Under the pieces are notes generated by a model that was not told where the DNA came from, ran no database searches, and was given only the letters and a program-made list of their open reading frames with translations. Position numbers and translations under genes: made by a program. From Streptosporangiales bacterium (lineage in GTDB: Bacteria; Actinomycetota; Actinomycetes; Streptosporangiales; Streptosporangiaceae): a stretch of DNA of 56,861 nucleotides. Of the stretch, positions 1 through 56,861 are shown piece after piece (position 1 is the first letter of the stretch; each line of letters opens with the position of its first letter). The stretch spans positions 1 to 56,861 of the forward strand of contig WHSL01000009.1 of the NCBI GenBank assembly GCA_009380095.1, in the 5' to 3' direction.

Positions 1-123
1 CTAGCCGACTGCCCCTCGTCGCGACTCGGGGCGCCGAACGGCCCGTGCTCCCGTAGGCTTGTCGGCAGAGGCGGCCCCAGCACCTCTGGCATCGGAGCGC
101 GGTAGCGGCAGGAGTGATGAGCG

Positions 124-966
124 ATGTTGCGCACCTCGCCGCTGCGCGTCCTCGACGACGGAGACCTCACCACCGCGCTCGAGCTGCTGGACGCCGACCC
201 GGTCACCAACGTCTTCGTGGGCTCGCGGGTGCACGCCTCCGGCCTCGACCCGGGCCGGCTCGGCGCCGAGGTCTGGGGTTATCACAGCCGCGGCCGGCTG
301 GAGTCGATGTGTTACGCGGGCGCGAACCTGGTGCCGATTAACGCCGGGCCGGAGGCGGTCCGCTCGTTCGCGGACCGGACGCGCTGGCAGGGCCGCCGCT
401 GTTCGTCCATCGTCGGCCCGGCCGAGCCGGTGGGCCGGCTGTGGGATCTGCTGCGCCGGCACTGGGGTCCCGCCCGCGAGGTACGGGCCGTGCAGCCGGT
501 GATGGCCACCAGCTCCCCGTCCGGCATCGAACCCGACCAGGCAGTACGGCGCGTACGGCCCGGTGAGCTCGGCACCCTGCTGCCCGCCTGCGTCGCCATG
601 TTCACCGAAGAGGTGGGCGTGCCGCCGGACGCCGGCGACGGGGGCGCGCTGTACCGGGCGCGGGTGGACGAGCTGATCCGGCTGGGCCGGGCGTTCGCCC
701 GCATCGAGGACGGCCAGGTGATCTTCAAGGCCGAGGTGGGCGCGGTGACGCCGTACGCCTGCCAGGTGCAGGGCGTGTGGGTCCGCCCCGACCTGCGCGG
801 CCGGCGGTACGCGGTGCACGGCATGGCCGCGGTGGTGAACGAGGCGCTGCGCTCCATCGCGCCGACCGTGTCGCTCTACGTCAACGACTACAACATGCCC
901 GCCCGCGCGACCTACCGCCGGGTCGGCTTCGCCGACGTCGCCACGTTCTCCTCGATCCTGTTCTGA
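124..966 (+). CDS. GNAT-family N-acetyltransferase with N-terminal DUF4081-like domain
   Basis: This 280-residue protein has two parts. The first half (residues about 1-130) resembles the domain often found in front of actinobacterial GNAT enzymes. The second half (about 140-280) is a GNAT fold, with a VWVRPDLRGR acetyl-CoA loop (motif A) and a VNDYNMPARATYRRVGF segment typical of motif B. The ATG follows an AGGAG box about 10 bases upstream. A homologue of this type usually lies just downstream of ispG on the same strand in actinobacteria. Here it is on the opposite strand, convergent with ispG, with two other genes in between. The acetyl acceptor cannot be inferred. The family assignment is secure and the physiological role unknown. 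Confidence 0.85.
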   Translation: MLRTSPLRVLDDGDLTTALELLDADPVTNVFVGSRVHASGLDPGRLGAEVWGYHSRGRLESMCYAGANLVPINAGPEAVRSFADRTRWQGRRCSSIVGPAEPVGRLWDLLRRHWGPAREVRAVQPVMATSSPSGIEPDQAVRRVRPGELGTLLPACVAMFTEEVGVPPDAGDGGALYRARVDELIRLGRAFARIEDGQVIFKAEVGAVTPYACQVQGVWVRPDLRGRRYAVHGMAAVVNEALRSIAPTVSLYVNDYNMPARATYRRVGFADVATFSSILF

Positions 967-999
967 CCCGCCCCCTCTTCCACGGTTCTACGTTTTCCT

Positions 1000-1034
1000 T
1001 TGACGGATCTACGGAATTACGTAATCATCGCAGT
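1000..1034 (+). promoter_or_regulatory. Putative leaderless promoter with palindromic operator
   Basis: TTGACG at 1000-1005 and TAATCA at 1022-1027 are 16 bases apart and place the transcription start at or next to the ATG at 1035, implying a leaderless mRNA. Between them lies TACGGAATTACGTA (1010-1023), a 14-base palindrome with one mismatched pair. A repressor bound there would block the polymerase. The obvious candidate is the winged-helix regulator encoded immediately downstream. This is inferred from sequence only. Confidence 0.5.
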
Positions 1035-1550
1035 ATGGCCGAGGAGGACGAGACGAGCCTGGCGGCGCGCGTCGCGGAGCTCGAGGAGCGCGTGATCCGG
1101 CTGGAGGGCGCCGCCGCCGAGCGCGAGCAGCGGCCGAGCACGCCCGATCCGGACGCGTTCTGGGTGCTCGAAGGGCTGAAGGTGCGCGTGCCGCAGGGCG
1201 CGGTGGTGTATTCGGGGACCGCCCCGCTGCCCACCGGGGAGCGCTTCGACTGGCAGATGGGCGCCACGCTCGACGACCTGATGGATCTCGACTGGGCCGA
1301 GCTCACCGACCGGCTCGGCGCCCTCGGTCATCCCGTGCGGCTGCACCTGCTGCAACGCATCCTGGCCGGTGCGCGCACGGTGGCCGAGCTCGGCGACGAC
1401 GAGTCGCTCGGCACCACCGGCCAGCTCTACCACCACCTGCGCCAGCTCGTCGCGGCCGGGTGGCTGGAATCCGCGGGGCGCGGGCGCTATGCGGTGCCCG
1501 GCTCGCGCGTGGTTCCCCTGCTCGCCGTGCTGACGGCCGTCTGGCGTTGA
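1035..1550 (+). CDS. Winged-helix (ArsR-like) transcriptional regulator
   Basis: This 171-residue protein starts with a short charged helix of coiled-coil character (residues about 5-35, alternating Glu/Arg/Leu). After a linker comes a C-terminal winged helix (about 90-171). The segment LGALGHPVRLHLLQRILAG followed by TVAELG and QLYHHLRQLVAAGWL is the ArsR-type recognition region. No metal-binding cysteines are seen, so a metal sensor is unlikely. A longer open frame exists upstream, but the ATG at 1035 fits the domain boundaries and sits directly at the predicted promoter. It is followed after 17 bases by the serine hydrolase gene, which it probably controls together with itself through the palindrome at 1010-1023. 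Confidence 0.8.
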   Translation: MAEEDETSLAARVAELEERVIRLEGAAAEREQRPSTPDPDAFWVLEGLKVRVPQGAVVYSGTAPLPTGERFDWQMGATLDDLMDLDWAELTDRLGALGHPVRLHLLQRILAGARTVAELGDDESLGTTGQLYHHLRQLVAAGWLESAGRGRYAVPGSRVVPLLAVLTAVWR

Positions 1551-1567
1551 TCGGAGGATTCGGGGCG

Positions 1568-3193
1568 ATGGATACGAGTGAGATGACGCGGAGTTCGGAG
1601 ACGTCCGAGTCCGGCCGGGGGCGTCCCGGGTGGCGGGTGATCGCCGGCCTGAGCGGGGTGTTCCTGGTGGCGGCGGTGGTCGCGGCGCTGGTCGCGCCGT
1701 GGCCGGTTTCGCTGCCCGCCGAGGGCGGCGGGCCGCTCGCGGAGCGGGTCCGTGCGGCGGCCGGGACCGATGGCCGGCTGGGGCTGTCCGTGGCGCTCGC
1801 CGAGCGCGGCGGCGCCTCGGCGAACGTCGCCCTCGGCGAGCCGGGCGGAGGGGCCGGCGGGCCGGTCCGCGCGGACACGCCGTTCGAGATCGGCTCGGTG
1901 AACAAGGCGCTGACCGGCATGCTGCTCGCGGAGATGGAGGAGCGTGGTGAGGTCACGGCCGCCACCACACTCGGTGAGATCTATCGGGGCCGTACCTTCT
2001 CCGACCCGGAGGTGGCCTCGGTGACGCTCGGTGAGCTGGCGAGTCACCGGGCGGGGATGCCGCGCGTGGGCGGCGGGCCGGTGGCCGGGATCCTCGAGGG
2101 GATCACGAGCAACTGGGCCGGTGGTGACCCGTACGGGAGCAGCCCCGAGGAGCTGCTCGACCGTGCCTCGGTCGGGGACCGTGGCACGTACGCGTACTCC
2201 AACCTGGGCGTTTCGCTGCTCGGGCACGCGCTCGCCGAGCGGGCCGGGCGGCCGTATCCGGAGTTGCTCCGCGAGCGCATCCTTGCGCCGCTGGGCATGG
2301 ACGCGACGTACATCGCGGGCGAGCGGGGCGCGCCGCCACCCGGGTACGCGCGTCCGCATCGGGAGTCCGGTGCGCAGGTGGAGCCGTGGGGTGACGACGG
2401 GTTCGCGCCCGCCGGGTCCTCGACCTGGTCCACCGCCGGCGACATGGCCAAGCTTCTGCGGGCGGTACGGGACGGTAGCGCGCCGGGAGCGGCGGCCGCC
2501 AAGCCGCGCTGGGCGACCGATACGGAGAACGAGCGGATTGGATATGCCTGGCATGTGACCAGCTACGACGGGGTGCCGGTTACCTGGCACAACGGCGGCA
2601 CCGGCGGCTCGCGTGCGTTCGTCGGGTTCACGCCTGGGGCGAGTGGGTCCGCGGTGGCGGTGCTGAGCAATACCGATCGGGGTGTGGACTCGGCTGCGCT
2701 GCGGTTGCTCGGTGTCCGGGATGTGCCCGGCGGGGGATCTCCCGACGTGCGGACGTTCGTGCTGATCGCGGTGACCGTGCTGTTCTCGTTGATGGCCGTG
2801 GCGGGGGTCGCCGGTGTCGCCGGGATTCGTGCTGCCGACGGCGTCGGGGTCTCTTCGGTGGCGGGCGTTGCCTGGTTGCGGCGGCGGCGTGCGCGGTCTC
2901 GGCGGCCTGCGCCGGATCGGGCCGAGGTTCTTGCGCAGGTGGTCGGCGGGGTACTGCTGCTGGCCGTGACCTGGCGGGGCGGTCTGTGGGAGTACGTGCC
3001 GGTGCTGTTCTGGATCGCCGGTGTGGGTGCGTTTACCGTGCTCGCCGCGATCGCCTTGCTGTCGTGGAGGCGGTTGCCGTGGGTGCGTCCTGGGGTGGCG
3101 GCTTGGCGGCGCTGGGCCTCCCCGGTCGGCACCTTCGCGGTGCTGATCGGTTACCTGGCCATCCTGGTCCCTGTACTGGCCGGTCTCGGCTGA
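1568..3193 (+). CDS. Membrane-anchored serine hydrolase, beta-lactamase/CubicO family
   Basis: This 541-residue protein begins with a cytoplasmic tail and one membrane helix (about 22-44), followed by an extracellular class C beta-lactamase/DD-peptidase-like domain. The catalytic motifs are visible: SVNK (Ser110-Lys113), YSN (Tyr210-Asn212) and HNG (His341). The C-terminus carries further hydrophobic helices from about residue 395, separated by an Arg-rich loop. The ATG at 1568 is preferred because GGAGG lies 10 bases upstream. An in-frame start at 1460 would overlap the regulator gene. It probably acts on cell-wall peptides or small esters outside the membrane. True beta-lactamase activity is only one possibility in this broad family. 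It forms a likely two-gene operon with the upstream regulator. Confidence 0.85.
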   Translation: MDTSEMTRSSETSESGRGRPGWRVIAGLSGVFLVAAVVAALVAPWPVSLPAEGGGPLAERVRAAAGTDGRLGLSVALAERGGASANVALGEPGGGAGGPVRADTPFEIGSVNKALTGMLLAEMEERGEVTAATTLGEIYRGRTFSDPEVASVTLGELASHRAGMPRVGGGPVAGILEGITSNWAGGDPYGSSPEELLDRASVGDRGTYAYSNLGVSLLGHALAERAGRPYPELLRERILAPLGMDATYIAGERGAPPPGYARPHRESGAQVEPWGDDGFAPAGSSTWSTAGDMAKLLRAVRDGSAPGAAAAKPRWATDTENERIGYAWHVTSYDGVPVTWHNGGTGGSRAFVGFTPGASGSAVAVLSNTDRGVDSAALRLLGVRDVPGGGSPDVRTFVLIAVTVLFSLMAVAGVAGVAGIRAADGVGVSSVAGVAWLRRRRARSRRPAPDRAEVLAQVVGGVLLLAVTWRGGLWEYVPVLFWIAGVGAFTVLAAIALLSWRRLPWVRPGVAAWRRWASPVGTFAVLIGYLAILVPVLAGLG

Positions 3194-3219
3194 CCTGCGT
3201 AAAGGTCCGCGGGCTTCGT

Positions 3220-3260
3220 GCCCCGGGGCGCCGCACCGGACGTTGCGGTGTCCCCGGGGC
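3220..3260. terminator. Bidirectional intrinsic terminator between convergent genes
   Basis: A strong GC hairpin pairs GCCCCGGGG (from 3220) with CCCCGGGGC (to 3260), extended by CGCACCG/CGGTG around a short loop. It lies between the serine hydrolase stop (3193) and the ispG stop (3270), so it can serve both strands. No long U-tract is seen, as is usual in actinomycetes. Confidence 0.6.
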
Positions 3261-3269
3261 TCGGGTGCG

Positions 3270-4424
3270 TCAGGTGACGTCGATGGTGGGTTCTCCGGAG
3301 GGGGTCCCGTCGGCGCGCATGTCCTCGGCGAGGCGCATGGCTTCTTCGATCAGGGTCTCGACGATCTGGGATTCGGGGACCGTCTTGATGACTTCGCCCT
3401 TGACGAAGATCTGGCCCTTGCCGTTGCCGGAGGCCACGCCGAGGTCGGCCTCGCGGGCCTCGCCCGGGCCATTGACGACGCAGCCCATGACGGCCACACG
3501 GAGGGGGACGTCCAGGCCGTCCAGGCCCGCGGTGACGCGGTCGGCGAGGGTGTAGACGTCGACCTGGGCGCGGCCGCAGGAGGGGCAGGAGACGATCTCC
3601 AGGCCGCGCTGGCGTAGGCCCAGCGACTCCAGGATCTGGGCGCCGACCTTGACCTCTTCGACGGGAGGTGCGGAGAGGGAGACGCGGATGGTGTCGCCGA
3701 TGCCCTCCGACAGCAGGGCGCCGAAGGCCACCGCGGACTTGATCGTGCCTTGGAAGGCCGGGCCGGCCTCGGTGACGCCGAGGTGCAGGGGGTAGTCGCA
3801 GGCCTCGGCGAGTTGCCGATAGGCGTTGACCATGACCACGGGGTCGTTGTGCTTCACCGAGATCTTGATGTCGCGGAAGCCGTGCTCCTCGAACAGCGAG
3901 CACTCCCACAGGGCGGACTCCACCAGTGCCTCGGGGGTGGCCTTGCCGTACTTCGCGAGCAGGCGCTTGTCGAGGGAGCCGGCGTTGACGCCGATGCGGA
4001 TGGGCACTCCGGCGTCGGAGGCCGCCCGCGCGATCTCCTTCACCTTGTCGTCGAACTGCCGGATGTTGCCCGGATTGACGCGGACCGCGGCGCAGCCCGC
4101 CTCGATGGCCGCGAACACGTACTTTGGCTGGAAGTGAATGTCGGCGATCACCGGGATCTGCGACTTTCTCGCGATCGCGGGCAGCGCCTCGGCGTCGTCG
4201 GAGGACGGCACGGCGACGCGCACGATCTGGCAGCCGGATGCGGTGAGCTCGGCGATCTGCTGCAGCGTCGCGTTCACGTCGGCGGTGTTGGTCGTCGTCA
4301 TCGACTGGACGGAGATCGGAGCGTCGCCGCCCACCGGCACCGTGCCCACCATGATCTGCCGCGACTTGCGGCGGTGGGCGAGCGGAGCGGGCGGGGCCAC
4401 AGGGATCCCCAGATCAACGGTCAT
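3270..4424 (-). CDS. ispG: 4-hydroxy-3-methylbut-2-en-1-yl diphosphate synthase
   Basis: This is the penultimate enzyme of the MEP isoprenoid pathway. It reductively dehydrates methylerythritol cyclodiphosphate to HMBPP in the cytosol. At 384 residues it has the normal bacterial length. The [4Fe-4S] ligands are in place: Cys280 and Cys283 in SCPSCGR, and Cys315 in [11 protein letters not shown], with Glu322 as fourth ligand. The N-terminal TIM barrel includes the conserved [13 protein letters not shown] and VRVNPGNI segments. It is the last gene of the minus-strand run dxr-site-2 protease-ispG, 28 bases after the protease gene. This order is conserved in actinobacteria. Confidence 0.97.
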
Positions 4425-4452
4425 CGGAAGGTTCCACCAACCCTGGTCACGA

Positions 4453-5631
4453 TTACAGCTTGATTGGATTCACGATGTCGGCCAGGACCAGGAGCACGCC
4501 CAGGCCGATCAGCGCCGCGATCACCACTACGGTCGCGGGCGCGAGCTTCGTCATATCCACCGGGCCCGGGTCAGGCCTCCCCCGCATCCGCGCGATCCCC
4601 CCACGGATCCGCTCCCAACAGAGTACGGCAAGGTGACCGCCATCCAGGGGGAGAAGGGGCAACAGGTTGAAGACCCCCACGAATACATTCAGCGAGACCA
4701 CGAGGTACAACAGCGTGGCTGTCTTGGCCTGCCAGCTCGAGTCGGCCGCGACGATCTGACCTGTGATATCGGCGGCGCCGACGATGCTCGACGCGGACCC
4801 CTCGGGGTTGCTCCCGCGGTCCGGGGAGAACAGGTTCGGCAGCGACGCGGGCAACGCCACGATCACCTTGCCGACCCCGGCGAACGTCTCGCCCATGATG
4901 CCGACGGCGTAGGAGACCGCGTCGACCGGCCCGAGCCGGTCGTTGTGCATCTCGGGCGTGACGCCGAGGTACGAGCCCTTACGGCCGGGCACCGAGGCCA
5001 GATCGGCGGTGACCGTCACCCGCTCGCCCCCGCGCTCGACGGTGACCTGTGCCGGGCCCGGGGGGTGCGCGGTGATCGCGGCCGTCAGCTGGTCCCAGTC
5101 GGTGACCTCGGTACCGCCGAAGGCGACGATCTTTTCGCCGGACTTGAGCCCCGCCTTGGCGGCCGGCGAGGCGGGCGCGCCGGACGGGCAGTCCGACGCG
5201 GTGGCCGAGGCGGGCACGCAGGTGGCGATCCGGCCGATCGTCGTGGTCGGCTTGGCCACGCCGAGGCCCATGGCGATCACCAGCAGCAGCACGATGGCCA
5301 GCACGAAGTGCATGAACGAGCCCGCGCCGAGCACGATGGCGCGGTGCCGTGGGCGCTGCCGGTAGAAGGCGCGCTCGCGGTCGGTGGCGCTGAGTTCGGC
5401 GTCCTCCAGCGGGGTCATGCCGGTGATGCGGACGAACCCGCCGAGCGGAAGGGCCTTGATGCCGTACTCGGTCTCGCCCCGGTGGATGGACCACAGGGTG
5501 GGGCCGAAGCCGAGGAAGAACTGCGGTGTCTTCATGCCGAACCGGCGTGCGGTCCAGAAGTGCCCGAACTCGTGGAACATCACCGATGCGAGGAGCGCGA
5601 ACACGAAGAAGATCCAGCCGACAACCTCCAT
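4453..5631 (-). CDS. Site-2 intramembrane zinc metalloprotease (RseP/Rip1 family)
   Basis: This 392-residue membrane protein cleaves transmembrane substrates such as anti-sigma factors or signal remnants. The zinc motif HEFGH is at residues 20-24 in the first membrane helix. The third ligand is in LPLDGGH (Asp330). A PDZ domain occupies about residues 130-210 ([14 protein letters not shown]). Further helices lie near 105-125, 300-325 and at the C-terminus. The start ATG shares one base with the dxr stop (TAATG at 5633-5629), indicating translational coupling. In mycobacteria and streptomycetes the orthologue likewise sits between dxr and ispG. The substrate is not evident from the window. Confidence 0.93.
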
Positions 5632-6914
5632 TACCCGGATGCCCCCCGAACGCCGGCGGTCTCGGCCGAGGTCAGCTCGCGGGCGCGCTCGCGCGCCCAG
5701 GTCTCGGCGCGCAGCACATCGTCGAGCGTCAGCGGACCCTCGCCCGTCTCATGCTCCGACACTACCCGGGCCACGGTGTCGACGATTCCGGTGAAGGGGA
5801 GGCGGTGCTCGAGGAAGGCCTGGACGCACTCCTCGTTGGCGGCGTTGTACACGGCGGGGACCGTACGGCCGCGCCGGCCGGCCTCCGCCGCCAGCCGTAC
5901 GGCCGGGAAGACCTCGTGGTCCAGCGGCTCGAAGGTCCAGCTCTGGGCCTTGGTCCAGTCGACGGGCGGGGCGGCCTCGGGCACCCGCTTCGGGTGGCCG
6001 AGCGCGTACGCGATCGGCAGCCGCATGTTCGGCGGGCCGGCGTGCGCGAACGTGGTGCCGTCGACGAACTCCACCATCGAGTGGATCATCGACTGCGGGT
6101 GCACCACGACCTCGATGTCGTCGAACGGCACGTCGAAGAGCAGGTGCGCCTCGATGACCTCCAGGCCCTTGTTGACCAGGGTCGCCGAGTTGATCGTGAT
6201 GACCGGGCCCATGTCCCAGGTCGGATGGTTCAGCGCCTGCTCCGGGGTGACCCCGGCCAGCTCGGCGCGGGAGCGGCCGCGGAACGGGCCGCCGCTGGCG
6301 GTGACGACGAGCCTGCGGACCTCCGTACGGTCTCCGGCCGCCAAGCATTGCGCGAGGGCCGAGTGCTCGGAGTCCACGGGGACGATCTGGCCGGGGGCGG
6401 CGAGGCGCTTCACCAGCGGGCCGCCGACGATCAGCGACTCCTTGTTGGCCAGCGCGAGCAGGTGACCGGCGCTCAGCGCGGCGATCGTGGAGGCCAGCCC
6501 GAGGGAGCCGGTGATGCCGTTGAGGACCACGTCGCAGGGGAGGTCGGTGGTGCCGGCCAGCTGGGCGACGGCGTCCGGGCCCGCGCTGATGGCGGGGATG
6601 GCGAACTCGCCGCGCTCGAAGCCGCGGCGCTTGGCCTCGGCGTAGAAGGCGAGCTGCAGGTCCTCGGCGGCGCCCGCCTTGGCGACCGCGACCGCCTTGA
6701 CGCCCAGCTCCAGGGCCTGCTCGGCGAGCAGGTCCACGCGGCCGCCGCCGGCCGCGAGGGCCGTCACGCGGAAGCGGTCCGGGTTGGCCTTGACCACGTC
6801 GACGGCCTGGGTGCCGATCGACCCGGTGGATCCGAGGATGACTACGTCGCGGCGGCGCCCCGGCTCGGGGACGCGAAACGTGGGCGGGATCGTCGCTCTC
6901 TCGCTGGGGTCCAC
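5631..6914 (-). CDS. dxr: 1-deoxy-D-xylulose-5-phosphate reductoisomerase
   Basis: This enzyme catalyses the first committed step of the MEP pathway, NADPH-dependent rearrangement and reduction of DXP to MEP. The NADPH-binding GSTGSIG is at residues 28-34. Metal and substrate segments are recognisable as [17 protein letters not shown] and [12 protein letters not shown]. The GTG at 6914 is preferred because it opens a normal 427-residue protein whose Rossmann motif sits about 28 residues in. The open frame continues upstream to 6992 but through a repeat-like, low-information stretch. It overlaps the site-2 protease gene by one base. Upstream of it lie tandem repeats and a broken gene rather than its usual neighbours. 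Confidence 0.96.
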
Positions 6915-7055
6915 GCACCCATTCTCACGCCTTGCCCCGCCGACGCCGAATCGCCCCATGACGAACGCCCCCCATCCCGCGCCGAACGGCATCCCGCCCC
7001 CGGAACCCCCGCCGGAAGCGGCACTCCCGCGAGCGCCCTCGGGAGGCGGCGGCGA

Positions 7056-7127
7056 GTGCCCAGGAGGGGGCGGCGGCGGGTGCCCAGGAGAAGGTGGCGG
7101 CGGGTGCCCAGGAGAAGGTGGCGCGCG
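7056..7127. repeat. 24-bp tandem repeat, three copies, upstream of dxr
   Basis: GTGCCCAGGAG recurs exactly 24 bases apart at 7056, 7080 and 7104, each followed by a GGCGGCGG-type tract. The array lies between the dxr start and the end of a broken gene, so it could influence dxr transcription. It shows no CRISPR-like unique spacers. The repeat length is a multiple of three, so the array may once have been coding. Confidence 0.7.
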
Positions 7128-7133
7128 GAGGGC

Positions 7134-7829
7134 CTATGGGTGGGATTCGAAGTGCTGAACGGCGGTGGACTCGGCTTGGAGGGCGGCCATGGTCTCCAGG
7201 GGAAGGGGGGTGGTTGCCGCCGTCGCCGGGGAGGGGGTCGTCGCCGGGGAGGGGGCGGGGGGTGTTGAGCCAGATGGGGGCGTGGGCGTAGGACGGGCGG
7301 TCGTGGTGGAGGGGGCCGGCGACGATGTGGCCGCGGAGGGCGGCGTAGAGGAGGAGAAGTGGGGTCGCTTGGCCGGCCGTTCTTATTCCGGCCGCGGCGA
7401 TCCTGTCGGCGAGCTGCTCGCGGGTGAGTGGGCCCTCCTGCCGGACCGCCGTGGCGATGATGCCGAGTGCCCGCGCCGCGTCCTCCGGTGGCACGCCCTC
7501 CTGGCCGAGGCGGCGCAGGTTGGCCGGTACGCGTGCCGGTGCGGTCAGCGCGAGCAGCCGGCCGTAGTCCTCCCTGGCGACGAGGTGCAGCGTGCCGCGC
7601 ATCAGCCAGCCGAGGACGATCCTCCCCGAGCCCAGCGCCCGGTCCACGTCGGCCGCCCGCCGTACGCCCCGGGCCCGGAACGCCAGCCGCACCCACGCCA
7701 GGTCCTGCGCCGCGCCTGCACGCCGAGGAGCCGCCGCGCGACCTCCGCCGGATCACGCGCGGTCCCCCCGTCGAGCAACTGCGCCGCCGACCGCTCCCGC
7801 CGCAGCCGCGCGACCTCCCCCGTCACCAT
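7134..7829 (-). pseudogene. Broken winged-helix DNA-binding protein (YcaQ/AlkZ-like family)
   Basis: Pieces of one family member appear in different minus-strand frames. The N-terminal MVTGEVARLRRERSAAQLL...LLGVQA starts at the ATG at 7829. The reading then shifts near 7707-7716, where two or five extra bases separate VQA from QDLAWVRLAFRARG. The second frame continues through RIVLGWLMRGTLHLV and REGPLTREQLA-like segments to about 7250. The far end (PLPLETMAALQAESTAVQ to a TAG at 7134-7136) is in the third frame and resembles the C-terminus of the same family. Intact members have about 350-400 residues, so roughly a third is also missing. Assignment of the C-terminal piece is tentative. Confidence 0.6.
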
Positions 7830-7876
7830 GCCGCCGATTCTGCACCCCGCCACCGACAGCCGGGACGGAGCGCGCG

Positions 7877-8920
7877 TCAGGCGCGGGAGGCCGACTCGTA
7901 GATGGACTTGGCCACGTTGCCGAGGTACGGGCCGTACTGGGTGACGGGGTCGTCGGCGTACTTGTAGCTGATCACCGACATGATCGTGCCCTCACCGGTG
8001 CCGGCGTCGAAGCCCGCGAACCACGGCCCCCCGCTGGACCCCGCCGTCATCCGGCAGCGCAGGCTGTGGTCGCGGCTCCCCTCGGTGGAGTCGGTCTCGG
8101 TACGGCCGCTGCAGTAGGTGAGCCGGGACCCGTCGAACGGCGCGTCGGCCGGATAGCCGAACGCGTGCGAGACGACCTCCCGAGAAGCCCGGAACGTGAT
8201 CGGATGCGACCCGGTCACGTCCGCCACGTGCCTCCCCTCGTCGGTGTTCAGCGCCACCGCCGCCACGTCGTAGTTGTCGTCGGCGTTGTCCGCCCACTGG
8301 CTGGAGACGAAGAGCCGGCGCGCGGTGTACACCCCGTACGGCTTGTCGCCGTCGGCGTAGCCCGGGATGAACGTCCAGTTCCCCGCCCACGGCCCGGCCC
8401 CGTCCTTCGCGCAGTGCCCGGCGGTCAGCACGGTGTCGTGGTTGCGGCTGTGCACGACGGTCGCGGAGCACAGGTAGTCCCGCCCGCCCATCGTCAGATA
8501 CACCTTGCCCACGGTCCGCGCGACCCTGCCGCCGCGCGTCCAGGTGGAGCCGGTGGTGTCGGCGAGCCGCCGTACGGCCGTGCGGTCCGCACGCGCCGGC
8601 CGCCGCTGCTCCGGCCTCAGCGACGGCAGCCCCAGCGGACCGCGCACCCCCCGCTTCCCGGGCCCCACCACCCTCCGCAGCCCGTCGAGCGGGACCGCGG
8701 CGGCACGGCGGGCGGGCGTCCAGTACCCGAGCGTGCGCGCACGCTGCGCGGCGGTGACGTCGCCGGCCTGCGCAACGATGCCGCGGCTCGCGGTGGCGGC
8801 ACTCCCGCGGGCCGTGTCGGCGGCCGCTGGGGACGCCGCAAGGAAACCGGCGGCGAGCAAGGGCAGGGCGGACAGGAGTGCCGTGGGCAGGAACGACCCA
8901 CGGCGTCGGGACGTGGTCAT
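7877..8920 (-). CDS. Secreted trypsin-like serine protease (S1 family), copy A
   Basis: This 347-residue preproprotein has a cationic, hydrophobic signal peptide (about 1-34, MTTSRRRG then a Leu/Ala core ending ASPAAA). A pro-region of about 100 residues contains the motif YWTPARRAAAVPLD. The S1 domain follows. The catalytic triad is His169 (TAGHC), Asp218 (NYDVA) and Ser296 (GSSGGPW). It is probably an extracellular, V8/trypsin-type endopeptidase activated by pro-region removal. A clear paralogue lies directly upstream on the same strand (9063-10046) and shares the pro-region motif. No good Shine-Dalgarno precedes the ATG. A perfect palindrome lies 16 bases upstream. Confidence 0.88.
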   Translation of the reverse strand: MTTSRRRGSFLPTALLSALPLLAAGFLAASPAAADTARGSAATASRGIVAQAGDVTAAQRARTLGYWTPARRAAAVPLDGLRRVVGPGKRGVRGPLGLPSLRPEQRRPARADRTAVRRLADTTGSTWTRGGRVARTVGKVYLTMGGRDYLCSATVVHSRNHDTVLTAGHCAKDGAGPWAGNWTFIPGYADGDKPYGVYTARRLFVSSQWADNADDNYDVAAVALNTDEGRHVADVTGSHPITFRASREVVSHAFGYPADAPFDGSRLTYCSGRTETDSTEGSRDHSLRCRMTAGSSGGPWFAGFDAGTGEGTIMSVISYKYADDPVTQYGPYLGNVAKSIYESASRA

Positions 8921-8935
8921 GGCCGACGAGTATGG

Positions 8936-8948
8936 CGCACTCAGTGCG
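8936..8948. promoter_or_regulatory. Perfect 13-bp palindrome before protease copy A
   Basis: CGCACT and AGTGCG flank a single central base at 8936-8948, just upstream of the protease start at 8920. On the minus strand CATACT follows as a possible -10 element. The position suits an operator for a dimeric regulator or a short leader hairpin. No regulator can be assigned. Confidence 0.4.
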
Positions 8949-9006
8949 AGGACTCGACTACATTCCGTGCAACTCCCGCCCCGTGTCGGACGGTCTTCGC
9001 ACGGAC

Positions 9007-9038
9007 GAGGCGCGTCCCGGGTGGGCAGGACGCGCCTC
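9007..9038 (-). terminator. Intrinsic terminator of protease copy B
   Basis: Perfect 11-bp arms, GAGGCGCGTCC (9007-9017) and GGACGCGCCTC (9028-9038), with a 10-base loop lie 25 bases beyond the stop codon of the 9063-10046 gene. This suggests that the two protease genes are transcribed separately. Confidence 0.65.
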
Positions 9039-9062
9039 GCCGAAGGGAGGAGACCCCGGGAC

Positions 9063-10046
9063 CTACCCGGCCTGGGCCGTCTCGTACAGCCGCTGGGCGT
9101 CCGCGCCGAAGTACGGCCCGAACATCCAGGTGGAGATGAAGTTGTACTTGAAGCTGTTCACCGAGTTCTGCAGCCCGGCCCCGGTGGACTCGTTGAAGCT
9201 CAGGAACCACGGCCCGCCGCTCGAACCGCCGGTCATGTCGCAGGTCATGCCGAGGTCGTTGGAGAGCAGGAAGTCGTTGAACACGCGCCCGCTGCAGTAG
9301 ATGAGGCTCTCACCGTCGTACGGCGCCGCGGCCGGGAAGCCGAACGCGTACATCTGCTGCCCGCGCGCCTGGTTGAACGCGACGCCCTGCGAGCCGACCA
9401 CGTCGGTCAGCCGCTGCCCGTTGTTGGGGGCGACGACCGCCGCGCCGACGTCGTAGTTCAGGTCCTCGCTGGCCTGCCACTGCGGGGTGGTGAGCAGCTT
9501 GGTGGCACTCCAGGTGCCGTGCGGCCGCGCGCCGTTGTCGTAGCCGGGCACGAAGACCCAGTTGGTGTGGAAGGCGCCCTCCATCTTGACGCAGTGCCCG
9601 GCGGTCATCACGACGCTCTTGTTCGCGCTGGTGACGGCGTTGCCGGAGCAGGACGCGTTCCGTCCCTGGAAGGTGAAGAAGACCCGGCCGGAGGTGGTCT
9701 TGACCTTCCCGCCGCCCGTCCACGGCCCGCCGGGCTCGTTGGCGGCGAGCGGGCCGAGCAGGGCGTCGCCCGACGGCACCACCTTCGGTACGCCGCGCGC
9801 GACCCGGCCCAGCCGCTGCTTGCCGAGGTCGATCAGGTCCAGCGGGACGGCCTTGGCCATCCGCCGGGGCGTCCAGTACCGCTCGATCGCGGACTGGGCC
9901 CGCGGGGTGGCGGCGGCGGTGTGCACCACCGGGTCGGCCCCGTCCGCGGGGACCGTACGCGGCGCGGCCGAGGCCGGTGCGGACGCCATGGCCAGCGCCA
10001 TGACCCCTGCGGCGGTGACCGCGGCCCATCGGAAGGTGTGCTTCAT
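9063..10046 (-). CDS. Secreted trypsin-like serine protease (S1 family), copy B
   Basis: This 327-residue preproprotein has a signal peptide MKHTFRWAAVTAAG...SAPASA (about 1-28). A pro-region carries YWTPRRMAKAVPLD, nearly the same motif as in copy A. The S1 domain has the triad His151 (TAGHC), Asp199 (NYDVG) and Ser276 (GSSGGPW). The ATG at 10046 is chosen because it begins a canonical signal peptide and has a GGAAGGGCGAGGG tract upstream. The open frame runs further to 10277 without signal-peptide character. Copies A and B are divergent tandem paralogues, alike around the active site but differing in spacing and pro-region, so the duplication is old. Substrate specificity is not predictable here. 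Confidence 0.88.
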   Translation of the reverse strand: MKHTFRWAAVTAAGVMALAMASAPASAAPRTVPADGADPVVHTAAATPRAQSAIERYWTPRRMAKAVPLDLIDLGKQRLGRVARGVPKVVPSGDALLGPLAANEPGGPWTGGGKVKTTSGRVFFTFQGRNASCSGNAVTSANKSVVMTAGHCVKMEGAFHTNWVFVPGYDNGARPHGTWSATKLLTTPQWQASEDLNYDVGAAVVAPNNGQRLTDVVGSQGVAFNQARGQQMYAFGFPAAAPYDGESLIYCSGRVFNDFLLSNDLGMTCDMTGGSSGGPWFLSFNESTGAGLQNSVNSFKYNFISTWMFGPYFGADAQRLYETAQAG

Positions 10047-10306
10047 CCCTCGCCCTTCCGCGGCCGGCACGCCGGCCGCTGAACCCGACATCCTGGGACG
10101 GATCGTCGAAGCCGTCGCCGGCCCGGCCACCGGCGGACCCCGTCGTCCGGGGGGCTGGAGACGCGGAACGGGCACACTTCGTGTCGGGGAAACTACTGGG
10201 GGCAGATGCGGCTCACTAGTGGCAGAACTTGCCAAACATGCCGATCTTCCGGTGATGGACCCGCGATCACCGTTCATCCATCGGTGACATCAAACGTCCG
10301 GTTTAA
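10047..10306. other. Intergenic region upstream of protease copy B
   Basis: About 260 bases contain no convincing gene. The right part is less GC-rich than the surroundings (near 10240-10306) and holds an imperfect inverted element, GATGGA with TCCATC. This is where a promoter for the protease would be expected. The + strand has a TAA at 10304, after which the truncated regulator frame is open. Confidence 0.4.
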
Positions 10307-10708
10307 TCACACGGCCCTCTCCCGCCACGGGAACGCCGCCCGCCATTCGTCGCCGCCCGCGCACCAGAGCGGCTGCTGGGTTCGGTCGGCTTCCTCACGC
10401 AGGTGACGCGGCCGGGCGGGAGGACCGTGTACTACCGGATCGACGACGAGGCCTGGGCCCGGGTGGTGGAGCGGCAGATCGCGTCGCTGGTGCGCTTCGG
10501 GGAGATCATGCGGGACGGGCTGGGCCTGGTGGGCCCGGGGTCGGACCGCGCGGGGCGGATGCGCAGCGCGCACGAGGTCTTCGCGTGGATGGAGAAGGTC
10601 TTCGCGGACGCGCCGCCGCTCCCGTCCGCGCGGCCCGAGCCGAAGACGCGGCCCGGGCCGGAGACGCCGCGCGGGCCGGAGACGCCGCGCGGGCCGGAGA
10701 AGGAGTAG
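10307..10708 (+). pseudogene. N-terminally truncated MarR/GbsR-type regulator
   Basis: The readable part ERLLGSVGFLTQ...VTRPGGRTVYYRIDDEAWARVV matches the wing and dimerisation region of GbsR-like MarR regulators. The recognition helices that should precede it are absent. The frame is open only from 10307 (TAA at 10304) and holds no ATG upstream of the motif. A GTG at 10403 could start a 101-residue fragment lacking the DNA-binding domain. The C-terminus is a Pro/Glu/Arg repeat (three PETPRGPE-like units). It ends two bases before the methyltransferase start and probably once regulated that gene. Confidence 0.6.
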
Positions 10709-10710
10709 AC

Positions 10711-11559
10711 ATGGCCGGACGACCCCCCGAGACGCGGACCGCCCTCGGGCCGATGACGATCGCCGCGGCGGAGCAGTACACGCCGGCCGAACGGCGGATC
10801 GTCCACGACGACCTCGCGGCGCGGTTCATTCCGGCGGGCCTGCGTGCCGCGATCCGGGTGCCCGCGGTCCGGCGTCTCCTCGTCGCCGCGACGGAGCGGC
10901 AGGCCACGGGCATCTGGGGATCGATGCTGTGCCGGAAGCGGTACGCCGACGACCGGGTCGCCGAGGCCGTACGGGAGGGGCCCGAACAGCTGCTGGTGCT
11001 CGGTGCGGGCCTGGACACCCGGGCCTATCGGCTGGCCGGCGACCTGCCGGTCGTGGAGGTCGACCTGCCCGCCAACATCGCGGACAAGCGCGCCCGGGTC
11101 GAGGCGGTGTTCGGCCGCGTCCCGCCGAACGTGACGCTGCTGCCGGTCGACTTCGAGACCGACGACCTCGCCGCCCTGCTCGACCTGGACCGGCCGACGA
11201 TGATCGTCTGGGAGGCGGTCACCCAGTACCTCACCGAGAACGGATTCAGGAAGACTTTCGCCCTGCTGAGCAAGGCCGCCCCCGGCGGCCGGCTGATCTT
11301 CACGTACGTGCTCGCCGACTTCCTGGACGGCTCACACTCCTACGGAGCCGAACGCGCCTACCACGAGTACGTGATCAAGCATCGCATCTGGCGCTTCGGC
11401 CTCCTCCCCGGTGAGGTCGCACCCCTGCTCCGCGAGTACGGCTGGACGGAGACCGAGCAGGTCGGCCCCGAGGAGTACCGCGCCCGGTACCTCGCGAACC
11501 GGCCCGGCCTCGCCGTCTCCGAGGCCGAGCGCTTCGTCCACGCCGTCAAGGAGGCATGA
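10711..11559 (+). CDS. SAM-dependent methyltransferase, TIGR00027 / leucine carboxyl methyltransferase-like
   Basis: This 282-residue class I methyltransferase carries the signature LGAGLDTRAYRL (SAM motif I) near residue 95. VVEVDLPANIADKR and WEAVTQYLTENG complete the family fingerprint. Such proteins are numerous in mycobacteria and streptomycetes and are often tied to secondary metabolites or lipids. Real substrates are mostly unknown. The ATG at 10711 has AAGGAG eight bases upstream and lies two bases after the truncated regulator. It is convergent with the broken ABC permease. The protein appears complete. Confidence 0.85.
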   Translation: MAGRPPETRTALGPMTIAAAEQYTPAERRIVHDDLAARFIPAGLRAAIRVPAVRRLLVAATERQATGIWGSMLCRKRYADDRVAEAVREGPEQLLVLGAGLDTRAYRLAGDLPVVEVDLPANIADKRARVEAVFGRVPPNVTLLPVDFETDDLAALLDLDRPTMIVWEAVTQYLTENGFRKTFALLSKAAPGGRLIFTYVLADFLDGSHSYGAERAYHEYVIKHRIWRFGLLPGEVAPLLREYGWTETEQVGPEEYRARYLANRPGLAVSEAERFVHAVKEA

Positions 11560-11568
11560 GGTCCGGCG

Positions 11569-12723
11569 TCAGAGAACGAGGTCGCGGCGGCGCAGGCCAA
11601 TGAGCCCGGCGGCCGTCAGGGCGGCCGCGATCAGGGTGAGCGCCGCCAGCGTGCCCGCGCCGGGATCGGCCAGCGCGGAGTAGTGGACGTGGGCGAACGG
11701 GGAGACCCGGAACGCGGCGTCGCCCACCACCCCGATCTCCCAGCCGAACTCCAGCGCCACGAGCAGGGCGAGGATCGCCCAGGCGGCGTACGGACCGGCC
11801 CGTCCGAGCAGGCCGTGCGCCGCGACCGCGAGGCCGATCGTGACCCAGATCGCGGGCACCAGGGTGAGGGTCAGCGTGAGCAGTCCCGGTACGTCGCCCG
11901 TGCCCAGCCCGGACAGCGCGCCGACGATGGCGAGCAGCGCCACGGGCGCGGCGAAGGCGTACGCCAGGTGGCCCGCGGCCCACCGGACCCGCCCACCGGC
12001 CCGGCCAGCACCATCTCCGCCGTCCCCGCCGACTCCTCCTGCCACAGCCGGGACGTGATGAGCAGCACGCACATCGCGACCGAGTAGGCGCCGAAGATGT
12101 ACACGATCAGCCCGAAGAACACGTCCGCGGCGTCGCCGCCGCCCATCCGGGCCGACCAGGCCGACAGCGCCTCGCTCCGCGCGAACCCGTCGATGGCACC
12201 CTGTGTGCCGAACCCCAGCGCCAGCCCGAACGCGGCCGCGGCGGCCGCCCACGCGACCAGCGCTCCCCGCTGCAGCCGCCAGGCGAGACCCAGCGGTGAG
12301 CCGAGCCACCGCGGCCCGGCCGCGGCGCCGTCGCGCTCCCGCAGCAGGCCCGCGCGCAGCAGCCAGCCGTTCGGAACCAGCCAGCCCAGCCAGGGCGCGG
12401 ACAGCTCCGCGGCGCCGCGGAACAGGTACATCACGAAGAACAGGCCGAACGCGCCGATGGTGGCCGTGCGCGGTGCGGACACGAGCTGCGCCGCGACCGC
12501 GGTCATGGAGGTGCCCAGCAGACCCGCGCAGCCGGCCACCAGCCCCCAGGCCAGCGACCCGCCCACCGGCATGCCGGCCCCCACGAGCAGCGTCGTGACC
12601 AGGGCGGTGAGCACGACGTTGGCGCCCAGGAGCACGGAGCGTGCCGGTGCCGGTCACGGCGGCGGCCAGCGGGCTCGCCGCCCGGGTGCGGGGCCGGCCG
12701 GACAGGACGATCGGATCAGTCAT
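11569..12723 (-). pseudogene. Internally deleted and frameshifted ABC-2 exporter permease
   Basis: The first codons from 12723 read MTDPIVLSGRPRT...VTGTGTL, typical of the N-terminus of actinobacterial multidrug exporter permeases of about 520 residues. At about 12636 the sequence jumps, in another frame, to LLGANVVLTALVTTLLVGAG, which belongs well downstream in the family. About 100 residues are therefore missing. A second frameshift near 11988-11992 looks like one lost base between LAGPVG and RVRWAAGHLAY. Several membrane helices remain visible to the end (LIGLRRRDLVL). The partner ATPase gene is absent. It overlaps the TetR gene by eight bases and was probably its target. Confidence 0.75.
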
Positions 12724-13381
12724 CACCGCGCTCCTTCGCGCGCTCGGCGATCAGGCCGGTGACGCGGCGGCCCGCCGCGGTTTCCGCGAACCCGCCCATG
12801 GCGGCGTACACGTCGGTCATGGCGGCGCCGATCACCGGAGCGCCGTCCGGCGTCAGCGCGTCGACGCCGAGCTCGCGGCTCAGCTGTTCGTGCAGCACGA
12901 CCGTGGCCGCGTGCATCGCGCTCATCACCGCGGCCGCATCGCGGGTCCGCTTCGCGCCGGGCGGGAAGCGCTCGGGCCAGTTCGCGGTGAGGAACTCCGC
13001 CGTCACCCCGACCGCGCCGGTGAAGAACGTGGCGGCGGCGGGAGAGCCGTCGACCAGCGCGCGGGCGAGATACCGCACGCCGCGCTCGCTGCCGTCGAAA
13101 AGGGCGGCGAGCGCGTCCGGATCGGGCCCGGCCACGCTCTCGCCGGCGCCCTGGACGACGGTCGCCATCACGTGGTCGTCGCAGGCCTGCCGGAGCGCGT
13201 CCTTCGTGCCGAAGTGGTGCTGGACCAGCCCGATGGAGACGCCGGCGGCGTCCGCGATGTCCTTCAGCCGCGCCCGGGCGACGCCGCGTTCGGCGAACAC
13301 GTCGAGCGCGGCGTCCCTGATCCGGGCGCGGGCCGTCAGGTCCTCCGAGGGCCGGGCGGCCCCGGCGCGGTGAGTGCTCAC
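12716..13381 (-). CDS. TetR-family transcriptional repressor
   Basis: This protein has 221 residues if translation starts at the GTG at 13381. An in-frame start at 13435 would put the operator inside the coding region. The helix-turn-helix spans about residues 20-65 (ALDVFAERGVARARLKDIADAAGVS then VQHHFGTKDAL). The C-terminal ligand/dimer domain is Ala-rich and complete. It lies directly upstream of the broken exporter permease, overlapping it by eight bases, which is the usual repressor-efflux arrangement. It should bind the palindrome at 13388-13405. With the transporter broken, its present role may be limited to autoregulation. Confidence 0.88.
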   Translation of the reverse strand: MSTHRAGAARPSEDLTARARIRDAALDVFAERGVARARLKDIADAAGVSIGLVQHHFGTKDALRQACDDHVMATVVQGAGESVAGPDPDALAALFDGSERGVRYLARALVDGSPAAATFFTGAVGVTAEFLTANWPERFPPGAKRTRDAAAVMSAMHAATVVLHEQLSRELGVDALTPDGAPVIGAAMTDVYAAMGGFAETAAGRRVTGLIAERAKERGDD

Positions 13382-13387
13382 GACTCG

Positions 13388-13405
13388 ACAATATCTCAAT
13401 ATTGT
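13388..13405. promoter_or_regulatory. TetR operator (perfect 7-4-7 inverted repeat)
   Basis: ACAATAT (13388-13394) and ATATTGT (13399-13405) flank four bases, in an AT-rich island seven bases upstream of the TetR start at 13381. Further ATTGT/ACAAT-like half-sites follow up to about 13425. Size, symmetry and location are typical of TetR autoregulatory operators. Confidence 0.75.
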
Positions 13406-13469
13406 TTCCAATATAAAGTTATTGTCACCGCGCACAGTGAGGCGCCGGCCGAACCGTCTCGCGGTGCGG

Positions 13470-14231
13470 TCAGGTGGGTTTGCGGGCCTCGATGAGGTAG
13501 CGGGTGGTCGTGGCCACGAAGGGGCCTTCGGCCTGGATGCGCTCGTGCAGTCGCCGCAGCTTCGGCAGGTACGCCTCGACGGAGAAGTCCGGCACCATCC
13601 AGATCACCTTGCGCAGGAAGAAGATCACCGCGCCGATGTCGAAGAACTCCGTACGCAGCGACGCGGTGCGCAGGTCCACGACGCGCAGCCCGGCCTCCTC
13701 GGCCGACCGCCGCCCCTTCGCGGGGTCGCGGCGGTGGCGCACCTCGCGCGGCTGCGGGCCCAGGAAGAACTCGACCAGCTCGAACACGCTGGCCGGGCCG
13801 ACCTGCTGGGACAGGTACGTGCCGCCGGGGCGGAGCACGCGGGCCACCTCGGCCATGTCCTCAGCCACCGGGTGCCTGCTCGTCACCAGGTCGAAGGCCG
13901 CGTCGGCGAACGGCAGCGGGGCGCCCTCGACGGTGCGGACGACCACGGCGCCGTACCGGCGCAGCAGGTCCGTGGCCTTCGCCAGGTTCGGCGGCCAGGA
14001 CTCCGTCGCGGCCATCACCGGCGGCAGCGGGGCGGCCCCGGCGAGCACCTCACCGCCGCCGGTCTCCAGGTCAAGCGCCGATTGAACGCTCGCCAGCCGC
14101 CCCTGGAGCAGGCGCTGATACCCCCACTCCGGCCGCTCCTCGGTCGCCCGGCCGTCCAGCCAGGAGAAGTCCCAGCCCTCTGTGGACGCCGCCGACGCCT
14201 CGGCCACCAGCTCGTCGAAGTCCCGCTCCAT
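13470..14231 (-). CDS. Class I SAM-dependent methyltransferase
   Basis: This 253-residue protein has a Rossmann-type methyltransferase core. SAM motif I is ALDLETGGGE (about residues 52-61), the acidic and motif II/III region is PLPFADAAFDLVTSRH, and post-motif is VARVLRPGGTYLSQQVG. It resembles small UbiE/Coq5-like methyltransferases, but no substrate can be named. It looks intact. It is followed downstream by the TetR operator region and preceded by the GNAT gene with a 24-base gap, so the two may be cotranscribed. Confidence 0.8.
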   Translation of the reverse strand: MERDFDELVAEASAASTEGWDFSWLDGRATEERPEWGYQRLLQGRLASVQSALDLETGGGEVLAGAAPLPPVMAATESWPPNLAKATDLLRRYGAVVVRTVEGAPLPFADAAFDLVTSRHPVAEDMAEVARVLRPGGTYLSQQVGPASVFELVEFFLGPQPREVRHRRDPAKGRRSAEEAGLRVVDLRTASLRTEFFDIGAVIFFLRKVIWMVPDFSVEAYLPKLRRLHERIQAEGPFVATTTRYLIEARKPT

Positions 14232-14255
14232 CCCGCCCCCTCCTGGCCTTCCCGG

Positions 14256-14798
14256 TCAGCGGGCCGGGCGTTCGTAGATGGTCTCCAGGCCGTCCCGCGC
14301 GTCCCACTGCTCCCCCACCGCGGCGAAGCCGAACCCGGCGATGGTGGCCATGGAGGCGGTGTTGTCCGGGCGGATCGTGGCCCGTACGGTCCGCACGCCG
14401 GGCGCGGCGGCGGCGCGGGCGAGCAGCTCGGTGAGGATGGCGCGCGCGTAGCCGCGGCGGCGCCACCGCGGGTCCACCGAGTAGCCGAGCTCCACGGTGC
14501 CGGAGGCGTCCGGCGGGCCGTGGAAGCCCGCGTAGCCCACGGCGGCCTGCGGCGCGTCGTCCACCACCACCCGGGTGAGCCACTCCGCGGCCGCGGGGTC
14601 GTTCTCGATCTGACCCAGCCGGTAGGACCACACCCAGCGCGCCTCCTCGGTGAGGAAGTAGCCGGTGAGCGCCACGCCGAGCGTCTTCTCCGCCACGCTC
14701 GCGTCGCCGTCGGCCAGCGCGGCCAGCGCCTCGGAGGGCAGCGGGAGAAACCGCAGCCGCTTCTCCGGGGGGCGCGATGGGTTCGTCACGCCGAGCAT
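14256..14798 (-). CDS. GNAT-family (RimJ/RimL-type) N-acetyltransferase
   Basis: This 180-residue protein has the GNAT core: VELGYSVDPRWRRRGYA is the acetyl-CoA pyrophosphate loop (about residues 100-116), and PDNTASMATIAGFGF is the motif B region. The ATG at 14798 gives a normal-length protein. The longer open frame to 14930 runs through a 30-bp tandem repeat and is unlikely to be translated as such. The acceptor (protein N-terminus, antibiotic or small amine) is unknown. It may form an operon with the methyltransferase downstream. Confidence 0.8.
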   Translation of the reverse strand: MLGVTNPSRPPEKRLRFLPLPSEALAALADGDASVAEKTLGVALTGYFLTEEARWVWSYRLGQIENDPAAAEWLTRVVVDDAPQAAVGYAGFHGPPDASGTVELGYSVDPRWRRRGYARAILTELLARAAAAPGVRTVRATIRPDNTASMATIAGFGFAAVGEQWDARDGLETIYERPAR

Positions 14799-14836
14799 GC
14801 TCCGGCACTCCGGGACGCCATGTCCACTCGATTCCC

Positions 14837-14920
14837 GGCTCCGAGCCTCGTGGACGCGGCGCCCCCATCTCCGAACCTCGAGGGCGCGGCGCCCCCGGCT
14901 CCGAGCCTCGGGGCGCGGCC
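14837..14920. repeat. 30-bp tandem repeat, 2.8 copies
   Basis: Units begin at 14837, 14867 and 14897 with the core CTCCGAGCCTCG...GCGCGGCGCCCCC, diverging at a few bases. The array sits between the GNAT start and the remnant PucR gene. The unit length is a multiple of three and the units read through in all frames. No function is evident. Confidence 0.7.
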
Positions 14921-14966
14921 GGACGTACACGGGGAGCCGCCGGACGGGGCGGCGGCCTCGGGAGGC

Positions 14967-15515
14967 TCAGGGGAGGTCGAGGGCCTGCAGGGCGAGCCAG
15001 AGTTCGGCGCGGACCGTCGGATCGTCGAGGTCGCGTCCCAGCAGGTCGCGGATGCGGCCGATCCGGTAGCGCAGGGTGTGGCGGTGCACCCCGAGCGACT
15101 CCGCGGCGGCGTCCCAGCGGCCCGCCGCCGCCAGATAGGCACGCAGCGAACCCACGAGGTCGGCCCGGGTCTCGTACTCCAGGAGCGGCCGCCGCAGCGC
15201 CTCGTGCTCCTCGGCGGTGAGCAGCTCGTGCAGTGCCTTCCCGATGGCGATGAACGGGGTCGGCTCCGGCACCTCGAGCAACGGCAGCCCGGCGCCGGCG
15301 GCCGCGGAGATGAGCGCGGGCGGCGTGACGGCGTGCGTGAGCCCCACGGCGAAGCCGAGCCCGACCGCCCGCCCCCCGTCCACAAGCCGTCGCACATGGC
15401 CGGGGGCGGACCCCGCGTCGAGCCGCATGCCGGTGGTGAGCAGCAACTCCCCGCCGTCCAGGTACGGCGTCGGGTCGCCGAGCTCGCTGGAGGCCACCCA
15501 CCTCACCTCGCGGTC
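14967..15515 (-). pseudogene. PucR-family regulator remnant (start and central domain deleted)
   Basis: The minus-strand frame first reads DREVRWVASSELGDPTPYL and GGELLLTTGMRL, the hallmark of the PucR N-terminal sensor domain. At HEALRR it jumps straight to PLLEYETRADLVGSL, and then to GVHRHTLRYRIGRIRDLLG, the C-terminal HTH_30 domain. About 250-300 central residues (the GGDEF-like CdaR region) are missing. The N-terminal start is lost as well, because near 15515 the frame passes into the antisense of the gabT remnant. Homologues of about 500 residues usually stand divergently from gabT and control GABA or polyamine use. A 180-residue in-frame remnant could still be made only by using an upstream chance start. 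Confidence 0.75.
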
Positions 15516-16715
15516 GAGCGCCTCAGGGACGCCGACGGCAACGCGTTCATCGACTTCTCCTCCGGGATCGCCGTCACCAACGTGGGCAACGCCAACCCGC
15601 GGGTCGCCGCGCGGGTCAAGGAGCAGGTGGAGCGGTTCACCCACACCTGCATGATGGTGGCGCCGTACGAGTCGTACGTGAACGTCTGTGAGGCGCTCAA
15701 CCGGCTCACCCCGGGCACCCACGAGAAGCGCTCCGTGCTGCTCAACACCGGCGCGGAGGCGGTGGAGAACGCGGTCAAGATCGCCCGGTACGCCACCGGC
15801 CGCCAGGCCGTCGTGGTGTTCGACCACGCGTACCACGGTCGGACCAACCTCACGATGGCGCTGACCGCGAAGAACATGCCGTACAAGGACGGCTTCGGGG
15901 CGTTCGCCGGCGAGGTCTACCGGATGCCGATGGCGTACCCGTTCCGCTGGCCGACCGGGCCGGAGTGCTGCGGCCCGGAGGCGGCGGACATGGTCATCGA
16001 CCAGATCACCAAGCAGGTCGGCGCGGACCGTACGGCCGCCGTGCTGATCGAGCCGATCCAGGGCGAGGGCGGGTTCATCGACCCGGCGCCGGGCTTCCTC
16101 CCGGCGATCGCGGAGTTCTGCCGGGCGAACGGCATCCTGTTCATCGCGGACGAGGTGCAGACCGGGTTCGGCCGGACCGGCGACATGTTCGCCTGCGAGC
16201 ACGAGGGCGTGATGCCCGACCTGGTGGCCACCGCCAAGGGCATCGCCGGCGGGCTGCCGCTGGCCGCCGTCACCGGCCGCGCCGAGATCATGGACGCCGT
16301 GCATGCGGGCGGACTGGGCGGGACCTACGGCGGCAACCCGCTGGCCTGCGAGGCCGCGCTCGCCGCGATCGAGAGCATCGAGACCGACGGGCTCGTGGCG
16401 CGGGCGGGGGAGATCGGCGCGACGATGCCGCCGCGGCTGCGGGCGCTGGCCGAACGGGTGCCGGTGATCGGGGACGTACGGGGCCGCGGCGCCATGATCG
16501 CCGTGGAGCTGGTCCGCGGCGCCGGGGACAAGTCCCCCAACCCCGAGGCGCTCGCCCAGGTCGTCGCGCGCTGCCACGCGGAGGGGCTGCTCGTGCTGAC
16601 CGCGGGCACGTACGGCAACGTGCTGCGCTTCCTGCCGCCGCTGACCATGCCGGACCACCTGCTGAACGAGGGTCTCGGGGTCCTGGAGAAGGCGTTCGCC
16701 GAGCTCAGCGCCTGA
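15516..16715 (+). pseudogene. gabT: 4-aminobutyrate aminotransferase lacking its N-terminus
   Basis: From DADGNAFIDFSSGIAVTNVG to the TGA at 16713-16715 this is a well-preserved class III PLP aminotransferase of GabT type (about 400 residues). It includes LNTGAEAVENAVK, EPIQGEGGFIDP, FIADEVQTGFGRTG and the PLP lysine region TAKGIAGGLPL. The first 45-50 residues and the start codon are absent. The sequence upstream is the antisense of the PucR remnant. One deletion therefore removed both starts and the shared promoter. It would convert GABA plus 2-oxoglutarate to succinate semialdehyde plus glutamate if expressed, but expression is doubtful. Confidence 0.75.
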
Positions 16716-16770
16716 GCGCGTGAGCACCCGAGGCGTGCGCCGCGCGCGCCTCCCGGGGCTCCGATAGCGT

Positions 16771-16804
16771 GGTGACCCGCGGCCGGGCCGGGCCGCGGGT
16801 CACC
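16771..16804 (+). terminator. Strong intrinsic terminator after gabT remnant
   Basis: Perfect 14-bp arms, GGTGACCCGCGGCC (16771-16784) and GGCCGCGGGTCACC (16791-16804), enclose a six-base loop. The hairpin separates the gabT remnant from the binding-protein gene that starts at 16833. Confidence 0.65.
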
Positions 16805-16832
16805 ACAACGCCTCAGCAGGAAGAGCCCCCCG

Positions 16833-18047
16833 TTGCGTCGTCGAATCGCGTCCGTCGCCGTGACCGCCTGTCTGCTCGCGATCGCGGGCTGCTCCGGTGG
16901 CGAGGAGCCGGGGGCGGCGCCGAAGAGCCCCACCCCCGCCGCCTCCGTCGGACCGGGCGAGGGCGAGCTGAACCTGCTGGCGCTGCCCGGTTACACCGAG
17001 GGCGGCGGCAGCGACCCCCGGGTCGACTGGGTCTCGCCGTTCGAGGAGCGCACGCGCTGCACGGTCAAGGTCAAGTACGCCGACGACGAACAGGACATGC
17101 TCGAGCTGTTCCGCGACGAGGAGCGGCAGTACGACGGCGTCGCCGCCCCGCCCGACGTGGCCGGGCGGCTCATCGCGTCCCACGAGGTCGCGCCGCTGAA
17201 CACGCGGCTCGTCGAGGGGTACTCCGACCTGTCGCCGCGCCTGCGCCGGCTGCCCGCCTACACCTCCGGCGACACCCGGTACGGCGTGCCGATCGCCTGG
17301 GGCGTCAGCACGCTCATGTACAACACCGACAAGGTCAAGGACGCGCCGACCGGCTGGGGCGCGGTGTTCGACCCCAAGGGCAAGGGGCGGACGGCGGTGC
17401 TCCGGGACAGCCCGCTGACCATCGCCGACGCCGCGCTCTACCTCAAGAAGGACCGGCCCGAGCTCGGCATCACGGATCCGTACGCGCTCACCACCGCGCA
17501 GCTCGACGCGGTGATGAAGCTGCTGGAGAAGGGGCGGGACCGGGTGCGGAGCTACTGGACGCACCCGTCCGACGCGGTCGCCGCGTTCGCCTCCGGCAAC
17601 GCCACCGTGGGACAGGTCTGGCCGTACCACCTCGACGTGCTCAGCCGGGCGCACCGGCCGGTCGCCGAGGTCCGTCCCGCCGAGGGCGTGACCGGCTGGG
17701 CCGACGCGTGGATGATCTCGGCACGCGCGCGGCACCCCAGCTGCATGTACCAGTGGATGTCCTGGACCAGCGGCAAGCGCGTCCAGGAGCAGATCGCGAA
17801 CTGGGTCGGCGTGGCTCCGGCGAACCCCGAGACCTGCGACTACCTGGGCCGTCGCTTCTGCACCGCGTACCACGTCAACAACCGCGCGTACCTTAACCAG
17901 GTCCGCTTCGCCCGCCTCCCGGGCGGCTGTCCCCCCGCCTCCCGCCCCGCGACCTCCGCCCCCAGCGCCACCCCGGCCCGCGGCACCCCCGGCGCGGCCT
18001 GCACCGACTATCGGACCTGGTCCGACCGCTGGGCCCGCCTCACCTGA
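16833..18047 (+). CDS. PotD-like extracellular solute-binding lipoprotein (polyamine-type ABC importer)
   Basis: This 404-residue lipoprotein has a signal sequence with lipobox IAGC (Cys20), a Pro/Ala linker, then a type II periplasmic-binding fold. Segments such as LNLLALPGYTEGG, YDGVAAPPDVAGRLI, YGVPIAWGVSTLMYNTDKV and ATVGQVWPYHLDVL are typical of spermidine/putrescine-binding proteins. Translation starts at TTG 16833, six bases after AGGAAGAG. No PotABC transporter genes are adjacent. It follows the PucR/gabT remnants, so it may be the last intact member of a polyamine/GABA locus. The last 60 residues are Pro/Ala/Thr-rich with two extra cysteines. The substrate is inferred, not shown. Confidence 0.8.
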   Translation: MRRRIASVAVTACLLAIAGCSGGEEPGAAPKSPTPAASVGPGEGELNLLALPGYTEGGGSDPRVDWVSPFEERTRCTVKVKYADDEQDMLELFRDEERQYDGVAAPPDVAGRLIASHEVAPLNTRLVEGYSDLSPRLRRLPAYTSGDTRYGVPIAWGVSTLMYNTDKVKDAPTGWGAVFDPKGKGRTAVLRDSPLTIADAALYLKKDRPELGITDPYALTTAQLDAVMKLLEKGRDRVRSYWTHPSDAVAAFASGNATVGQVWPYHLDVLSRAHRPVAEVRPAEGVTGWADAWMISARARHPSCMYQWMSWTSGKRVQEQIANWVGVAPANPETCDYLGRRFCTAYHVNNRAYLNQVRFARLPGGCPPASRPATSAPSATPARGTPGAACTDYRTWSDRWARLT

Positions 18048-18143
18048 CCGGCTGACGTCGCGAACGCGCTGGGATGGTGGTGTCCCCTGAGCCGCCGCTC
18101 GTTCGTCAATGATGGTGAGAGCCCATCGACTCCGGAGGTCGCG

Positions 18144-18482
18144 ATGCGGTACGCCCTGTTGGTCTACGCCGAGCCCGGCATCGGCGAAGGCCTGTCGGAA
18201 GCGGAACGCGAGGAGGTGTACGCCGAGTTCGCGGCGCTGGTCGATGACCCGCGGTGCGTCGCCGACGCCCAGCTGCAGCCCGTCGAGGCGGCGACCAGCG
18301 TGCGCGTGGCCGGTGGCCGGACGCTGATCACGGACGGCCCGTTCGCGGACACCAAGGAGGTGCTCGGCGGCTTCTGCCTGGTCGAGGCCGCCGATCTGGA
18401 CGAGGCGCTGGAGCTGGCGTCGCGCATCCCGGCCACCCGGTTCGGCTGCACCGTCGAGGTCAGGCCGGTGGTGCAGCGCTGA
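18144..18482 (+). CDS. YciI-family (YCII-related) small protein
   Basis: This 112-residue alpha/beta protein has the YCII features MRYALLVYAEPGIGEG, TLITDGPFADTKEVLGGFCLVEA and EALELASRIPA. Such DGPF-type proteins are encoded next to ECF sigma factors of the SigJ/DUF6596 type in actinobacteria, and the following two-base-spaced remnant is exactly such a sigma factor. GGAGG lies ten bases before the ATG. The biochemical activity of this branch is unknown. Confidence 0.85.
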   Translation: MRYALLVYAEPGIGEGLSEAEREEVYAEFAALVDDPRCVADAQLQPVEAATSVRVAGGRTLITDGPFADTKEVLGGFCLVEAADLDEALELASRIPATRFGCTVEVRPVVQR

Positions 18483-18483
18483 C

Positions 18484-18666
18484 GTGCTGGAGGAGGTCGA
18501 CCGCCTCGACCTGGACGGCTATCTGTACTTCCACTCCACCCGCGCCGAGCTGCTGCGCCGGCTCGGCCGTGACGCCGAGGCCCGGGCCGCGTACAGGCGG
18601 GCGCTGGAGTTGGCCGCCTCGACCCCCGAGCGGCGGTTCCTGACCCGGCGGCTCGAAGATCTCTGA
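18484..18666 (+). pseudogene. C-terminal remnant of an ECF sigma factor (DUF6596 type)
   Basis: Sixty residues (EEVDRLDLDGYLYFHSTRAELL, then LGRDAEARAAYRRALEL) match the TPR-like C-terminus of large ECF sigma factors that normally have about 400 residues. Sigma regions 2 and 4 are absent. It begins with a GTG one base after the YciI stop, as the intact gene would, so an internal deletion from just after the start to near the end is the simplest explanation. Confidence 0.75.
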
Positions 18667-18710
18667 CCCGGCGGCTGTCCCCCGGGCGCCGGCCCGTTCG
18701 TCCCCTGGAC

Positions 18711-19265
18711 ATGAGCGACAACCGTTTCATCCAGGACTATCGGGCCGGCACCTGGAAGGCCGACCCGGCGCACTCCGAGATCGGCTTCTCCGTACGGCAC
18801 CTGATGGTCAGCAAGGTGCGCGGCCGGTTCACCGGCTACGACGTCACGATCGTCACGACCGAGGACCCGCTGGGCTCATGGGTCGCCGCGACGATCGACC
18901 TGGCGTCCGTCGACACCGGCCACGAGACGCGGGACGGCCACCTCCGCTCCGCGGACTACCTCGAAGTCGAGAAGTACCCGGAGATGAGCTACCGCTCCAC
19001 CGGCGTACGCCCGGTCGGCGACGGCTGGGACGTCGACGGTGAGCTGACGGTGCACGGCGTCACCCGCCACGTGCCGCTGGCCGTGGAGCTGCACGGGTTC
19101 GTCCCGGACCCGTGGGGCGGGCAGCGGGCGGGCTTCTCCGCGTCCGCGGAGATCAACCGGTGCGACTTCGGCATCGGCGGCACGATCCCGCTCGACTCCG
19201 GCGGCATCGCGCTCGGCGAGAAGGTGTCGATCAGCCTCGAGATCCAAGCCGTCCTCCAGCAGTGA
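18711..19265 (+). CDS. YceI-family lipocalin-like protein
   Basis: This 184-residue protein has the full YceI pattern: GTWKADPAHSEIGFSVRHLMVSKVRG at the N-terminus, HLRSADYLEVEKYPEM in the middle, and LTVHGVTRHVPL and GFSASAEINRCDFGI toward the C-terminus. Family members bind polyisoprenoids or similar amphiphiles in an antiparallel barrel. No signal peptide is present, so this copy is cytoplasmic. The protein is intact. It starts 44 bases after the sigma remnant and 34 bases before the SnoaL-like gene, suggesting cotranscription. Confidence 0.9.
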   Translation: MSDNRFIQDYRAGTWKADPAHSEIGFSVRHLMVSKVRGRFTGYDVTIVTTEDPLGSWVAATIDLASVDTGHETRDGHLRSADYLEVEKYPEMSYRSTGVRPVGDGWDVDGELTVHGVTRHVPLAVELHGFVPDPWGGQRAGFSASAEINRCDFGIGGTIPLDSGGIALGEKVSISLEIQAVLQQ

Positions 19266-19299
19266 CCTGGACGTTCGGCCGAACCCAAGGAGCAGCCAC

Positions 19300-19749
19300 A
19301 TGTCGGAAGCAGAGCAGGCCGCCAACAAGGCGACGATCCGCCGCCTGAACGACGCCATCAACAGCCGCGACGCGGAGCTCATCGCGAAGACGATCGACGA
19401 GGTCGTCGCGCCGGACATGCGGGTCGGCACGCCGCTCCCGCTGGGGAAGACGGGGGCGGAGGCGCAGAAGGAGGTGTTCGCACGGCTCCATCGGGCCTTC
19501 CCGGACCTGCACGTCGCGGTCGAGGACATGATCGCCGAGGGCGACCGGGTCGCCTGCAGGAACACGGTCACCGGGACCCACCGGGGCGAGTTCATGGGGC
19601 GCCCGCCGACCGGCCGGCCCATCACGTACAACGAGATGTTCGTCGGCCGCTTCGCGGGCGGCCGCATCGCCGAGAGCTGGGGGGTGGTCGACCTCCTCGG
19701 ACTCATGCGGCAGCTCGACGCGCCTCCCGAGGAGTCCGCGGCCCTGTGA
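19300..19749 (+). CDS. SnoaL-like / ester-cyclase family protein
   Basis: This 149-residue alpha+beta-barrel protein of the NTF2-like superfamily has the pattern NDAINSRDAELIAKTIDEVVAPD, then HRAFPDLHVAVEDMIAEGDRVACR and ITYNEMFVGRFAGGRIAESW. The family contains polyketide cyclases and many uncharacterised isomerases. No nearby polyketide genes support a cyclase role. It follows yceI and ends at a strong bidirectional terminator. Confidence 0.85.
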   Translation: MSEAEQAANKATIRRLNDAINSRDAELIAKTIDEVVAPDMRVGTPLPLGKTGAEAQKEVFARLHRAFPDLHVAVEDMIAEGDRVACRNTVTGTHRGEFMGRPPTGRPITYNEMFVGRFAGGRIAESWGVVDLLGLMRQLDAPPEESAAL

Positions 19750-19761
19750 CCCGGTGACGAA

Positions 19762-19796
19762 AGAGGGCACTCACCCCGGTGGGGTGAGCGCCCTCT
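19762..19796. terminator. Bidirectional terminator between SnoaL-like gene and mmsA
   Basis: AGAGGGC and CTCACCCC (19762-19777) pair with GGGGTGAG and GCCCTCT (19781-19796) around a three-base loop, with one A-C bulge pair. The hairpin lies between two convergent stops, has an A-tract on its left side, and can terminate both transcripts. Confidence 0.8.
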
Positions 19797-19813
19797 CCGT
19801 TCGGGAGTGCGGG

Positions 19814-21312
<1,499 letters not shown>

Positions 21313-21316
<4 letters not shown>

Positions 21317-22611
21317 TTGATGGCCTCCGCGTTCACCGTCTCCAGGGCGCCGAGCAGGATGTCCAGCCCCTCCTTGGCCTCGGCCTCGGTCAGCGTGAGC
21401 GGCGGGGCCATGCGCAGCGCGTGACCGTACAGGCCGCCCTTGCCGATCAGCAGGCCGCGCCGCTTGGTCTCCTCCAGCATGGCGGCGGCCAGCGCCGGGC
21501 TCGGCGCGCCGCTGCCCGGGTCGACCATCTCCAGCGCGAACATCAGCCCCTTGCCCCGTACGTCGCCGACCACCTTGAACGTGGGCGCCGCCTGGGCGAG
21601 GCCCTCGTTGACGATGGCGCCCGTACGGGCCGCCTGCGCCTGCAGGTCGTGGTCGAGCACGTAGTCGAGGGTGGCGTTGGCGGCGGCCATGGAGATCGGG
21701 TTGCCACCGAAGGTGGACAGCCCGTTGGCCGGCAGCGCGTCCATCAGGTCGCCGCGCGCCACCACGCCGCCCACGGCGAAGCCGTTCCCGAGGCCCTTGG
21801 CGAACGTCATCATGTCCGGCACCACATCGTGGTTACCGATCCCCCAGAAGCTGCTTCCGGTACGGCCCCAGCCGGTCTGCACCTCGTCCGAGATGAACAG
21901 GATGCCCTGCTCGTCCAGGACCTCCTTGTACGCGGCGAACAGCCCGTCCGGCGCCATCGTGAACCCGCCGACGCCCTGGATCGGCTCGGCGATCAGCGCG
22001 GCCACGTCCGGCGCGGTGGCGGTGGCCAGCGTGTGCCGCAGGTCCTCCACGCAGGCCTTGATGTAGTCGGCGTCGGACAGCCCCGCGAACTGCGGCAGAT
22101 GCCGGTCCGTCCCGTGCAGGAAGTGCACGTTCAGCGGGGACAGCGCGGAGTTCTTCCAGCCCCGGTTGCCGGTGATCGAGACGGCGCCGAAGGACCGGCC
22201 GTGGTAGCTCTGCCGCATGGCGAGCACCTGGTCGCTCTTGCGCGCGTACGTGGCCAGCAGCAGCGCGGTCTCGTTGGCCTCGGTGCCGGAGTTCACGAAG
22301 AACACCTTCGCGTCCGGGATCCCGGACAGCCGCGCGATCTTCTCCGCCAGCTCGACCTGGCCGCGCAGCAGGTACGCGGTCGAGGTGTGCACCACCCCGG
22401 TGGCCAGCTGCCGCTCCACGGCCTCGCGTACCTCGGCCACGTCGTAGCCGATCATGTTGGTCAGGATGCCCGCGAAGAAGTCGAGGTACGTCCGGCCCGC
22501 ATGGTCGGTGACGCGGTTGCCCTCGCCGTTGGCGATCTCGATGGGCTCTTGGTAGTTCAGGGCCACCCAGTTGGGGATGACCGCGCGATGGCGCGCGAGG
22601 AGATCCGACAT
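21313..22611 (-). CDS. Class III omega-aminotransferase (beta-alanine/pyruvate type)
   Basis: This 432-residue PLP enzyme has FVNSGTEANETAL, EPIQGVGGF, LFISDEVQTGWGRTG and the lysine region TFAKGLGNGFAVGG. It belongs to the AGXT2/beta-alanine aminotransferase branch that in actinobacteria is encoded beside mmsA and a PucR regulator, often with dihydropyrimidinase and beta-ureidopropionase for pyrimidine breakdown. Those two hydrolases are not in this window. Inferred role: transamination of beta-alanine or a related omega-amino acid to the semialdehyde handled by MmsA. It is divergent from the SPFH gene and 1.1 kb from the PucR gene. Confidence 0.88.
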
Positions 22612-22679
22612 GCGTTTCAGTCTGGCCCCCGGCCGGTTCCGGACGCCAGGGACAGAGTGTCGGGGATCATTCCCGCTTG

Positions 22680-22712
22680 TTGACAGGGTGTCCGCGGACG
22701 TTCCGCTACATT
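22680..22712 (+). promoter_or_regulatory. Possible promoter of the SPFH gene
   Basis: TTGACA at 22680-22685 is a perfect -35 hexamer and TACATT at 22707-22712 a plausible -10, but the 21-base spacing is longer than ideal. The -10 lies only six bases before the ATG at 22719, which would make the transcript leaderless. Confidence 0.35.
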
Positions 22713-22718
22713 CAGCGC

Positions 22719-23633
22719 ATGCCAGTCAAGACCTCCACGACGCCGCGCTCCAATCGGGTGAAGATACTCGGCGGGATCGCCGTCGCGATCGTTCTGATCA
22801 TCGGGCTGTTCAGCGGGTGCGCGGCGACCACCGCCAACACCGCGCCGGACCAGGTGGCCCTGCACTACAAGGGCGGCGCGATCCAGGCCCGTACGTTCGC
22901 CGACTGCATCGGCCCGTCCTCCGGCCTCACCCTCGACGGCCCCGGCGACGATCACTACTACTACCCGTTCGGCCAGCGGACGTTCGACTTCACCGGCGAT
23001 CAGAACGCCGAGTCCGGGTCGATAACGGTGGTCTCCCAGGACAACATCCAGATGAAGGTGCGCGGCGTTGCCACGTTCACGCTGCAGACCGACTGCCAGA
23101 CGCTGCGCAAGTTCCATGAGCGCATCGGCCTGAAGTACGGCGCCGACCTCGACGACGAGGAAGCCGGCACCCGCGGCGACGACGGCTGGCAGCAGATGAT
23201 CGGCATCTACCTGAAGCAGCCGATGGACCGGGCGATGGACGCCGCGTCACAGCGCTTCCCCTGGAAGGCGCTGTACAACGACCCGGAGACCCGGCAGAAG
23301 TGGGAGAACGAGGTCGGCAGGCTGGCGCCCAGCTTCATCCGGGAGCAGTCGGGCGGCGACTACTTCAAGGACATCCAGCTGACCATCCAGAAGCCGGAGC
23401 CACCGGACTCGATCGTGCAGGCGCTGATCGCCGAGCAGCAGGCGATCGCGGAGAACAACGCGCAGAAGAAGCGCAACGAGACCGTCCAGACCGAGCTGCG
23501 GAGTATCCGTGACCTGGTCAAGGTGCTGGGGCCGAACGGGTACGTGCTGTACAAGGCGGTGCAGGACGGGAAGGTCGACGTGCTGCCCGTACCGCAGGGC
23601 GGCAACGTGACGGTCACGCCGCGGGGCAACTGA
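22719..23633 (+). CDS. Membrane-anchored/lipoprotein SPFH (band 7) domain protein
   Basis: This 304-residue protein has a basic N-terminus, a hydrophobic segment (about 16-33) and a Cys in LFSGCAA that may be a lipobox or simply end the anchor. The rest reads as a band-7/SPFH fold: ITVVSQDNIQMKVRGVATFTL, LGRLAPS-type helices, then a Glu/Gln/Lys-rich helix (ALIAEQQAIAENNAQKKRNE) expected to form a coiled coil for oligomerisation. No NfeD or protease partner is adjacent, unlike many SPFH operons. The ATG at 22719 follows the likely promoter and gives a clean N-terminus. Confidence 0.8.
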   Translation: MPVKTSTTPRSNRVKILGGIAVAIVLIIGLFSGCAATTANTAPDQVALHYKGGAIQARTFADCIGPSSGLTLDGPGDDHYYYPFGQRTFDFTGDQNAESGSITVVSQDNIQMKVRGVATFTLQTDCQTLRKFHERIGLKYGADLDDEEAGTRGDDGWQQMIGIYLKQPMDRAMDAASQRFPWKALYNDPETRQKWENEVGRLAPSFIREQSGGDYFKDIQLTIQKPEPPDSIVQALIAEQQAIAENNAQKKRNETVQTELRSIRDLVKVLGPNGYVLYKAVQDGKVDVLPVPQGGNVTVTPRGN

Positions 23634-23702
23634 CCGGGCGTACCGACGAGGTGTAAGGCTTGAGGGCTCGTAGCTGACAGTGTGGTCGGCTAGTCTCGCG
23701 AC

Positions 23703-25325
23703 ATGGTCTTGACGCTCGCCGACGTGCTCAGGCTGGAGCCCATGCGCCGCGGCAAGCCGCGCGTCGTCGCCGGTGCCGACCGGCTCGGCGGCGTGGTGCG
23801 CTGGGTCCACGTGGCCGAGGTCGTGGACCTGGCGCACCTGCTGCGCGGCGGCGAGCTGGTGCTGACCACCGGCATCGGGCTGCCCGCCGAGCCGCACCTG
23901 CTCCGCAAGTACGTGGCGGACCTGGCGGCGGTCGGGGTGTCCGGGGTGGCGGTGGAGCTCGGTCACCGGTTCCAGCGGGACGTGCCCGGTGCCCTCGTCG
24001 CCGCGGCGGAGGAGCACGGCATCCCGCTCATCGTGCTGGAGCGGGAGACCCCGTTCGTCGAGATCACCGAGTCCGTGCACGGGCAGATCATCGACGCCCA
24101 GCTGGAGGAGCTGCGGGCCTCGGAGCAGCTGCACGAGGTCTTCACCGACCTGTCGGTGGAGGGCGCGCCGCCGGACGACGTACTCGCCCAGGTGGCCGGC
24201 CTGGCCGGGCGGCCGGTCGTGCTGGAGAACCTCGCGCACCAGGTGCTGGCCTGCGACGCCGCCGGCCGGGACACCGGGAAGCTGCTCGCCACCTGGGAGA
24301 CCCGGTCCCGCTCGGTGACGCCGCACGGCCGGACCGGGTACGACGAGACCGCCGGCTGGCTCGTCACCGTCGTCGGCGCGCGCGGGCAGGACTGGGGGCG
24401 GCTCATCCTCATCTGCGACCCCGACGACGCGGCGAGCGGGCCCACGCCCCGGCACACCGTGCTGCTCGAACGCGCGGCCACCACGCTGGCCCTGGGCCGG
24501 CTGCTGGAACGGCACGAGGAGGGACTGGAGCGGCAGACCCACCGCACGATCATCACCGGCATCCTCGCGCACGCGTACTCCGACCCGGAGGAGGCGGCCG
24601 TACGGGCCCGTGCCGTCGGCGTGCCGCTCACCGGGCGGCGGCTGCTCGGCATCGTGGTCCGGACCCGGGACACCGGGACGGGGCTGGCGGCGCAGGCCCG
24701 GCTGTCCGAGGTCGCGGAGACCACGGCCGCCGCGATCCGCGCGGCCCGGTCCACCGCGCTGGTCGGGTCGCTCGACGACGTCCGGGTGGGGGTGCTGCTC
24801 ACCCTGGCCACCCGTACCTCCGTCGAGGCCACGCTGGACGCGCTGGCCGAGCGGCTGCGCTCCCGGCTCGGCACCGACGTGGTGATCGGGGTCGGGTCCG
24901 AGGTCGATTCCATCCGGGACGTGCGGCGCTCCTTCCTGGAGGCCCGGCAGGTCGCCGACGTGGCCGCCGGGCGGCCGGACGGGCGGGGCTACTACCGGCT
25001 GCCCGACCTGCGGCTGCGCGGGCTGCTGCACCTGCTGCGGGACGACGAGCGGCTGCAGACGTTCGTGGAGCGGGAGCTCGGCCCGCTGCTGCGGTACGAC
25101 GCGCAGCACGACTCGGAGCTGACCCGGGCGCTCGGCGCGTACCTCGACTCGGGCCGGAACAAGGCGGTCGCCGCGCGGCGCTCGCACCTGTCCCGGCCCG
25201 CGTTCTACGAGCGGCTCAAGCGGATCTCCCGGATCCTCGGCGCCGACCTCGACGACGTCGAGTCGTGTGTGTCGCTGCACGTGGCGCTCGTCGCGCTGGA
25301 GTACGTGCGCCAGCCGCCTCCCTGA
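23703..25325 (+). CDS. PucR-family transcriptional regulator
   Basis: This 540-residue regulator is complete. The N-terminal PucR sensor domain (about 1-130) has VRWVHVAEVVDLAHLLRGGELVLTTG. The central CdaR GGDEF-like domain covers about 280-430. The C-terminal HTH_30 (about 470-530) has the recognition region NKAVAARRSHLSRPAFYERLKRISRILG. Regulators of this type control purine, pyrimidine, GABA or polyamine catabolism and usually lie beside their targets. Here that is most likely the aminotransferase-mmsA operon. It shows what the truncated PucR at 14967 should look like. Confidence 0.92.
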   Translation: MVLTLADVLRLEPMRRGKPRVVAGADRLGGVVRWVHVAEVVDLAHLLRGGELVLTTGIGLPAEPHLLRKYVADLAAVGVSGVAVELGHRFQRDVPGALVAAAEEHGIPLIVLERETPFVEITESVHGQIIDAQLEELRASEQLHEVFTDLSVEGAPPDDVLAQVAGLAGRPVVLENLAHQVLACDAAGRDTGKLLATWETRSRSVTPHGRTGYDETAGWLVTVVGARGQDWGRLILICDPDDAASGPTPRHTVLLERAATTLALGRLLERHEEGLERQTHRTIITGILAHAYSDPEEAAVRARAVGVPLTGRRLLGIVVRTRDTGTGLAAQARLSEVAETTAAAIRAARSTALVGSLDDVRVGVLLTLATRTSVEATLDALAERLRSRLGTDVVIGVGSEVDSIRDVRRSFLEARQVADVAAGRPDGRGYYRLPDLRLRGLLHLLRDDERLQTFVERELGPLLRYDAQHDSELTRALGAYLDSGRNKAVAARRSHLSRPAFYERLKRISRILGADLDDVESCVSLHVALVALEYVRQPPP

Positions 25326-25335
25326 CCTATCTCGC

Positions 25336-26643
25336 TCAAGGGCCCGGGGGGTCGAGGTCGCAGCTGTTGACCAGGTCGCCGGTGGCCGGGCGGGGGATGG
25401 TGGCGCTCGGCGGGGGCGGGGTCCTGTGCTCGACCCACTTTTCGAGGGCTTCGAAGGCGGTGCGGAAGCAGGGCAGGATCGGGCGGAGCCGGCCGGGGTG
25501 GGAGTCGTACAGGCCGTCCGTGTGGTTGCCGGTCTCGATCCGGTAGTAGCGGTGCGGCCGGTCCCCGACGAGGCGGGCGTACGCGTCGGAGTCCTCGCGG
25601 ATCGGCAGCAGAGCGTCGTACGTGCCGTGCAGGGTGATCATCGGGCGCTTGATCCGGCCGGTGAGGGAGACGCGGGCGACCGCGGCCCGTACGGACGCCG
25701 GGCGGGACGCGTAGTCGTAGTCCTCGTCGCGGCCGGTGTAGCCGGGGTCGAACTCCTCCCGGTAGATGCGCTGGGTAAGGCCCCAGTACACCTGGTGGTG
25801 GAACTCCCAGAGGAACTCCGAGCCGGGGACGAAACCGGCCGCGTACATGGCCTGGGTGTCGCCCGCCGGGTACGCGCGCAGCGCCGGCGGGAGGAACGTG
25901 AACAGGTTCGGGCCGTGCGGGCGGAACAGCGTGCCCTCCCAGTCGACGCCGCCGTCGTACAGCCGTGGCTCGTTCTCCAGTTGCCAGCGCACCAGGTAGC
26001 CGCCGTTGGAGATGCCGGCGGCGTACGTGCGCCTGGGCGCGCGTCCGTAGTGGCGGCGGGCCGTCTCCTTGGCCGCCCGGGTGAGCTGGGTGACGCGGGT
26101 GTTCCACTCCGCGACCGCGTCTCCCGGGCGGCGTCCGTCGCGGTGGAACTCGGTGCCGGTGTTGCCCTTGTCGGTGGCGGCGTAGGCATAGCCCTTGGCC
26201 AGCGCCCAGTCGGAGATCGTCACGTCGTTGGCGTACTGCTCGCGGACGCCCGGGCTGCCCGCCACCACCAGTCCGCCGGTCCACCGCTCTGGGAGGCGGA
26301 TCACGAACTGGGCGTCGTGGTTCCAGCCGTGCGTCGGGTTGGTGGCCGAGGTGTCGGGGAAGTAGCCGTCGATCTGCGTTCCCGGGACGCCGGACGGGTT
26401 CCGCGTGCCGGTGGCGTGCAGGCCTGCGTAGTCGGCCGGGTCGGTGTGCCCGGTGCCGGCGGTCCCCGCCGTGGTCAGGTCCCCCAGGCACGCCACCACC
26501 TGATGCTCCGCCCCCGGCACCGCCGGCCCCTCCCCGCAGTCGGCGGCGGCCGCGCCCGCCGGGACGGCCGGCAGGGCGATGGTCAGCGCGAGGGCCGCGG
26601 CCAGGGGGAGCGCGGCGACGGACGTACGCAGGACGTTGGGCAT
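25336..26643 (-). CDS. Secreted alpha/beta hydrolase (tannase/feruloyl esterase or hydroxybutyrate-oligomer hydrolase-like)
   Basis: This 435-residue protein starts with a signal peptide (MPNVLRTSVAALPLAAALAL...PAGA, about 1-33). The hydrolase domain has a nucleophile elbow AAGISNGGYLVR (GxSxGG), a catalytic Asp in ITLHGTYDALLPI and a His in ETGNHTDGLYD. A PDYAGLHATGTRNPSGVPGTQIDGYFP region precedes the core. Two pairs of cysteines could form disulfides. It resembles tannase/feruloyl-esterase and oligomeric PHB hydrolases, and another PHB-type esterase lies 4 kb away. It is convergent with the PucR gene, ten bases apart. The exact ester substrate is unknown. Confidence 0.8.
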   Translation of the reverse strand: MPNVLRTSVAALPLAAALALTIALPAVPAGAAAADCGEGPAVPGAEHQVVACLGDLTTAGTAGTGHTDPADYAGLHATGTRNPSGVPGTQIDGYFPDTSATNPTHGWNHDAQFVIRLPERWTGGLVVAGSPGVREQYANDVTISDWALAKGYAYAATDKGNTGTEFHRDGRRPGDAVAEWNTRVTQLTRAAKETARRHYGRAPRRTYAAGISNGGYLVRWQLENEPRLYDGGVDWEGTLFRPHGPNLFTFLPPALRAYPAGDTQAMYAAGFVPGSEFLWEFHHQVYWGLTQRIYREEFDPGYTGRDEDYDYASRPASVRAAVARVSLTGRIKRPMITLHGTYDALLPIREDSDAYARLVGDRPHRYYRIETGNHTDGLYDSHPGRLRPILPCFRTAFEALEKWVEHRTPPPPSATIPRPATGDLVNSCDLDPPGP

Positions 26644-26723
26644 GTCGTCATCGTGCGGGCGGCCGGGGCGGGCGAACATGAGGCCGGCCACCACACCGTG
26701 CCGCATTCCGGTGTGGCCCGGCC

Positions 26724-27683
26724 CTACTCGTGGGTCGGGTGGGCCTCCCGCCAGGCGCGGGCGCGGGTGACGAGGTCGGCGAGGTCGACGCCGGCGCGGT
26801 GGACCAGGTTCGCCATCTCGCCCGCGCGGGTGAACATGGCGGACGCGAACCGGCCGAGGTCGGCGTCGAAGTCGAGGTCGAGGCCGCCCTCCCCCGCCCC
26901 GGTGGCCAGCTCGTGCGCGTGCGCGGCCGCGTCGGTGGCCAGCGCGGTGAGCTCGGCGATGTCCAGCCCCGGCGGCGCGGGCCCGGTGGGCGGCGCGGGC
27001 CGGCCGGGCCGGGCGCCGGGCAGCGGCGGCACGGGCAGCGGTGCCGGCGTACGCGCGAACGCCTCGGACGCGAGCACCCCCTCGTCCCCCCGGGAGCCGG
27101 CGGCGTCCGCGGGGCCCGCCTCCCCACCCCGGCGGACCCGCAGCTCCTTCAGGATCGTCTCCCGGTCGCGGCCGCGGAACAGCAGCAACAGGAACGGATC
27201 CCGATCCAGCGCGTCCGCCACCAGGTACGTCACCGCCGCCGCGTGCTTGCACGGCACGACCGGGTCCGGGCAGCTGCAGGTGGCGGTCAGCTCGCCCCGG
27301 CCGGGGAGCAGTTGCACGTCCGCCTGCTCGGCGTCATCGGCGAGCCCCACCGGCAGCTCGCCGTCGAGCAGCGCCGCCATGTGCCCCGCCTGCGCGGCGA
27401 CGGTGTCCAGCAGGCGCTCCCACTCGGCAGCGCCGAGCACCGGCAGACCGACGCGCACGACGTACGGCTTCGGGTCGCTGCCCTGGACGCTGGCCCGCAC
27501 CCGCCCCGGCTCGACGAGGATCGTGCGGGCGGCGCCGCGCCGCGCGTACGTGCGCCCGCGGGAGAGCCGCCCCTCGCTGATCGCCGACCGCCCCTCCAGC
27601 GCCTGCACCCAGGCCCGGCCCCACCAGGTGAGCCCGAACCGCGACCGCCCCGCCGCGCTCAACGGCACCCGTACGCCGGCCAT
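26724..27683 (-). CDS. SWIM zinc-finger protein coupled to SNF2 helicase
   Basis: This 319-residue protein carries a SWIM zinc finger: Cys136, Cys138, Cys145 and His147 in ATCSCPDPVVPCKH. It is flanked by RTYARRG and QGSDPKPYVVRV segments that precede the finger in the family. The C-terminus is a Pro/Gly-rich linker followed by an acidic helix region. The start ATG shares one base with the SNF2 stop (TGATG), so translation is coupled. In actinobacteria a SWIM protein and a SNF2 helicase are regularly encoded this way and presumably act together on DNA. The actual process is not established. Confidence 0.9.
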   Translation of the reverse strand: MAGVRVPLSAAGRSRFGLTWWGRAWVQALEGRSAISEGRLSRGRTYARRGAARTILVEPGRVRASVQGSDPKPYVVRVGLPVLGAAEWERLLDTVAAQAGHMAALLDGELPVGLADDAEQADVQLLPGRGELTATCSCPDPVVPCKHAAAVTYLVADALDRDPFLLLLFRGRDRETILKELRVRRGGEAGPADAAGSRGDEGVLASEAFARTPAPLPVPPLPGARPGRPAPPTGPAPPGLDIAELTALATDAAAHAHELATGAGEGGLDLDFDADLGRFASAMFTRAGEMANLVHRAGVDLADLVTRARAWREAHPTHE

Positions 27684-30649
27684 CAGGCGGCCCTGCCGAG
27701 TCGGACGAGGTCGGCGAGGTCGCCGTCGGAGAGTTCGGTGATCCAGGACTCGCCGGCGCCCACCACGGCCTCGGACAGCGCGCGCTTGGACTCCAGCAGC
27801 TCCGCCACCCGCTCCTCCACGGTGCCCTCGCAGATCAGCCGGTGCACCTGGACCGGACGGTCCTGCCCGATCCGGTACGCCCGGTCCGTCGCCTGGTCCT
27901 CCACGGCCGGATTCCACCACCGGTCGTAGTGCACGACGTGGCTCGCCCGGGTGAGGTTGAGCCCCACGCCCGCCGCCTTGAGGGAGAGCAGGAACACCGG
28001 CGCCTCCCCGTCCTGGAACCGGCGGACCAGCTCCTCGCGCCGCTTCGCGGACAGCCCGCCGTGCAGTTGCAGCGTCGGCACGCCCCGTGCGGCCAGGTGC
28101 GCCTCGAGCAGCCGGGTCATCCCCACGTACTGCGAGAAGACCAGCGCCGACTCGCCCTCGGAGACGATCACCTCGAGCAGCTCGTCGAGCGCGGCGAGCT
28201 TGCCGGACCGCCCGGCGAGCGGCGCGTCCTGCCCGAGGTACTGCGCGGGATGGTTGCCGATCTGCTTGAGCGCCCCGAGCATCTTCAGCACCAGCCCGCG
28301 CCGGGCCATGCCGTTCTCCTCCTGGATGGCGGCCAGGCCCTCGCGCACCACCGCCTCGTACAGCGTGGCCTGCTCGGCGGTGAGCGGCACGTGCCGGTCG
28401 GTCTCGGTCTTCCCGGGCAACTCGGGGGCGATCCCCGGGTCGGACTTGCGCCGCCGCAGCAGGAACGGCCGGACCAGCGTGGCGAGCCGCTCGGTGGCCT
28501 CGGGGCTGCGGTACCGCTCCACCGGCACCGCGACCTTGCGGCGGAACCCGTCGAGCGGGCCGAGCAGCCCGGGGGTCGTCCAGTCCAGGATGGACCACAG
28601 CTCGGTGAGGCGGTTCTCCACCGGCGTGCCGGTGAGCGCCACCCGGGCCGTCGCCGGGATCATGCGGAGCGCCTTGGCGCCCTGCGCGTACGGATTCTTG
28701 ACGTGCTGGGCCTCGTCGGCGACCACCAGGCCCCAGCCGGTCTCGGCCAGAGCGGGCGCGTCGCGGCGCACCACTCCGTACGTGGCCAGCACGATCTCCT
28801 CGCCGGTGAGCTCGTCGAGGTGCCGGTCGCCACCGTGGTAGCGGCGCACCGGGACGCCCGGCGCGAACCGCCGGATCTCCCGCTCCCAGTTGCCGAGCAG
28901 GGAGGTGGGGCAGACCACCAGCGTAGGGCCGGCCCGGAGCCGCAGGCGGTGCAGGTGCAGGGCGATGAGCTGGACGGTCTTGCCCAGCCCCATGTCGTCG
29001 GCGAGGCACCCGCCGAGGCCGAGCTCGCACATGGCGGCGAGCCAGGTGAGCCCGCGGCGCTGGTACGGCCGGAGGGTGGCGAGCAGGCCCGGCGGGCGGG
29101 GCAGCTCGGCCGCCGGCTCGGCCAGGCCGCGCAGCCGCGTCGCCAGGCCGGCCAGCCCGCCCTCCGCGGCGAACTCCACGGTCTCGTCGGCCACCTCCAG
29201 CCGCCCGCTGAGCGCGGCGGCCAGCGCGTCGGCCGCGGAGATCGTGCCGCCGCGCCGCGACCGCACCCGCTTGATCAGCTCGCTGTCGACCCGCACCCAC
29301 TGGCCGCGGAGCCGTACGAGTGGCCGTTTGGCCTCGGCCAGCTCGGCGATCTCGGCCGGGGTCAGCTCCTCGCCCGCCAGCGCGACCCGCCAGCGGAACC
29401 TCAGCAGCTGCTTCAGGCTCAGCCCGCCGGGGCCGCCGTCCGCGGCCGGCGCGGCGGTGGCGGACGCGCGGGCGGTCAGGCCGCCCCGGGTCAGCTCGGC
29501 GGGCCACAGCACCTCGGCGCCCGCGGACTCCAGCGCCTGGGCGGCCGGGCCGAACAGCTCCTCCAGGTCGTCGTCGCCCAGCTCCAGCTCGGTCGGCGCG
29601 GCAGTGCGCAGCAAGGGCTGCAGCCGGGGCCAGGCGCGGGCGGCGCGACGCATCGCGATCAGCGCGTCATGCTCCGGGCTGCCGCCGAACGCGGCGAGCA
29701 CCCCCGGCGTGGCCCGCCACAGTTCCGCCGCATCGAGGATCAGGCTCGGATCCCGCGCACTCCGCACCTGCAACACGGCCCGAAACCGCTCATCCCCATC
29801 CCCGGCCTCCACCACGACCCCGCCGCCACTCGCCGCGGGCCCCGCCCCACGCTCACCCGCTGCCGCCTCGGCCGCGGCCCGGCCCGGCCCCGCCGCGAGT
29901 TCCGGCGCGGACACGCCCGATGCCGCCTCGGCCGGGGCCATACCCGTGCTCGGCCCTGCCGCAGGCGCGGCCGATCCGGCGGCGGGCTCGGCGGCGGCCG
30001 GGGTGGGCGGGGTGACGCGGAGGATGAGGCGGGGGCCGCCGCCGCGGTCGCGTTCGACCTGGGCCAGCCAGGTGGCGTACTCCGAGACGTCGATGGCCTC
30101 GCCGCCGGGCTCGGTGTACGCGACCGAGCCGTACCGCACGCCCGCGGCGGGGGTGCGGACCAGGGTGTCGGCCAGCGCGTCCCAGAAGCGGCGGACCAGC
30201 CAGTCCGCCGAGTGCACCCGCAGCGGCCGCGTGCCGGGGAGGGGTAGCGCGTGCGCCGTGGCGGGGAAGGCCGCGGCGAGCTCGGCGAGCCACGCCGTCT
30301 CCTCCGGCCCGAGGGGACCGGCGCGCCACTCGTCGGCGTCGGTGGCGCTGGCCCCCGGATGGAGCAGGCCGCGCGCGATCAGCCCGGCCCCGGCGACGGC
30401 CGCGGTGGACCAGGCCTCCACCTCGGGCCCCGCGTCGGGCGAGCCGGCCAGCGCGAGCAGCTCCGGCAGCGCCTCGCGCACCGGCAGCAGCCGGGCCGGC
30501 TGCCGCGCGCGGCGCACCGCGGAGCCGGCCCGGCGGACCACCTCGACCTCGTCGGGCCCCTCGCCGAGCACCGCGAGCCGGCCCTCGCGTGCCGGATCAC
30601 CGGGCACGAAGAGGACCTGCCGGCGGGGGCCGATGGCCGTCTCGGACAT
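27683..30649 (-). CDS. SNF2/RapA-like DEAD-box ATP-dependent translocase
   Basis: This 988-residue protein starts at MSETAIGP. Its N-terminal half holds an actinobacterial SNF2-associated domain, interrupted near residues 230-300 by an Ala/Gly/Pro-rich low-complexity stretch. The motor follows: DDMGLGKT (Walker A, about residue 550), VADEAQHVKNP (DEAQ box, about 640), LTGTPVENRL, and the C-terminal helicase lobe with LSLKAAGVGLNLT and DRAYRIGQDRPV. It hydrolyses ATP to translocate on double-stranded DNA. With the coupled SWIM protein it forms a two-gene operon, likely in genome maintenance or transcription recycling. Confidence 0.92.
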   Translation of the reverse strand: MSETAIGPRRQVLFVPGDPAREGRLAVLGEGPDEVEVVRRAGSAVRRARQPARLLPVREALPELLALAGSPDAGPEVEAWSTAAVAGAGLIARGLLHPGASATDADEWRAGPLGPEETAWLAELAAAFPATAHALPLPGTRPLRVHSADWLVRRFWDALADTLVRTPAAGVRYGSVAYTEPGGEAIDVSEYATWLAQVERDRGGGPRLILRVTPPTPAAAEPAAGSAAPAAGPSTGMAPAEAASGVSAPELAAGPGRAAAEAAAGERGAGPAASGGGVVVEAGDGDERFRAVLQVRSARDPSLILDAAELWRATPGVLAAFGGSPEHDALIAMRRAARAWPRLQPLLRTAAPTELELGDDDLEELFGPAAQALESAGAEVLWPAELTRGGLTARASATAAPAADGGPGGLSLKQLLRFRWRVALAGEELTPAEIAELAEAKRPLVRLRGQWVRVDSELIKRVRSRRGGTISAADALAAALSGRLEVADETVEFAAEGGLAGLATRLRGLAEPAAELPRPPGLLATLRPYQRRGLTWLAAMCELGLGGCLADDMGLGKTVQLIALHLHRLRLRAGPTLVVCPTSLLGNWEREIRRFAPGVPVRRYHGGDRHLDELTGEEIVLATYGVVRRDAPALAETGWGLVVADEAQHVKNPYAQGAKALRMIPATARVALTGTPVENRLTELWSILDWTTPGLLGPLDGFRRKVAVPVERYRSPEATERLATLVRPFLLRRRKSDPGIAPELPGKTETDRHVPLTAEQATLYEAVVREGLAAIQEENGMARRGLVLKMLGALKQIGNHPAQYLGQDAPLAGRSGKLAALDELLEVIVSEGESALVFSQYVGMTRLLEAHLAARGVPTLQLHGGLSAKRREELVRRFQDGEAPVFLLSLKAAGVGLNLTRASHVVHYDRWWNPAVEDQATDRAYRIGQDRPVQVHRLICEGTVEERVAELLESKRALSEAVVGAGESWITELSDGDLADLVRLGRAA

Positions 30650-30928
30650 GGCGAAAACCGTAGCGGACCGCACCGACGATTTCGGCGAACCCGTACCGTC
30701 CCGGCTGACCACGGCCGGCCGGGCACGCCGAGGACCCCCGCCCGTGCCGCCTCACGGACTACGCCGTGGCGGCCCGCTCGCCGATCGACGGGGCGTTTCC
30801 AGGCTCGGATGATCCCGTAGGACCCACATGACGGGCGGCGCGGGGGTGTCGGGTGGGCACATCCCAGCACGGCCACCGCTCGGCGTACGGTCCGGGCGAG
30901 GAGGGGCCACTCGCCCACGGGAGGCACC

Positions 30929-31933
30929 ATGCCGTCGTCTCACTCAACGCCCTCGCTCGGGCGTTCGCCGATACGGGTCGCGCTCGTCGCGGCCCTGGCC
31001 CTGCTGGCCGCCGTCGCACCCGCGCTCGCGGGCGGACAGCCCGCGCGCGCCGCGTCCATCGTCGAGGTGACCGGGTTCGGCACCAACCCCGGCGCCTTGC
31101 GGATGTTCCGGTACGTACCGGACGGCCTCCCCGCCGGCCGCCCGCTCGTCGTCGCGCTGCACGGCTGCACCCAGACCGCAGGCCCGTACGGCACCGGGGC
31201 GGGCTGGATCGAACTCGCCGAACGACACCGGTTCGCGGTGCTCCTGCCGCAGCAGGAGACGGCGAACAACGGCAACCGCTGCTTCAACTGGTTCCAGTCC
31301 GCCGATACCGCACGCGGCTCCGGCGAGGCGCTGTCGATCCGGCAGATGGTGGCGCGGATGGCCGCCGATACGGGTACCGCGCCCGGGCGGGTCTACGTGA
31401 CCGGCCTGTCCGCCGGCGGCGCGATGACCGCGGTGATGCTGGCCGCGTACCCGGACGTGTTCGCGGGTGGCGGCGTCGTGGCCGGGGTGCCGTACCGCTG
31501 CGCGACCGCGCTCTTCCAGGCCTTCTCCTGCATGAACCCGGGAGTGGACCGGACCCCCGCCGCCTGGGGCGACCTCGTACGCGCCGCCGGCTCACACACA
31601 GGTCCGTGGCCCACGGTGAGCGTCTGGCACGGCACCTCGGACTTCACCGTCGCCCCCGCGAATCAGCGCGAACTCATCGAACAGTGGACGAACGTGCACG
31701 GCACGGACGCCACGCCCGACACCACCGACACCGTCGCCGGCTACCCGCACGAGGTCTATCGCAACGCCTCGGGCGCCCCCGTCGTGGAGGCGTACAAGAT
31801 CACCGGCATGGGCCACGGCCAGCCCGTCGACCCCGGCACCGCCCCTGCCCAGTGCGGCACCGCCGGCGCCTTCATCCTGGACGCCGACATCTGCGCCGCC
31901 CACCACCTGACCACCTTCTGGGGCCTCGCCTGA
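30929..31933 (+). CDS. Secreted PHB-depolymerase-family esterase
   Basis: This 334-residue protein has a signal peptide (about 1-42, ending PARAAS) and an esterase-PHB domain. The oxyanion region is VVALHGCTQTA, the nucleophile Ser161 is in VTGLSAGGAM, Asp is in VWHGTSDFTV, and His is in ITGMGHGQPVD. Cysteines in RCFNWF, YRCATALFQAFSCM and AQCGTA fit disulfides of the type 1 catalytic domain. Substrates could be extracellular short-chain polyhydroxyalkanoates or feruloyl/acetyl-xylan esters. No substrate-binding domain is attached. GGGAGG lies ten bases upstream of the ATG. It is convergent with the glycosyltransferase gene. Confidence 0.88.
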   Translation: MPSSHSTPSLGRSPIRVALVAALALLAAVAPALAGGQPARAASIVEVTGFGTNPGALRMFRYVPDGLPAGRPLVVALHGCTQTAGPYGTGAGWIELAERHRFAVLLPQQETANNGNRCFNWFQSADTARGSGEALSIRQMVARMAADTGTAPGRVYVTGLSAGGAMTAVMLAAYPDVFAGGGVVAGVPYRCATALFQAFSCMNPGVDRTPAAWGDLVRAAGSHTGPWPTVSVWHGTSDFTVAPANQRELIEQWTNVHGTDATPDTTDTVAGYPHEVYRNASGAPVVEAYKITGMGHGQPVDPGTAPAQCGTAGAFILDADICAAHHLTTFWGLA

Positions 31934-31948
31934 CCCACCCACCAGGTG

Positions 31949-33238
31949 TCACGCTCGATCGGACCCGCGTCCGGCGGCGGGGACGAGCCGTTCGAGCAGG
32001 GCGACGGCGTTGCGGACACCGTTCTCGTCGCGGATTCTCGTACCGAGTTCGGCTGCTCGCGCGGACATCGCCGTGTCGGTGGTCGCCCGGCGGATCGCGT
32101 CCGCGAGGTTCTCGGCCGTGAGACGCCGCTGGGGCAGTGGTTCCGGCGCCACCCCACTGGCCTTCGTGCGGCGGCCCCAGTACGGCTGGTCGGCGACGAA
32201 CGGGCAGACGACCTGCGGGCGGCCGGAGGCCAGGGCGGCGGCGGTGGTGCCTCCGCCGCCGTGATGGACGATCGCCGCCATCCGCGGGAACAACCAGTCG
32301 TGCGGCGCCTGGTCGAGGATAAGGACCCGATCGGTGTCGATGAGGGCGTCGATGCCACCCCAGCCGGTGACGAGTACGGCACGGACGCCGGCGAGGCGAG
32401 CGGCGTCGGTGACGATGCGACCGACGCGGGCGGGTTCGGTACCGGCCATGCTGCCGAATCCGATGTGGACCGGTGGGTCGCCGGCATCCAGAAAGGTGCT
32501 GAGCCGTTCCGAGGGCGTCCAGCCCTGGGTCGCCGGGAGGAACCAGAAGCCGGTCGTATGGGTCCAGCTCGGATACTCCACCGGTGTGGGCAGAATGTGC
32601 TCGCTGAATGCCTGCAACATCGTGACCGGGCGCCCGTCCGGTGCACGCAGGGCATCGTTCTGGTGCGGGCGCCTCGGCAGGCCGAGTGTCTCGGTCCGCC
32701 ACCGGGCGCCGCTGGCGACGAGTGCCCGCAGGACAAGGCCGTTCACCCGGTAGCTGGTCCGATTGAGCGCCTTCGGGATGCCGAACGGGATCATCGGGCT
32801 CGGGAACGATCGGGTGGGCACCCAGCCGGGTTGCAACCCGACCGCAACGGCCGGGACACCCAGTTTCTCGGCCAGGTGCCGCACCGGGGAGTTGATCGGA
32901 TGGACGACGATGTCCACGTCGTCGGCGGGCACCGCGGCGATCTCGTCGTAGACCATTCGCAGCTCCGCCTTCGCACGCGCCATCAGCCGGACCGCGGTGA
33001 GCTTGCCCCGCAGCCCCCGGTAGTTGGTCTCGATCGCCCTCCGGACCTCCGGGTCGTCCATGTCGTTCAGGTCGTCGGACAGCGGCGCGAACGGCACACC
33101 GTACGGCTGGGCCAGCGACGCCGATCCTTCCGGAGCGCCCAACAGAACGTCGTGCCCGGCCTCCCGCAAGGCATGGGCGAGCGCGACGTACGGCTGAACG
33201 TCACCACGGGTGCCGTGCGTGACGATGAGGGCCTTCAT
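31949..33238 (-). CDS. UGT-type glycosyltransferase (GT1/sterol glucosyltransferase-like)
   Basis: This 429-residue GT-B enzyme has an N-terminal acceptor domain with MKALIVTHGTRGDVQPYVALAHALREAGHDV. Its C-terminal nucleotide-sugar domain carries PPVHIGFGSMAG and HHGGGGTTAAALASGRPQVV followed by PFVADQPYWGRR. This resembles macrolide and sterol/flavonoid glycosyltransferases that use UDP- or TDP-sugars. The ATG at 33238 is chosen because GGAAGGAG lies about ten bases upstream. The frame is open further and fuses in frame to a TetR N-terminus. No aglycone pathway lies nearby, so xenobiotic or antibiotic inactivation is a reasonable but untested role. Confidence 0.85.
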   Translation of the reverse strand: MKALIVTHGTRGDVQPYVALAHALREAGHDVLLGAPEGSASLAQPYGVPFAPLSDDLNDMDDPEVRRAIETNYRGLRGKLTAVRLMARAKAELRMVYDEIAAVPADDVDIVVHPINSPVRHLAEKLGVPAVAVGLQPGWVPTRSFPSPMIPFGIPKALNRTSYRVNGLVLRALVASGARWRTETLGLPRRPHQNDALRAPDGRPVTMLQAFSEHILPTPVEYPSWTHTTGFWFLPATQGWTPSERLSTFLDAGDPPVHIGFGSMAGTEPARVGRIVTDAARLAGVRAVLVTGWGGIDALIDTDRVLILDQAPHDWLFPRMAAIVHHGGGGTTAAALASGRPQVVCPFVADQPYWGRRTKASGVAPEPLPQRRLTAENLADAIRRATTDTAMSARAAELGTRIRDENGVRNAVALLERLVPAAGRGSDRA

Positions 33239-33436
33239 GATTCGCGCTCCTTCCTGACCGCGTCCCACGCGTCGAGCGCGCTTCGACCCGAAGTGATGCA
33301 CCACCAGCGCCGGCGAGACACCCGCATCGGCCGCGATCGCCCGGACCGTCACCCGGTTCACACCATCGCGACCGAACCGCTCCAAGGCCGCATCCCGGAT
33401 CCGCGTGCGAGCGCTCGACTCACCGGAAACCGACAC
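33239..33436 (-). pseudogene. TetR N-terminal remnant joined in frame to the glycosyltransferase
   Basis: From a GTG at 33436 the frame encodes a TetR helix-turn-helix (ARTRIRDAALERFG, VTVRAIAADAGVS, VVHHFGSK). It then breaks off into RARRVGRGQEGARI and runs without a stop into the glycosyltransferase. The 140-150-residue ligand domain is missing. An intact TetR gene upstream of the glycosyltransferase was probably shortened by a deletion that happened to keep frame. A translated HTH-glycosyltransferase fusion of about 495 residues is possible. AACAAATGTT near 33450 may be a leftover operator. Confidence 0.65.
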
Positions 33437-33541
33437 GACCCCGAGACTAAACAAATGTTCAGCCTGCCGCAATCAGAACCACATTGCTGAGCCTCGGAGC
33501 CAGGCGTCGGGCGACGGCGGCACTGCCGGCGGTCCGTGCCG

Positions 33542-34711
33542 TCACCGCATGGTGGCGAGGGTTTTGGGGGGTGGGGTCTGCTGGCTGCGGGGGCCGACGA
33601 CGATCTCGCCGTCGATGAGGATCATGGAGATGCCGGGGAGGTCGCCGAGGGCGAAGGACTCCAGGGCGTCGGTGGCCATCGACCCTTGGATGGGGCCGCA
33701 GATGACCAGGTCGGCGGGGTAACCGGCGGCGATCCGGCCGGCCTTGAGGCCATGGGCACGGGCCGTGTTGTCCGTGGCCGCCGCGACCGCGAGGACCGGG
33801 TCGAGGCCGCAGATCGAGGCGAGGAAGCAGACGTTGCGCATCATGCCGCGCGGGATGACGCCCGTACCGCCGGGCGTGTCGGTGCCGAGCGTGAGGCGGT
33901 CGAGGCGGCCGGCGGCGCGCAGCGCGTCCACCGCCACCAGGGTGGCGCGGTAGTTCATCGAGCTGCAGACCTCGTACGCGGCCTCGGGCAGGTCCGCGAC
34001 GAGCGCACGGATCTCGTCGTCGGGCATCGGGATGGGCCCGCCGGAGATGTGCGCGATCACATCGGGGCGTACGGCGCTGACGACCTCGTGACCGGCGACC
34101 CGGCTGGAGCCCGAGCGGGACACCCCGCCGGAGTGCATCTTCACGGTCATGCCGCGCTCGTGCGCCCAGGTCACGTACTGCTGCGCCTCGCCGTCGCCGA
34201 GCCGCCCCCAGTCGTAGAAGATGAACTTGAGCTGGTCCACGCCGGCCTCGGCGAGCTCGTCGAAGCGCGCCTGCGACATGCCGGGGACGAGCAGTACGGT
34301 CCCCACGCTCGCCTTCATCCCCGACGGCCGCAGCCGCCCGGTGGTCTCCTTGGCGGTGACCGCGAGCGCGGAGACGAGTGACGGGGTCAGCTCTTCGAAC
34401 GGCAGGCCCGGCACATGCAGCTCGCCCGCGGACACCATCGTCGTGGTCCCGCCGTGCACGTAGTTGGTGATCCAGCCGATGGAGTTCTGCGCGGGGGTCC
34501 ACTCACCGAACGTCGGGTGCACGTGGCCGTCGACGAGACCGGGCAGAACGGTGAGTCCGGCGGCGTCGATGACCCGGTCGGCCCCTGCGGGCTCCTCGCC
34601 GATCGCGGCGATCAGGCCGTCCTCGAGCACCAGTGAGGTGTCCCGGATGGGTGGTGAATCCGCAGGTCCGGGCACGAGCAGCCCGATTCCGGTGAGCACG
34701 GTGGTCGTCAA
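33542..34711 (-). CDS. Enamidase-like amidohydrolase
   Basis: This 389-residue amidohydrolase has the metal motif GLVDGHVHPTF and the later histidines MKMHSGGV and VIAHISGG, with Asp in LTLGTDTPGGTGV. The gene is close in layout to the enamidase branch, which opens tetrahydro-oxonicotinate (the cyclic enamide of nicotinate fermentation) to formylglutarate. NYRATLVAVDALRAAGRL and KAGRIAAGYPADLVI are typical of the fold's end. The start is a TTG at 34711 with AAGGGA eight bases upstream. It is divergent from the LLM oxidoreductase across the GGATCC operator region and is the only ring-opening hydrolase in the island. The precise cyclic amide is unknown. Confidence 0.8.
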   Translation of the reverse strand: MTTTVLTGIGLLVPGPADSPPIRDTSLVLEDGLIAAIGEEPAGADRVIDAAGLTVLPGLVDGHVHPTFGEWTPAQNSIGWITNYVHGGTTTMVSAGELHVPGLPFEELTPSLVSALAVTAKETTGRLRPSGMKASVGTVLLVPGMSQARFDELAEAGVDQLKFIFYDWGRLGDGEAQQYVTWAHERGMTVKMHSGGVSRSGSSRVAGHEVVSAVRPDVIAHISGGPIPMPDDEIRALVADLPEAAYEVCSSMNYRATLVAVDALRAAGRLDRLTLGTDTPGGTGVIPRGMMRNVCFLASICGLDPVLAVAAATDNTARAHGLKAGRIAAGYPADLVICGPIQGSMATDALESFALGDLPGISMILIDGEIVVGPRSQQTPPPKTLATMR

Positions 34712-34760
34712 CTCGTGTCCCTTCGAGCGAAACGGGGTCTTCCGTGATCGGTACTCGAAC

Positions 34761-34798
34761 CTATATACAGGATCCAATCTGGATCCAACATCCCTCGA
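34761..34798. promoter_or_regulatory. Divergent promoter/operator of the amidohydrolase and LLM genes
   Basis: Two GGATCC cores, at 34770-34775 and 34781-34786, lie 11 bases apart, each followed by AA (GGATCCAA). TATATA (34762-34767), read on the minus strand, can be the -10 of the amidohydrolase gene, so a bound regulator would sit over its promoter. The second core continues into ATCCCTCG, a string that reappears after the related site before the GntR gene. Confidence 0.55.
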
Positions 34799-34810
34799 AG
34801 GACCCGATAG

Positions 34811-35803
34811 ATGATCAGCAAGGGCGTCGGCCTTTTCCCCACCGAGTCCCCCGCCGTCATGCGGGAGTACACGCACCTGGCGGAGCGGCTGGGCTACGAC
34901 AACGTCTGGTTCGGCGACTCGCAGAACATCTGGCGCGAGTCCTCGGTGACCATGGGCGCCGCGGCGGTCGGTACGGACCGGATCGTCTTCGGCACCGGCG
35001 TCACCAACGCGGTGACCCGGCACCGCTCGGTGCTCGCCTCGTCCTGGGCGACGCTGTCCGAGCTGACCGGAGGCCGGGTCGCGCTGGGCATCGGCACCGG
35101 CGACTCGTCGCTGCGCACCATGGGCATGAAGCCGCTCCGGCTGGCCGAACTTGAGCGCGCGGTGGCGGAGCTGCGCGCGCTGTTCCGCGGCGAGGAGGTG
35201 CCGGAGCCGGACAGCGGGGCCGCGTACCACCTCAACTACGTCACCGAGCCCCGGCACATCCCGATCTACATCGCCGCCTCGGCACCCAAGATCCTCAAGC
35301 TCGCCGGGCGGATCGCGGACGGCGTGATCGTGCTGGTGGGGACGGCGTCGCAGTTCGTGAAGGCGGCGCTGGAGACGATCGAGGCGGGCGCCAGGGAGTC
35401 CGGGCGCAGCCTGTCCGACCTGCACATCGTGCTGTGGACGCCGACCGCGATCCGGGATGACGCCGAGGATGCGCGGGATCTCGTACGGGCCCAGGTCGCG
35501 CGGGTGGTGATCCGTCCGCTGCCCGCGCCGATCAGCCCGGGTGAGCAGGCCGCGGTGGACCGGATCCGGGAGACGTACGACTACTACCACCACATGGACA
35601 CCGAGGCGGGCCACGCCGACCTGGTGACCAAGGAGCTGATCGACCTCTTCTCGCTGGCCGGGACGCCGGAGGAGTGCCGGGCCCGGCTCAAGGAGATCGC
35701 CGGGTACGGGGTGGACCAGGTCTCCATCGTCCCGTTCGTGCCGCCCGGCGAGAGTCGCGCCCGAACCATCGAGACGTTCGCCGAGATCGCCGAGGGGCTG
35801 TAG
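34811..35803 (+). CDS. LLM-class flavin/F420-dependent oxidoreductase
   Basis: This 330-residue TIM-barrel luciferase-like protein has VWFGDSQNIWRESSVTMGAAA, VFGTGVTNAVTRHRSVLASSWATLSELTGGRV and GIGTGDSSLRTMG, close to the F420-binding mer/FGD branch. HIPIYIAASAPKILKLAGRIADGVI and FVPPGESRARTIETFAEI complete the family pattern. Whether it uses F420 (reductase or dehydrogenase) or FMNH2 (monooxygenase) is not decided by sequence alone. It is divergent from the amidohydrolase. In the island it can supply a ring reduction or oxygenation. GAAGGA lies just upstream of the ATG. Confidence 0.88.
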   Translation: MISKGVGLFPTESPAVMREYTHLAERLGYDNVWFGDSQNIWRESSVTMGAAAVGTDRIVFGTGVTNAVTRHRSVLASSWATLSELTGGRVALGIGTGDSSLRTMGMKPLRLAELERAVAELRALFRGEEVPEPDSGAAYHLNYVTEPRHIPIYIAASAPKILKLAGRIADGVIVLVGTASQFVKAALETIEAGARESGRSLSDLHIVLWTPTAIRDDAEDARDLVRAQVARVVIRPLPAPISPGEQAAVDRIRETYDYYHHMDTEAGHADLVTKELIDLFSLAGTPEECRARLKEIAGYGVDQVSIVPFVPPGESRARTIETFAEIAEGL

Positions 35804-35806
35804 GAC

Positions 35807-36304
35807 ATGCTCCACGAGCCCGCCGGCCCGGACCCCGACCACGGCCGGGATCCAGGATCCGGCATGCCGGATGCCGCGGTCCCGCTCCCCCGCCCCGGCG
35901 ACGACGTCCCCGGCGCCCCACCCCCACTCCGCGGCACCCGACCACGCACCCCGGCCGAACCGAACCCCTCACTCGCCACCCCGCCGCGCGACATGGGCCA
36001 CACCGCCCCGCCGCCAAGGGTGGAGCCGTCACCGGACGATCGGCGGGAGCCGGCCACACGGCGCGAGCCGGGTCGGAGGGGGGCGGTTGCGTCGGCCGGG
36101 ATCGGCGGTGCGACATTTCCCCTGGCTGCGACCGCTCTCGCCGTGGCCGCCGGTTACCTCGTGATCCGCCGGCTCCGCCACGGCCATAGGCCATGCGGCC
36201 ACGACCCTGGCCAGGACCACGGCCAGGACCACGGCCACGGTCTCGGCCACCAGGGCCACCAGGCCCCCAAGGGCCGCCGCGACCGCGGCCCGAACACGCG
36301 TTAG
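35807..36304 (+). CDS. Hypothetical Pro-rich protein with one membrane segment and His-rich tail
   Basis: This 165-residue open frame starts four bases after the LLM stop. The first 90 residues are Pro/Arg-rich and probably disordered. A hydrophobic stretch (AVASAGIGGATFPLAATALAVAAGYLVI, shown here only by its ends near residues 93-120) could cross the membrane. The C-terminus is rich in His/Gly/Asp (HGHRPCGHDPGQDHGQDHGHG), suggesting metal binding. A GGATCC pair lies inside it (35848-35860). No family is recognised. It may be a real cluster member, or chance reading through a repetitive spacer of the 550-base gap before the transporter. Confidence 0.35.
   Translation: MLHEPAGPDPDHGRDPGSGMPDAAVPLPRPGDDVPGAPPPLRGTRPRTPAEPNPSLATPPRDMGHTAPPPRVEPSPDDRREPATRREPGRRGAVASAGIGGATFPLAATALAVAAGYLVIRRLRHGHRPCGHDPGQDHGQDHGHGLGHQGHQAPKGRRDRGPNTR
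35848..35860. promoter_or_regulatory. GGATCC pair downstream of the LLM gene
   Basis: GGATCC at 35848-35853 and again at 35855-35860 form the same 7-base spacing as the site before the GntR gene (44129-44141). It is 45 bases past the LLM stop and about 500 bases before the transporter genes, so it could be a third regulator site. Chance occurrence cannot be excluded. Confidence 0.35.
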
Positions 36305-36354
36305 GACGTCTCGCCCCGACCCCCCGTACCCCCCGAAGCCCCCAGGAGGCCACC

Positions 36355-37350
36355 GTGAGACTGCTCAGAAGCGGGCTGACCCGCCCGATCGCGTTGCTCG
36401 CGCTGACCGCGGCGCTCGGCACGTCCGCCGCGTGCGGGCCGGCCGAGAGCGAGAGCGCGCAGCCGACGAAGAAGCTGCGGATCGCCGCGACCGGCGCCGA
36501 CAGCCTGCCGTTCATGGCGATCCTGCAGGTCGCCGTCGACAAGGGCTGGTTCAAGGAGAAGGGACTCGACGTCTCGCTGTTCTCCGGCGGCGGCGGCGGC
36601 AACACGCTCCGCGTCGCCAGCAGCGGCGACGCCGACATGGCCATCGCGGGCAACACCTCGGTGGTGATGGCGGCCCGCCGCGCCGGCTCCGACCTCAAGA
36701 TCGTCGCCCCCTGGTTCCAGGTGAACGACTTCTACTGGATCACCGCCAAGGACGGCGTGGACTTCAAGAAGGCCAAGCTCGGCTTCTCCTCCGCGGGCTC
36801 GACCACCGAGCTCAGCGTGAAGGCGTTGCAGAAGAAGTATCCCGGCATCTCGACCCAGGGTGTCGGGGCCGAGGGCGACAACTGGGCGGCCGCCAAGGCC
36901 GGGCGGATCGACGCCGGCTGGGCGATGCACCCGTTCGTCACCGAGGCCGAGCAGAAGGACAAGGCCAAGAGGCTGATCGCGGCCCGCGACCACATCGGCG
37001 ACTTCCCCGCCGACCTCGTCGCGGTCAACGAGGAGTACGCCGCCGCCAACAAGGACAACCTGACCGCGTTCTTCACCGTCGTGGACCGGGCCTTCGACTA
37101 CGTCGTACAGGAGCCGGAGAAGGCCGCGGCCGACCTGGCCCCGCTGCTCGAGCTCGACGAGGAGGTCATGGTCAAGGCGCTGAAGGACACGCCTGAGCCG
37201 GCGAAGGCGTACTCGCTCAAGGTCGATCCGCAGGGGCTGAAGAACCTCTCGGACCTGATGGTCCAGACGGGCCAGCTCAAGGAGCCGATCGACTGGGCGA
37301 AGTCGCTCGACCAGAGCTACCTGCCCGCGGACGCGCGCGCGAAGTTCTGA
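36355..37350 (+). CDS. NMT1/SsuA-type ABC transporter substrate-binding lipoprotein
   Basis: This 331-residue secreted lipoprotein has a signal sequence ending TSAACGP. The NitT/TauT-type binding fold is marked by ILQVAVDKGWFKEKGLDV, GDADMAIAGNTSVV, KLGFSSAGSTTELSVKAL and VNEEYAAANKDNLTAFFTVVD. The start is GTG 36355, five bases after a perfect AGGAGG (36344-36349). Members carry sulfonates, nitrate, thiamin precursors or aromatic and heterocyclic acids. In this island it probably brings in the compound oxidised by the molybdenum hydroxylase. It is the first gene of a tight operon, nine bases before the ATPase. Confidence 0.88.
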   Translation: MRLLRSGLTRPIALLALTAALGTSAACGPAESESAQPTKKLRIAATGADSLPFMAILQVAVDKGWFKEKGLDVSLFSGGGGGNTLRVASSGDADMAIAGNTSVVMAARRAGSDLKIVAPWFQVNDFYWITAKDGVDFKKAKLGFSSAGSTTELSVKALQKKYPGISTQGVGAEGDNWAAAKAGRIDAGWAMHPFVTEAEQKDKAKRLIAARDHIGDFPADLVAVNEEYAAANKDNLTAFFTVVDRAFDYVVQEPEKAAADLAPLLELDEEVMVKALKDTPEPAKAYSLKVDPQGLKNLSDLMVQTGQLKEPIDWAKSLDQSYLPADARAKF

Positions 37351-37359
37351 GGGGGAACC

Positions 37360-38172
37360 GTGACCGGAATCAGCATCCACGAGCTCGGCGTGGCGTTCAG
37401 CGCCAAGGACGGCCGGGTGATCGCCGTGGACGGCGTCACCCAGGAGGTGCCGGAACGCGGCTTCGTCTCGATCGTCGGCCCCAGCGGCTGCGGCAAGTCG
37501 ACGCTGCTCTCGGTGATCGCCGGCCTGTACGCGCCGACGTCCGGCCACGTCGAGGTCGGCGGCCGCCGGGTGACCGGGCCGGACCGCGCGGTCGGCGTGA
37601 TGTTCCAGGAGGACTCCACGCTGCCGTGGAAGACCGTGCTGGAGAACGTCCGGTTCCCGTTGCAGGTGGCGAAGGTCCCGAAGAGCGAGCAGCTGACACG
37701 GGCGCAGCAGGCCATCGACCTGGTCGGCCTCGGCGGCTTCGAACGGCGCCACCCGGCGGAGCTGTCCGGCGGCATGCGCCAGCGGGTGGCGCTGGCCCGT
37801 ACGCTCGCGATGCGCCCGTCGGTGATGCTGATGGACGAGCCGTTCGCCGCGCTCGACCAGCAGACCCGGCTGCTGCTCGGCGCCGAGGTGCTGCGCATCT
37901 GGCGGGAGACGCACCAGACCGTGCTGTTCGTGACCCACGACATCTCCGAGGCGATCCTGCTCTCTCAGCAGGTCTGGGTGATGTCGTACCGGCCCGGCAG
38001 AATCATCGACGTCGTCGACGTGGACCTGCCGGAGGACCGGGACGCCTCCGTGGTCGCCACGCCCGCCTTCAACGCGCTGCAGAACCGGGTCTGGGAGGTG
38101 CTTCAGGCCGAGTCGATGCGCGGCTTCGCGCAGGAGAACGCGGTGCCGGCCTCAGGCGTGCCGGCCTCATGA
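37360..38172 (+). CDS. ABC transporter ATPase (SsuB/TauB type)
   Basis: This 270-residue nucleotide-binding protein has Walker [10 protein letters not shown], the Q-loop [17 protein letters not shown], signature [13 protein letters not shown], Walker [13 protein letters not shown] and H-loop FVTHDISEA, all intact. The [11 protein letters not shown] sequence is typical for NitT/TauT-type importers. It starts with a GTG at 37360 and its stop overlaps the next start by four bases (ATGA at 38169-38172). It energises uptake through the two following permeases. Confidence 0.93.
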
Positions 38173-39002
38173 CCGTACGGACCAAACCCCCCGCCTCCCG
38201 GAAGGCGACGGCCCTGCCCAAGGCCCGGCGTACGGTCCCCGGGCTGATCGGCGCGGTCAGCATCGCCGCCACCGTGGGCTGGATCGTGCTCGGCGGGATC
38301 CTCGCCGAGGCGGGCGTACGCGCCGGCTGGTGGGAGCCGGACGTGCTGCCCGCGCCGTCGGAGATCCTGCCGGTCACCGCCGAGCTGCTCCGCTCGCCGG
38401 ATTTCGCGCCGGACGCCCTCCGTACGCTGCAGGAGCTGGTCTTCTCCTGCCTGTTCGGGGTGGCCGCCGGGCTGATCGTGGGCGTCGGCTTCTGGAAGGC
38501 GCCGGGCGTGGGCCGGGTCTTCGAGCCGTACCTGGTGTCGTTCTACGCGGTGCCGCTGGTGCTGTTCTATCCGGTGTCCATCGTGCTGATCGGCATCAAC
38601 CAGTGGTCGGTGATCACGCTGGCGTCGATCATGACGGCGGTGCCGGTGGTGCTGAACACCTGGATGGGGCTGCGCAGCGTGCCACCGGTCTACCTGAGGC
38701 TCGCCGCCTCCATCCGGTGCTCCCCCGCGCAGACGCTGTTCCGCGTGGCGATGCCGGCCGCGGCGCCGTACGTCTTCGCCGGCGTGCGGCTCGGCGTGGT
38801 GTACGCGCTGATCGGCACGATCGCGATGGAGTTCACCACCGCCCAGGCCGGGCTCGGCTACCAGATCCGCTACCTGTACGAGTCGTTCGACGCCGTCGGC
38901 ATGTACGCCTACATCGTCGTGGTGCTCGGCGCGTCGGTGCTGCTCACCGCGGTGCTCGAGGGCGCCGAACGGCTCCTGCTGCGCCGGAGGACCGTCCGAT
39001 GA
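38169..39002 (+). CDS. ABC transporter permease 1 (SsuC/TauC type)
   Basis: This 277-residue inner-membrane protein has about six helices and the BPD-transp-1 signature region [33 protein letters not shown] (EAA-like loop that contacts the ATPase). Its start overlaps the ATPase stop (ATGA) and its stop overlaps the next permease start (ATGA at 38999-39002). Together with permease 2 it suggests a heterodimeric pore, unlike the usual single-permease SsuABC arrangement. Confidence 0.9.
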
Positions 39003-39751
39003 CCGCAACCGTTTCGCAGCCTCCCGCAGGCGGCCGGGTGCTCGCCGGATCCGTCGGCGTGGCCGTGGCGGCGGTGGTGCTCTGGGAGATCGGCTCGCAT
39101 CTGAGCTTCGTGATCCCGCCCCCGCTGGACACGGCGCGCGCCCTGGCCGCCGACCTCACCGACGCGCTCTTCCTCGTCAACCTGCGCGAGACCATGCTCG
39201 CCGCGACGGCCGCGTTCCTGCTGTCCGCCGCGATCGGCGGGCTGATCGGGCTGGGGCTCGGGCTCTCCCGGGTGGCCCGGCTGCTGCTCTCGCCGATCGT
39301 CACGGCCATGAACGGCGTGCCCAAGATCGTTCTGTACCCGATCCTGCTCCCGGTCTTCCACCTCGGGTACGGGTCCAAGATCGTCATGGGCGTGCTGTTC
39401 GGCCTGTTCCCCGTGCTGATCAACGTGATGACCGGAGTCCAGCAGATCCCCTCGGTGTACTGGCGGCTGGCCCGCTCGGTCCGGGCGGGCCGGTGGCAGA
39501 CGCTGCGACACATCCTGCTCCCGGCGATCCGCGGCCCGCTGCTCACCGGCGTACGGCTGGCGATCAGCCTCTCGCTGGTCGGCGTGGTGCTTTCGGAGTT
39601 CTTCGCCACCAAGTACGGCCTCGGCCGGGTGGTGCTGCGCTCCTACTCGGCCGGCGACTACCCGAACATGATGGGCACGATCCTGCTGCTCATCGCGGTC
39701 TCGTTCGTGCTCTCGCTACTGCTCTGGCGGATGGAACGGAGGGTCAGGTGA
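38999..39751 (+). CDS. ABC transporter permease 2 (SsuC/TauC type)
   Basis: This 250-residue permease is a paralogue of permease 1 with the EAA loop WRLARSVRAGRWQTLRHILLPAIRGPLLTGVRL and a VPKIVLYPILLPVFHLGYGSKI segment typical of NitT/TauT permeases. Its last two helices end in RMERRVR. It is linked at both ends by four-base overlaps, to permease 1 and to the molybdenum hydroxylase large subunit (GTGA at 39748-39751). Transporter and enzyme are therefore made from one transcript. Confidence 0.9.
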   Translation: MTATVSQPPAGGRVLAGSVGVAVAAVVLWEIGSHLSFVIPPPLDTARALAADLTDALFLVNLRETMLAATAAFLLSAAIGGLIGLGLGLSRVARLLLSPIVTAMNGVPKIVLYPILLPVFHLGYGSKIVMGVLFGLFPVLINVMTGVQQIPSVYWRLARSVRAGRWQTLRHILLPAIRGPLLTGVRLAISLSLVGVVLSEFFATKYGLGRVVLRSYSAGDYPNMMGTILLLIAVSFVLSLLLWRMERRVR

Positions 39752-42084
39752 CGGCGGTCGGCACGCCCCTGCCACGCCGCGAGGACGCCCGGATGCTCGC
39801 CGGGCGCGGCGTCTTCCTCGCCGATCTGGCGGGGCCGGGCACGCTGCACGCGGCGTTCCTGCGCAGCACCCGGCCGCACGCGCTGATCCACGGCGTGGAG
39901 ACGGCCGCGGCGGCGGAGCTGCCGGGGGTGACCGCCGTGCTCACCGCGGCGGACCTCGGCGCCGCCACGGTCCCGCTGCTGACCAGGCCGGACGAGCGGT
40001 TCGTTGAGGCGGCCGCGTTCGCCATGCGGGATCCGCGGCTGCCCTGCCTGGCGACCGGCCGGGTCCGGTACGTGGGCGAGCCGATCGCGCTCGTTCTCGC
40101 CGAGTCCCGGCACGTCGCGGAGGACGCGCTGGAGCTCATCGAGGTCGCGTACACCGATCTGGAGCCGGTCCTGGACCCGGCGCTCGCGCTCGGTGATGAC
40201 GCGCCGGTGCTCCACCCCCACCTCGAGGACAACCTCGCCGCCCGGATCGCCTGCGCGTTCGGCGACGTCGCGGCGGGCCACGCGGCCGCCGCCGTCACCG
40301 TCGAGGAGACGTACCGGATGGGGCGGCACGGCGGCGTGCCGCTGGAGTGCCGGGGCGTGATGGCCCGGCCGGACCGCCGTACCGGCCGGCTCGAGGTGTG
40401 GACCTCCTCGCAGATCCCGCACCAGGTACGGACCGCGATCTGCGCGGCCACCGGCTGGCCGGAGGACCGGGTCCGGGTCGCCGTGCCCGACGTGGGCGGC
40501 GGCTTCGGCACCAAGGCCAACGTGTACGGCGAGGAGATCGCGGTGGCGATCGCCGCGGAGCGGACCGGCCGCGAGGTCGTCTGGGTGGAGGACCGCGCGG
40601 AGCACCTCGTCGCCGCCGCGCACGGCCGCGACCAGGTGCACCGGGCGCGGCTCTCGGTGGACGCCGAGGGCCGCATCCTGGCCTGGGAGGACGAGTTCCT
40701 GGTGGACGTGGGGGCGGGCAGCCTGTGGGTGGCGGGGATCGTCGCCAACACCGCGATCCACCTGGCGGGGCCGTACCGGATCCCGGCGTTCCACGTGCGG
40801 GGGCGCGCTGCGTTCACGAACAAGACGCTGGTCGCGCAGTACCGGGGTGCCGGGCGGCCGGAGGCGTGTTTCGCGCTGGAGCGCAGCCTCGACCACGCGG
40901 CGCGGCGGCTCGGGCTCTCGCCCGCGAAGATCCGGCGCCGCAACCTGCTCACCGGGGACGACCTGCCGTATCCGGTGCCGCTGCCGTACCGGGACGGGGT
41001 GCCGATCAGCTACGACGGCGCGGACTTCGCGGCCTGCCTGGAGGACTGCCTGCGGCTCGTCCCCGAGGCGGAGGTACGGCGGCTGCGCGCGGAGCACCCC
41101 GAGCTGGCCATCGGGGTCGGGGTGGCCTGCTACGTCGAGGCCACCGGGCGCGGGCCGTACGAGAGCGGGCGTGTCGGCCTCACCACCTCGGGCGACTTCG
41201 CCGTGGCCACCGGCGCGGCGGCCGCCGGGCAGGGGCACGAGACCACGCTCGCGCAGGTCGCGGCGGATGCGCTCGGCGTCGACGTGTGCCGGGTACGGGC
41301 CTGCGGCGGCGACACCGACGCGGTGCCGTACGGGGTCGGCACGTTCGCCTCCCGGTCCGCCGTGCTCGCCGGGTCCGCCGTACACGAGGCGGCCGGGCGG
41401 CTCCGCGCGCGGGCCCGCGCGCTCGCCGCGCGGCTGCTGGACGTGCCCGCGGAGAAGCTGGAGACGGAGCCGGACGGGTTCGTGCTCGCCGGTACCGGAA
41501 CGCGGGTGAGCTGGCGGGACCTCGCCGCCGAGCTGGCCCCCGGCGGGCGGCTGGAGCTGGAGCCAGCGCTCGACGAGCCGGCCCTGTTCCGACCGCCCAC
41601 GGTGACCTGGACGATGGGCGCGCACGTCGCCGTGGCCGGGGTGGATCCGGAGACCGGGCTGGTGCGGGTGCTGCGCTACGGGGTGGCGCACGAGGGCGGG
41701 GTGGAGATCAATCCGATGATCGTGGACGGGCAGATCAAGGGTGGTGTGGCGCAGGGCATCGGCGGGGCGCTGTTGGAGGAGTACACGTACTCCGACACCG
41801 GTCAGCCCACCTCCGGGACGTTCGCGGACTACCTGCTGCCGGGGACCTGCGAGGTGCCGGCGGTCGCCGTACGGCATCGGCACGCCGACACCGACCGCAA
41901 CCCGCTGAACGTACGGGGGGTCGGCGAGAGCGGGACGATCGCGGCGTATCCGGCGCTGGCCCAGGCCGTTGACGACGCCCTCGGCGCCGGCGGGCCCGGG
42001 GTCACCGCCACCCCCATCACCCCGTCCCGCGTGCTGGCCCTCGCGGAGGACGTCCCCGCGCGGGACGCCGAGGCGGCGGCATGA
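39748..42084 (+). CDS. Molybdenum hydroxylase large subunit (xanthine dehydrogenase family, MoCo-binding)
   Basis: This 778-residue catalytic subunit contains VPDVGGGFGTKANVYGEE, YRGAGRPEACFALERSLDHAA and GQGHETTLAQVAADALGV in the cofactor-binding domains. The catalytic glutamate is in the C-terminal GVGESGTIAAYPAL. It belongs to the broad group of N-heterocycle and aldehyde hydroxylases (nicotinate, isoquinoline, xanthine). The CO-dehydrogenase active-loop motif AYRCSFR is absent. The start is a GTG overlapping the permease 2 stop by four bases. It carries MCD molybdopterin and receives water oxygen for ring hydroxylation. Confidence 0.93.
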   Translation: MTAVGTPLPRREDARMLAGRGVFLADLAGPGTLHAAFLRSTRPHALIHGVETAAAAELPGVTAVLTAADLGAATVPLLTRPDERFVEAAAFAMRDPRLPCLATGRVRYVGEPIALVLAESRHVAEDALELIEVAYTDLEPVLDPALALGDDAPVLHPHLEDNLAARIACAFGDVAAGHAAAAVTVEETYRMGRHGGVPLECRGVMARPDRRTGRLEVWTSSQIPHQVRTAICAATGWPEDRVRVAVPDVGGGFGTKANVYGEEIAVAIAAERTGREVVWVEDRAEHLVAAAHGRDQVHRARLSVDAEGRILAWEDEFLVDVGAGSLWVAGIVANTAIHLAGPYRIPAFHVRGRAAFTNKTLVAQYRGAGRPEACFALERSLDHAARRLGLSPAKIRRRNLLTGDDLPYPVPLPYRDGVPISYDGADFAACLEDCLRLVPEAEVRRLRAEHPELAIGVGVACYVEATGRGPYESGRVGLTTSGDFAVATGAAAAGQGHETTLAQVAADALGVDVCRVRACGGDTDAVPYGVGTFASRSAVLAGSAVHEAAGRLRARARALAARLLDVPAEKLETEPDGFVLAGTGTRVSWRDLAAELAPGGRLELEPALDEPALFRPPTVTWTMGAHVAVAGVDPETGLVRVLRYGVAHEGGVEINPMIVDGQIKGGVAQGIGGALLEEYTYSDTGQPTSGTFADYLLPGTCEVPAVAVRHRHADTDRNPLNVRGVGESGTIAAYPALAQAVDDALGAGGPGVTATPITPSRVLALAEDVPARDAEAAA

Positions 42085-42181
42085 GGCCTCCGAGCCGGGC
42101 GGCCTGTTCGCGCCGTCCCCGAGTGTCCGGCATGCCCGGCGTGTTCCGCGTGTCCCGCGTGTCCGGCGTCGGGAGCGGCGT

Positions 42182-43303
42182 GTGAAGGCGGCGGCGTTCG
42201 ACTACCTGCGGCCCGGGGACGTGGCGGAGGCGCTGTGCGCGCTGCGGGACGATCCGGAGGCCAAGGTGATCGCGGGCGGGCAGAGCCTGGTGCCGATGAT
42301 GAACCTGCGGCTCGCCAGGCCCGGCACGCTCGTCGACATCGGCGGCCTGCCCGGGCTGGACCGGATCATCGAGGACACGGACTCGCTGATCATCGGCGCG
42401 CTGGTCCGGCACCGCACGCTGGAACGGGACCCGCTCGTCGCGGCCCGTACGCCGCTGCTCGCCGAGGCCGCGACGCACATCGGGCACCCCGGGATCCGCA
42501 ACCGCGGCACGCTCGGCGGCACGCTCGCGCACGCCGACCCCGCCGCCGAACTGCCGCTGGCCATGGTCACCCTGGACGCCACGATCCACGTGGAGTCCAT
42601 CGCGCGCGGCAAGCGGGCCGTCCCCGCTGCGGAGTTCTTCGCCTCGTACTTCACCACCGCGCTGGGCGAGGACGAACTCGTCACCTGGGTACGGGTGCCC
42701 GCACTCGGCCCGCGGCAGGGCTGGGGCTTCCACGAGTTCGCCCGCCGCCACGGCGACTTCGCCCTGGCCGGCGCGGCCGTGCTCATGGAGACCACCCCGG
42801 ACGGCCGCGTCGCCGGGGCCCGGGCCGCCCTCATGGCAGTCGGCGACAAGCCCCTCCTCGTCGCCGAGGAGGGCACCTTCGCCGCCGGTGCTCCGCTCGC
42901 CGGGCACGCCGACACCGCCGGGCACGCCCGCACCGCCAGGGACGCCGGCACCCCGCTCGCCCGGGACGCCGACACCGCCGGGCACGCCGACACCGCCGGG
43001 CACGCCGACACCGCCAGGGACGCCGGCACCCCGCTCGCCCGGGACGCCGACACCGCCGGTACCCCGATCGCCGGGGGCGTCGGCACCGATGCGGCCCTCG
43101 CGGGTGACGGAGCAGGGGTGCCGGGGCCGCGACTGTGGGCGAAGGCCGCCGACGCCTGGACGGCGGGCCTGCCCGCGGCCGAGGATCCGGCCCTCACCCG
43201 GCGCCTCGCGGGCGCGGCGCTGCGCAGGGCGCTCGCCGACGCGTACACCCGGGCACCCGGGCACCCGGGCACCCGGGCACGCGGGATGAAGGCGGACGGA
43301 TGA
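42182..43303 (+). CDS. Molybdenum hydroxylase medium (FAD) subunit with repeat insertion
   Basis: This 373-residue FAD subunit has the two flavin motifs, VIAGGQSLVPMMNLRLA and THIGHPGIRNRGTLGGTLAHADPAAELP, then the C-terminal CO_deh_flav_C domain (from FARRHGDFALAGAAV). Family members have about 290 residues. This one is longer because residues 240-291 consist of in-frame tandem repeats (AGHADT, ARDAGT, PLARDADT units) inserted in the C-terminal domain. Its tail is a Gly/His/Pro repeat. It starts at GTG 42182, 97 bases after the large subunit. It passes electrons from the 2Fe-2S clusters to an external acceptor. Confidence 0.9.
   Translation: MKAAAFDYLRPGDVAEALCALRDDPEAKVIAGGQSLVPMMNLRLARPGTLVDIGGLPGLDRIIEDTDSLIIGALVRHRTLERDPLVAARTPLLAEAATHIGHPGIRNRGTLGGTLAHADPAAELPLAMVTLDATIHVESIARGKRAVPAAEFFASYFTTALGEDELVTWVRVPALGPRQGWGFHEFARRHGDFALAGAAVLMETTPDGRVAGARAALMAVGDKPLLVAEEGTFAAGAPLAGHADTAGHARTARDAGTPLARDADTAGHADTAGHADTARDAGTPLARDADTAGTPIAGGVGTDAALAGDGAGVPGPRLWAKAADAWTAGLPAAEDPALTRRLAGAALRRALADAYTRAPGHPGTRARGMKADG
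42899..43054 (+). repeat. In-frame 18/24/78-bp tandem repeats in the FAD-subunit gene
   Basis: The 18-base unit GCCGGGCACGCCGACACC recurs at 42899, 42977 and 42995, with variants between. A block of 78 bases (26 codons) is repeated once (42935 onward and 43013 onward). All unit lengths are multiples of three, so the reading frame is kept. The array encodes residues 240-291. Confidence 0.85.
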
Positions 43304-43329
43304 CGTCGTGATGAAGGGATCGGGGATTC

Positions 43330-43857
43330 GTGAGTGATGTGCGGGTGGCGTTGCGGGTCAACGGGCGCGCGGTGGAGGCCACGGTTCCGGCGCGGCTCGG
43401 GCTGGCCGACTTCCTGCGGGACCGGCTCGGGCTGACCGGCACCCATCTGGGCTGTGAGCACGGCGTGTGCGGCGCGTGCACGGTGCTGCTGGACGGCATC
43501 GCCGTACGGGCCTGCCTGATGTTCGCCGCGCAGGCCGAGGGCGGGGACCTGTGGACGATCGAGGGGCTGCACGCGGACGGCCGGATCGCCGACCTGCAGG
43601 AGGCGATGGCCCGGCACCACGGGTTGCAGTGCGGCTTCTGCACACCCGGATTCCTGGTGACGGCCGCCGAGTTGCTGGCCGAAGGCGGCCGTCCTTCGGA
43701 GCAGGAGGTACGCGAGGCACTTTCCGGAAATGTCTGCCGTTGCACCGGATACCAGGGCATCGTGTCGGCCGTGCTCGAGACCGCCCGGCACCGCGCGGAC
43801 CGCGGGGACGGTCCGCGTGACGGCGAGGGGGCCGGGCGGTCTCTCCCCGCCGGCTGA
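43330..43857 (+). CDS. Molybdenum hydroxylase small subunit with two 2Fe-2S clusters
   Basis: This 175-residue electron-transfer subunit has a plant-ferredoxin-type cluster bound by Cys42, Cys47, Cys50 and Cys62 (LGCEHGVCGACTVLLDG). The second cluster, in the helical domain, is bound by Cys101, Cys104, Cys136 and Cys138 (QCGFCTPG, CRCTGYQGI). All eight ligands are present. The start is a GTG at 43330. The order large-medium-small is reversed relative to many cox/xdh operons. A short Gly/Asp-rich tail follows the last domain. It completes a three-subunit hydroxylase. Confidence 0.95.
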   Translation: MSDVRVALRVNGRAVEATVPARLGLADFLRDRLGLTGTHLGCEHGVCGACTVLLDGIAVRACLMFAAQAEGGDLWTIEGLHADGRIADLQEAMARHHGLQCGFCTPGFLVTAAELLAEGGRPSEQEVREALSGNVCRCTGYQGIVSAVLETARHRADRGDGPRDGEGAGRSLPAG

Positions 43858-43920
43858 CGACCCCGCCCGCCAGGCCAACGGGCACGGCGCCCCGCCGCCG
43901 CCGTGGGGGGCGCCCCCGCC

Positions 43921-44020
43921 CGAAAGGCCCGCAGCACCGCGCGAAAGGCCCGCAGCATCACCGGGCGAAAGGCCCGCAGCACCCACCGCCCGAAGGCCCG
44001 CAGCACCACCGCCCGAAGGG
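43921..44020. repeat. 21-25-bp direct repeats between the hydroxylase and the GntR gene
   Basis: CGAAAGGCCCGCAGCA recurs at 43921, 43942 and 43966, and as CGAAGGCCCGCAGCA at 43991, with spacing of 21, 24 and 25 bases. The variable spacing and absence of unique spacers argue against CRISPR. The stretch 43858-44177 otherwise contains only the operator-like site at 44129 and no gene. It may be a decayed coding repeat or a transcription attenuating region. Confidence 0.65.
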
Positions 44021-44128
44021 CCCCTTCGCCCGGCGGGCCCGCCTCGCCACCGCCCGGCGGCCTTCTTCCCCGAGGGGCCCCCGCCGCCCAGGTGCCCCGC
44101 CTCCGCGCGTCGGCGGAGCCCTAAGCTT

Positions 44129-44148
44129 GGATCCTGGATTCAATCCCT
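44129..44148. promoter_or_regulatory. Operator-like GGATCC/GGATTC pair before the GntR regulator gene
   Basis: GGATCC (44129-44134) and GGATTC (44136-44141) are seven bases apart, followed by AATCCCTCG. The same arrangement, a GGAT-C core followed by AA and TCCCTCG, occurs at the amidohydrolase/LLM divergent promoter. The site lies 37 bases before the RBS of the regulator, which suggests autoregulation and shared control of the island. Confidence 0.5.
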
Positions 44149-44177
44149 CGCCCCAAACCGCGCCCTCGAGGAGTCAC

Positions 44178-44840
44178 GTGACGATCGCCGGCCCGTACCA
44201 GCGGCCCCCGACCGCGCAGCAGGCGGTGCTCGCCGAGCTCCGCCGGATGATCAGGCACGGCGAGCTCCCACCCGGCACCCAGCTGACGCAGGAGGCCCTG
44301 GCCGGCCGGCTCGGCGTGAGCCGCGTACCGGTGCGCGAGGCGCTGAAGATCCTGCAGGGCGAGGGCCAGGTCGTGCACACCCCGCACAGCGGGTACGCGG
44401 TCGCCAAGCTCGACTTCGACGACCTGCTGGAGATCAAGCGGCTCCGCGACATCCTGGAGGCCGAGGCCGTACGCCGGTCGATGCGCCGCTTCACCGATGG
44501 CGACGAGACACGGATGGCGGACGCGCTGCGCCGGATGGCCGACGCCGGGGACGACGTGGGCGCGCTCAACGTGGCGCACCGCGAGTTCCACTTCTGCGTC
44601 TTCCGCCCCGCGGGCATGCCACGCCTGCTGCGCATGCTCGACCAGCTCTGGGACTCCTCGGAGGCCTACCAGTCACTCCGCCACGCCGACTCCCACGGCC
44701 GCGAGGGCTCCTTCGAGGAACACTCCCAGATCTTCGAGGCCGCCCGCGCCCGCGACGCCTCCGCCCTCGTCAAACTCCTCAACAAACACCGCCAGCACAC
44801 CATCGAGGAACTCCGCCCCGTCCTTCGCGACCACCGCTGA
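44178..44840 (+). CDS. GntR/FadR-family (FCD) transcriptional regulator
   Basis: This 220-residue regulator has an N-terminal winged helix (about 10-75; ELRRMIRHGELPPGTQLTQEALAGRLGVSRVPVREAL) and a C-terminal FCD effector domain (about 85-205; RLRDILEAEAVRR, VAHREFHFCVF and EHSQIFEAARARDA with metal/ligand histidines). The GTG at 44178 has GAGGAG five bases upstream, better than the in-frame ATG at 44127, which overlaps the operator-like site. It is the only regulator in the island and follows the hydroxylase genes on the same strand. Likely ligand: the substrate or an acid intermediate. Confidence 0.9.
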   Translation: MTIAGPYQRPPTAQQAVLAELRRMIRHGELPPGTQLTQEALAGRLGVSRVPVREALKILQGEGQVVHTPHSGYAVAKLDFDDLLEIKRLRDILEAEAVRRSMRRFTDGDETRMADALRRMADAGDDVGALNVAHREFHFCVFRPAGMPRLLRMLDQLWDSSEAYQSLRHADSHGREGSFEEHSQIFEAARARDASALVKLLNKHRQHTIEELRPVLRDHR

Positions 44841-44896
44841 CGACACGCGCCCCCGACCCAACCCTCGCCAACCGACTTCGTACAATCCGCACGTAT

Positions 44897-44913
44897 CTTC
44901 GGCTTGACCGAAG
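44897..44913 (+). terminator. Small hairpin downstream of the GntR gene
   Basis: CTTCGG (44897-44902) and CCGAAG (44908-44913) enclose a five-base loop, 57 bases after the regulator stop. It is short and may be only a weak terminator. Confidence 0.35.
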
Positions 44914-44940
44914 CAACGGGGCCTCTCCGCGACACGGCTA

Positions 44941-44997
44941 CCGGAAAATCGAGAAGTCGCTTGCCGAAAATCAGTAAGTCACTTCTCGATTTTCCGG
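44941..44997. repeat. Perfect 17-bp inverted repeat upstream of the DUF4143 ATPase gene
   Basis: CCGGAAAATCGAGAAGT (44941-44957) is exactly reverse-complementary to ACTTCTCGATTTTCCGG (44981-44997). The 23-base spacer carries a third, imperfect copy (TTGCCGAAAATCAGTAAGT). The element is AT-richer than its surroundings and lies about 46 bases before the ATG at 45044. It may be a regulator-binding site, a strong leader hairpin, or an end of a mobile unit. Confidence 0.85.
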
Positions 44998-45043
44998 ATA
45001 GTGTCTTCACAGATTTCAGCAGACCTGCAAGAGGAGCCGTCGC

Positions 45044-46297
45044 ATGGAGATGGTCCCCCGCGCGGCCACGGGCCTGATCGACGAGCTCGCGTCGGCGTTG
45101 CGGGTCGTCATCGTGAACGGGCCTCGCCAGTCGGGAAAGACGACGCTGCTCAAGCAGTACCAGCGGAGCCACGGCGGGACCTATCGCACCCTCGACGATC
45201 GGCAGATGGAGGAGGCGGCCCGCTCCGATCCGGTGGCCTTCACCCGGGAGGGCGATCCGCCGCGACTGATCGACGAGGTGCACCGAGGCGGCGACTGGCT
45301 CGTACGGGCCGTGAAGACCGCGGTCGACGAGGACCCGTCGCCCGGGCGGTTCCTGCTCTCCGGCTCGAGCAGGTTTCTCACCATCCCGACCCTGTCGGAG
45401 TCGCTGGCCGGCCGCGCCGCCTTCGTCGATCTCTGGCCGCTCAGCGCGGCCGAGCGTACGGGAGGCCGCACCGACTTCTATGACCGCGTGTTCGGCGACC
45501 CGGCATCGCTCGCCGGCGACTCCTCCTGGACGCGCACCGACTACCTCGACCTCGCTCTGATGGGCGGGTACCCCGAGGTCGTCGCGTTGAGTTCGGGTGT
45601 CGCACGGCGGGCGTGGTACGACGGCTACCTGACCACGATCGTCAACCGGGACATCAGCAACTTCGCCGAGATCGACAAGGCCCATGCGATCCCCCGGCTG
45701 CTCGCCCTGCTCGCCGCCCGGACCGGGAGCCCGCTGGTGCTCAGCACCCTCGCCCGGGCGGCCGACCTCAGCCCGGCGACCGCCCGCCAGTACCTCACCT
45801 ATCTCGACGTGGTCTTCCTGACCACCGCGGTGCCGGCCTGGTCCGCCAACCTGACCGCGAAGATCGCGAAGACCCCGAAGATCTACCTCACCGACTCCGG
45901 GCTCGCGGGCCACCTCATGCGTGCGACGTCGGCGGGACTGAGGAGTCCCGGCAATCCCGCGCTGGGGCCGCTCGTCGAGACCCTCGCGCTCACCGAGTTG
46001 CTCAAGCTGAAGACGTGCAGCGGCTCGCCGGTGAACATCACGCAGCTACGGGACACCCAGGGCCGGGAGATCGACTTCATCCTGGAGGGTCCCGACGGGC
46101 GCGTCGTCGCGGTCGAGATCAAGGCCACGACCTCGCCTGGGGCCGACAGCGCCAAGCATCTGCGCTGGTTCAGGGACCAGCTCGGCGAGCGCTTCTCCAC
46201 CGGTCTCGTCCTCCACCTCGGCACGCACGGCACGTCGTTCGGCGACCGCATCCAGGCACTGCCCCTGTCGGTCCTCTGGGGGCATGCGGCCGGCTGA
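45044..46297 (+). CDS. AAA_14/DUF4143 ATPase
   Basis: This 417-residue protein has an N-terminal ATPase domain, with Walker A NGPRQSGKTTL (Gly26-Thr34), Walker B-like DPPRLIDEVHR and sensor FLLSGSSRF. A winged-helix-like middle follows (PLVLSTLARAADLSPATARQYLTYLD). The DUF4143 C-terminal domain has a nuclease-like pattern (GREIDFIL, AVEIKAT), resembling the D-ExK core of restriction-type nucleases. AGAGGAG precedes the ATG. The family is patchily distributed and often transferred. Its function is unknown. It stands alone between the island and the remnant zone, preceded by the 17-bp inverted repeat. Confidence 0.85.
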   Translation: MEMVPRAATGLIDELASALRVVIVNGPRQSGKTTLLKQYQRSHGGTYRTLDDRQMEEAARSDPVAFTREGDPPRLIDEVHRGGDWLVRAVKTAVDEDPSPGRFLLSGSSRFLTIPTLSESLAGRAAFVDLWPLSAAERTGGRTDFYDRVFGDPASLAGDSSWTRTDYLDLALMGGYPEVVALSSGVARRAWYDGYLTTIVNRDISNFAEIDKAHAIPRLLALLAARTGSPLVLSTLARAADLSPATARQYLTYLDVVFLTTAVPAWSANLTAKIAKTPKIYLTDSGLAGHLMRATSAGLRSPGNPALGPLVETLALTELLKLKTCSGSPVNITQLRDTQGREIDFILEGPDGRVVAVEIKATTSPGADSAKHLRWFRDQLGERFSTGLVLHLGTHGTSFGDRIQALPLSVLWGHAAG

Positions 46298-46299
46298 CC

Positions 46300-46860
46300 T
46301 CAGGTGTCGAAGCCGAGGCCGAGGCGGTCGAGGGTGCGGAGCCAGGGGCCGCGGTGGCCGGACTCGCGGTCGGCTGCGGCGATGGCGTGGCGGGTGGCGG
46401 TGATGGTTGTAGCCGGCGGCGTACGCGAGCCGCCCGCCGTACGCACGCCCGAAGAACGCGCAGAACCGCGTCGACACGTCGATCACCCCGCCAGCGGTGC
46501 GTGAACCGTCAGGTTGGCCGCGCCGAGCCGCTCCAGCTCCTCGATCTCCGACGGCCAGCGGCCCAGCCCGTTGCCGAGCCCGTGGGTAGGACTGGCGGAG
46601 CAGAACCCGCCGTTGCGCCCGGACGCCGCCCACGCCACGCGCGCGCCCTCGAGCAGTACGACGTCCCGGTCCGGCTCGCGCTCCTTGGCGATCAGCGCGG
46701 TCCACAGCCCGCTGAACCCGCCGCCGACCACGGCCAGCGAGCACCGCTCCCGCCCGCGCAACGGCGGCAGCGGATCCGGCCGGGCCGGGTCGTCAAGCCA
46801 GTACGGCCGGGGCTCGGCGTCGGCCCCAGCGGTCAGCGGATCCACGTCCAGTCCTCTCAT
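46300..46860 (-). pseudogene. FAD-dependent amine oxidoreductase remnant (several deletions)
   Basis: The N-terminal part (MRGLDVDP...[24 protein letters not shown]-binding GGGFSG, then GRNGGFCSASPTHGLG) is followed by a stop and a jump to VIDVSTRFCAFFGRAYGGRLAYAAGY in another frame. A further shift leads to the C-terminal RHAIAAADRESGHRGPWLRTLDR, ending in a TGA at 46300-46302. Intact relatives have about 460 residues and act in putrescine or other amine breakdown next to an aldehyde dehydrogenase and an aminotransferase. About 250 residues are missing in total. Confidence 0.75.
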
Positions 46861-46868
46861 CCGCACGG

Positions 46869-47589
46869 GTGCTGGAGGGCCGCGCCAGCGCGGAGTACAT
46901 GGCGGACCACACGTCCTCCATCCGGCGCGAGCCTGTCGGCGTCTGCGCGCAGGTGACGCCGTGGAACTACCCGATGATGATGGCCGTCTGGAAGTTCGCG
47001 CCGGCGATCGCGGCGGGCAACGCGGTGGTGCTGAAGCCGTCCGACACCACGCCCGCCTCCACCGTGCTGATGGCGGAGATCTTCACCACCACCGGCGGGC
47101 CGGAGACGCCGGACGCGGACTACGGCCCGCTGAACAACGCGAACCAGCTGGAGCGGGTCGGCGGCTTCGTGGAGCGCGCGCCGGGCCACGCGGAGGTCGT
47201 CACCGGCGGCGCCCGCGTCGGGGCCCGGGGCTACTTCTACGCCCCCACGGTGATCGCCGGGCTGCGGCAGGACGACGAGATGGTCCAGAACGAGATCTTC
47301 GGCCCGGTCGCCACCGTGCAGCGGTTCACCGACGAGGCGCAGGCCCTGGAGTGGGCGAACGGCGTCAAGTACGGCCTCGCGTCCAGCGTGTGGACGCGCG
47401 ACCACGGCCGGGCCATGCGGATGGCCAAGCGGCTCGACTTCGGGTGTGTGTGGATCAACACGCACATCCCGCTGGTGGCGGAGATGCCACGGCGGCTTCA
47501 AGCACTCCGGCCACGGCAAGGACCTGTCGATGTACGGATTCGAGGACTACACCCGCATCAAGCACGTCATGAGCTACATCGGCGAGTAA
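46869..47589 (+). pseudogene. Gamma-aminobutyraldehyde dehydrogenase-like remnant
   Basis: The homologous part begins abruptly at [14 protein letters not shown] (about residue 110 of a normal enzyme) and runs through [22 protein letters not shown] to VLMAEI. It then jumps to [15 protein letters not shown], dropping about 120-170 residues that contain the catalytic Cys and Glu. After EMP a two-base loss shifts the frame; the true C-terminus [20 protein letters not shown]...SYIGE ends at TAA 47587-47589. The enzyme would oxidise aminoaldehydes after amine oxidation. It cannot be active. Confidence 0.8.
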
Positions 47590-48035
47590 GGCAAGGGCGA
47601 GACGACGTTCCTGCACGGCGTCACGTTCGCCGGGCACCCAGCGCGACCGCGGTCGCGCTGGCCAACCTGGACGTGTTCGAGCGGGAGAAGCTGCTGGAGA
47701 ACGTGCGCGCCAACGGGGCCGCGTTCCGCGCCACCCTGGAGCGGCTGCTCGACCTGCCGATCGTCGGGGACGTACGCGGCGAGGGGTACTTCTACGGGAT
47801 CGAGCTGGTCCGCGACGAGGAGACCAAGGAGACGTTCACCGACGACGAGTCGGAGCGGCTGCTCCGCGGCTTCCTGTCCACGGCGCTGTACGACGCCGGG
47901 CTCATCTGCCGCGCCGACGACCGGGGCGACCCGGTCGTGCAGCTCGCGCCGCCGCTGATCTGCGGGCCGGAGCACTTCGACGAGATCGAGTCCATCCTCC
48001 GCAAGGTCCTCACGGAGGCGGCCAACCGCCTGTAG
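47590..48035 (+). pseudogene. C-terminal fragment of a class III aminotransferase
   Basis: Directly after the dehydrogenase stop come [17 protein letters not shown] and, after a frameshift, [21 protein letters not shown] through [19 protein letters not shown] to the TAG at 48033-48035. This is the last third of an aspartate/omega-aminotransferase such as those paired with polyamine dehydrogenases. The PLP lysine and N-terminal two thirds are absent, so it is inactive. The join to the dehydrogenase leaves no intergenic spacer, which shows that a deletion endpoint lies at about 47590. Confidence 0.75.
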
Positions 48036-48091
48036 CGGGCGGAAGCCACTTCTTCATCGTCGGATGGACGGCTCGGATAAGCTCGCCGTTC

Positions 48092-48241
48092 ATGCGGCTC
48101 GACGAGGTGGGGGTGCGCTACCGGCGCGGCGCCCCGTGGGTGCTGCGCCAGGTGTCGGTGGGCCTCACCGCCGGTGAGCTCATCGAGGTCACCGGGCGCA
48201 ACGGCAGCGGCAAGTCCACCCTGCTGTCGGTGCTCCGCCGG
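48092..48241 (+). pseudogene. N-terminal fragment of an ABC transporter ATPase
   Basis: From the ATG at 48092, MRLDEVGVRYRRGAPWVLRQVS and [16 protein letters not shown] form the start of a small actinobacterial ABC ATPase up to and including Walker A. The remaining 150 or so residues (signature, Walker B) are gone. The sequence passes at about 48240 into the frame of the adjacent permease. Confidence 0.75.
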
Positions 48242-48915
48242 AGTGCTCCGGCCGGGCACCGGCAGCGCTCGCCCCGGCGGCGGCGCTGCTGGCGGCGCTC
48301 GCCATCATGCACTCCATGCCGGAGCGGTCCCCGGGCCAGTCCGCCGGCGACGCGGCCGTCTCCTCCTACGCGCTCTCGGCGATCCTGCTGCTGTTCGCGT
48401 GGGCGTGGGCGACCCGGGAGACGCTCGCCGCCGAGCCCGAGGGCCTGCGCCGGCTCACCGCGATCGCGCTGGGCGGCACCGGCCGGGCGCGGGTCACCGG
48501 GCTGCTGGCCGCGTACGCGACCGGCCTGGCCGCCGCGTTCGTGGCCCTCGTCTGGCCGCTCGCGGCGGGCAACTTCGGCGGCGCGGACGCACGCGGGGTG
48601 GCGGCCGGGGCCGTACTGCACCTGCTCGCGCTGACCGCGGCGGTCGCGCTCGGCGCGGTGACCTCCGCGGAGGCCGTGGGCTCGCCGGCCAAGTCCACCC
48701 TGCTGCTCGCGGGCGGCCTGCTGGGCGCGCTGCTGCTCGGCGTGGCGCCCGCGCCCATCGCCTGGCTGGGGCTTCCCCTGCTCGACTGGAGCCGCGCCGC
48801 CACCGACGGCGTCGCCGCCCTGCTCGCCGCGCTGCCGGGGCTGGCGGCCCGTACGCTCGCCTGGTCGGCCGTGGCCTTCGCCGGATACGCCGCGCTCACC
48901 CGCGGCCGCCCGTAG
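48242..48915 (+). pseudogene. ABC-2 type permease fragment lacking its start
   Basis: A hydrophobic protein of about 220 residues continues from LAPAAALLAALAIMHSMPERSPG to FAGYAALTRGRP, with about five or six membrane helices (ILLLFAWAWATRET, LLAAYATGLAAAFVALV, LLLAGGLLGALLLGVAP). It matches the permease that normally follows the small ABC ATPase. An ATG at 48307 could start a 202-residue product that lacks the first helix, so residual expression is possible. Without the ATPase it cannot export. Confidence 0.6.
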
Positions 48916-49002
48916 GCTCCGCGCCGAAACGTCCAAGCGCAGGCCGGCGCCGGCGTAGTACTCCTTGAGGGGTCTACGCAGGTTCTACGCGCTGGGAGTT
49001 CG

Positions 49003-49353
49003 ATGATGAAGGTCCACCGGGTAGTACCCAATGTCCGATCGAAGTCCGCGCCGGAGAGCCGAGAGTTCTACGGTCTGCTCGGCTTCGAGGAGGTCATGAA
49101 CATCGGCTGGGTCATGACGCTGGCCTCCCCGTCCGTACCGGCGGCCCAGGTCAACTTCATCACCGGCGACAAGACCGCGGCGGTCACGCCCGACATGAGC
49201 GTCGAGGTGAACGACGTCGACGCGGCCTACGCGGCCATGCGGGAGCGCGGCGCCGAGATCGTGCATCCCCTGCAGGACGAGGAGTGGGGTGTCCGCCGGT
49301 TCTTCGTCCGCGACCCCAACGGGCGCGTCCTCAACGTCCTCAGCCACCGCTGA
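49003..49353 (+). CDS. VOC/glyoxalase-superfamily protein
   Basis: This 116-residue protein has paired beta-alpha-beta-beta-beta modules: VHRVVPNVRSKSAPESREFYGLLGFEEV at the N-terminus, and VNDVDAAYAAMRERGAEIVHPLQ and RRFFVRDPNGRVLNVL at the C-terminus. Metal ligands expected for active enzymes are only partly evident, so it could be a binding protein (bleomycin-resistance type) or a small enzyme. It is intact, marks the end of the remnant zone, and is convergent with rlmN six bases away. Confidence 0.85.
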   Translation: MMKVHRVVPNVRSKSAPESREFYGLLGFEEVMNIGWVMTLASPSVPAAQVNFITGDKTAAVTPDMSVEVNDVDAAYAAMRERGAEIVHPLQDEEWGVRRFFVRDPNGRVLNVLSHR

Positions 49354-49359
49354 GGGCGC

Positions 49360-50475
49360 TCAGGCGGGCGGAGGGGCCTCGTCGCCGACGGCGGCGAGCT
49401 GGCCGCAGGCGCCGTCGATTTCCTGGCCACGGGTGTCCCGGACGGTGACGGCCACGCCGTGGGACTCCAGGCGGCGGACGAACTCCCGCTCGTCCTCCGG
49501 CCGGGAGGCGGTCCACTTCGAACCCGGTGTCGGGTTCAGCGGGATCAGGTTGACGTGCACGAGCTTCCCACGGATCAACTCCCCGAGCAGGTCGGCCCGC
49601 CAGGCCTGGTCGTTGATCTCGCGGATCAGCGCGTACTCGATGGAGACGCGGCGGCCGCTGACCTCGGCGTAGCGCCAGGCGGCGTCGAGGGCCTCGGCCA
49701 CCTCCCACCGGTTGTTGACCGGCACGAGCTCGTCGCGCAGCTCGTCGTCGGGGGCGTGCAGAGACAGCGCCAGCCGTACGGAAAGACCCTCGCCGGCGAG
49801 CTTGTCGATCGCCGGCACCAGGCCGACCGTGGAGACGGTGATGCCGCGCTGGGACATGCCCAGCCCGCCGGGCGCCGGATCGGTGAGCCGCCGCACGGCC
49901 CCGAGCACCGCCTTGTAGTTGGCCAGCGGCTCGCCCATGCCCATGAACACGACGTTGCCGACCCGGCCGGGCCCGCCCTCGATCTCGCCCCGGGCCAGCG
50001 CCCGCGCCCCCGCGACCACCTGCTCGACGATCTCGGCGGTGGAGAGGTTGCGGGTCAGCCCCTGCTGGCCGGTGGCGCAGAACGGGCAGTTCATCCCGCA
50101 CCCGGCCTGGGAGGAGACGCACATCGTGATCCGGTCGGGGTAACGCATCAGCACCGACTCGACGAGCGTGCCGTCGAAGGCGCGCCACAGCGTCTTGCGA
50201 GTGGCCCCGCGATCACATGTGAGATGCCTCACTGGTGTTAGCAACCGGGGAAGCAGCGCGTCGGACAGCCGGTCCCGTGTGCCGGCGGGAAGATCGGTCA
50301 TCGCGGCCGGGTCGTCCACCAGCCGCGTGAAGTAGTGACGGGACAGCTGCCCGGCCCGGAACGGCTGCTCACCCAGCTCGGATACGACGCTCTTGCGCTC
50401 CTCGGGGGTCAGGTCCGCGAGGTGGCGCGGGGGCTTCGCGCGGCGCGGCGCGGCGAACGTGAGCTGGGCGACCAT
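49360..50475 (-). CDS. rlmN: 23S rRNA/tRNA adenine-C2 methyltransferase (radical SAM)
   Basis: This 371-residue radical-SAM enzyme methylates C2 of A2503 in 23S rRNA and A37 of some tRNAs. The 4Fe-4S ligands Cys126, Cys130 and Cys133 are in [16 protein letters not shown]. The C-terminal resolving Cys is in [14 protein letters not shown], with a second catalytic cysteine expected in the family. Other family segments are [15 protein letters not shown] and [16 protein letters not shown]. The start is at ATG 50475. It is part of the conserved actinobacterial order cdsA-rlmN. Here the SUFU-domain gene lies between the two, on the opposite strand. Confidence 0.96.
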
Positions 50476-50600
50476 GGTCCTTCCAGTCTGACATCTCCGG
50501 CACAGTGCCCACGCCGGTCGGCCCTGCCCGCCGATCGCGAACGGGCAACGATGTCCACCCTGGTAGGCGCGGGACCGCGAAGGTGAATAGGGTCGGTGCC

Positions 50601-51722
50601 ATGCCGACGTTCCGAAGGGGGTCCGACGCGGTACCCGGGGCCGGTGCCGGACCGCAGCGGGTGCTTGACCAGACCAGTCCGTACCGGAGCCGGCGTCTCG
50701 TGATCGAGTACGACGGGGTCACGACCGCCGCCTACTTCTCCGACGACCGCGGCGAGGTGGTCGCGGCCGCCTGGCTGGCCAACCACCAGCCGGCGCCGCC
50801 CGCGGCGGACCAGGCGCGCATCGAGGCCGGTCAGGCCCCGGTGATGCCCGCGCCGCACACCAAGCATCCGCAGGGCCGCCCCCCGCTCGATCCCAATGTC
50901 CTCGAGGTCGTCTGGTTCGAGGAGGGCGACGGCGTCGCCCTGCTGGAGGCCGGGCAGATCCTCGCGGTGATCCCGGGCTGGGCGGGTGCCTCCCGTGGCA
51001 TGCCCGGCTACTGCCGCGACGCCGTCGGCCAGACGCCGTTCGCGTGGTCGCTCGACGACGCGCTCGAAGGCCTCAGGCCGCGCGTGGAGCAGGCGCGGGC
51101 GTACTGGCACTGGCGCGGCGGCGAGGGCGCGTGGGGCGGCTTCCAGCAGGCGGTCCTCGGGCACCTGCTGAACCGGCTCGGCCCCGGCGCGCACTACTGG
51201 GACGCCGGCGGCGACCGCCTGCCGATGATCGGCGTCACCGAGCGGCCCCCGACGAACGACCGGCCGTACTCGGTGCTCAGCACGGTCGGCATGAGCAGCC
51301 AGCGGATGCCGGTCGTCGAGCAGTACGTGGACGACGTGTCCCAGTACGGGCGCATCGAGCTGGCCCTGGCGAGCACGCTGCCCAGCCAGAACGCGGCACG
51401 GATCTTCCTGTGGCTGGCGCAGTACCCGTGGCGCGCGGTCACCTGGTTCGGCCCGGGCCACAGCGTGAAGTGGTATCACCAGCCGGACACGTTCCCGCTC
51501 GGCGGCGGGTACGAGGGCGTGCTGGTGCTGTCCGACCCCGACCGGCTGCCCGGGCCGCAGGCACCCGACCTGTCCGGCTTCAGCTTCGGCGGGGATCCGG
51601 TGCACTGGCTGTGGGTGCTGCCGATCACCGAGGAGGAGCGCCGGCTGGCCAAGGAGCGGGGCTCGGCGAGCCTCGTCAACCACCTGGCCGCGCAGAGCCG
51701 CTCCTGGATCGTCAGCGGCTGA
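50601..51722 (+). CDS. Suppressor-of-fused (SUFU) domain protein
   Basis: This 373-residue protein has a bacterial SUFU domain in the second half (about 180-373), with [53 protein letters not shown] and [21 protein letters not shown]. The first half ([17 protein letters not shown] and [21 protein letters not shown]) is a separate beta-rich domain. Bacterial SUFU-domain proteins are often immunity or antitoxin-like partners of polymorphic toxins. No toxin is seen here. The ATG at 50601 is chosen over a GTG at 50583. The gene divides cdsA from rlmN on the opposite strand and shares a terminator with cdsA. Confidence 0.8.
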
Positions 51723-51730
51723 TGGCCTTA

Positions 51731-51776
51731 CGGCCCTGACGCCGCTCGGCACGCGAGCGGCGTCAGGAAGGCCGTC
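51731..51776. terminator. Bidirectional terminator between SUFU gene and cdsA
   Basis: CTGACGCCGCTCG (51737-51749) and CGAGCGGCGTCAG (51755-51767) form a perfect 13-bp stem with a five-base loop. Outer arms ACGGCC/GGCCGT extend it with a three-base bulge. The stop codons of both convergent genes flank it. Confidence 0.8.
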
Positions 51777-52650
51777 AGGGAAGGACCGGAGGCACGAACG
51801 CGGTCAGCATCAGCCAGGCGACGGGCCCGCTGATCAGCAGCGAGTCGAGCCTGTCGAGCAGGCCGCCGTGGCCGGGCAGAAAGCGGCCCATGTCCTTGAT
51901 CCCGAGGTCCCGCTTGACCATGGACTCGATGAGGTCGCCGAGCGTGGCGGCGCACACGATCGCGACCCCGAGCAGCGCCCCCTGCCAGTAGGAGCCGTCC
52001 AGCAGCAGCCCCACGGTGAGCGCGCCACCGATCATGCAGGCGGCGGTGGACCCGGCGAAGCCCTCCCAGGTCTTCTTGGGGCTGATCGTGGGGGCCATCT
52101 TGCGCCGGCCCGCGAAGATGCCGGCGAAGTAGCCGCCGATGTCGCTGCAGATGGTCACGACGATGAAGGTGATGATGCGTTCCGCGCCGTCCGTCGCGGC
52201 GAGCATCAGCATCCAGAAGGCGATGAGGAACGGCAGGTACGCGGTCACGAACGTGCCGGCGGCGACGTCCCGTACGTAGCCCGTGGCGCCCCGGGGCAGC
52301 CGCCACAGCATGACCGCGACGAACGTCATCGCGAGGACCCCGCTCAGCGCGGCGGCGCCGCCCACGTACGCACCGACCAGTATGCCGACGCCGCCGACCG
52401 CGATCGGCACCACGGCGATCCGGATGTCGCGCCCGGTCAGCGCCCGGTTCAGCTCCCACAGGGAGATCGCGAAGGCCGCGGTCATGACGCCGACGAAGAG
52501 TGACTTCTCCCAGAACAGGGACACCAGCACGAGCGCACCGAGCGCGACACCGGACGCCACCGCCACCGGCAGGTTGCGTCCGGTGTTCACCCGGCCCCGG
52601 CGCATGCCGTTCTCGTCCGGCCGCCCGGGGGCGGCGGACCCGCTGGCCAC
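51775..52650 (-). CDS. cdsA: Phosphatidate cytidylyltransferase
   Basis: This 291-residue membrane enzyme makes CDP-diacylglycerol from phosphatidate and CTP for phospholipid synthesis. It has several predicted membrane helices and the CTP-transferase signature KDMGRFLPGHGGLLDRLDS near the C-terminus, preceded by PKKTWEGFAGS. GTG start at 52650, three bases before the frr stop, so it is cotranscribed with frr. The order frr-cdsA is conserved in actinobacteria. Confidence 0.95.
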   Translation of the reverse strand: MASGSAAPGRPDENGMRRGRVNTGRNLPVAVASGVALGALVLVSLFWEKSLFVGVMTAAFAISLWELNRALTGRDIRIAVVPIAVGGVGILVGAYVGGAAALSGVLAMTFVAVMLWRLPRGATGYVRDVAAGTFVTAYLPFLIAFWMLMLAATDGAERIITFIVVTICSDIGGYFAGIFAGRRKMAPTISPKKTWEGFAGSTAACMIGGALTVGLLLDGSYWQGALLGVAIVCAATLGDLIESMVKRDLGIKDMGRFLPGHGGLLDRLDSLLISGPVAWLMLTAFVPPVLP

Positions 52651-52653
52651 GCC

Positions 52654-53211
52654 TCAGACCTCGAGGAGTTCGGTTTCCTTGTGCTTGAGGAGCTCATCGA
52701 TCTGCGCCACATACTTGTGGGTCACATCGTCGAGCTCCTTCTCCGCACGCCGCACGTCGTCCTCGCCGGCCTCGCCGCTCTTGGCCATCTTGTCGAGGGT
52801 GTCCTTCGCGCTGCGCCGCACGTTGCGGATGGAGATCCGGCCGTCCTCGGCCTTCTGCCGCGCGAGCTTCACGAACTCCTTGCGGCGCTCCTGGGAGAGC
52901 TCGGGGAAGACGACGCGGATGACCTTGCCGTCGTTGCCCGGGTTCACACCCAGGTCGCTGTCCCGGATGGCCTTCTCGATCGCCTGCATGGACGAGATGT
53001 CGAAGGGCTGGACGAGCACCATGCGCGGCTCGGGGACGTGGAAGGACGCCAGCTGGTTGATGGGCGTCGGCGTCCCGTAGTACTCCGCCGTGATCTTGTT
53101 GAACATGGACGGCGTGACGCGGCCGGTGCGGATACCGGAGAAGTCGTCCCTCGCGACCGCAACGGCCTTCTCCATTTTCTCCTCGGCTTCGAGGAGAGTG
53201 TCATCGATCAT
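52654..53211 (-). CDS. frr: Ribosome recycling factor
   Basis: This 185-residue protein splits post-termination ribosomes together with EF-G. The complete family pattern is visible: [46 protein letters not shown] and [15 protein letters not shown]-like helices, ending in TELLEV. GGAGG precedes the ATG. It is 25 bases downstream of pyrH on the same strand. Length equals that of other bacterial frr products. Confidence 0.97.
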
Positions 53212-53236
53212 CGCGGCCTCCGGTTTCGTGCTGTTG

Positions 53237-54972
<1,736 letters not shown>

Positions 54973-55005
54973 CTTTTCGAATTCTCGCTATCTCGTCGGT
55001 CGGGT

Positions 55006-56193
55006 TCAGGCCTGCTTCTCGTCGGCGGCGGCGACGGCCTCTTCGGCGGGCGTGGCCTCTTCGGCGGTCGCAGCCTCGTCGGTCGCAGCCTCTTCCGCGG
55101 TCGCAGCCTCGTCGGCGGGCGTGGCCTCTTCGGCGGTCCCAGCCTCGTCGGCGGTCCCAGCCTCCGTGGCGGGCTCCGCCTCGGCGGCGGCGGCGGCCTC
55201 GGGGGTCGCCTCCGCTGCCGGAGCGGCCTCTTCGGTCGCGGGCTCGGCGGTCGCGGGCTCGGCGGTCGCGGGCTCGGCGGTCGCGGTCGCCGTCGCGGTC
55301 GCGGTCGCGGCCGTGGCGGCGTCGACCTCGGCGGCCAGGCTCTGGGCCTCGGCGTCGGTGGCCTCCGCGGCGACCTCGCCGGCCGCACCGGCCGGGGCCT
55401 CGGCGGCGTTGCCCTCGAGCAGCTGCCGCTCCCACTCGGCCAGCGGCTCCTCGGAACCCAGGTCGCCGGCCGGCTTCTCGTCACTCGCGGTGGCGGCGCC
55501 GGAACGCGCGATCAGGCCGTCGGCCGCGGCATCCGCGATGACGCGGGTGAGCAGGCTGACGCTGCGGATCGCGTCGTCGTTACCCGGGATCGGGTAGTCG
55601 ACCTCGTCCGGGTCGCAGTTGGTGTCGAGGATCGCCACCACCGGGATGTTGAGCTTCCGGGCCTCGTTGACCGCGATGTGCTCCTTCTTGGTGTCCACGA
55701 TCCACACCGCGCTCGGCACCCGGCCCATGTCGCGGATGCCGCCGAGCGTGCGGTCCAGCTTGTCGCGCTCGCGCTTGAGGCCGAGCAGCTCCTTCTTCGT
55801 CATGCCGGAGCCGGCGACGTCGTCGAAGTCGATCTCCTCGAGCTCCTTGAGCCGCTGGAGGCGCTTGTGCACGGTGGAGAAGTTGGTGAGCATGCCGCCC
55901 AGCCAGCGCTGGTTCACGAAGGGCATGCCGACCCGGCGCGCCTGCTCGGCGATCGCCTCCTGGGCCTGCTTCTTGGTCCCCACGAAGAGCACCGAGCCAC
56001 CGTGCGCGACGGTCTCCTTGACGAACTCGTACGCACGGTCGATGTAGTCGAGCGACTTCTGGAGATCAATGATGTAGATGCCGTTGCGCTCGGTGAAGAT
56101 GAAGCGCTTCATCTTCGGGTTCCAGCGCCGCGTCTGGTGTCCGAAGTGGACACCGCTCTCCAGCAGCTGCTTCATGGTCACGACTGCGGCCAT
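55006..56193 (-). CDS. rpsB: 30S ribosomal protein S2 with long Ala/Glu/Thr-rich C-terminal tail
   Basis: This 395-residue protein has a standard S2 body in the first 260 residues ([56 protein letters not shown]). It is followed by about 130 residues of low complexity, in tandem-like units [20 protein letters not shown] and EAATDEAA. S2 of most bacteria has about 240-260 residues and of actinobacteria about 280-310, so this tail is unusually long. It is acidic and probably unstructured. AGAGGAGG lies upstream of the ATG. It leads the rpsB-tsf-pyrH-frr-cdsA block. Confidence 0.97.
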
Positions 56194-56446
56194 GAGTGGT
56201 CCTCCTCTGTGCGGGCGGCCCGCGGGCGGCCCGCCTCGGTTAGTCCTGACGCCCTGGCGCGCCCGCCGCGTCCTGCCGGACGCGGACCGCTGGGCTCACC
56301 TCCACCGATTCCGCCGGTGGCGTGGGGCGTGCGATATGCCGGCACCTTCGGTGGCGGGGGCGGAGGACGAGGATTCGTCCGCCGCGGCCTCGCTCACCTC
56401 GGGGGCCGACTCATGAGTTTACCGGCCGAGACGGGCCGTCGGTGAA
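56194..56446 (-). promoter_or_regulatory. Likely rpsB promoter and about 215-base 5' leader
   Basis: TAAACT (56421-56416, minus strand) is a plausible -10 with TTCACC (56446-56441) 19 bases upstream, giving a transcript start about 215 bases before the rpsB ATG. The leader holds at least one clean stem (GCGTCC/GGACGC at 56268-56283), direct GGGCGGCCC repeats near the RBS, and no gene. A leader of this size upstream of rpsB is consistent with S2 autogenous control, but the fold cannot be tied to a known RNA family here. The remaining 56447-56547 holds nothing else recognised. Confidence 0.4.
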
Positions 56447-56547
56447 TCGTCCACAGGGCCGTCTCAATGGATCTTCTCGCTCGGGAGTTTTCCCCAGAAC
56501 GTGATTCGCCTCTCCGGGGGCCCACCCCCACGCTCCACCCTCGGAAC

Positions 56548-56861
56548 ATGACGACGCAACACCGCCACCCCACCACTCCGCACACCCCCGCGGAGACGCC
56601 CCTCCCCACCGCGCGCACCCCCACGGACCTGCAACTTGTCCCGACACCGCGCCGACGGTCAGAGGTATCGCCAAGGCTCCTGGGCTACCTGCTGCTACTG
56701 CAGTCACTGCCGTGGCTCGTACTGCCGACACCCCCGTGGGTGCCCTCCCTGCCGCCCCCCTCACTGCCCTCGCTGCCGTCCCCGCCCTCGTTGCCCTCGC
56801 TGCCGGGCCTGCCCTCGCTGCCGTCCCCGCCCTCGTTGCCCTCGCTGCCGGGCCTGCCCTC
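56548..56861 (+). CDS. Start of a divergent Pro/Leu-rich secreted or membrane protein (runs off the window)
   Basis: From the ATG at 56548 the frame stays open to the last base (about 104 residues). It has a His/Pro/Thr-rich N-terminus with RRRSEV, then a hydrophobic core (LLGYLLLLQSLPWLVLP) that fits a signal peptide or anchor, followed by Pro/Leu/Ser repeats. In actinobacteria an M23-type peptidase is often encoded divergently from rpsB and could be this gene, but its catalytic part lies outside the window. A weak RBS precedes the ATG. Confidence 0.45.
   Translation, partial: MTTQHRHPTTPHTPAETPLPTARTPTDLQLVPTPRRRSEVSPRLLGYLLLLQSLPWLVLPTPPWVPSLPPPSLPSLPSPPSLPSLPGLPSLPSPPSLPSLPGLP
56770..56861 (+). 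repeat. 45-bp tandem repeat at the right edge (at least two copies)
   Basis: The unit starting TCGCTGCCGTCCCCG at 56770 is repeated exactly 45 bases later at 56815 and is cut by the window end. It encodes a 15-residue Leu/Pro/Ser/Gly repeat in the divergent gene. Shorter CTGCCCTCG steps occur within the unit. Confidence 0.8.

Follow-up and report, generated by a model that had tools for sequence, protein, structure and literature searches.

Operators of the FadR subfamily of GntR regulators are described, in the part of Suvorova et al. 2015 consulted here (PMC4494728), as palindromes in which one monomer is bound per half. According to the same part of that study, a single site about midway in a divergon serves, as a rule, both operons, weaker extra half-sites lie 7–12 nt from the site centre, and the consensus is TKGT...ACMA with the GT and AC boxes 2–3 nt apart. 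For enamidases, the excerpt of PMC7356986 used here describes the nicotinate pathway of Eubacterium barkeri, in which 6-oxo-1,4,5,6-tetrahydronicotinate is hydrolysed by this enzyme. We compared both systems with an island in a window of 56,861 nucleotides (the whole stretch of DNA that was analysed), whose features are as follows:

33542–34711, minus strand: enamidase-like amidohydrolase, TTG start, Pfam Amidohydro_1
34761–34777, minus strand: candidate operator 1, TTGGATCC-T-GTATATAG, close to the centre of the divergent enamidase/LLM promoter
34779–34788, plus strand: additional box, CTGGATCCAA, which repeats the half-site of operator 1 in direct orientation at a distance of 11 bp
34811–35803, plus strand: LLM-class oxidoreductase, Bac_luciferase
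35807–36304, plus strand: small proline-rich ORF after the LLM gene, with one hydrophobic stretch by eye and a PGAPP motif; 3' extent in the window uncertain
35848–35860, plus strand: site 2, GGATCCAGGATCC, coding sequence, codons 14–18 (R-D-P-G-S)
36355–37350, plus strand: NMT1/THI5-type substrate-binding protein (SBP), Pfam NMT1 (on 36307–37350); start 36355 inferred from a signal-peptide-like N-terminus
37360–38172, plus strand: ABC transporter ATPase, Pfam ABC_tran
38169–39002 and 38999–39751, plus strand: two ABC permeases, NCBIfam ABC permease models, below cut-off
39748–43857, plus strand: molybdenum hydroxylase of the xanthine/CO dehydrogenase family (large subunit 39748–42084, medium 42182–43303, small 43339–43857), NCBIfam matches below equivalog cut-offs
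44127–44143, plus strand: candidate operator 3, TTGGATCC-T-GGATTCAA, ending 34 bases 5' of the GntR start codon
44178–44840, plus strand: GntR/FCD transcriptional regulator (GntR 44178), Pfam GntR 5.2e-16 and FCD 2.1e-23

A palindrome shared by two promoters

The candidate operator unit is an imperfect 17-bp palindrome, approximately TTGGATnC-n-rTATnCAA, and GGATCC is a portion of one of its half-sites. The sequence-only reading had reported pairs of GGATCC at three places. The word is found at 34770, 34781, 35848, 35855 and 44129, so that the pairs 34770/34781 and 35848/35855 are as described, whereas the third, 44129/44136, consists of GGATCC and GGATTC. The 7-base spacing said to be common to the second and third pairs is present, as is the AA that follows the core at site 1 and at site 3 (GGATCCAA, GGATTCAA). 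The TCCCTCG reported to follow these two sites starts at 34791 and 44144, but its offset from AA differs by 2 bases; the word has four plus-strand occurrences in the window, including these two, and two on the minus strand.

As in the FadR subfamily, the window sites are palindromic, one of them is mid-divergon and the box beside site 1, which has one mismatch to TTGGATCCAA, may be an extra half-site; in contrast, their arms are TTGG/CCAA-like and depart from the consensus TKGT/ACMA given in the consulted part of PMC4494728. A ranking matrix was built from the sites of other genomes alone, excluding the weak GntR-promoter matches of three loci (L038, L055 and L056), and among 56,845 ranked window positions 44127 came first and 34761 second. 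The box is weak as a full 17-mer by this matrix (34772–34788 rank 16, 34779–34795 rank 12), and ranks 3 and 4 fall on unrelated AT-rich DNA at 13395–13418. The seed consensus for collecting the island sites was written once the window motif was known, and the ranking was therefore repeated with four subset matrices to limit seed bias, the subsets having been gathered with the same seed. Site 3 ranked first under all four. The top two ranks persisted with only the LLM sites of genus g73, even when those containing GGATCC were removed, and with two of the four matrices the DNA at 13395–13418 took rank 2, above site 1.

It is hardly credible that GGATCC together with AT-rich promoter DNA resembles the palindrome by chance. 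Such a likeness would be in keeping with the absence of enrichment of single GGATCC (26 observed vs 26.93 expected in shuffled sequence) and with the good scores at 13395–13418, but the first two ranks were obtained with a matrix from other genomes, and simulated windows yielded means of only 0.017 and 0.0 hits at the scores of sites 1 and 3, respectively (60 simulations). With local composition, 0.35% of 2000 simulations reached the score of site 1 and none that of site 3. Of 1000 column-permuted matrices, none had its two best hits spread over both promoters and 60 had one in at least one of them. An Infernal sequence model made from 21 sites of other genomes matched, at E-values up to 10, only site 1, site 3 (44127–44142) and the box beside site 1 (34780–34792) in the window; these E-values, 2.7–3.7, are not significant by themselves, and a search of the whole genome with the same model gave no match.

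Close matches are rare in the 6.09-Mb genome: only site 1 matches the core TTGGATNCNNNATA exactly, and TTGGATNCNNNATNYAA occurs exactly at two places, site 3 and C135:8693. A weaker site, TTGGATGAAATATATGA at C14:4503 (matrix score 16.4), precedes a CoA-transferase III gene, and related FCD regulators of other genomes have the motif too; it is not private to the island. Genome-wide, the matrix was applied to pattern hits only, so additional sites may exist.

GntR, LLM, SBP, ATPase and permease genes are found together at 25 loci outside the window, with GntR upstream of LLM in 25/25. The palindrome is clear in 23 of these 25 LLM promoters and in 22 of the GntR promoters, and in genus g73 all 21 islands have a 17-mer with a TTGGAT arm at both promoters. 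The Knoellia locus (L038) has TTGTATACGAGATACAA 5' of LLM and TTGGATACGATATAAAG within the enamidase promoter, and no site was found just 5' of its GntR gene (best 9/16). L058 carries TTGTATAC sites at both its LLM and GntR promoters; the TTGTATAC sites of L038 and L058 are nearer the FadR consensus published in the consulted part of PMC4494728. Two further loci, L055 and L056, have weak candidates only (12/16 and 11/16). The same candidate operator thus stands at the LLM promoter and, in most cases, at the regulator promoter of orthologous islands, and neither lack of conservation nor equal frequency elsewhere, the two outcomes that the sequence-only reading had named as fatal to its motif, applies to sites 1 and 3. 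Because both match the palindrome of other islands, one FadR/FCD-type regulator plausibly controls both promoters.

The GGATCC pair inside a small ORF

At 35848 the pair is part of a coding sequence; it is no operator and lies outside the regulon. The ORF that contains it (35807–36304) is without a Pfam match, and a pattern search found a matching small ORF after LLM in 22 of the 25 other islands. A reading in which all three GGATCC pairs are operators of one regulon, with site 2 separately regulating the transporter operon, has in its favour that site 2 shares the spacing of site 3, fits GNATCCNGGATNC exactly and exceeds a simple chance model, since two pairs at most 12 bases apart (sites 1 and 2) were observed vs 0.09 expected and none of 200 simulated windows reached two. 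Also, two other islands (L061 and L062) have a further operator-like site 5' of the SBP gene. However, those sites lie right before the SBP start, whereas site 2 is about 500 bp away from it and in frame in a conserved ORF. Moreover, its 17-mer (35846–35862) has no TTG/CAA arms and scores 4.05, rank 14, which is chance level (9.7 such hits expected per window, the mean of the same 60 simulations). Under the alternative matrices it ranks 33, 104, 12 and 9, the 104 being obtained when the GGATCC-containing g73 site was omitted, and it was not reported in the Infernal search of the window. We regard this reading as very improbable. The earlier suggestion that a single FadR-type regulator could act at all three places is therefore supported for the conserved palindromes, sites 1 and 3, and not for site 2.

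GNATCCNGGATNC, tried as the motif, was rejected because it leaves out the conserved TTG/CAA arms; it joins sites 2 and 3 to a match at 33390 within a TetR-like frame, and its pattern occurs at 7 places genome-wide, 3 of them inside the window.

The FCD regulator and its relatives

GntR 44178, whose gene stands at the distal end of the operon, combines an N-terminal GntR winged helix with a C-terminal FCD domain, both above the Pfam cut-off, and belongs to the FCD/FadR subfamily. Judged from sequence, it presumably binds both operators, 1 and 3, and operator 3 is presumably the autoregulatory site of its gene. It is not clearly an ortholog of the other islands' regulator: in the tree it sits on a long branch (with long-branch warnings) and does not join the island clade of 24 rows, and the proteins nearest to it in the family search (45–52% identity) are not island regulators. 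An upstream site with a matrix score of at least 18 was found for 10 of 28 homologous FCD regulators, and a strong site is absent from the other 18. These ten (L010, L014, L020 and L037 among them) come from the same bacterial family, are 45–51% identical to GntR 44178, and have upstream TTGGATCC sites such as TTGGATCCAATATACAT and, where read, the SRVP segment. Unlike GntR 44178, they lie outside the island, and the one neighbour tested, that of the close relative L037, is a CoA-transferase III gene. The segment, which we take to be the recognition helix, reads SRVPVREALK in GntR 44178 and SR[V/I]P[V/I/L]REALK in most of these relatives.

The palindromes could alternatively be operators of another FCD regulator, with GntR 44178 acting elsewhere, for example at the C14 CoA-transferase gene, whose site precedes the gene type that adjoins the homologous GntR of L037. 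While the 33 FCD matches in the genome and the position of GntR 44178 outside the main island clade are consistent with this, operator 3 adjoins GntR 44178 itself and a site precedes GntR in 21/21 g73 islands. The SRxP comparison, for which 30 loci were taken of the 33 FCD matches, points the same way: among the segments read (legible in 17, plus L125), SRVPVREALK occurs in the window protein alone and SRIPVREALK in one other, L139, which has a related site, TTGACTTCTTAATCCAA, close by. We consider action by another FCD regulator unlikely. MSMEG_5174 was also considered as the regulator and set aside, as it is assigned to the YtrA subfamily in the consulted part of PMC9309504. The matches listed in literature searches on TTGGATCCAA were unrelated by title, and TTGGAT appeared in none of those listed for FadR/GntR operators.

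Proposed regulon and pathway

We think it likely, from the sequence comparisons above, that a GntR 44178 dimer binds both 17-bp palindromes and represses its own gene and the enamidase and LLM-SBP-ABC-dehydrogenase operons; we infer binding, repression, an effector and the choice of GntR 44178 over another FCD protein. The dimer would occupy 34761–34777 and 44127–44143, repressing from operator 1, mid-divergon, both the enamidase gene and the LLM-SBP-ABC-dehydrogenase operon, and from operator 3 the regulator's own gene. By coordinate difference, operators 1 and 3 are 34–50 bp from the start codons they serve, a distance at which bound regulator would block RNA polymerase. The regulator would be released by a substrate or intermediate of the pathway, which might be a carboxylated N-heterocycle. 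Regulons of this kind are already known, and the present one would be a new instance.

The island probably degrades a ring-shaped nitrogen compound. The enamidase-like protein matches PDB 2vun ENAMIDASE, presumably the Eubacterium barkeri enzyme, nearly over its full length (E 8e-81, query residues 1–386 of 389). The LLM protein has its best NCBIfam match to TIGR03842 (F420 LLM family), at 184.2 bits vs a cut-off of 295.45, and its nearest solved structures are F420-dependent Mer, suggesting an F420-dependent type. The SBP matches the NCBIfam SsuA family below cut-off, and RidA-like and CoxG-like helpers are present in most islands. As in the E. barkeri pathway, a near full-length enamidase homolog is found together with a molybdenum hydroxylase, whereas the companion reductase would here be the F420-like LLM protein. 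A reductive N-heterocycle pathway is suggested by this combination of enzymes. More tentatively, and with greater doubt than for the regulon itself, the regulon may govern an undescribed actinobacterial ring-opening of N-heterocycles, in which the molybdenum hydroxylase would carry out hydroxylation, the LLM protein F420H2-dependent ring reduction and the enamidase enamide hydrolysis. No title among the matches listed in a literature search on enamidase with LLM, GntR, xanthine dehydrogenase, F420 or nicotinate describes the island.

What began as a visual motif guess is now a testable two-operator regulon. An island of enamidase, LLM and molybdenum-hydroxylase genes recurs in several lineages of actinobacteria, and the 17-bp palindrome provides a DNA handle on it; the ligand of the regulator would point to the substrate of the pathway. 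The nicotinate pathway with enamidase is anaerobic; if our reading is true, the island would be its aerobic, F420-powered counterpart, and the operator would drift between TTGTAT and TTGGAT arms together with its regulator. The TTGTAT/TTGGAT difference between islands is a natural set for studying how the specificity of FCD regulators changes.

The island and its counterparts

The island in the window holds these genes:

33542-34711, minus strand: enamidase-like amidohydrolase, whose single strong solved relative is 2vun ENAMIDASE (E 8e-81)
34811-35803: LLM-class oxidoreductase (LLM), closest solved structures F420-dependent Mer
35807-36304: small ORF between LLM and the binding-protein gene
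within the window region: NMT1-type substrate-binding protein (SBP), ABC ATPase and two permeases
within the window region: molybdenum hydroxylase, three subunits
44178-44840: GntR/FCD regulator

For the LLM protein, none of the best 25 of 28 NCBIfam matches reached an F420 subfamily cut-off. At 31949-33472 (minus strand), one open frame encodes a TetR HTH at residues 25-66 and, after it, glycosyltransferase family 28 and EryCIII-like domains. This arrangement is either an unusual fusion or an artefact of the sequence or of the start site.

LLM protein searches, in genome sets that overlap one another, matched 3 of 341 genomes of the family (E <=1e-60), 4 of 345 of the order and 3 of 394 of the class (both 1e-90), the own genome included in each, and 20 of 198 genomes of the distant genus g73; a Knoellia aerolata locus was found by a GntR protein search. 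We compared the DNA around 25 non-window islands, 21 from g73 together with those of G161, G269, G343 and Knoellia. GntR, LLM, SBP, ATPase and permease genes are present in all 25, with GntR upstream of LLM throughout, whereas in the window GntR lies at the far end. The enamidase was seen in 6/25 islands (adjoining GntR in four), dehydrogenase large-subunit DNA in 8/25 and all three subunits in 5/25, counts to be read with the fact that two 20-kb g73 loci place the enamidase ~9.6 kb past the LLM start and the remaining 19 g73 stretches reach just ~4-5 kb past it. Between GntR and LLM (2794-3927 of L038, the Knoellia island, and equivalents) are RidA-like (23/25) and CoxG-like (24/25) genes, neither of which was found in the window. 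Among the papers listed in our literature searches, none was an account of this enamidase/LLM/dehydrogenase island.

Palindromes at the LLM and GntR promoters

All 21 g73 islands carry a 17-mer such as TTGGATACGATATCCAA in the LLM promoter, and their GntR promoters carry TTGGATAC-T-CTATGCGA or close variants. In the Knoellia island, TTGTATACGAGATACAA precedes LLM and the enamidase promoter contains TTGGATACGATATAAAG; an operator directly before its GntR gene was looked for and none was seen. Island L058 has TTGTATAC sites at the LLM and GntR promoters alike, L055 and L056 offer weak operator candidates, and L061 and L062, among six of the 25 LLM-SBP gaps inspected, have an additional site before the SBP gene. 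The corresponding window sites are two predicted operators, operator 1, TTGGATCCTGTATATAG (minus strand, 34777 to 34761), and operator 3, TTGGATCCTGGATTCAA (44127-44143).

With a symmetric matrix built from 17 distinct non-window 17-mers, operator 3 ranked first (20.2 bits) and operator 1 second (18.1) of 56,845 window positions. Four alternative matrices, resting on 5 or 6 distinct sites each, were derived from g73 LLM sites, the same minus the GGATCC site, g73 GntR sites and homologous-regulator promoters; operator 3 ranked first under all four, and operator 1 ranked 2, 2, 4 and 3, respectively. Permuted matrices placed their top two positions in both promoters in 0/1000 cases and in at least one promoter in 60/1000. 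An Infernal sequence model (21 sites) returned at E <=10 in the window 44127, 34764 and 34780 alone (E 2.7-3.7), and in the whole genome no match at that threshold. The pattern TTGGATNCNNNATA occurs exactly once in the genome, at operator 1, and 20 times at <=1 mismatch vs 4 for a reversed-pattern control; TTGGATNCNNNATNYAA has two exact places, operator 3 and contig position C135:8693 (the latter with a matrix score of 16.0). Separately, an AT-rich imperfect palindrome at 13395-13418, CTCAATATTGTTTCCAATATAAAG, lies in an apparent promoter, ranks 3 and 4 with the GntR matrix and is perhaps the operator of another regulator.

GGATCC pairs and the small ORF

The sequence-only reading had placed paired GGATCC cores at 34770/34781, 35848/35855 and 44129/44136, and all are present except 44136, which is GGATTC. 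Single GGATCC cores are as frequent in the window as expected (26 vs 26.93), and pairs <=12 bases apart number 2 vs 0.09 expected, a count that 0/200 simulations reached. TCCCTCG does follow both operators as had been read (starts at 34791 and 44144, two of its four window plus-strand occurrences); among the other islands it lies, on either strand, <=200 bp from the LLM or GntR start in 1/25. The 8-mer ATCCCTCG follows both operators at a nearly equal offset (34790-34797, 44143-44150), accounting for 2/3 of its window plus-strand occurrences, and is a possible extra half-box or a possible sign of common ancestry of both promoters.

The pair at 35848/35855, also proposed as a regulon operator, does not hold as one: it is in-frame coding DNA, codons 14-18 (R-D-P-G-S) of ORF 35807-36304, and its main-matrix rank of 14 (4.05) is at chance level, with 9.7 matches expected at such a score; under the alternative matrices, in the same order, it ranked 33, 104, 12 and 9. 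A local run of GGATCC/GGATGCC-like repeats is a simpler cause of this pair. A Pfam search with the small ORF gave no match. An ORF whose proline-rich N-terminus bears a PGAPP motif, and which has one C-terminal hydrophobic stretch as judged by eye, follows LLM in the window, L038, L055, L058, L061 and others, 22/25 other islands in all, the remaining three having been missed by the search pattern.

The regulator and its probable mode of control

The window regulator belongs to the FCD GntR group, and its own genome has 33 FCD matches; relatives at E <=1e-30 occur in 29 of 200 family genomes (own included). We examined 28 homologous regulator loci, counting the L055 regulator among the islands instead. 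Ten of these have a matrix score >=18 within 300 bp upstream, all with GGATCC (e.g. TTGGATCCAATATACAT), and the other 18 have no such score in that interval. L037, one of the ten and the locus for which neighbours were examined, adjoins a CoA-transferase III gene. In the tree, the window GntR falls outside the 24-row island clade, beside the second GntR of L058; since the tree carries long-branch warnings, we claim no orthology to the island regulators. Regulator exchange within the FCD group is possible.

Elsewhere in the own genome, TTGGATGAAATATATGA (C14:4503-4519, locus L108; matrix 16.4) lies between a FAA_hydrolase-domain gene and a CoA-transferase III gene, upstream of the latter, which is a candidate third regulon target. 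A related site, TTGACTTCTTAATCCAA (C99:12538-12554, L113), separates an FCD regulator with SRIPVREALK (L139) from an acyl-CoA dehydrogenase gene.

In the FadR-subfamily catalogue of Suvorova et al. 2015 (PMC4494728), the published consensus is TKGT/ACMA, from which the window sites differ in their TTGG arms; the likeness lies in the palindromic mode of working predicted for the window operator. A box beside operator 1 (34779-34788) repeats the first half-site in direct orientation at a distance of 11 bp and may, by analogy, be an extra half-site of the weaker kind listed there 7-12 nt from the site centre. Measured as coordinate differences, the distances from operator 1 to the enamidase and LLM starts are 50 and 34 bp, respectively, and that from operator 3 to the GntR start is 35 bp. 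Taken with what that catalogue describes (PMC4494728), these distances make the likeliest mode of control one in which GntR would repress from operators 1 and 3 and a pathway metabolite would relieve the repression.
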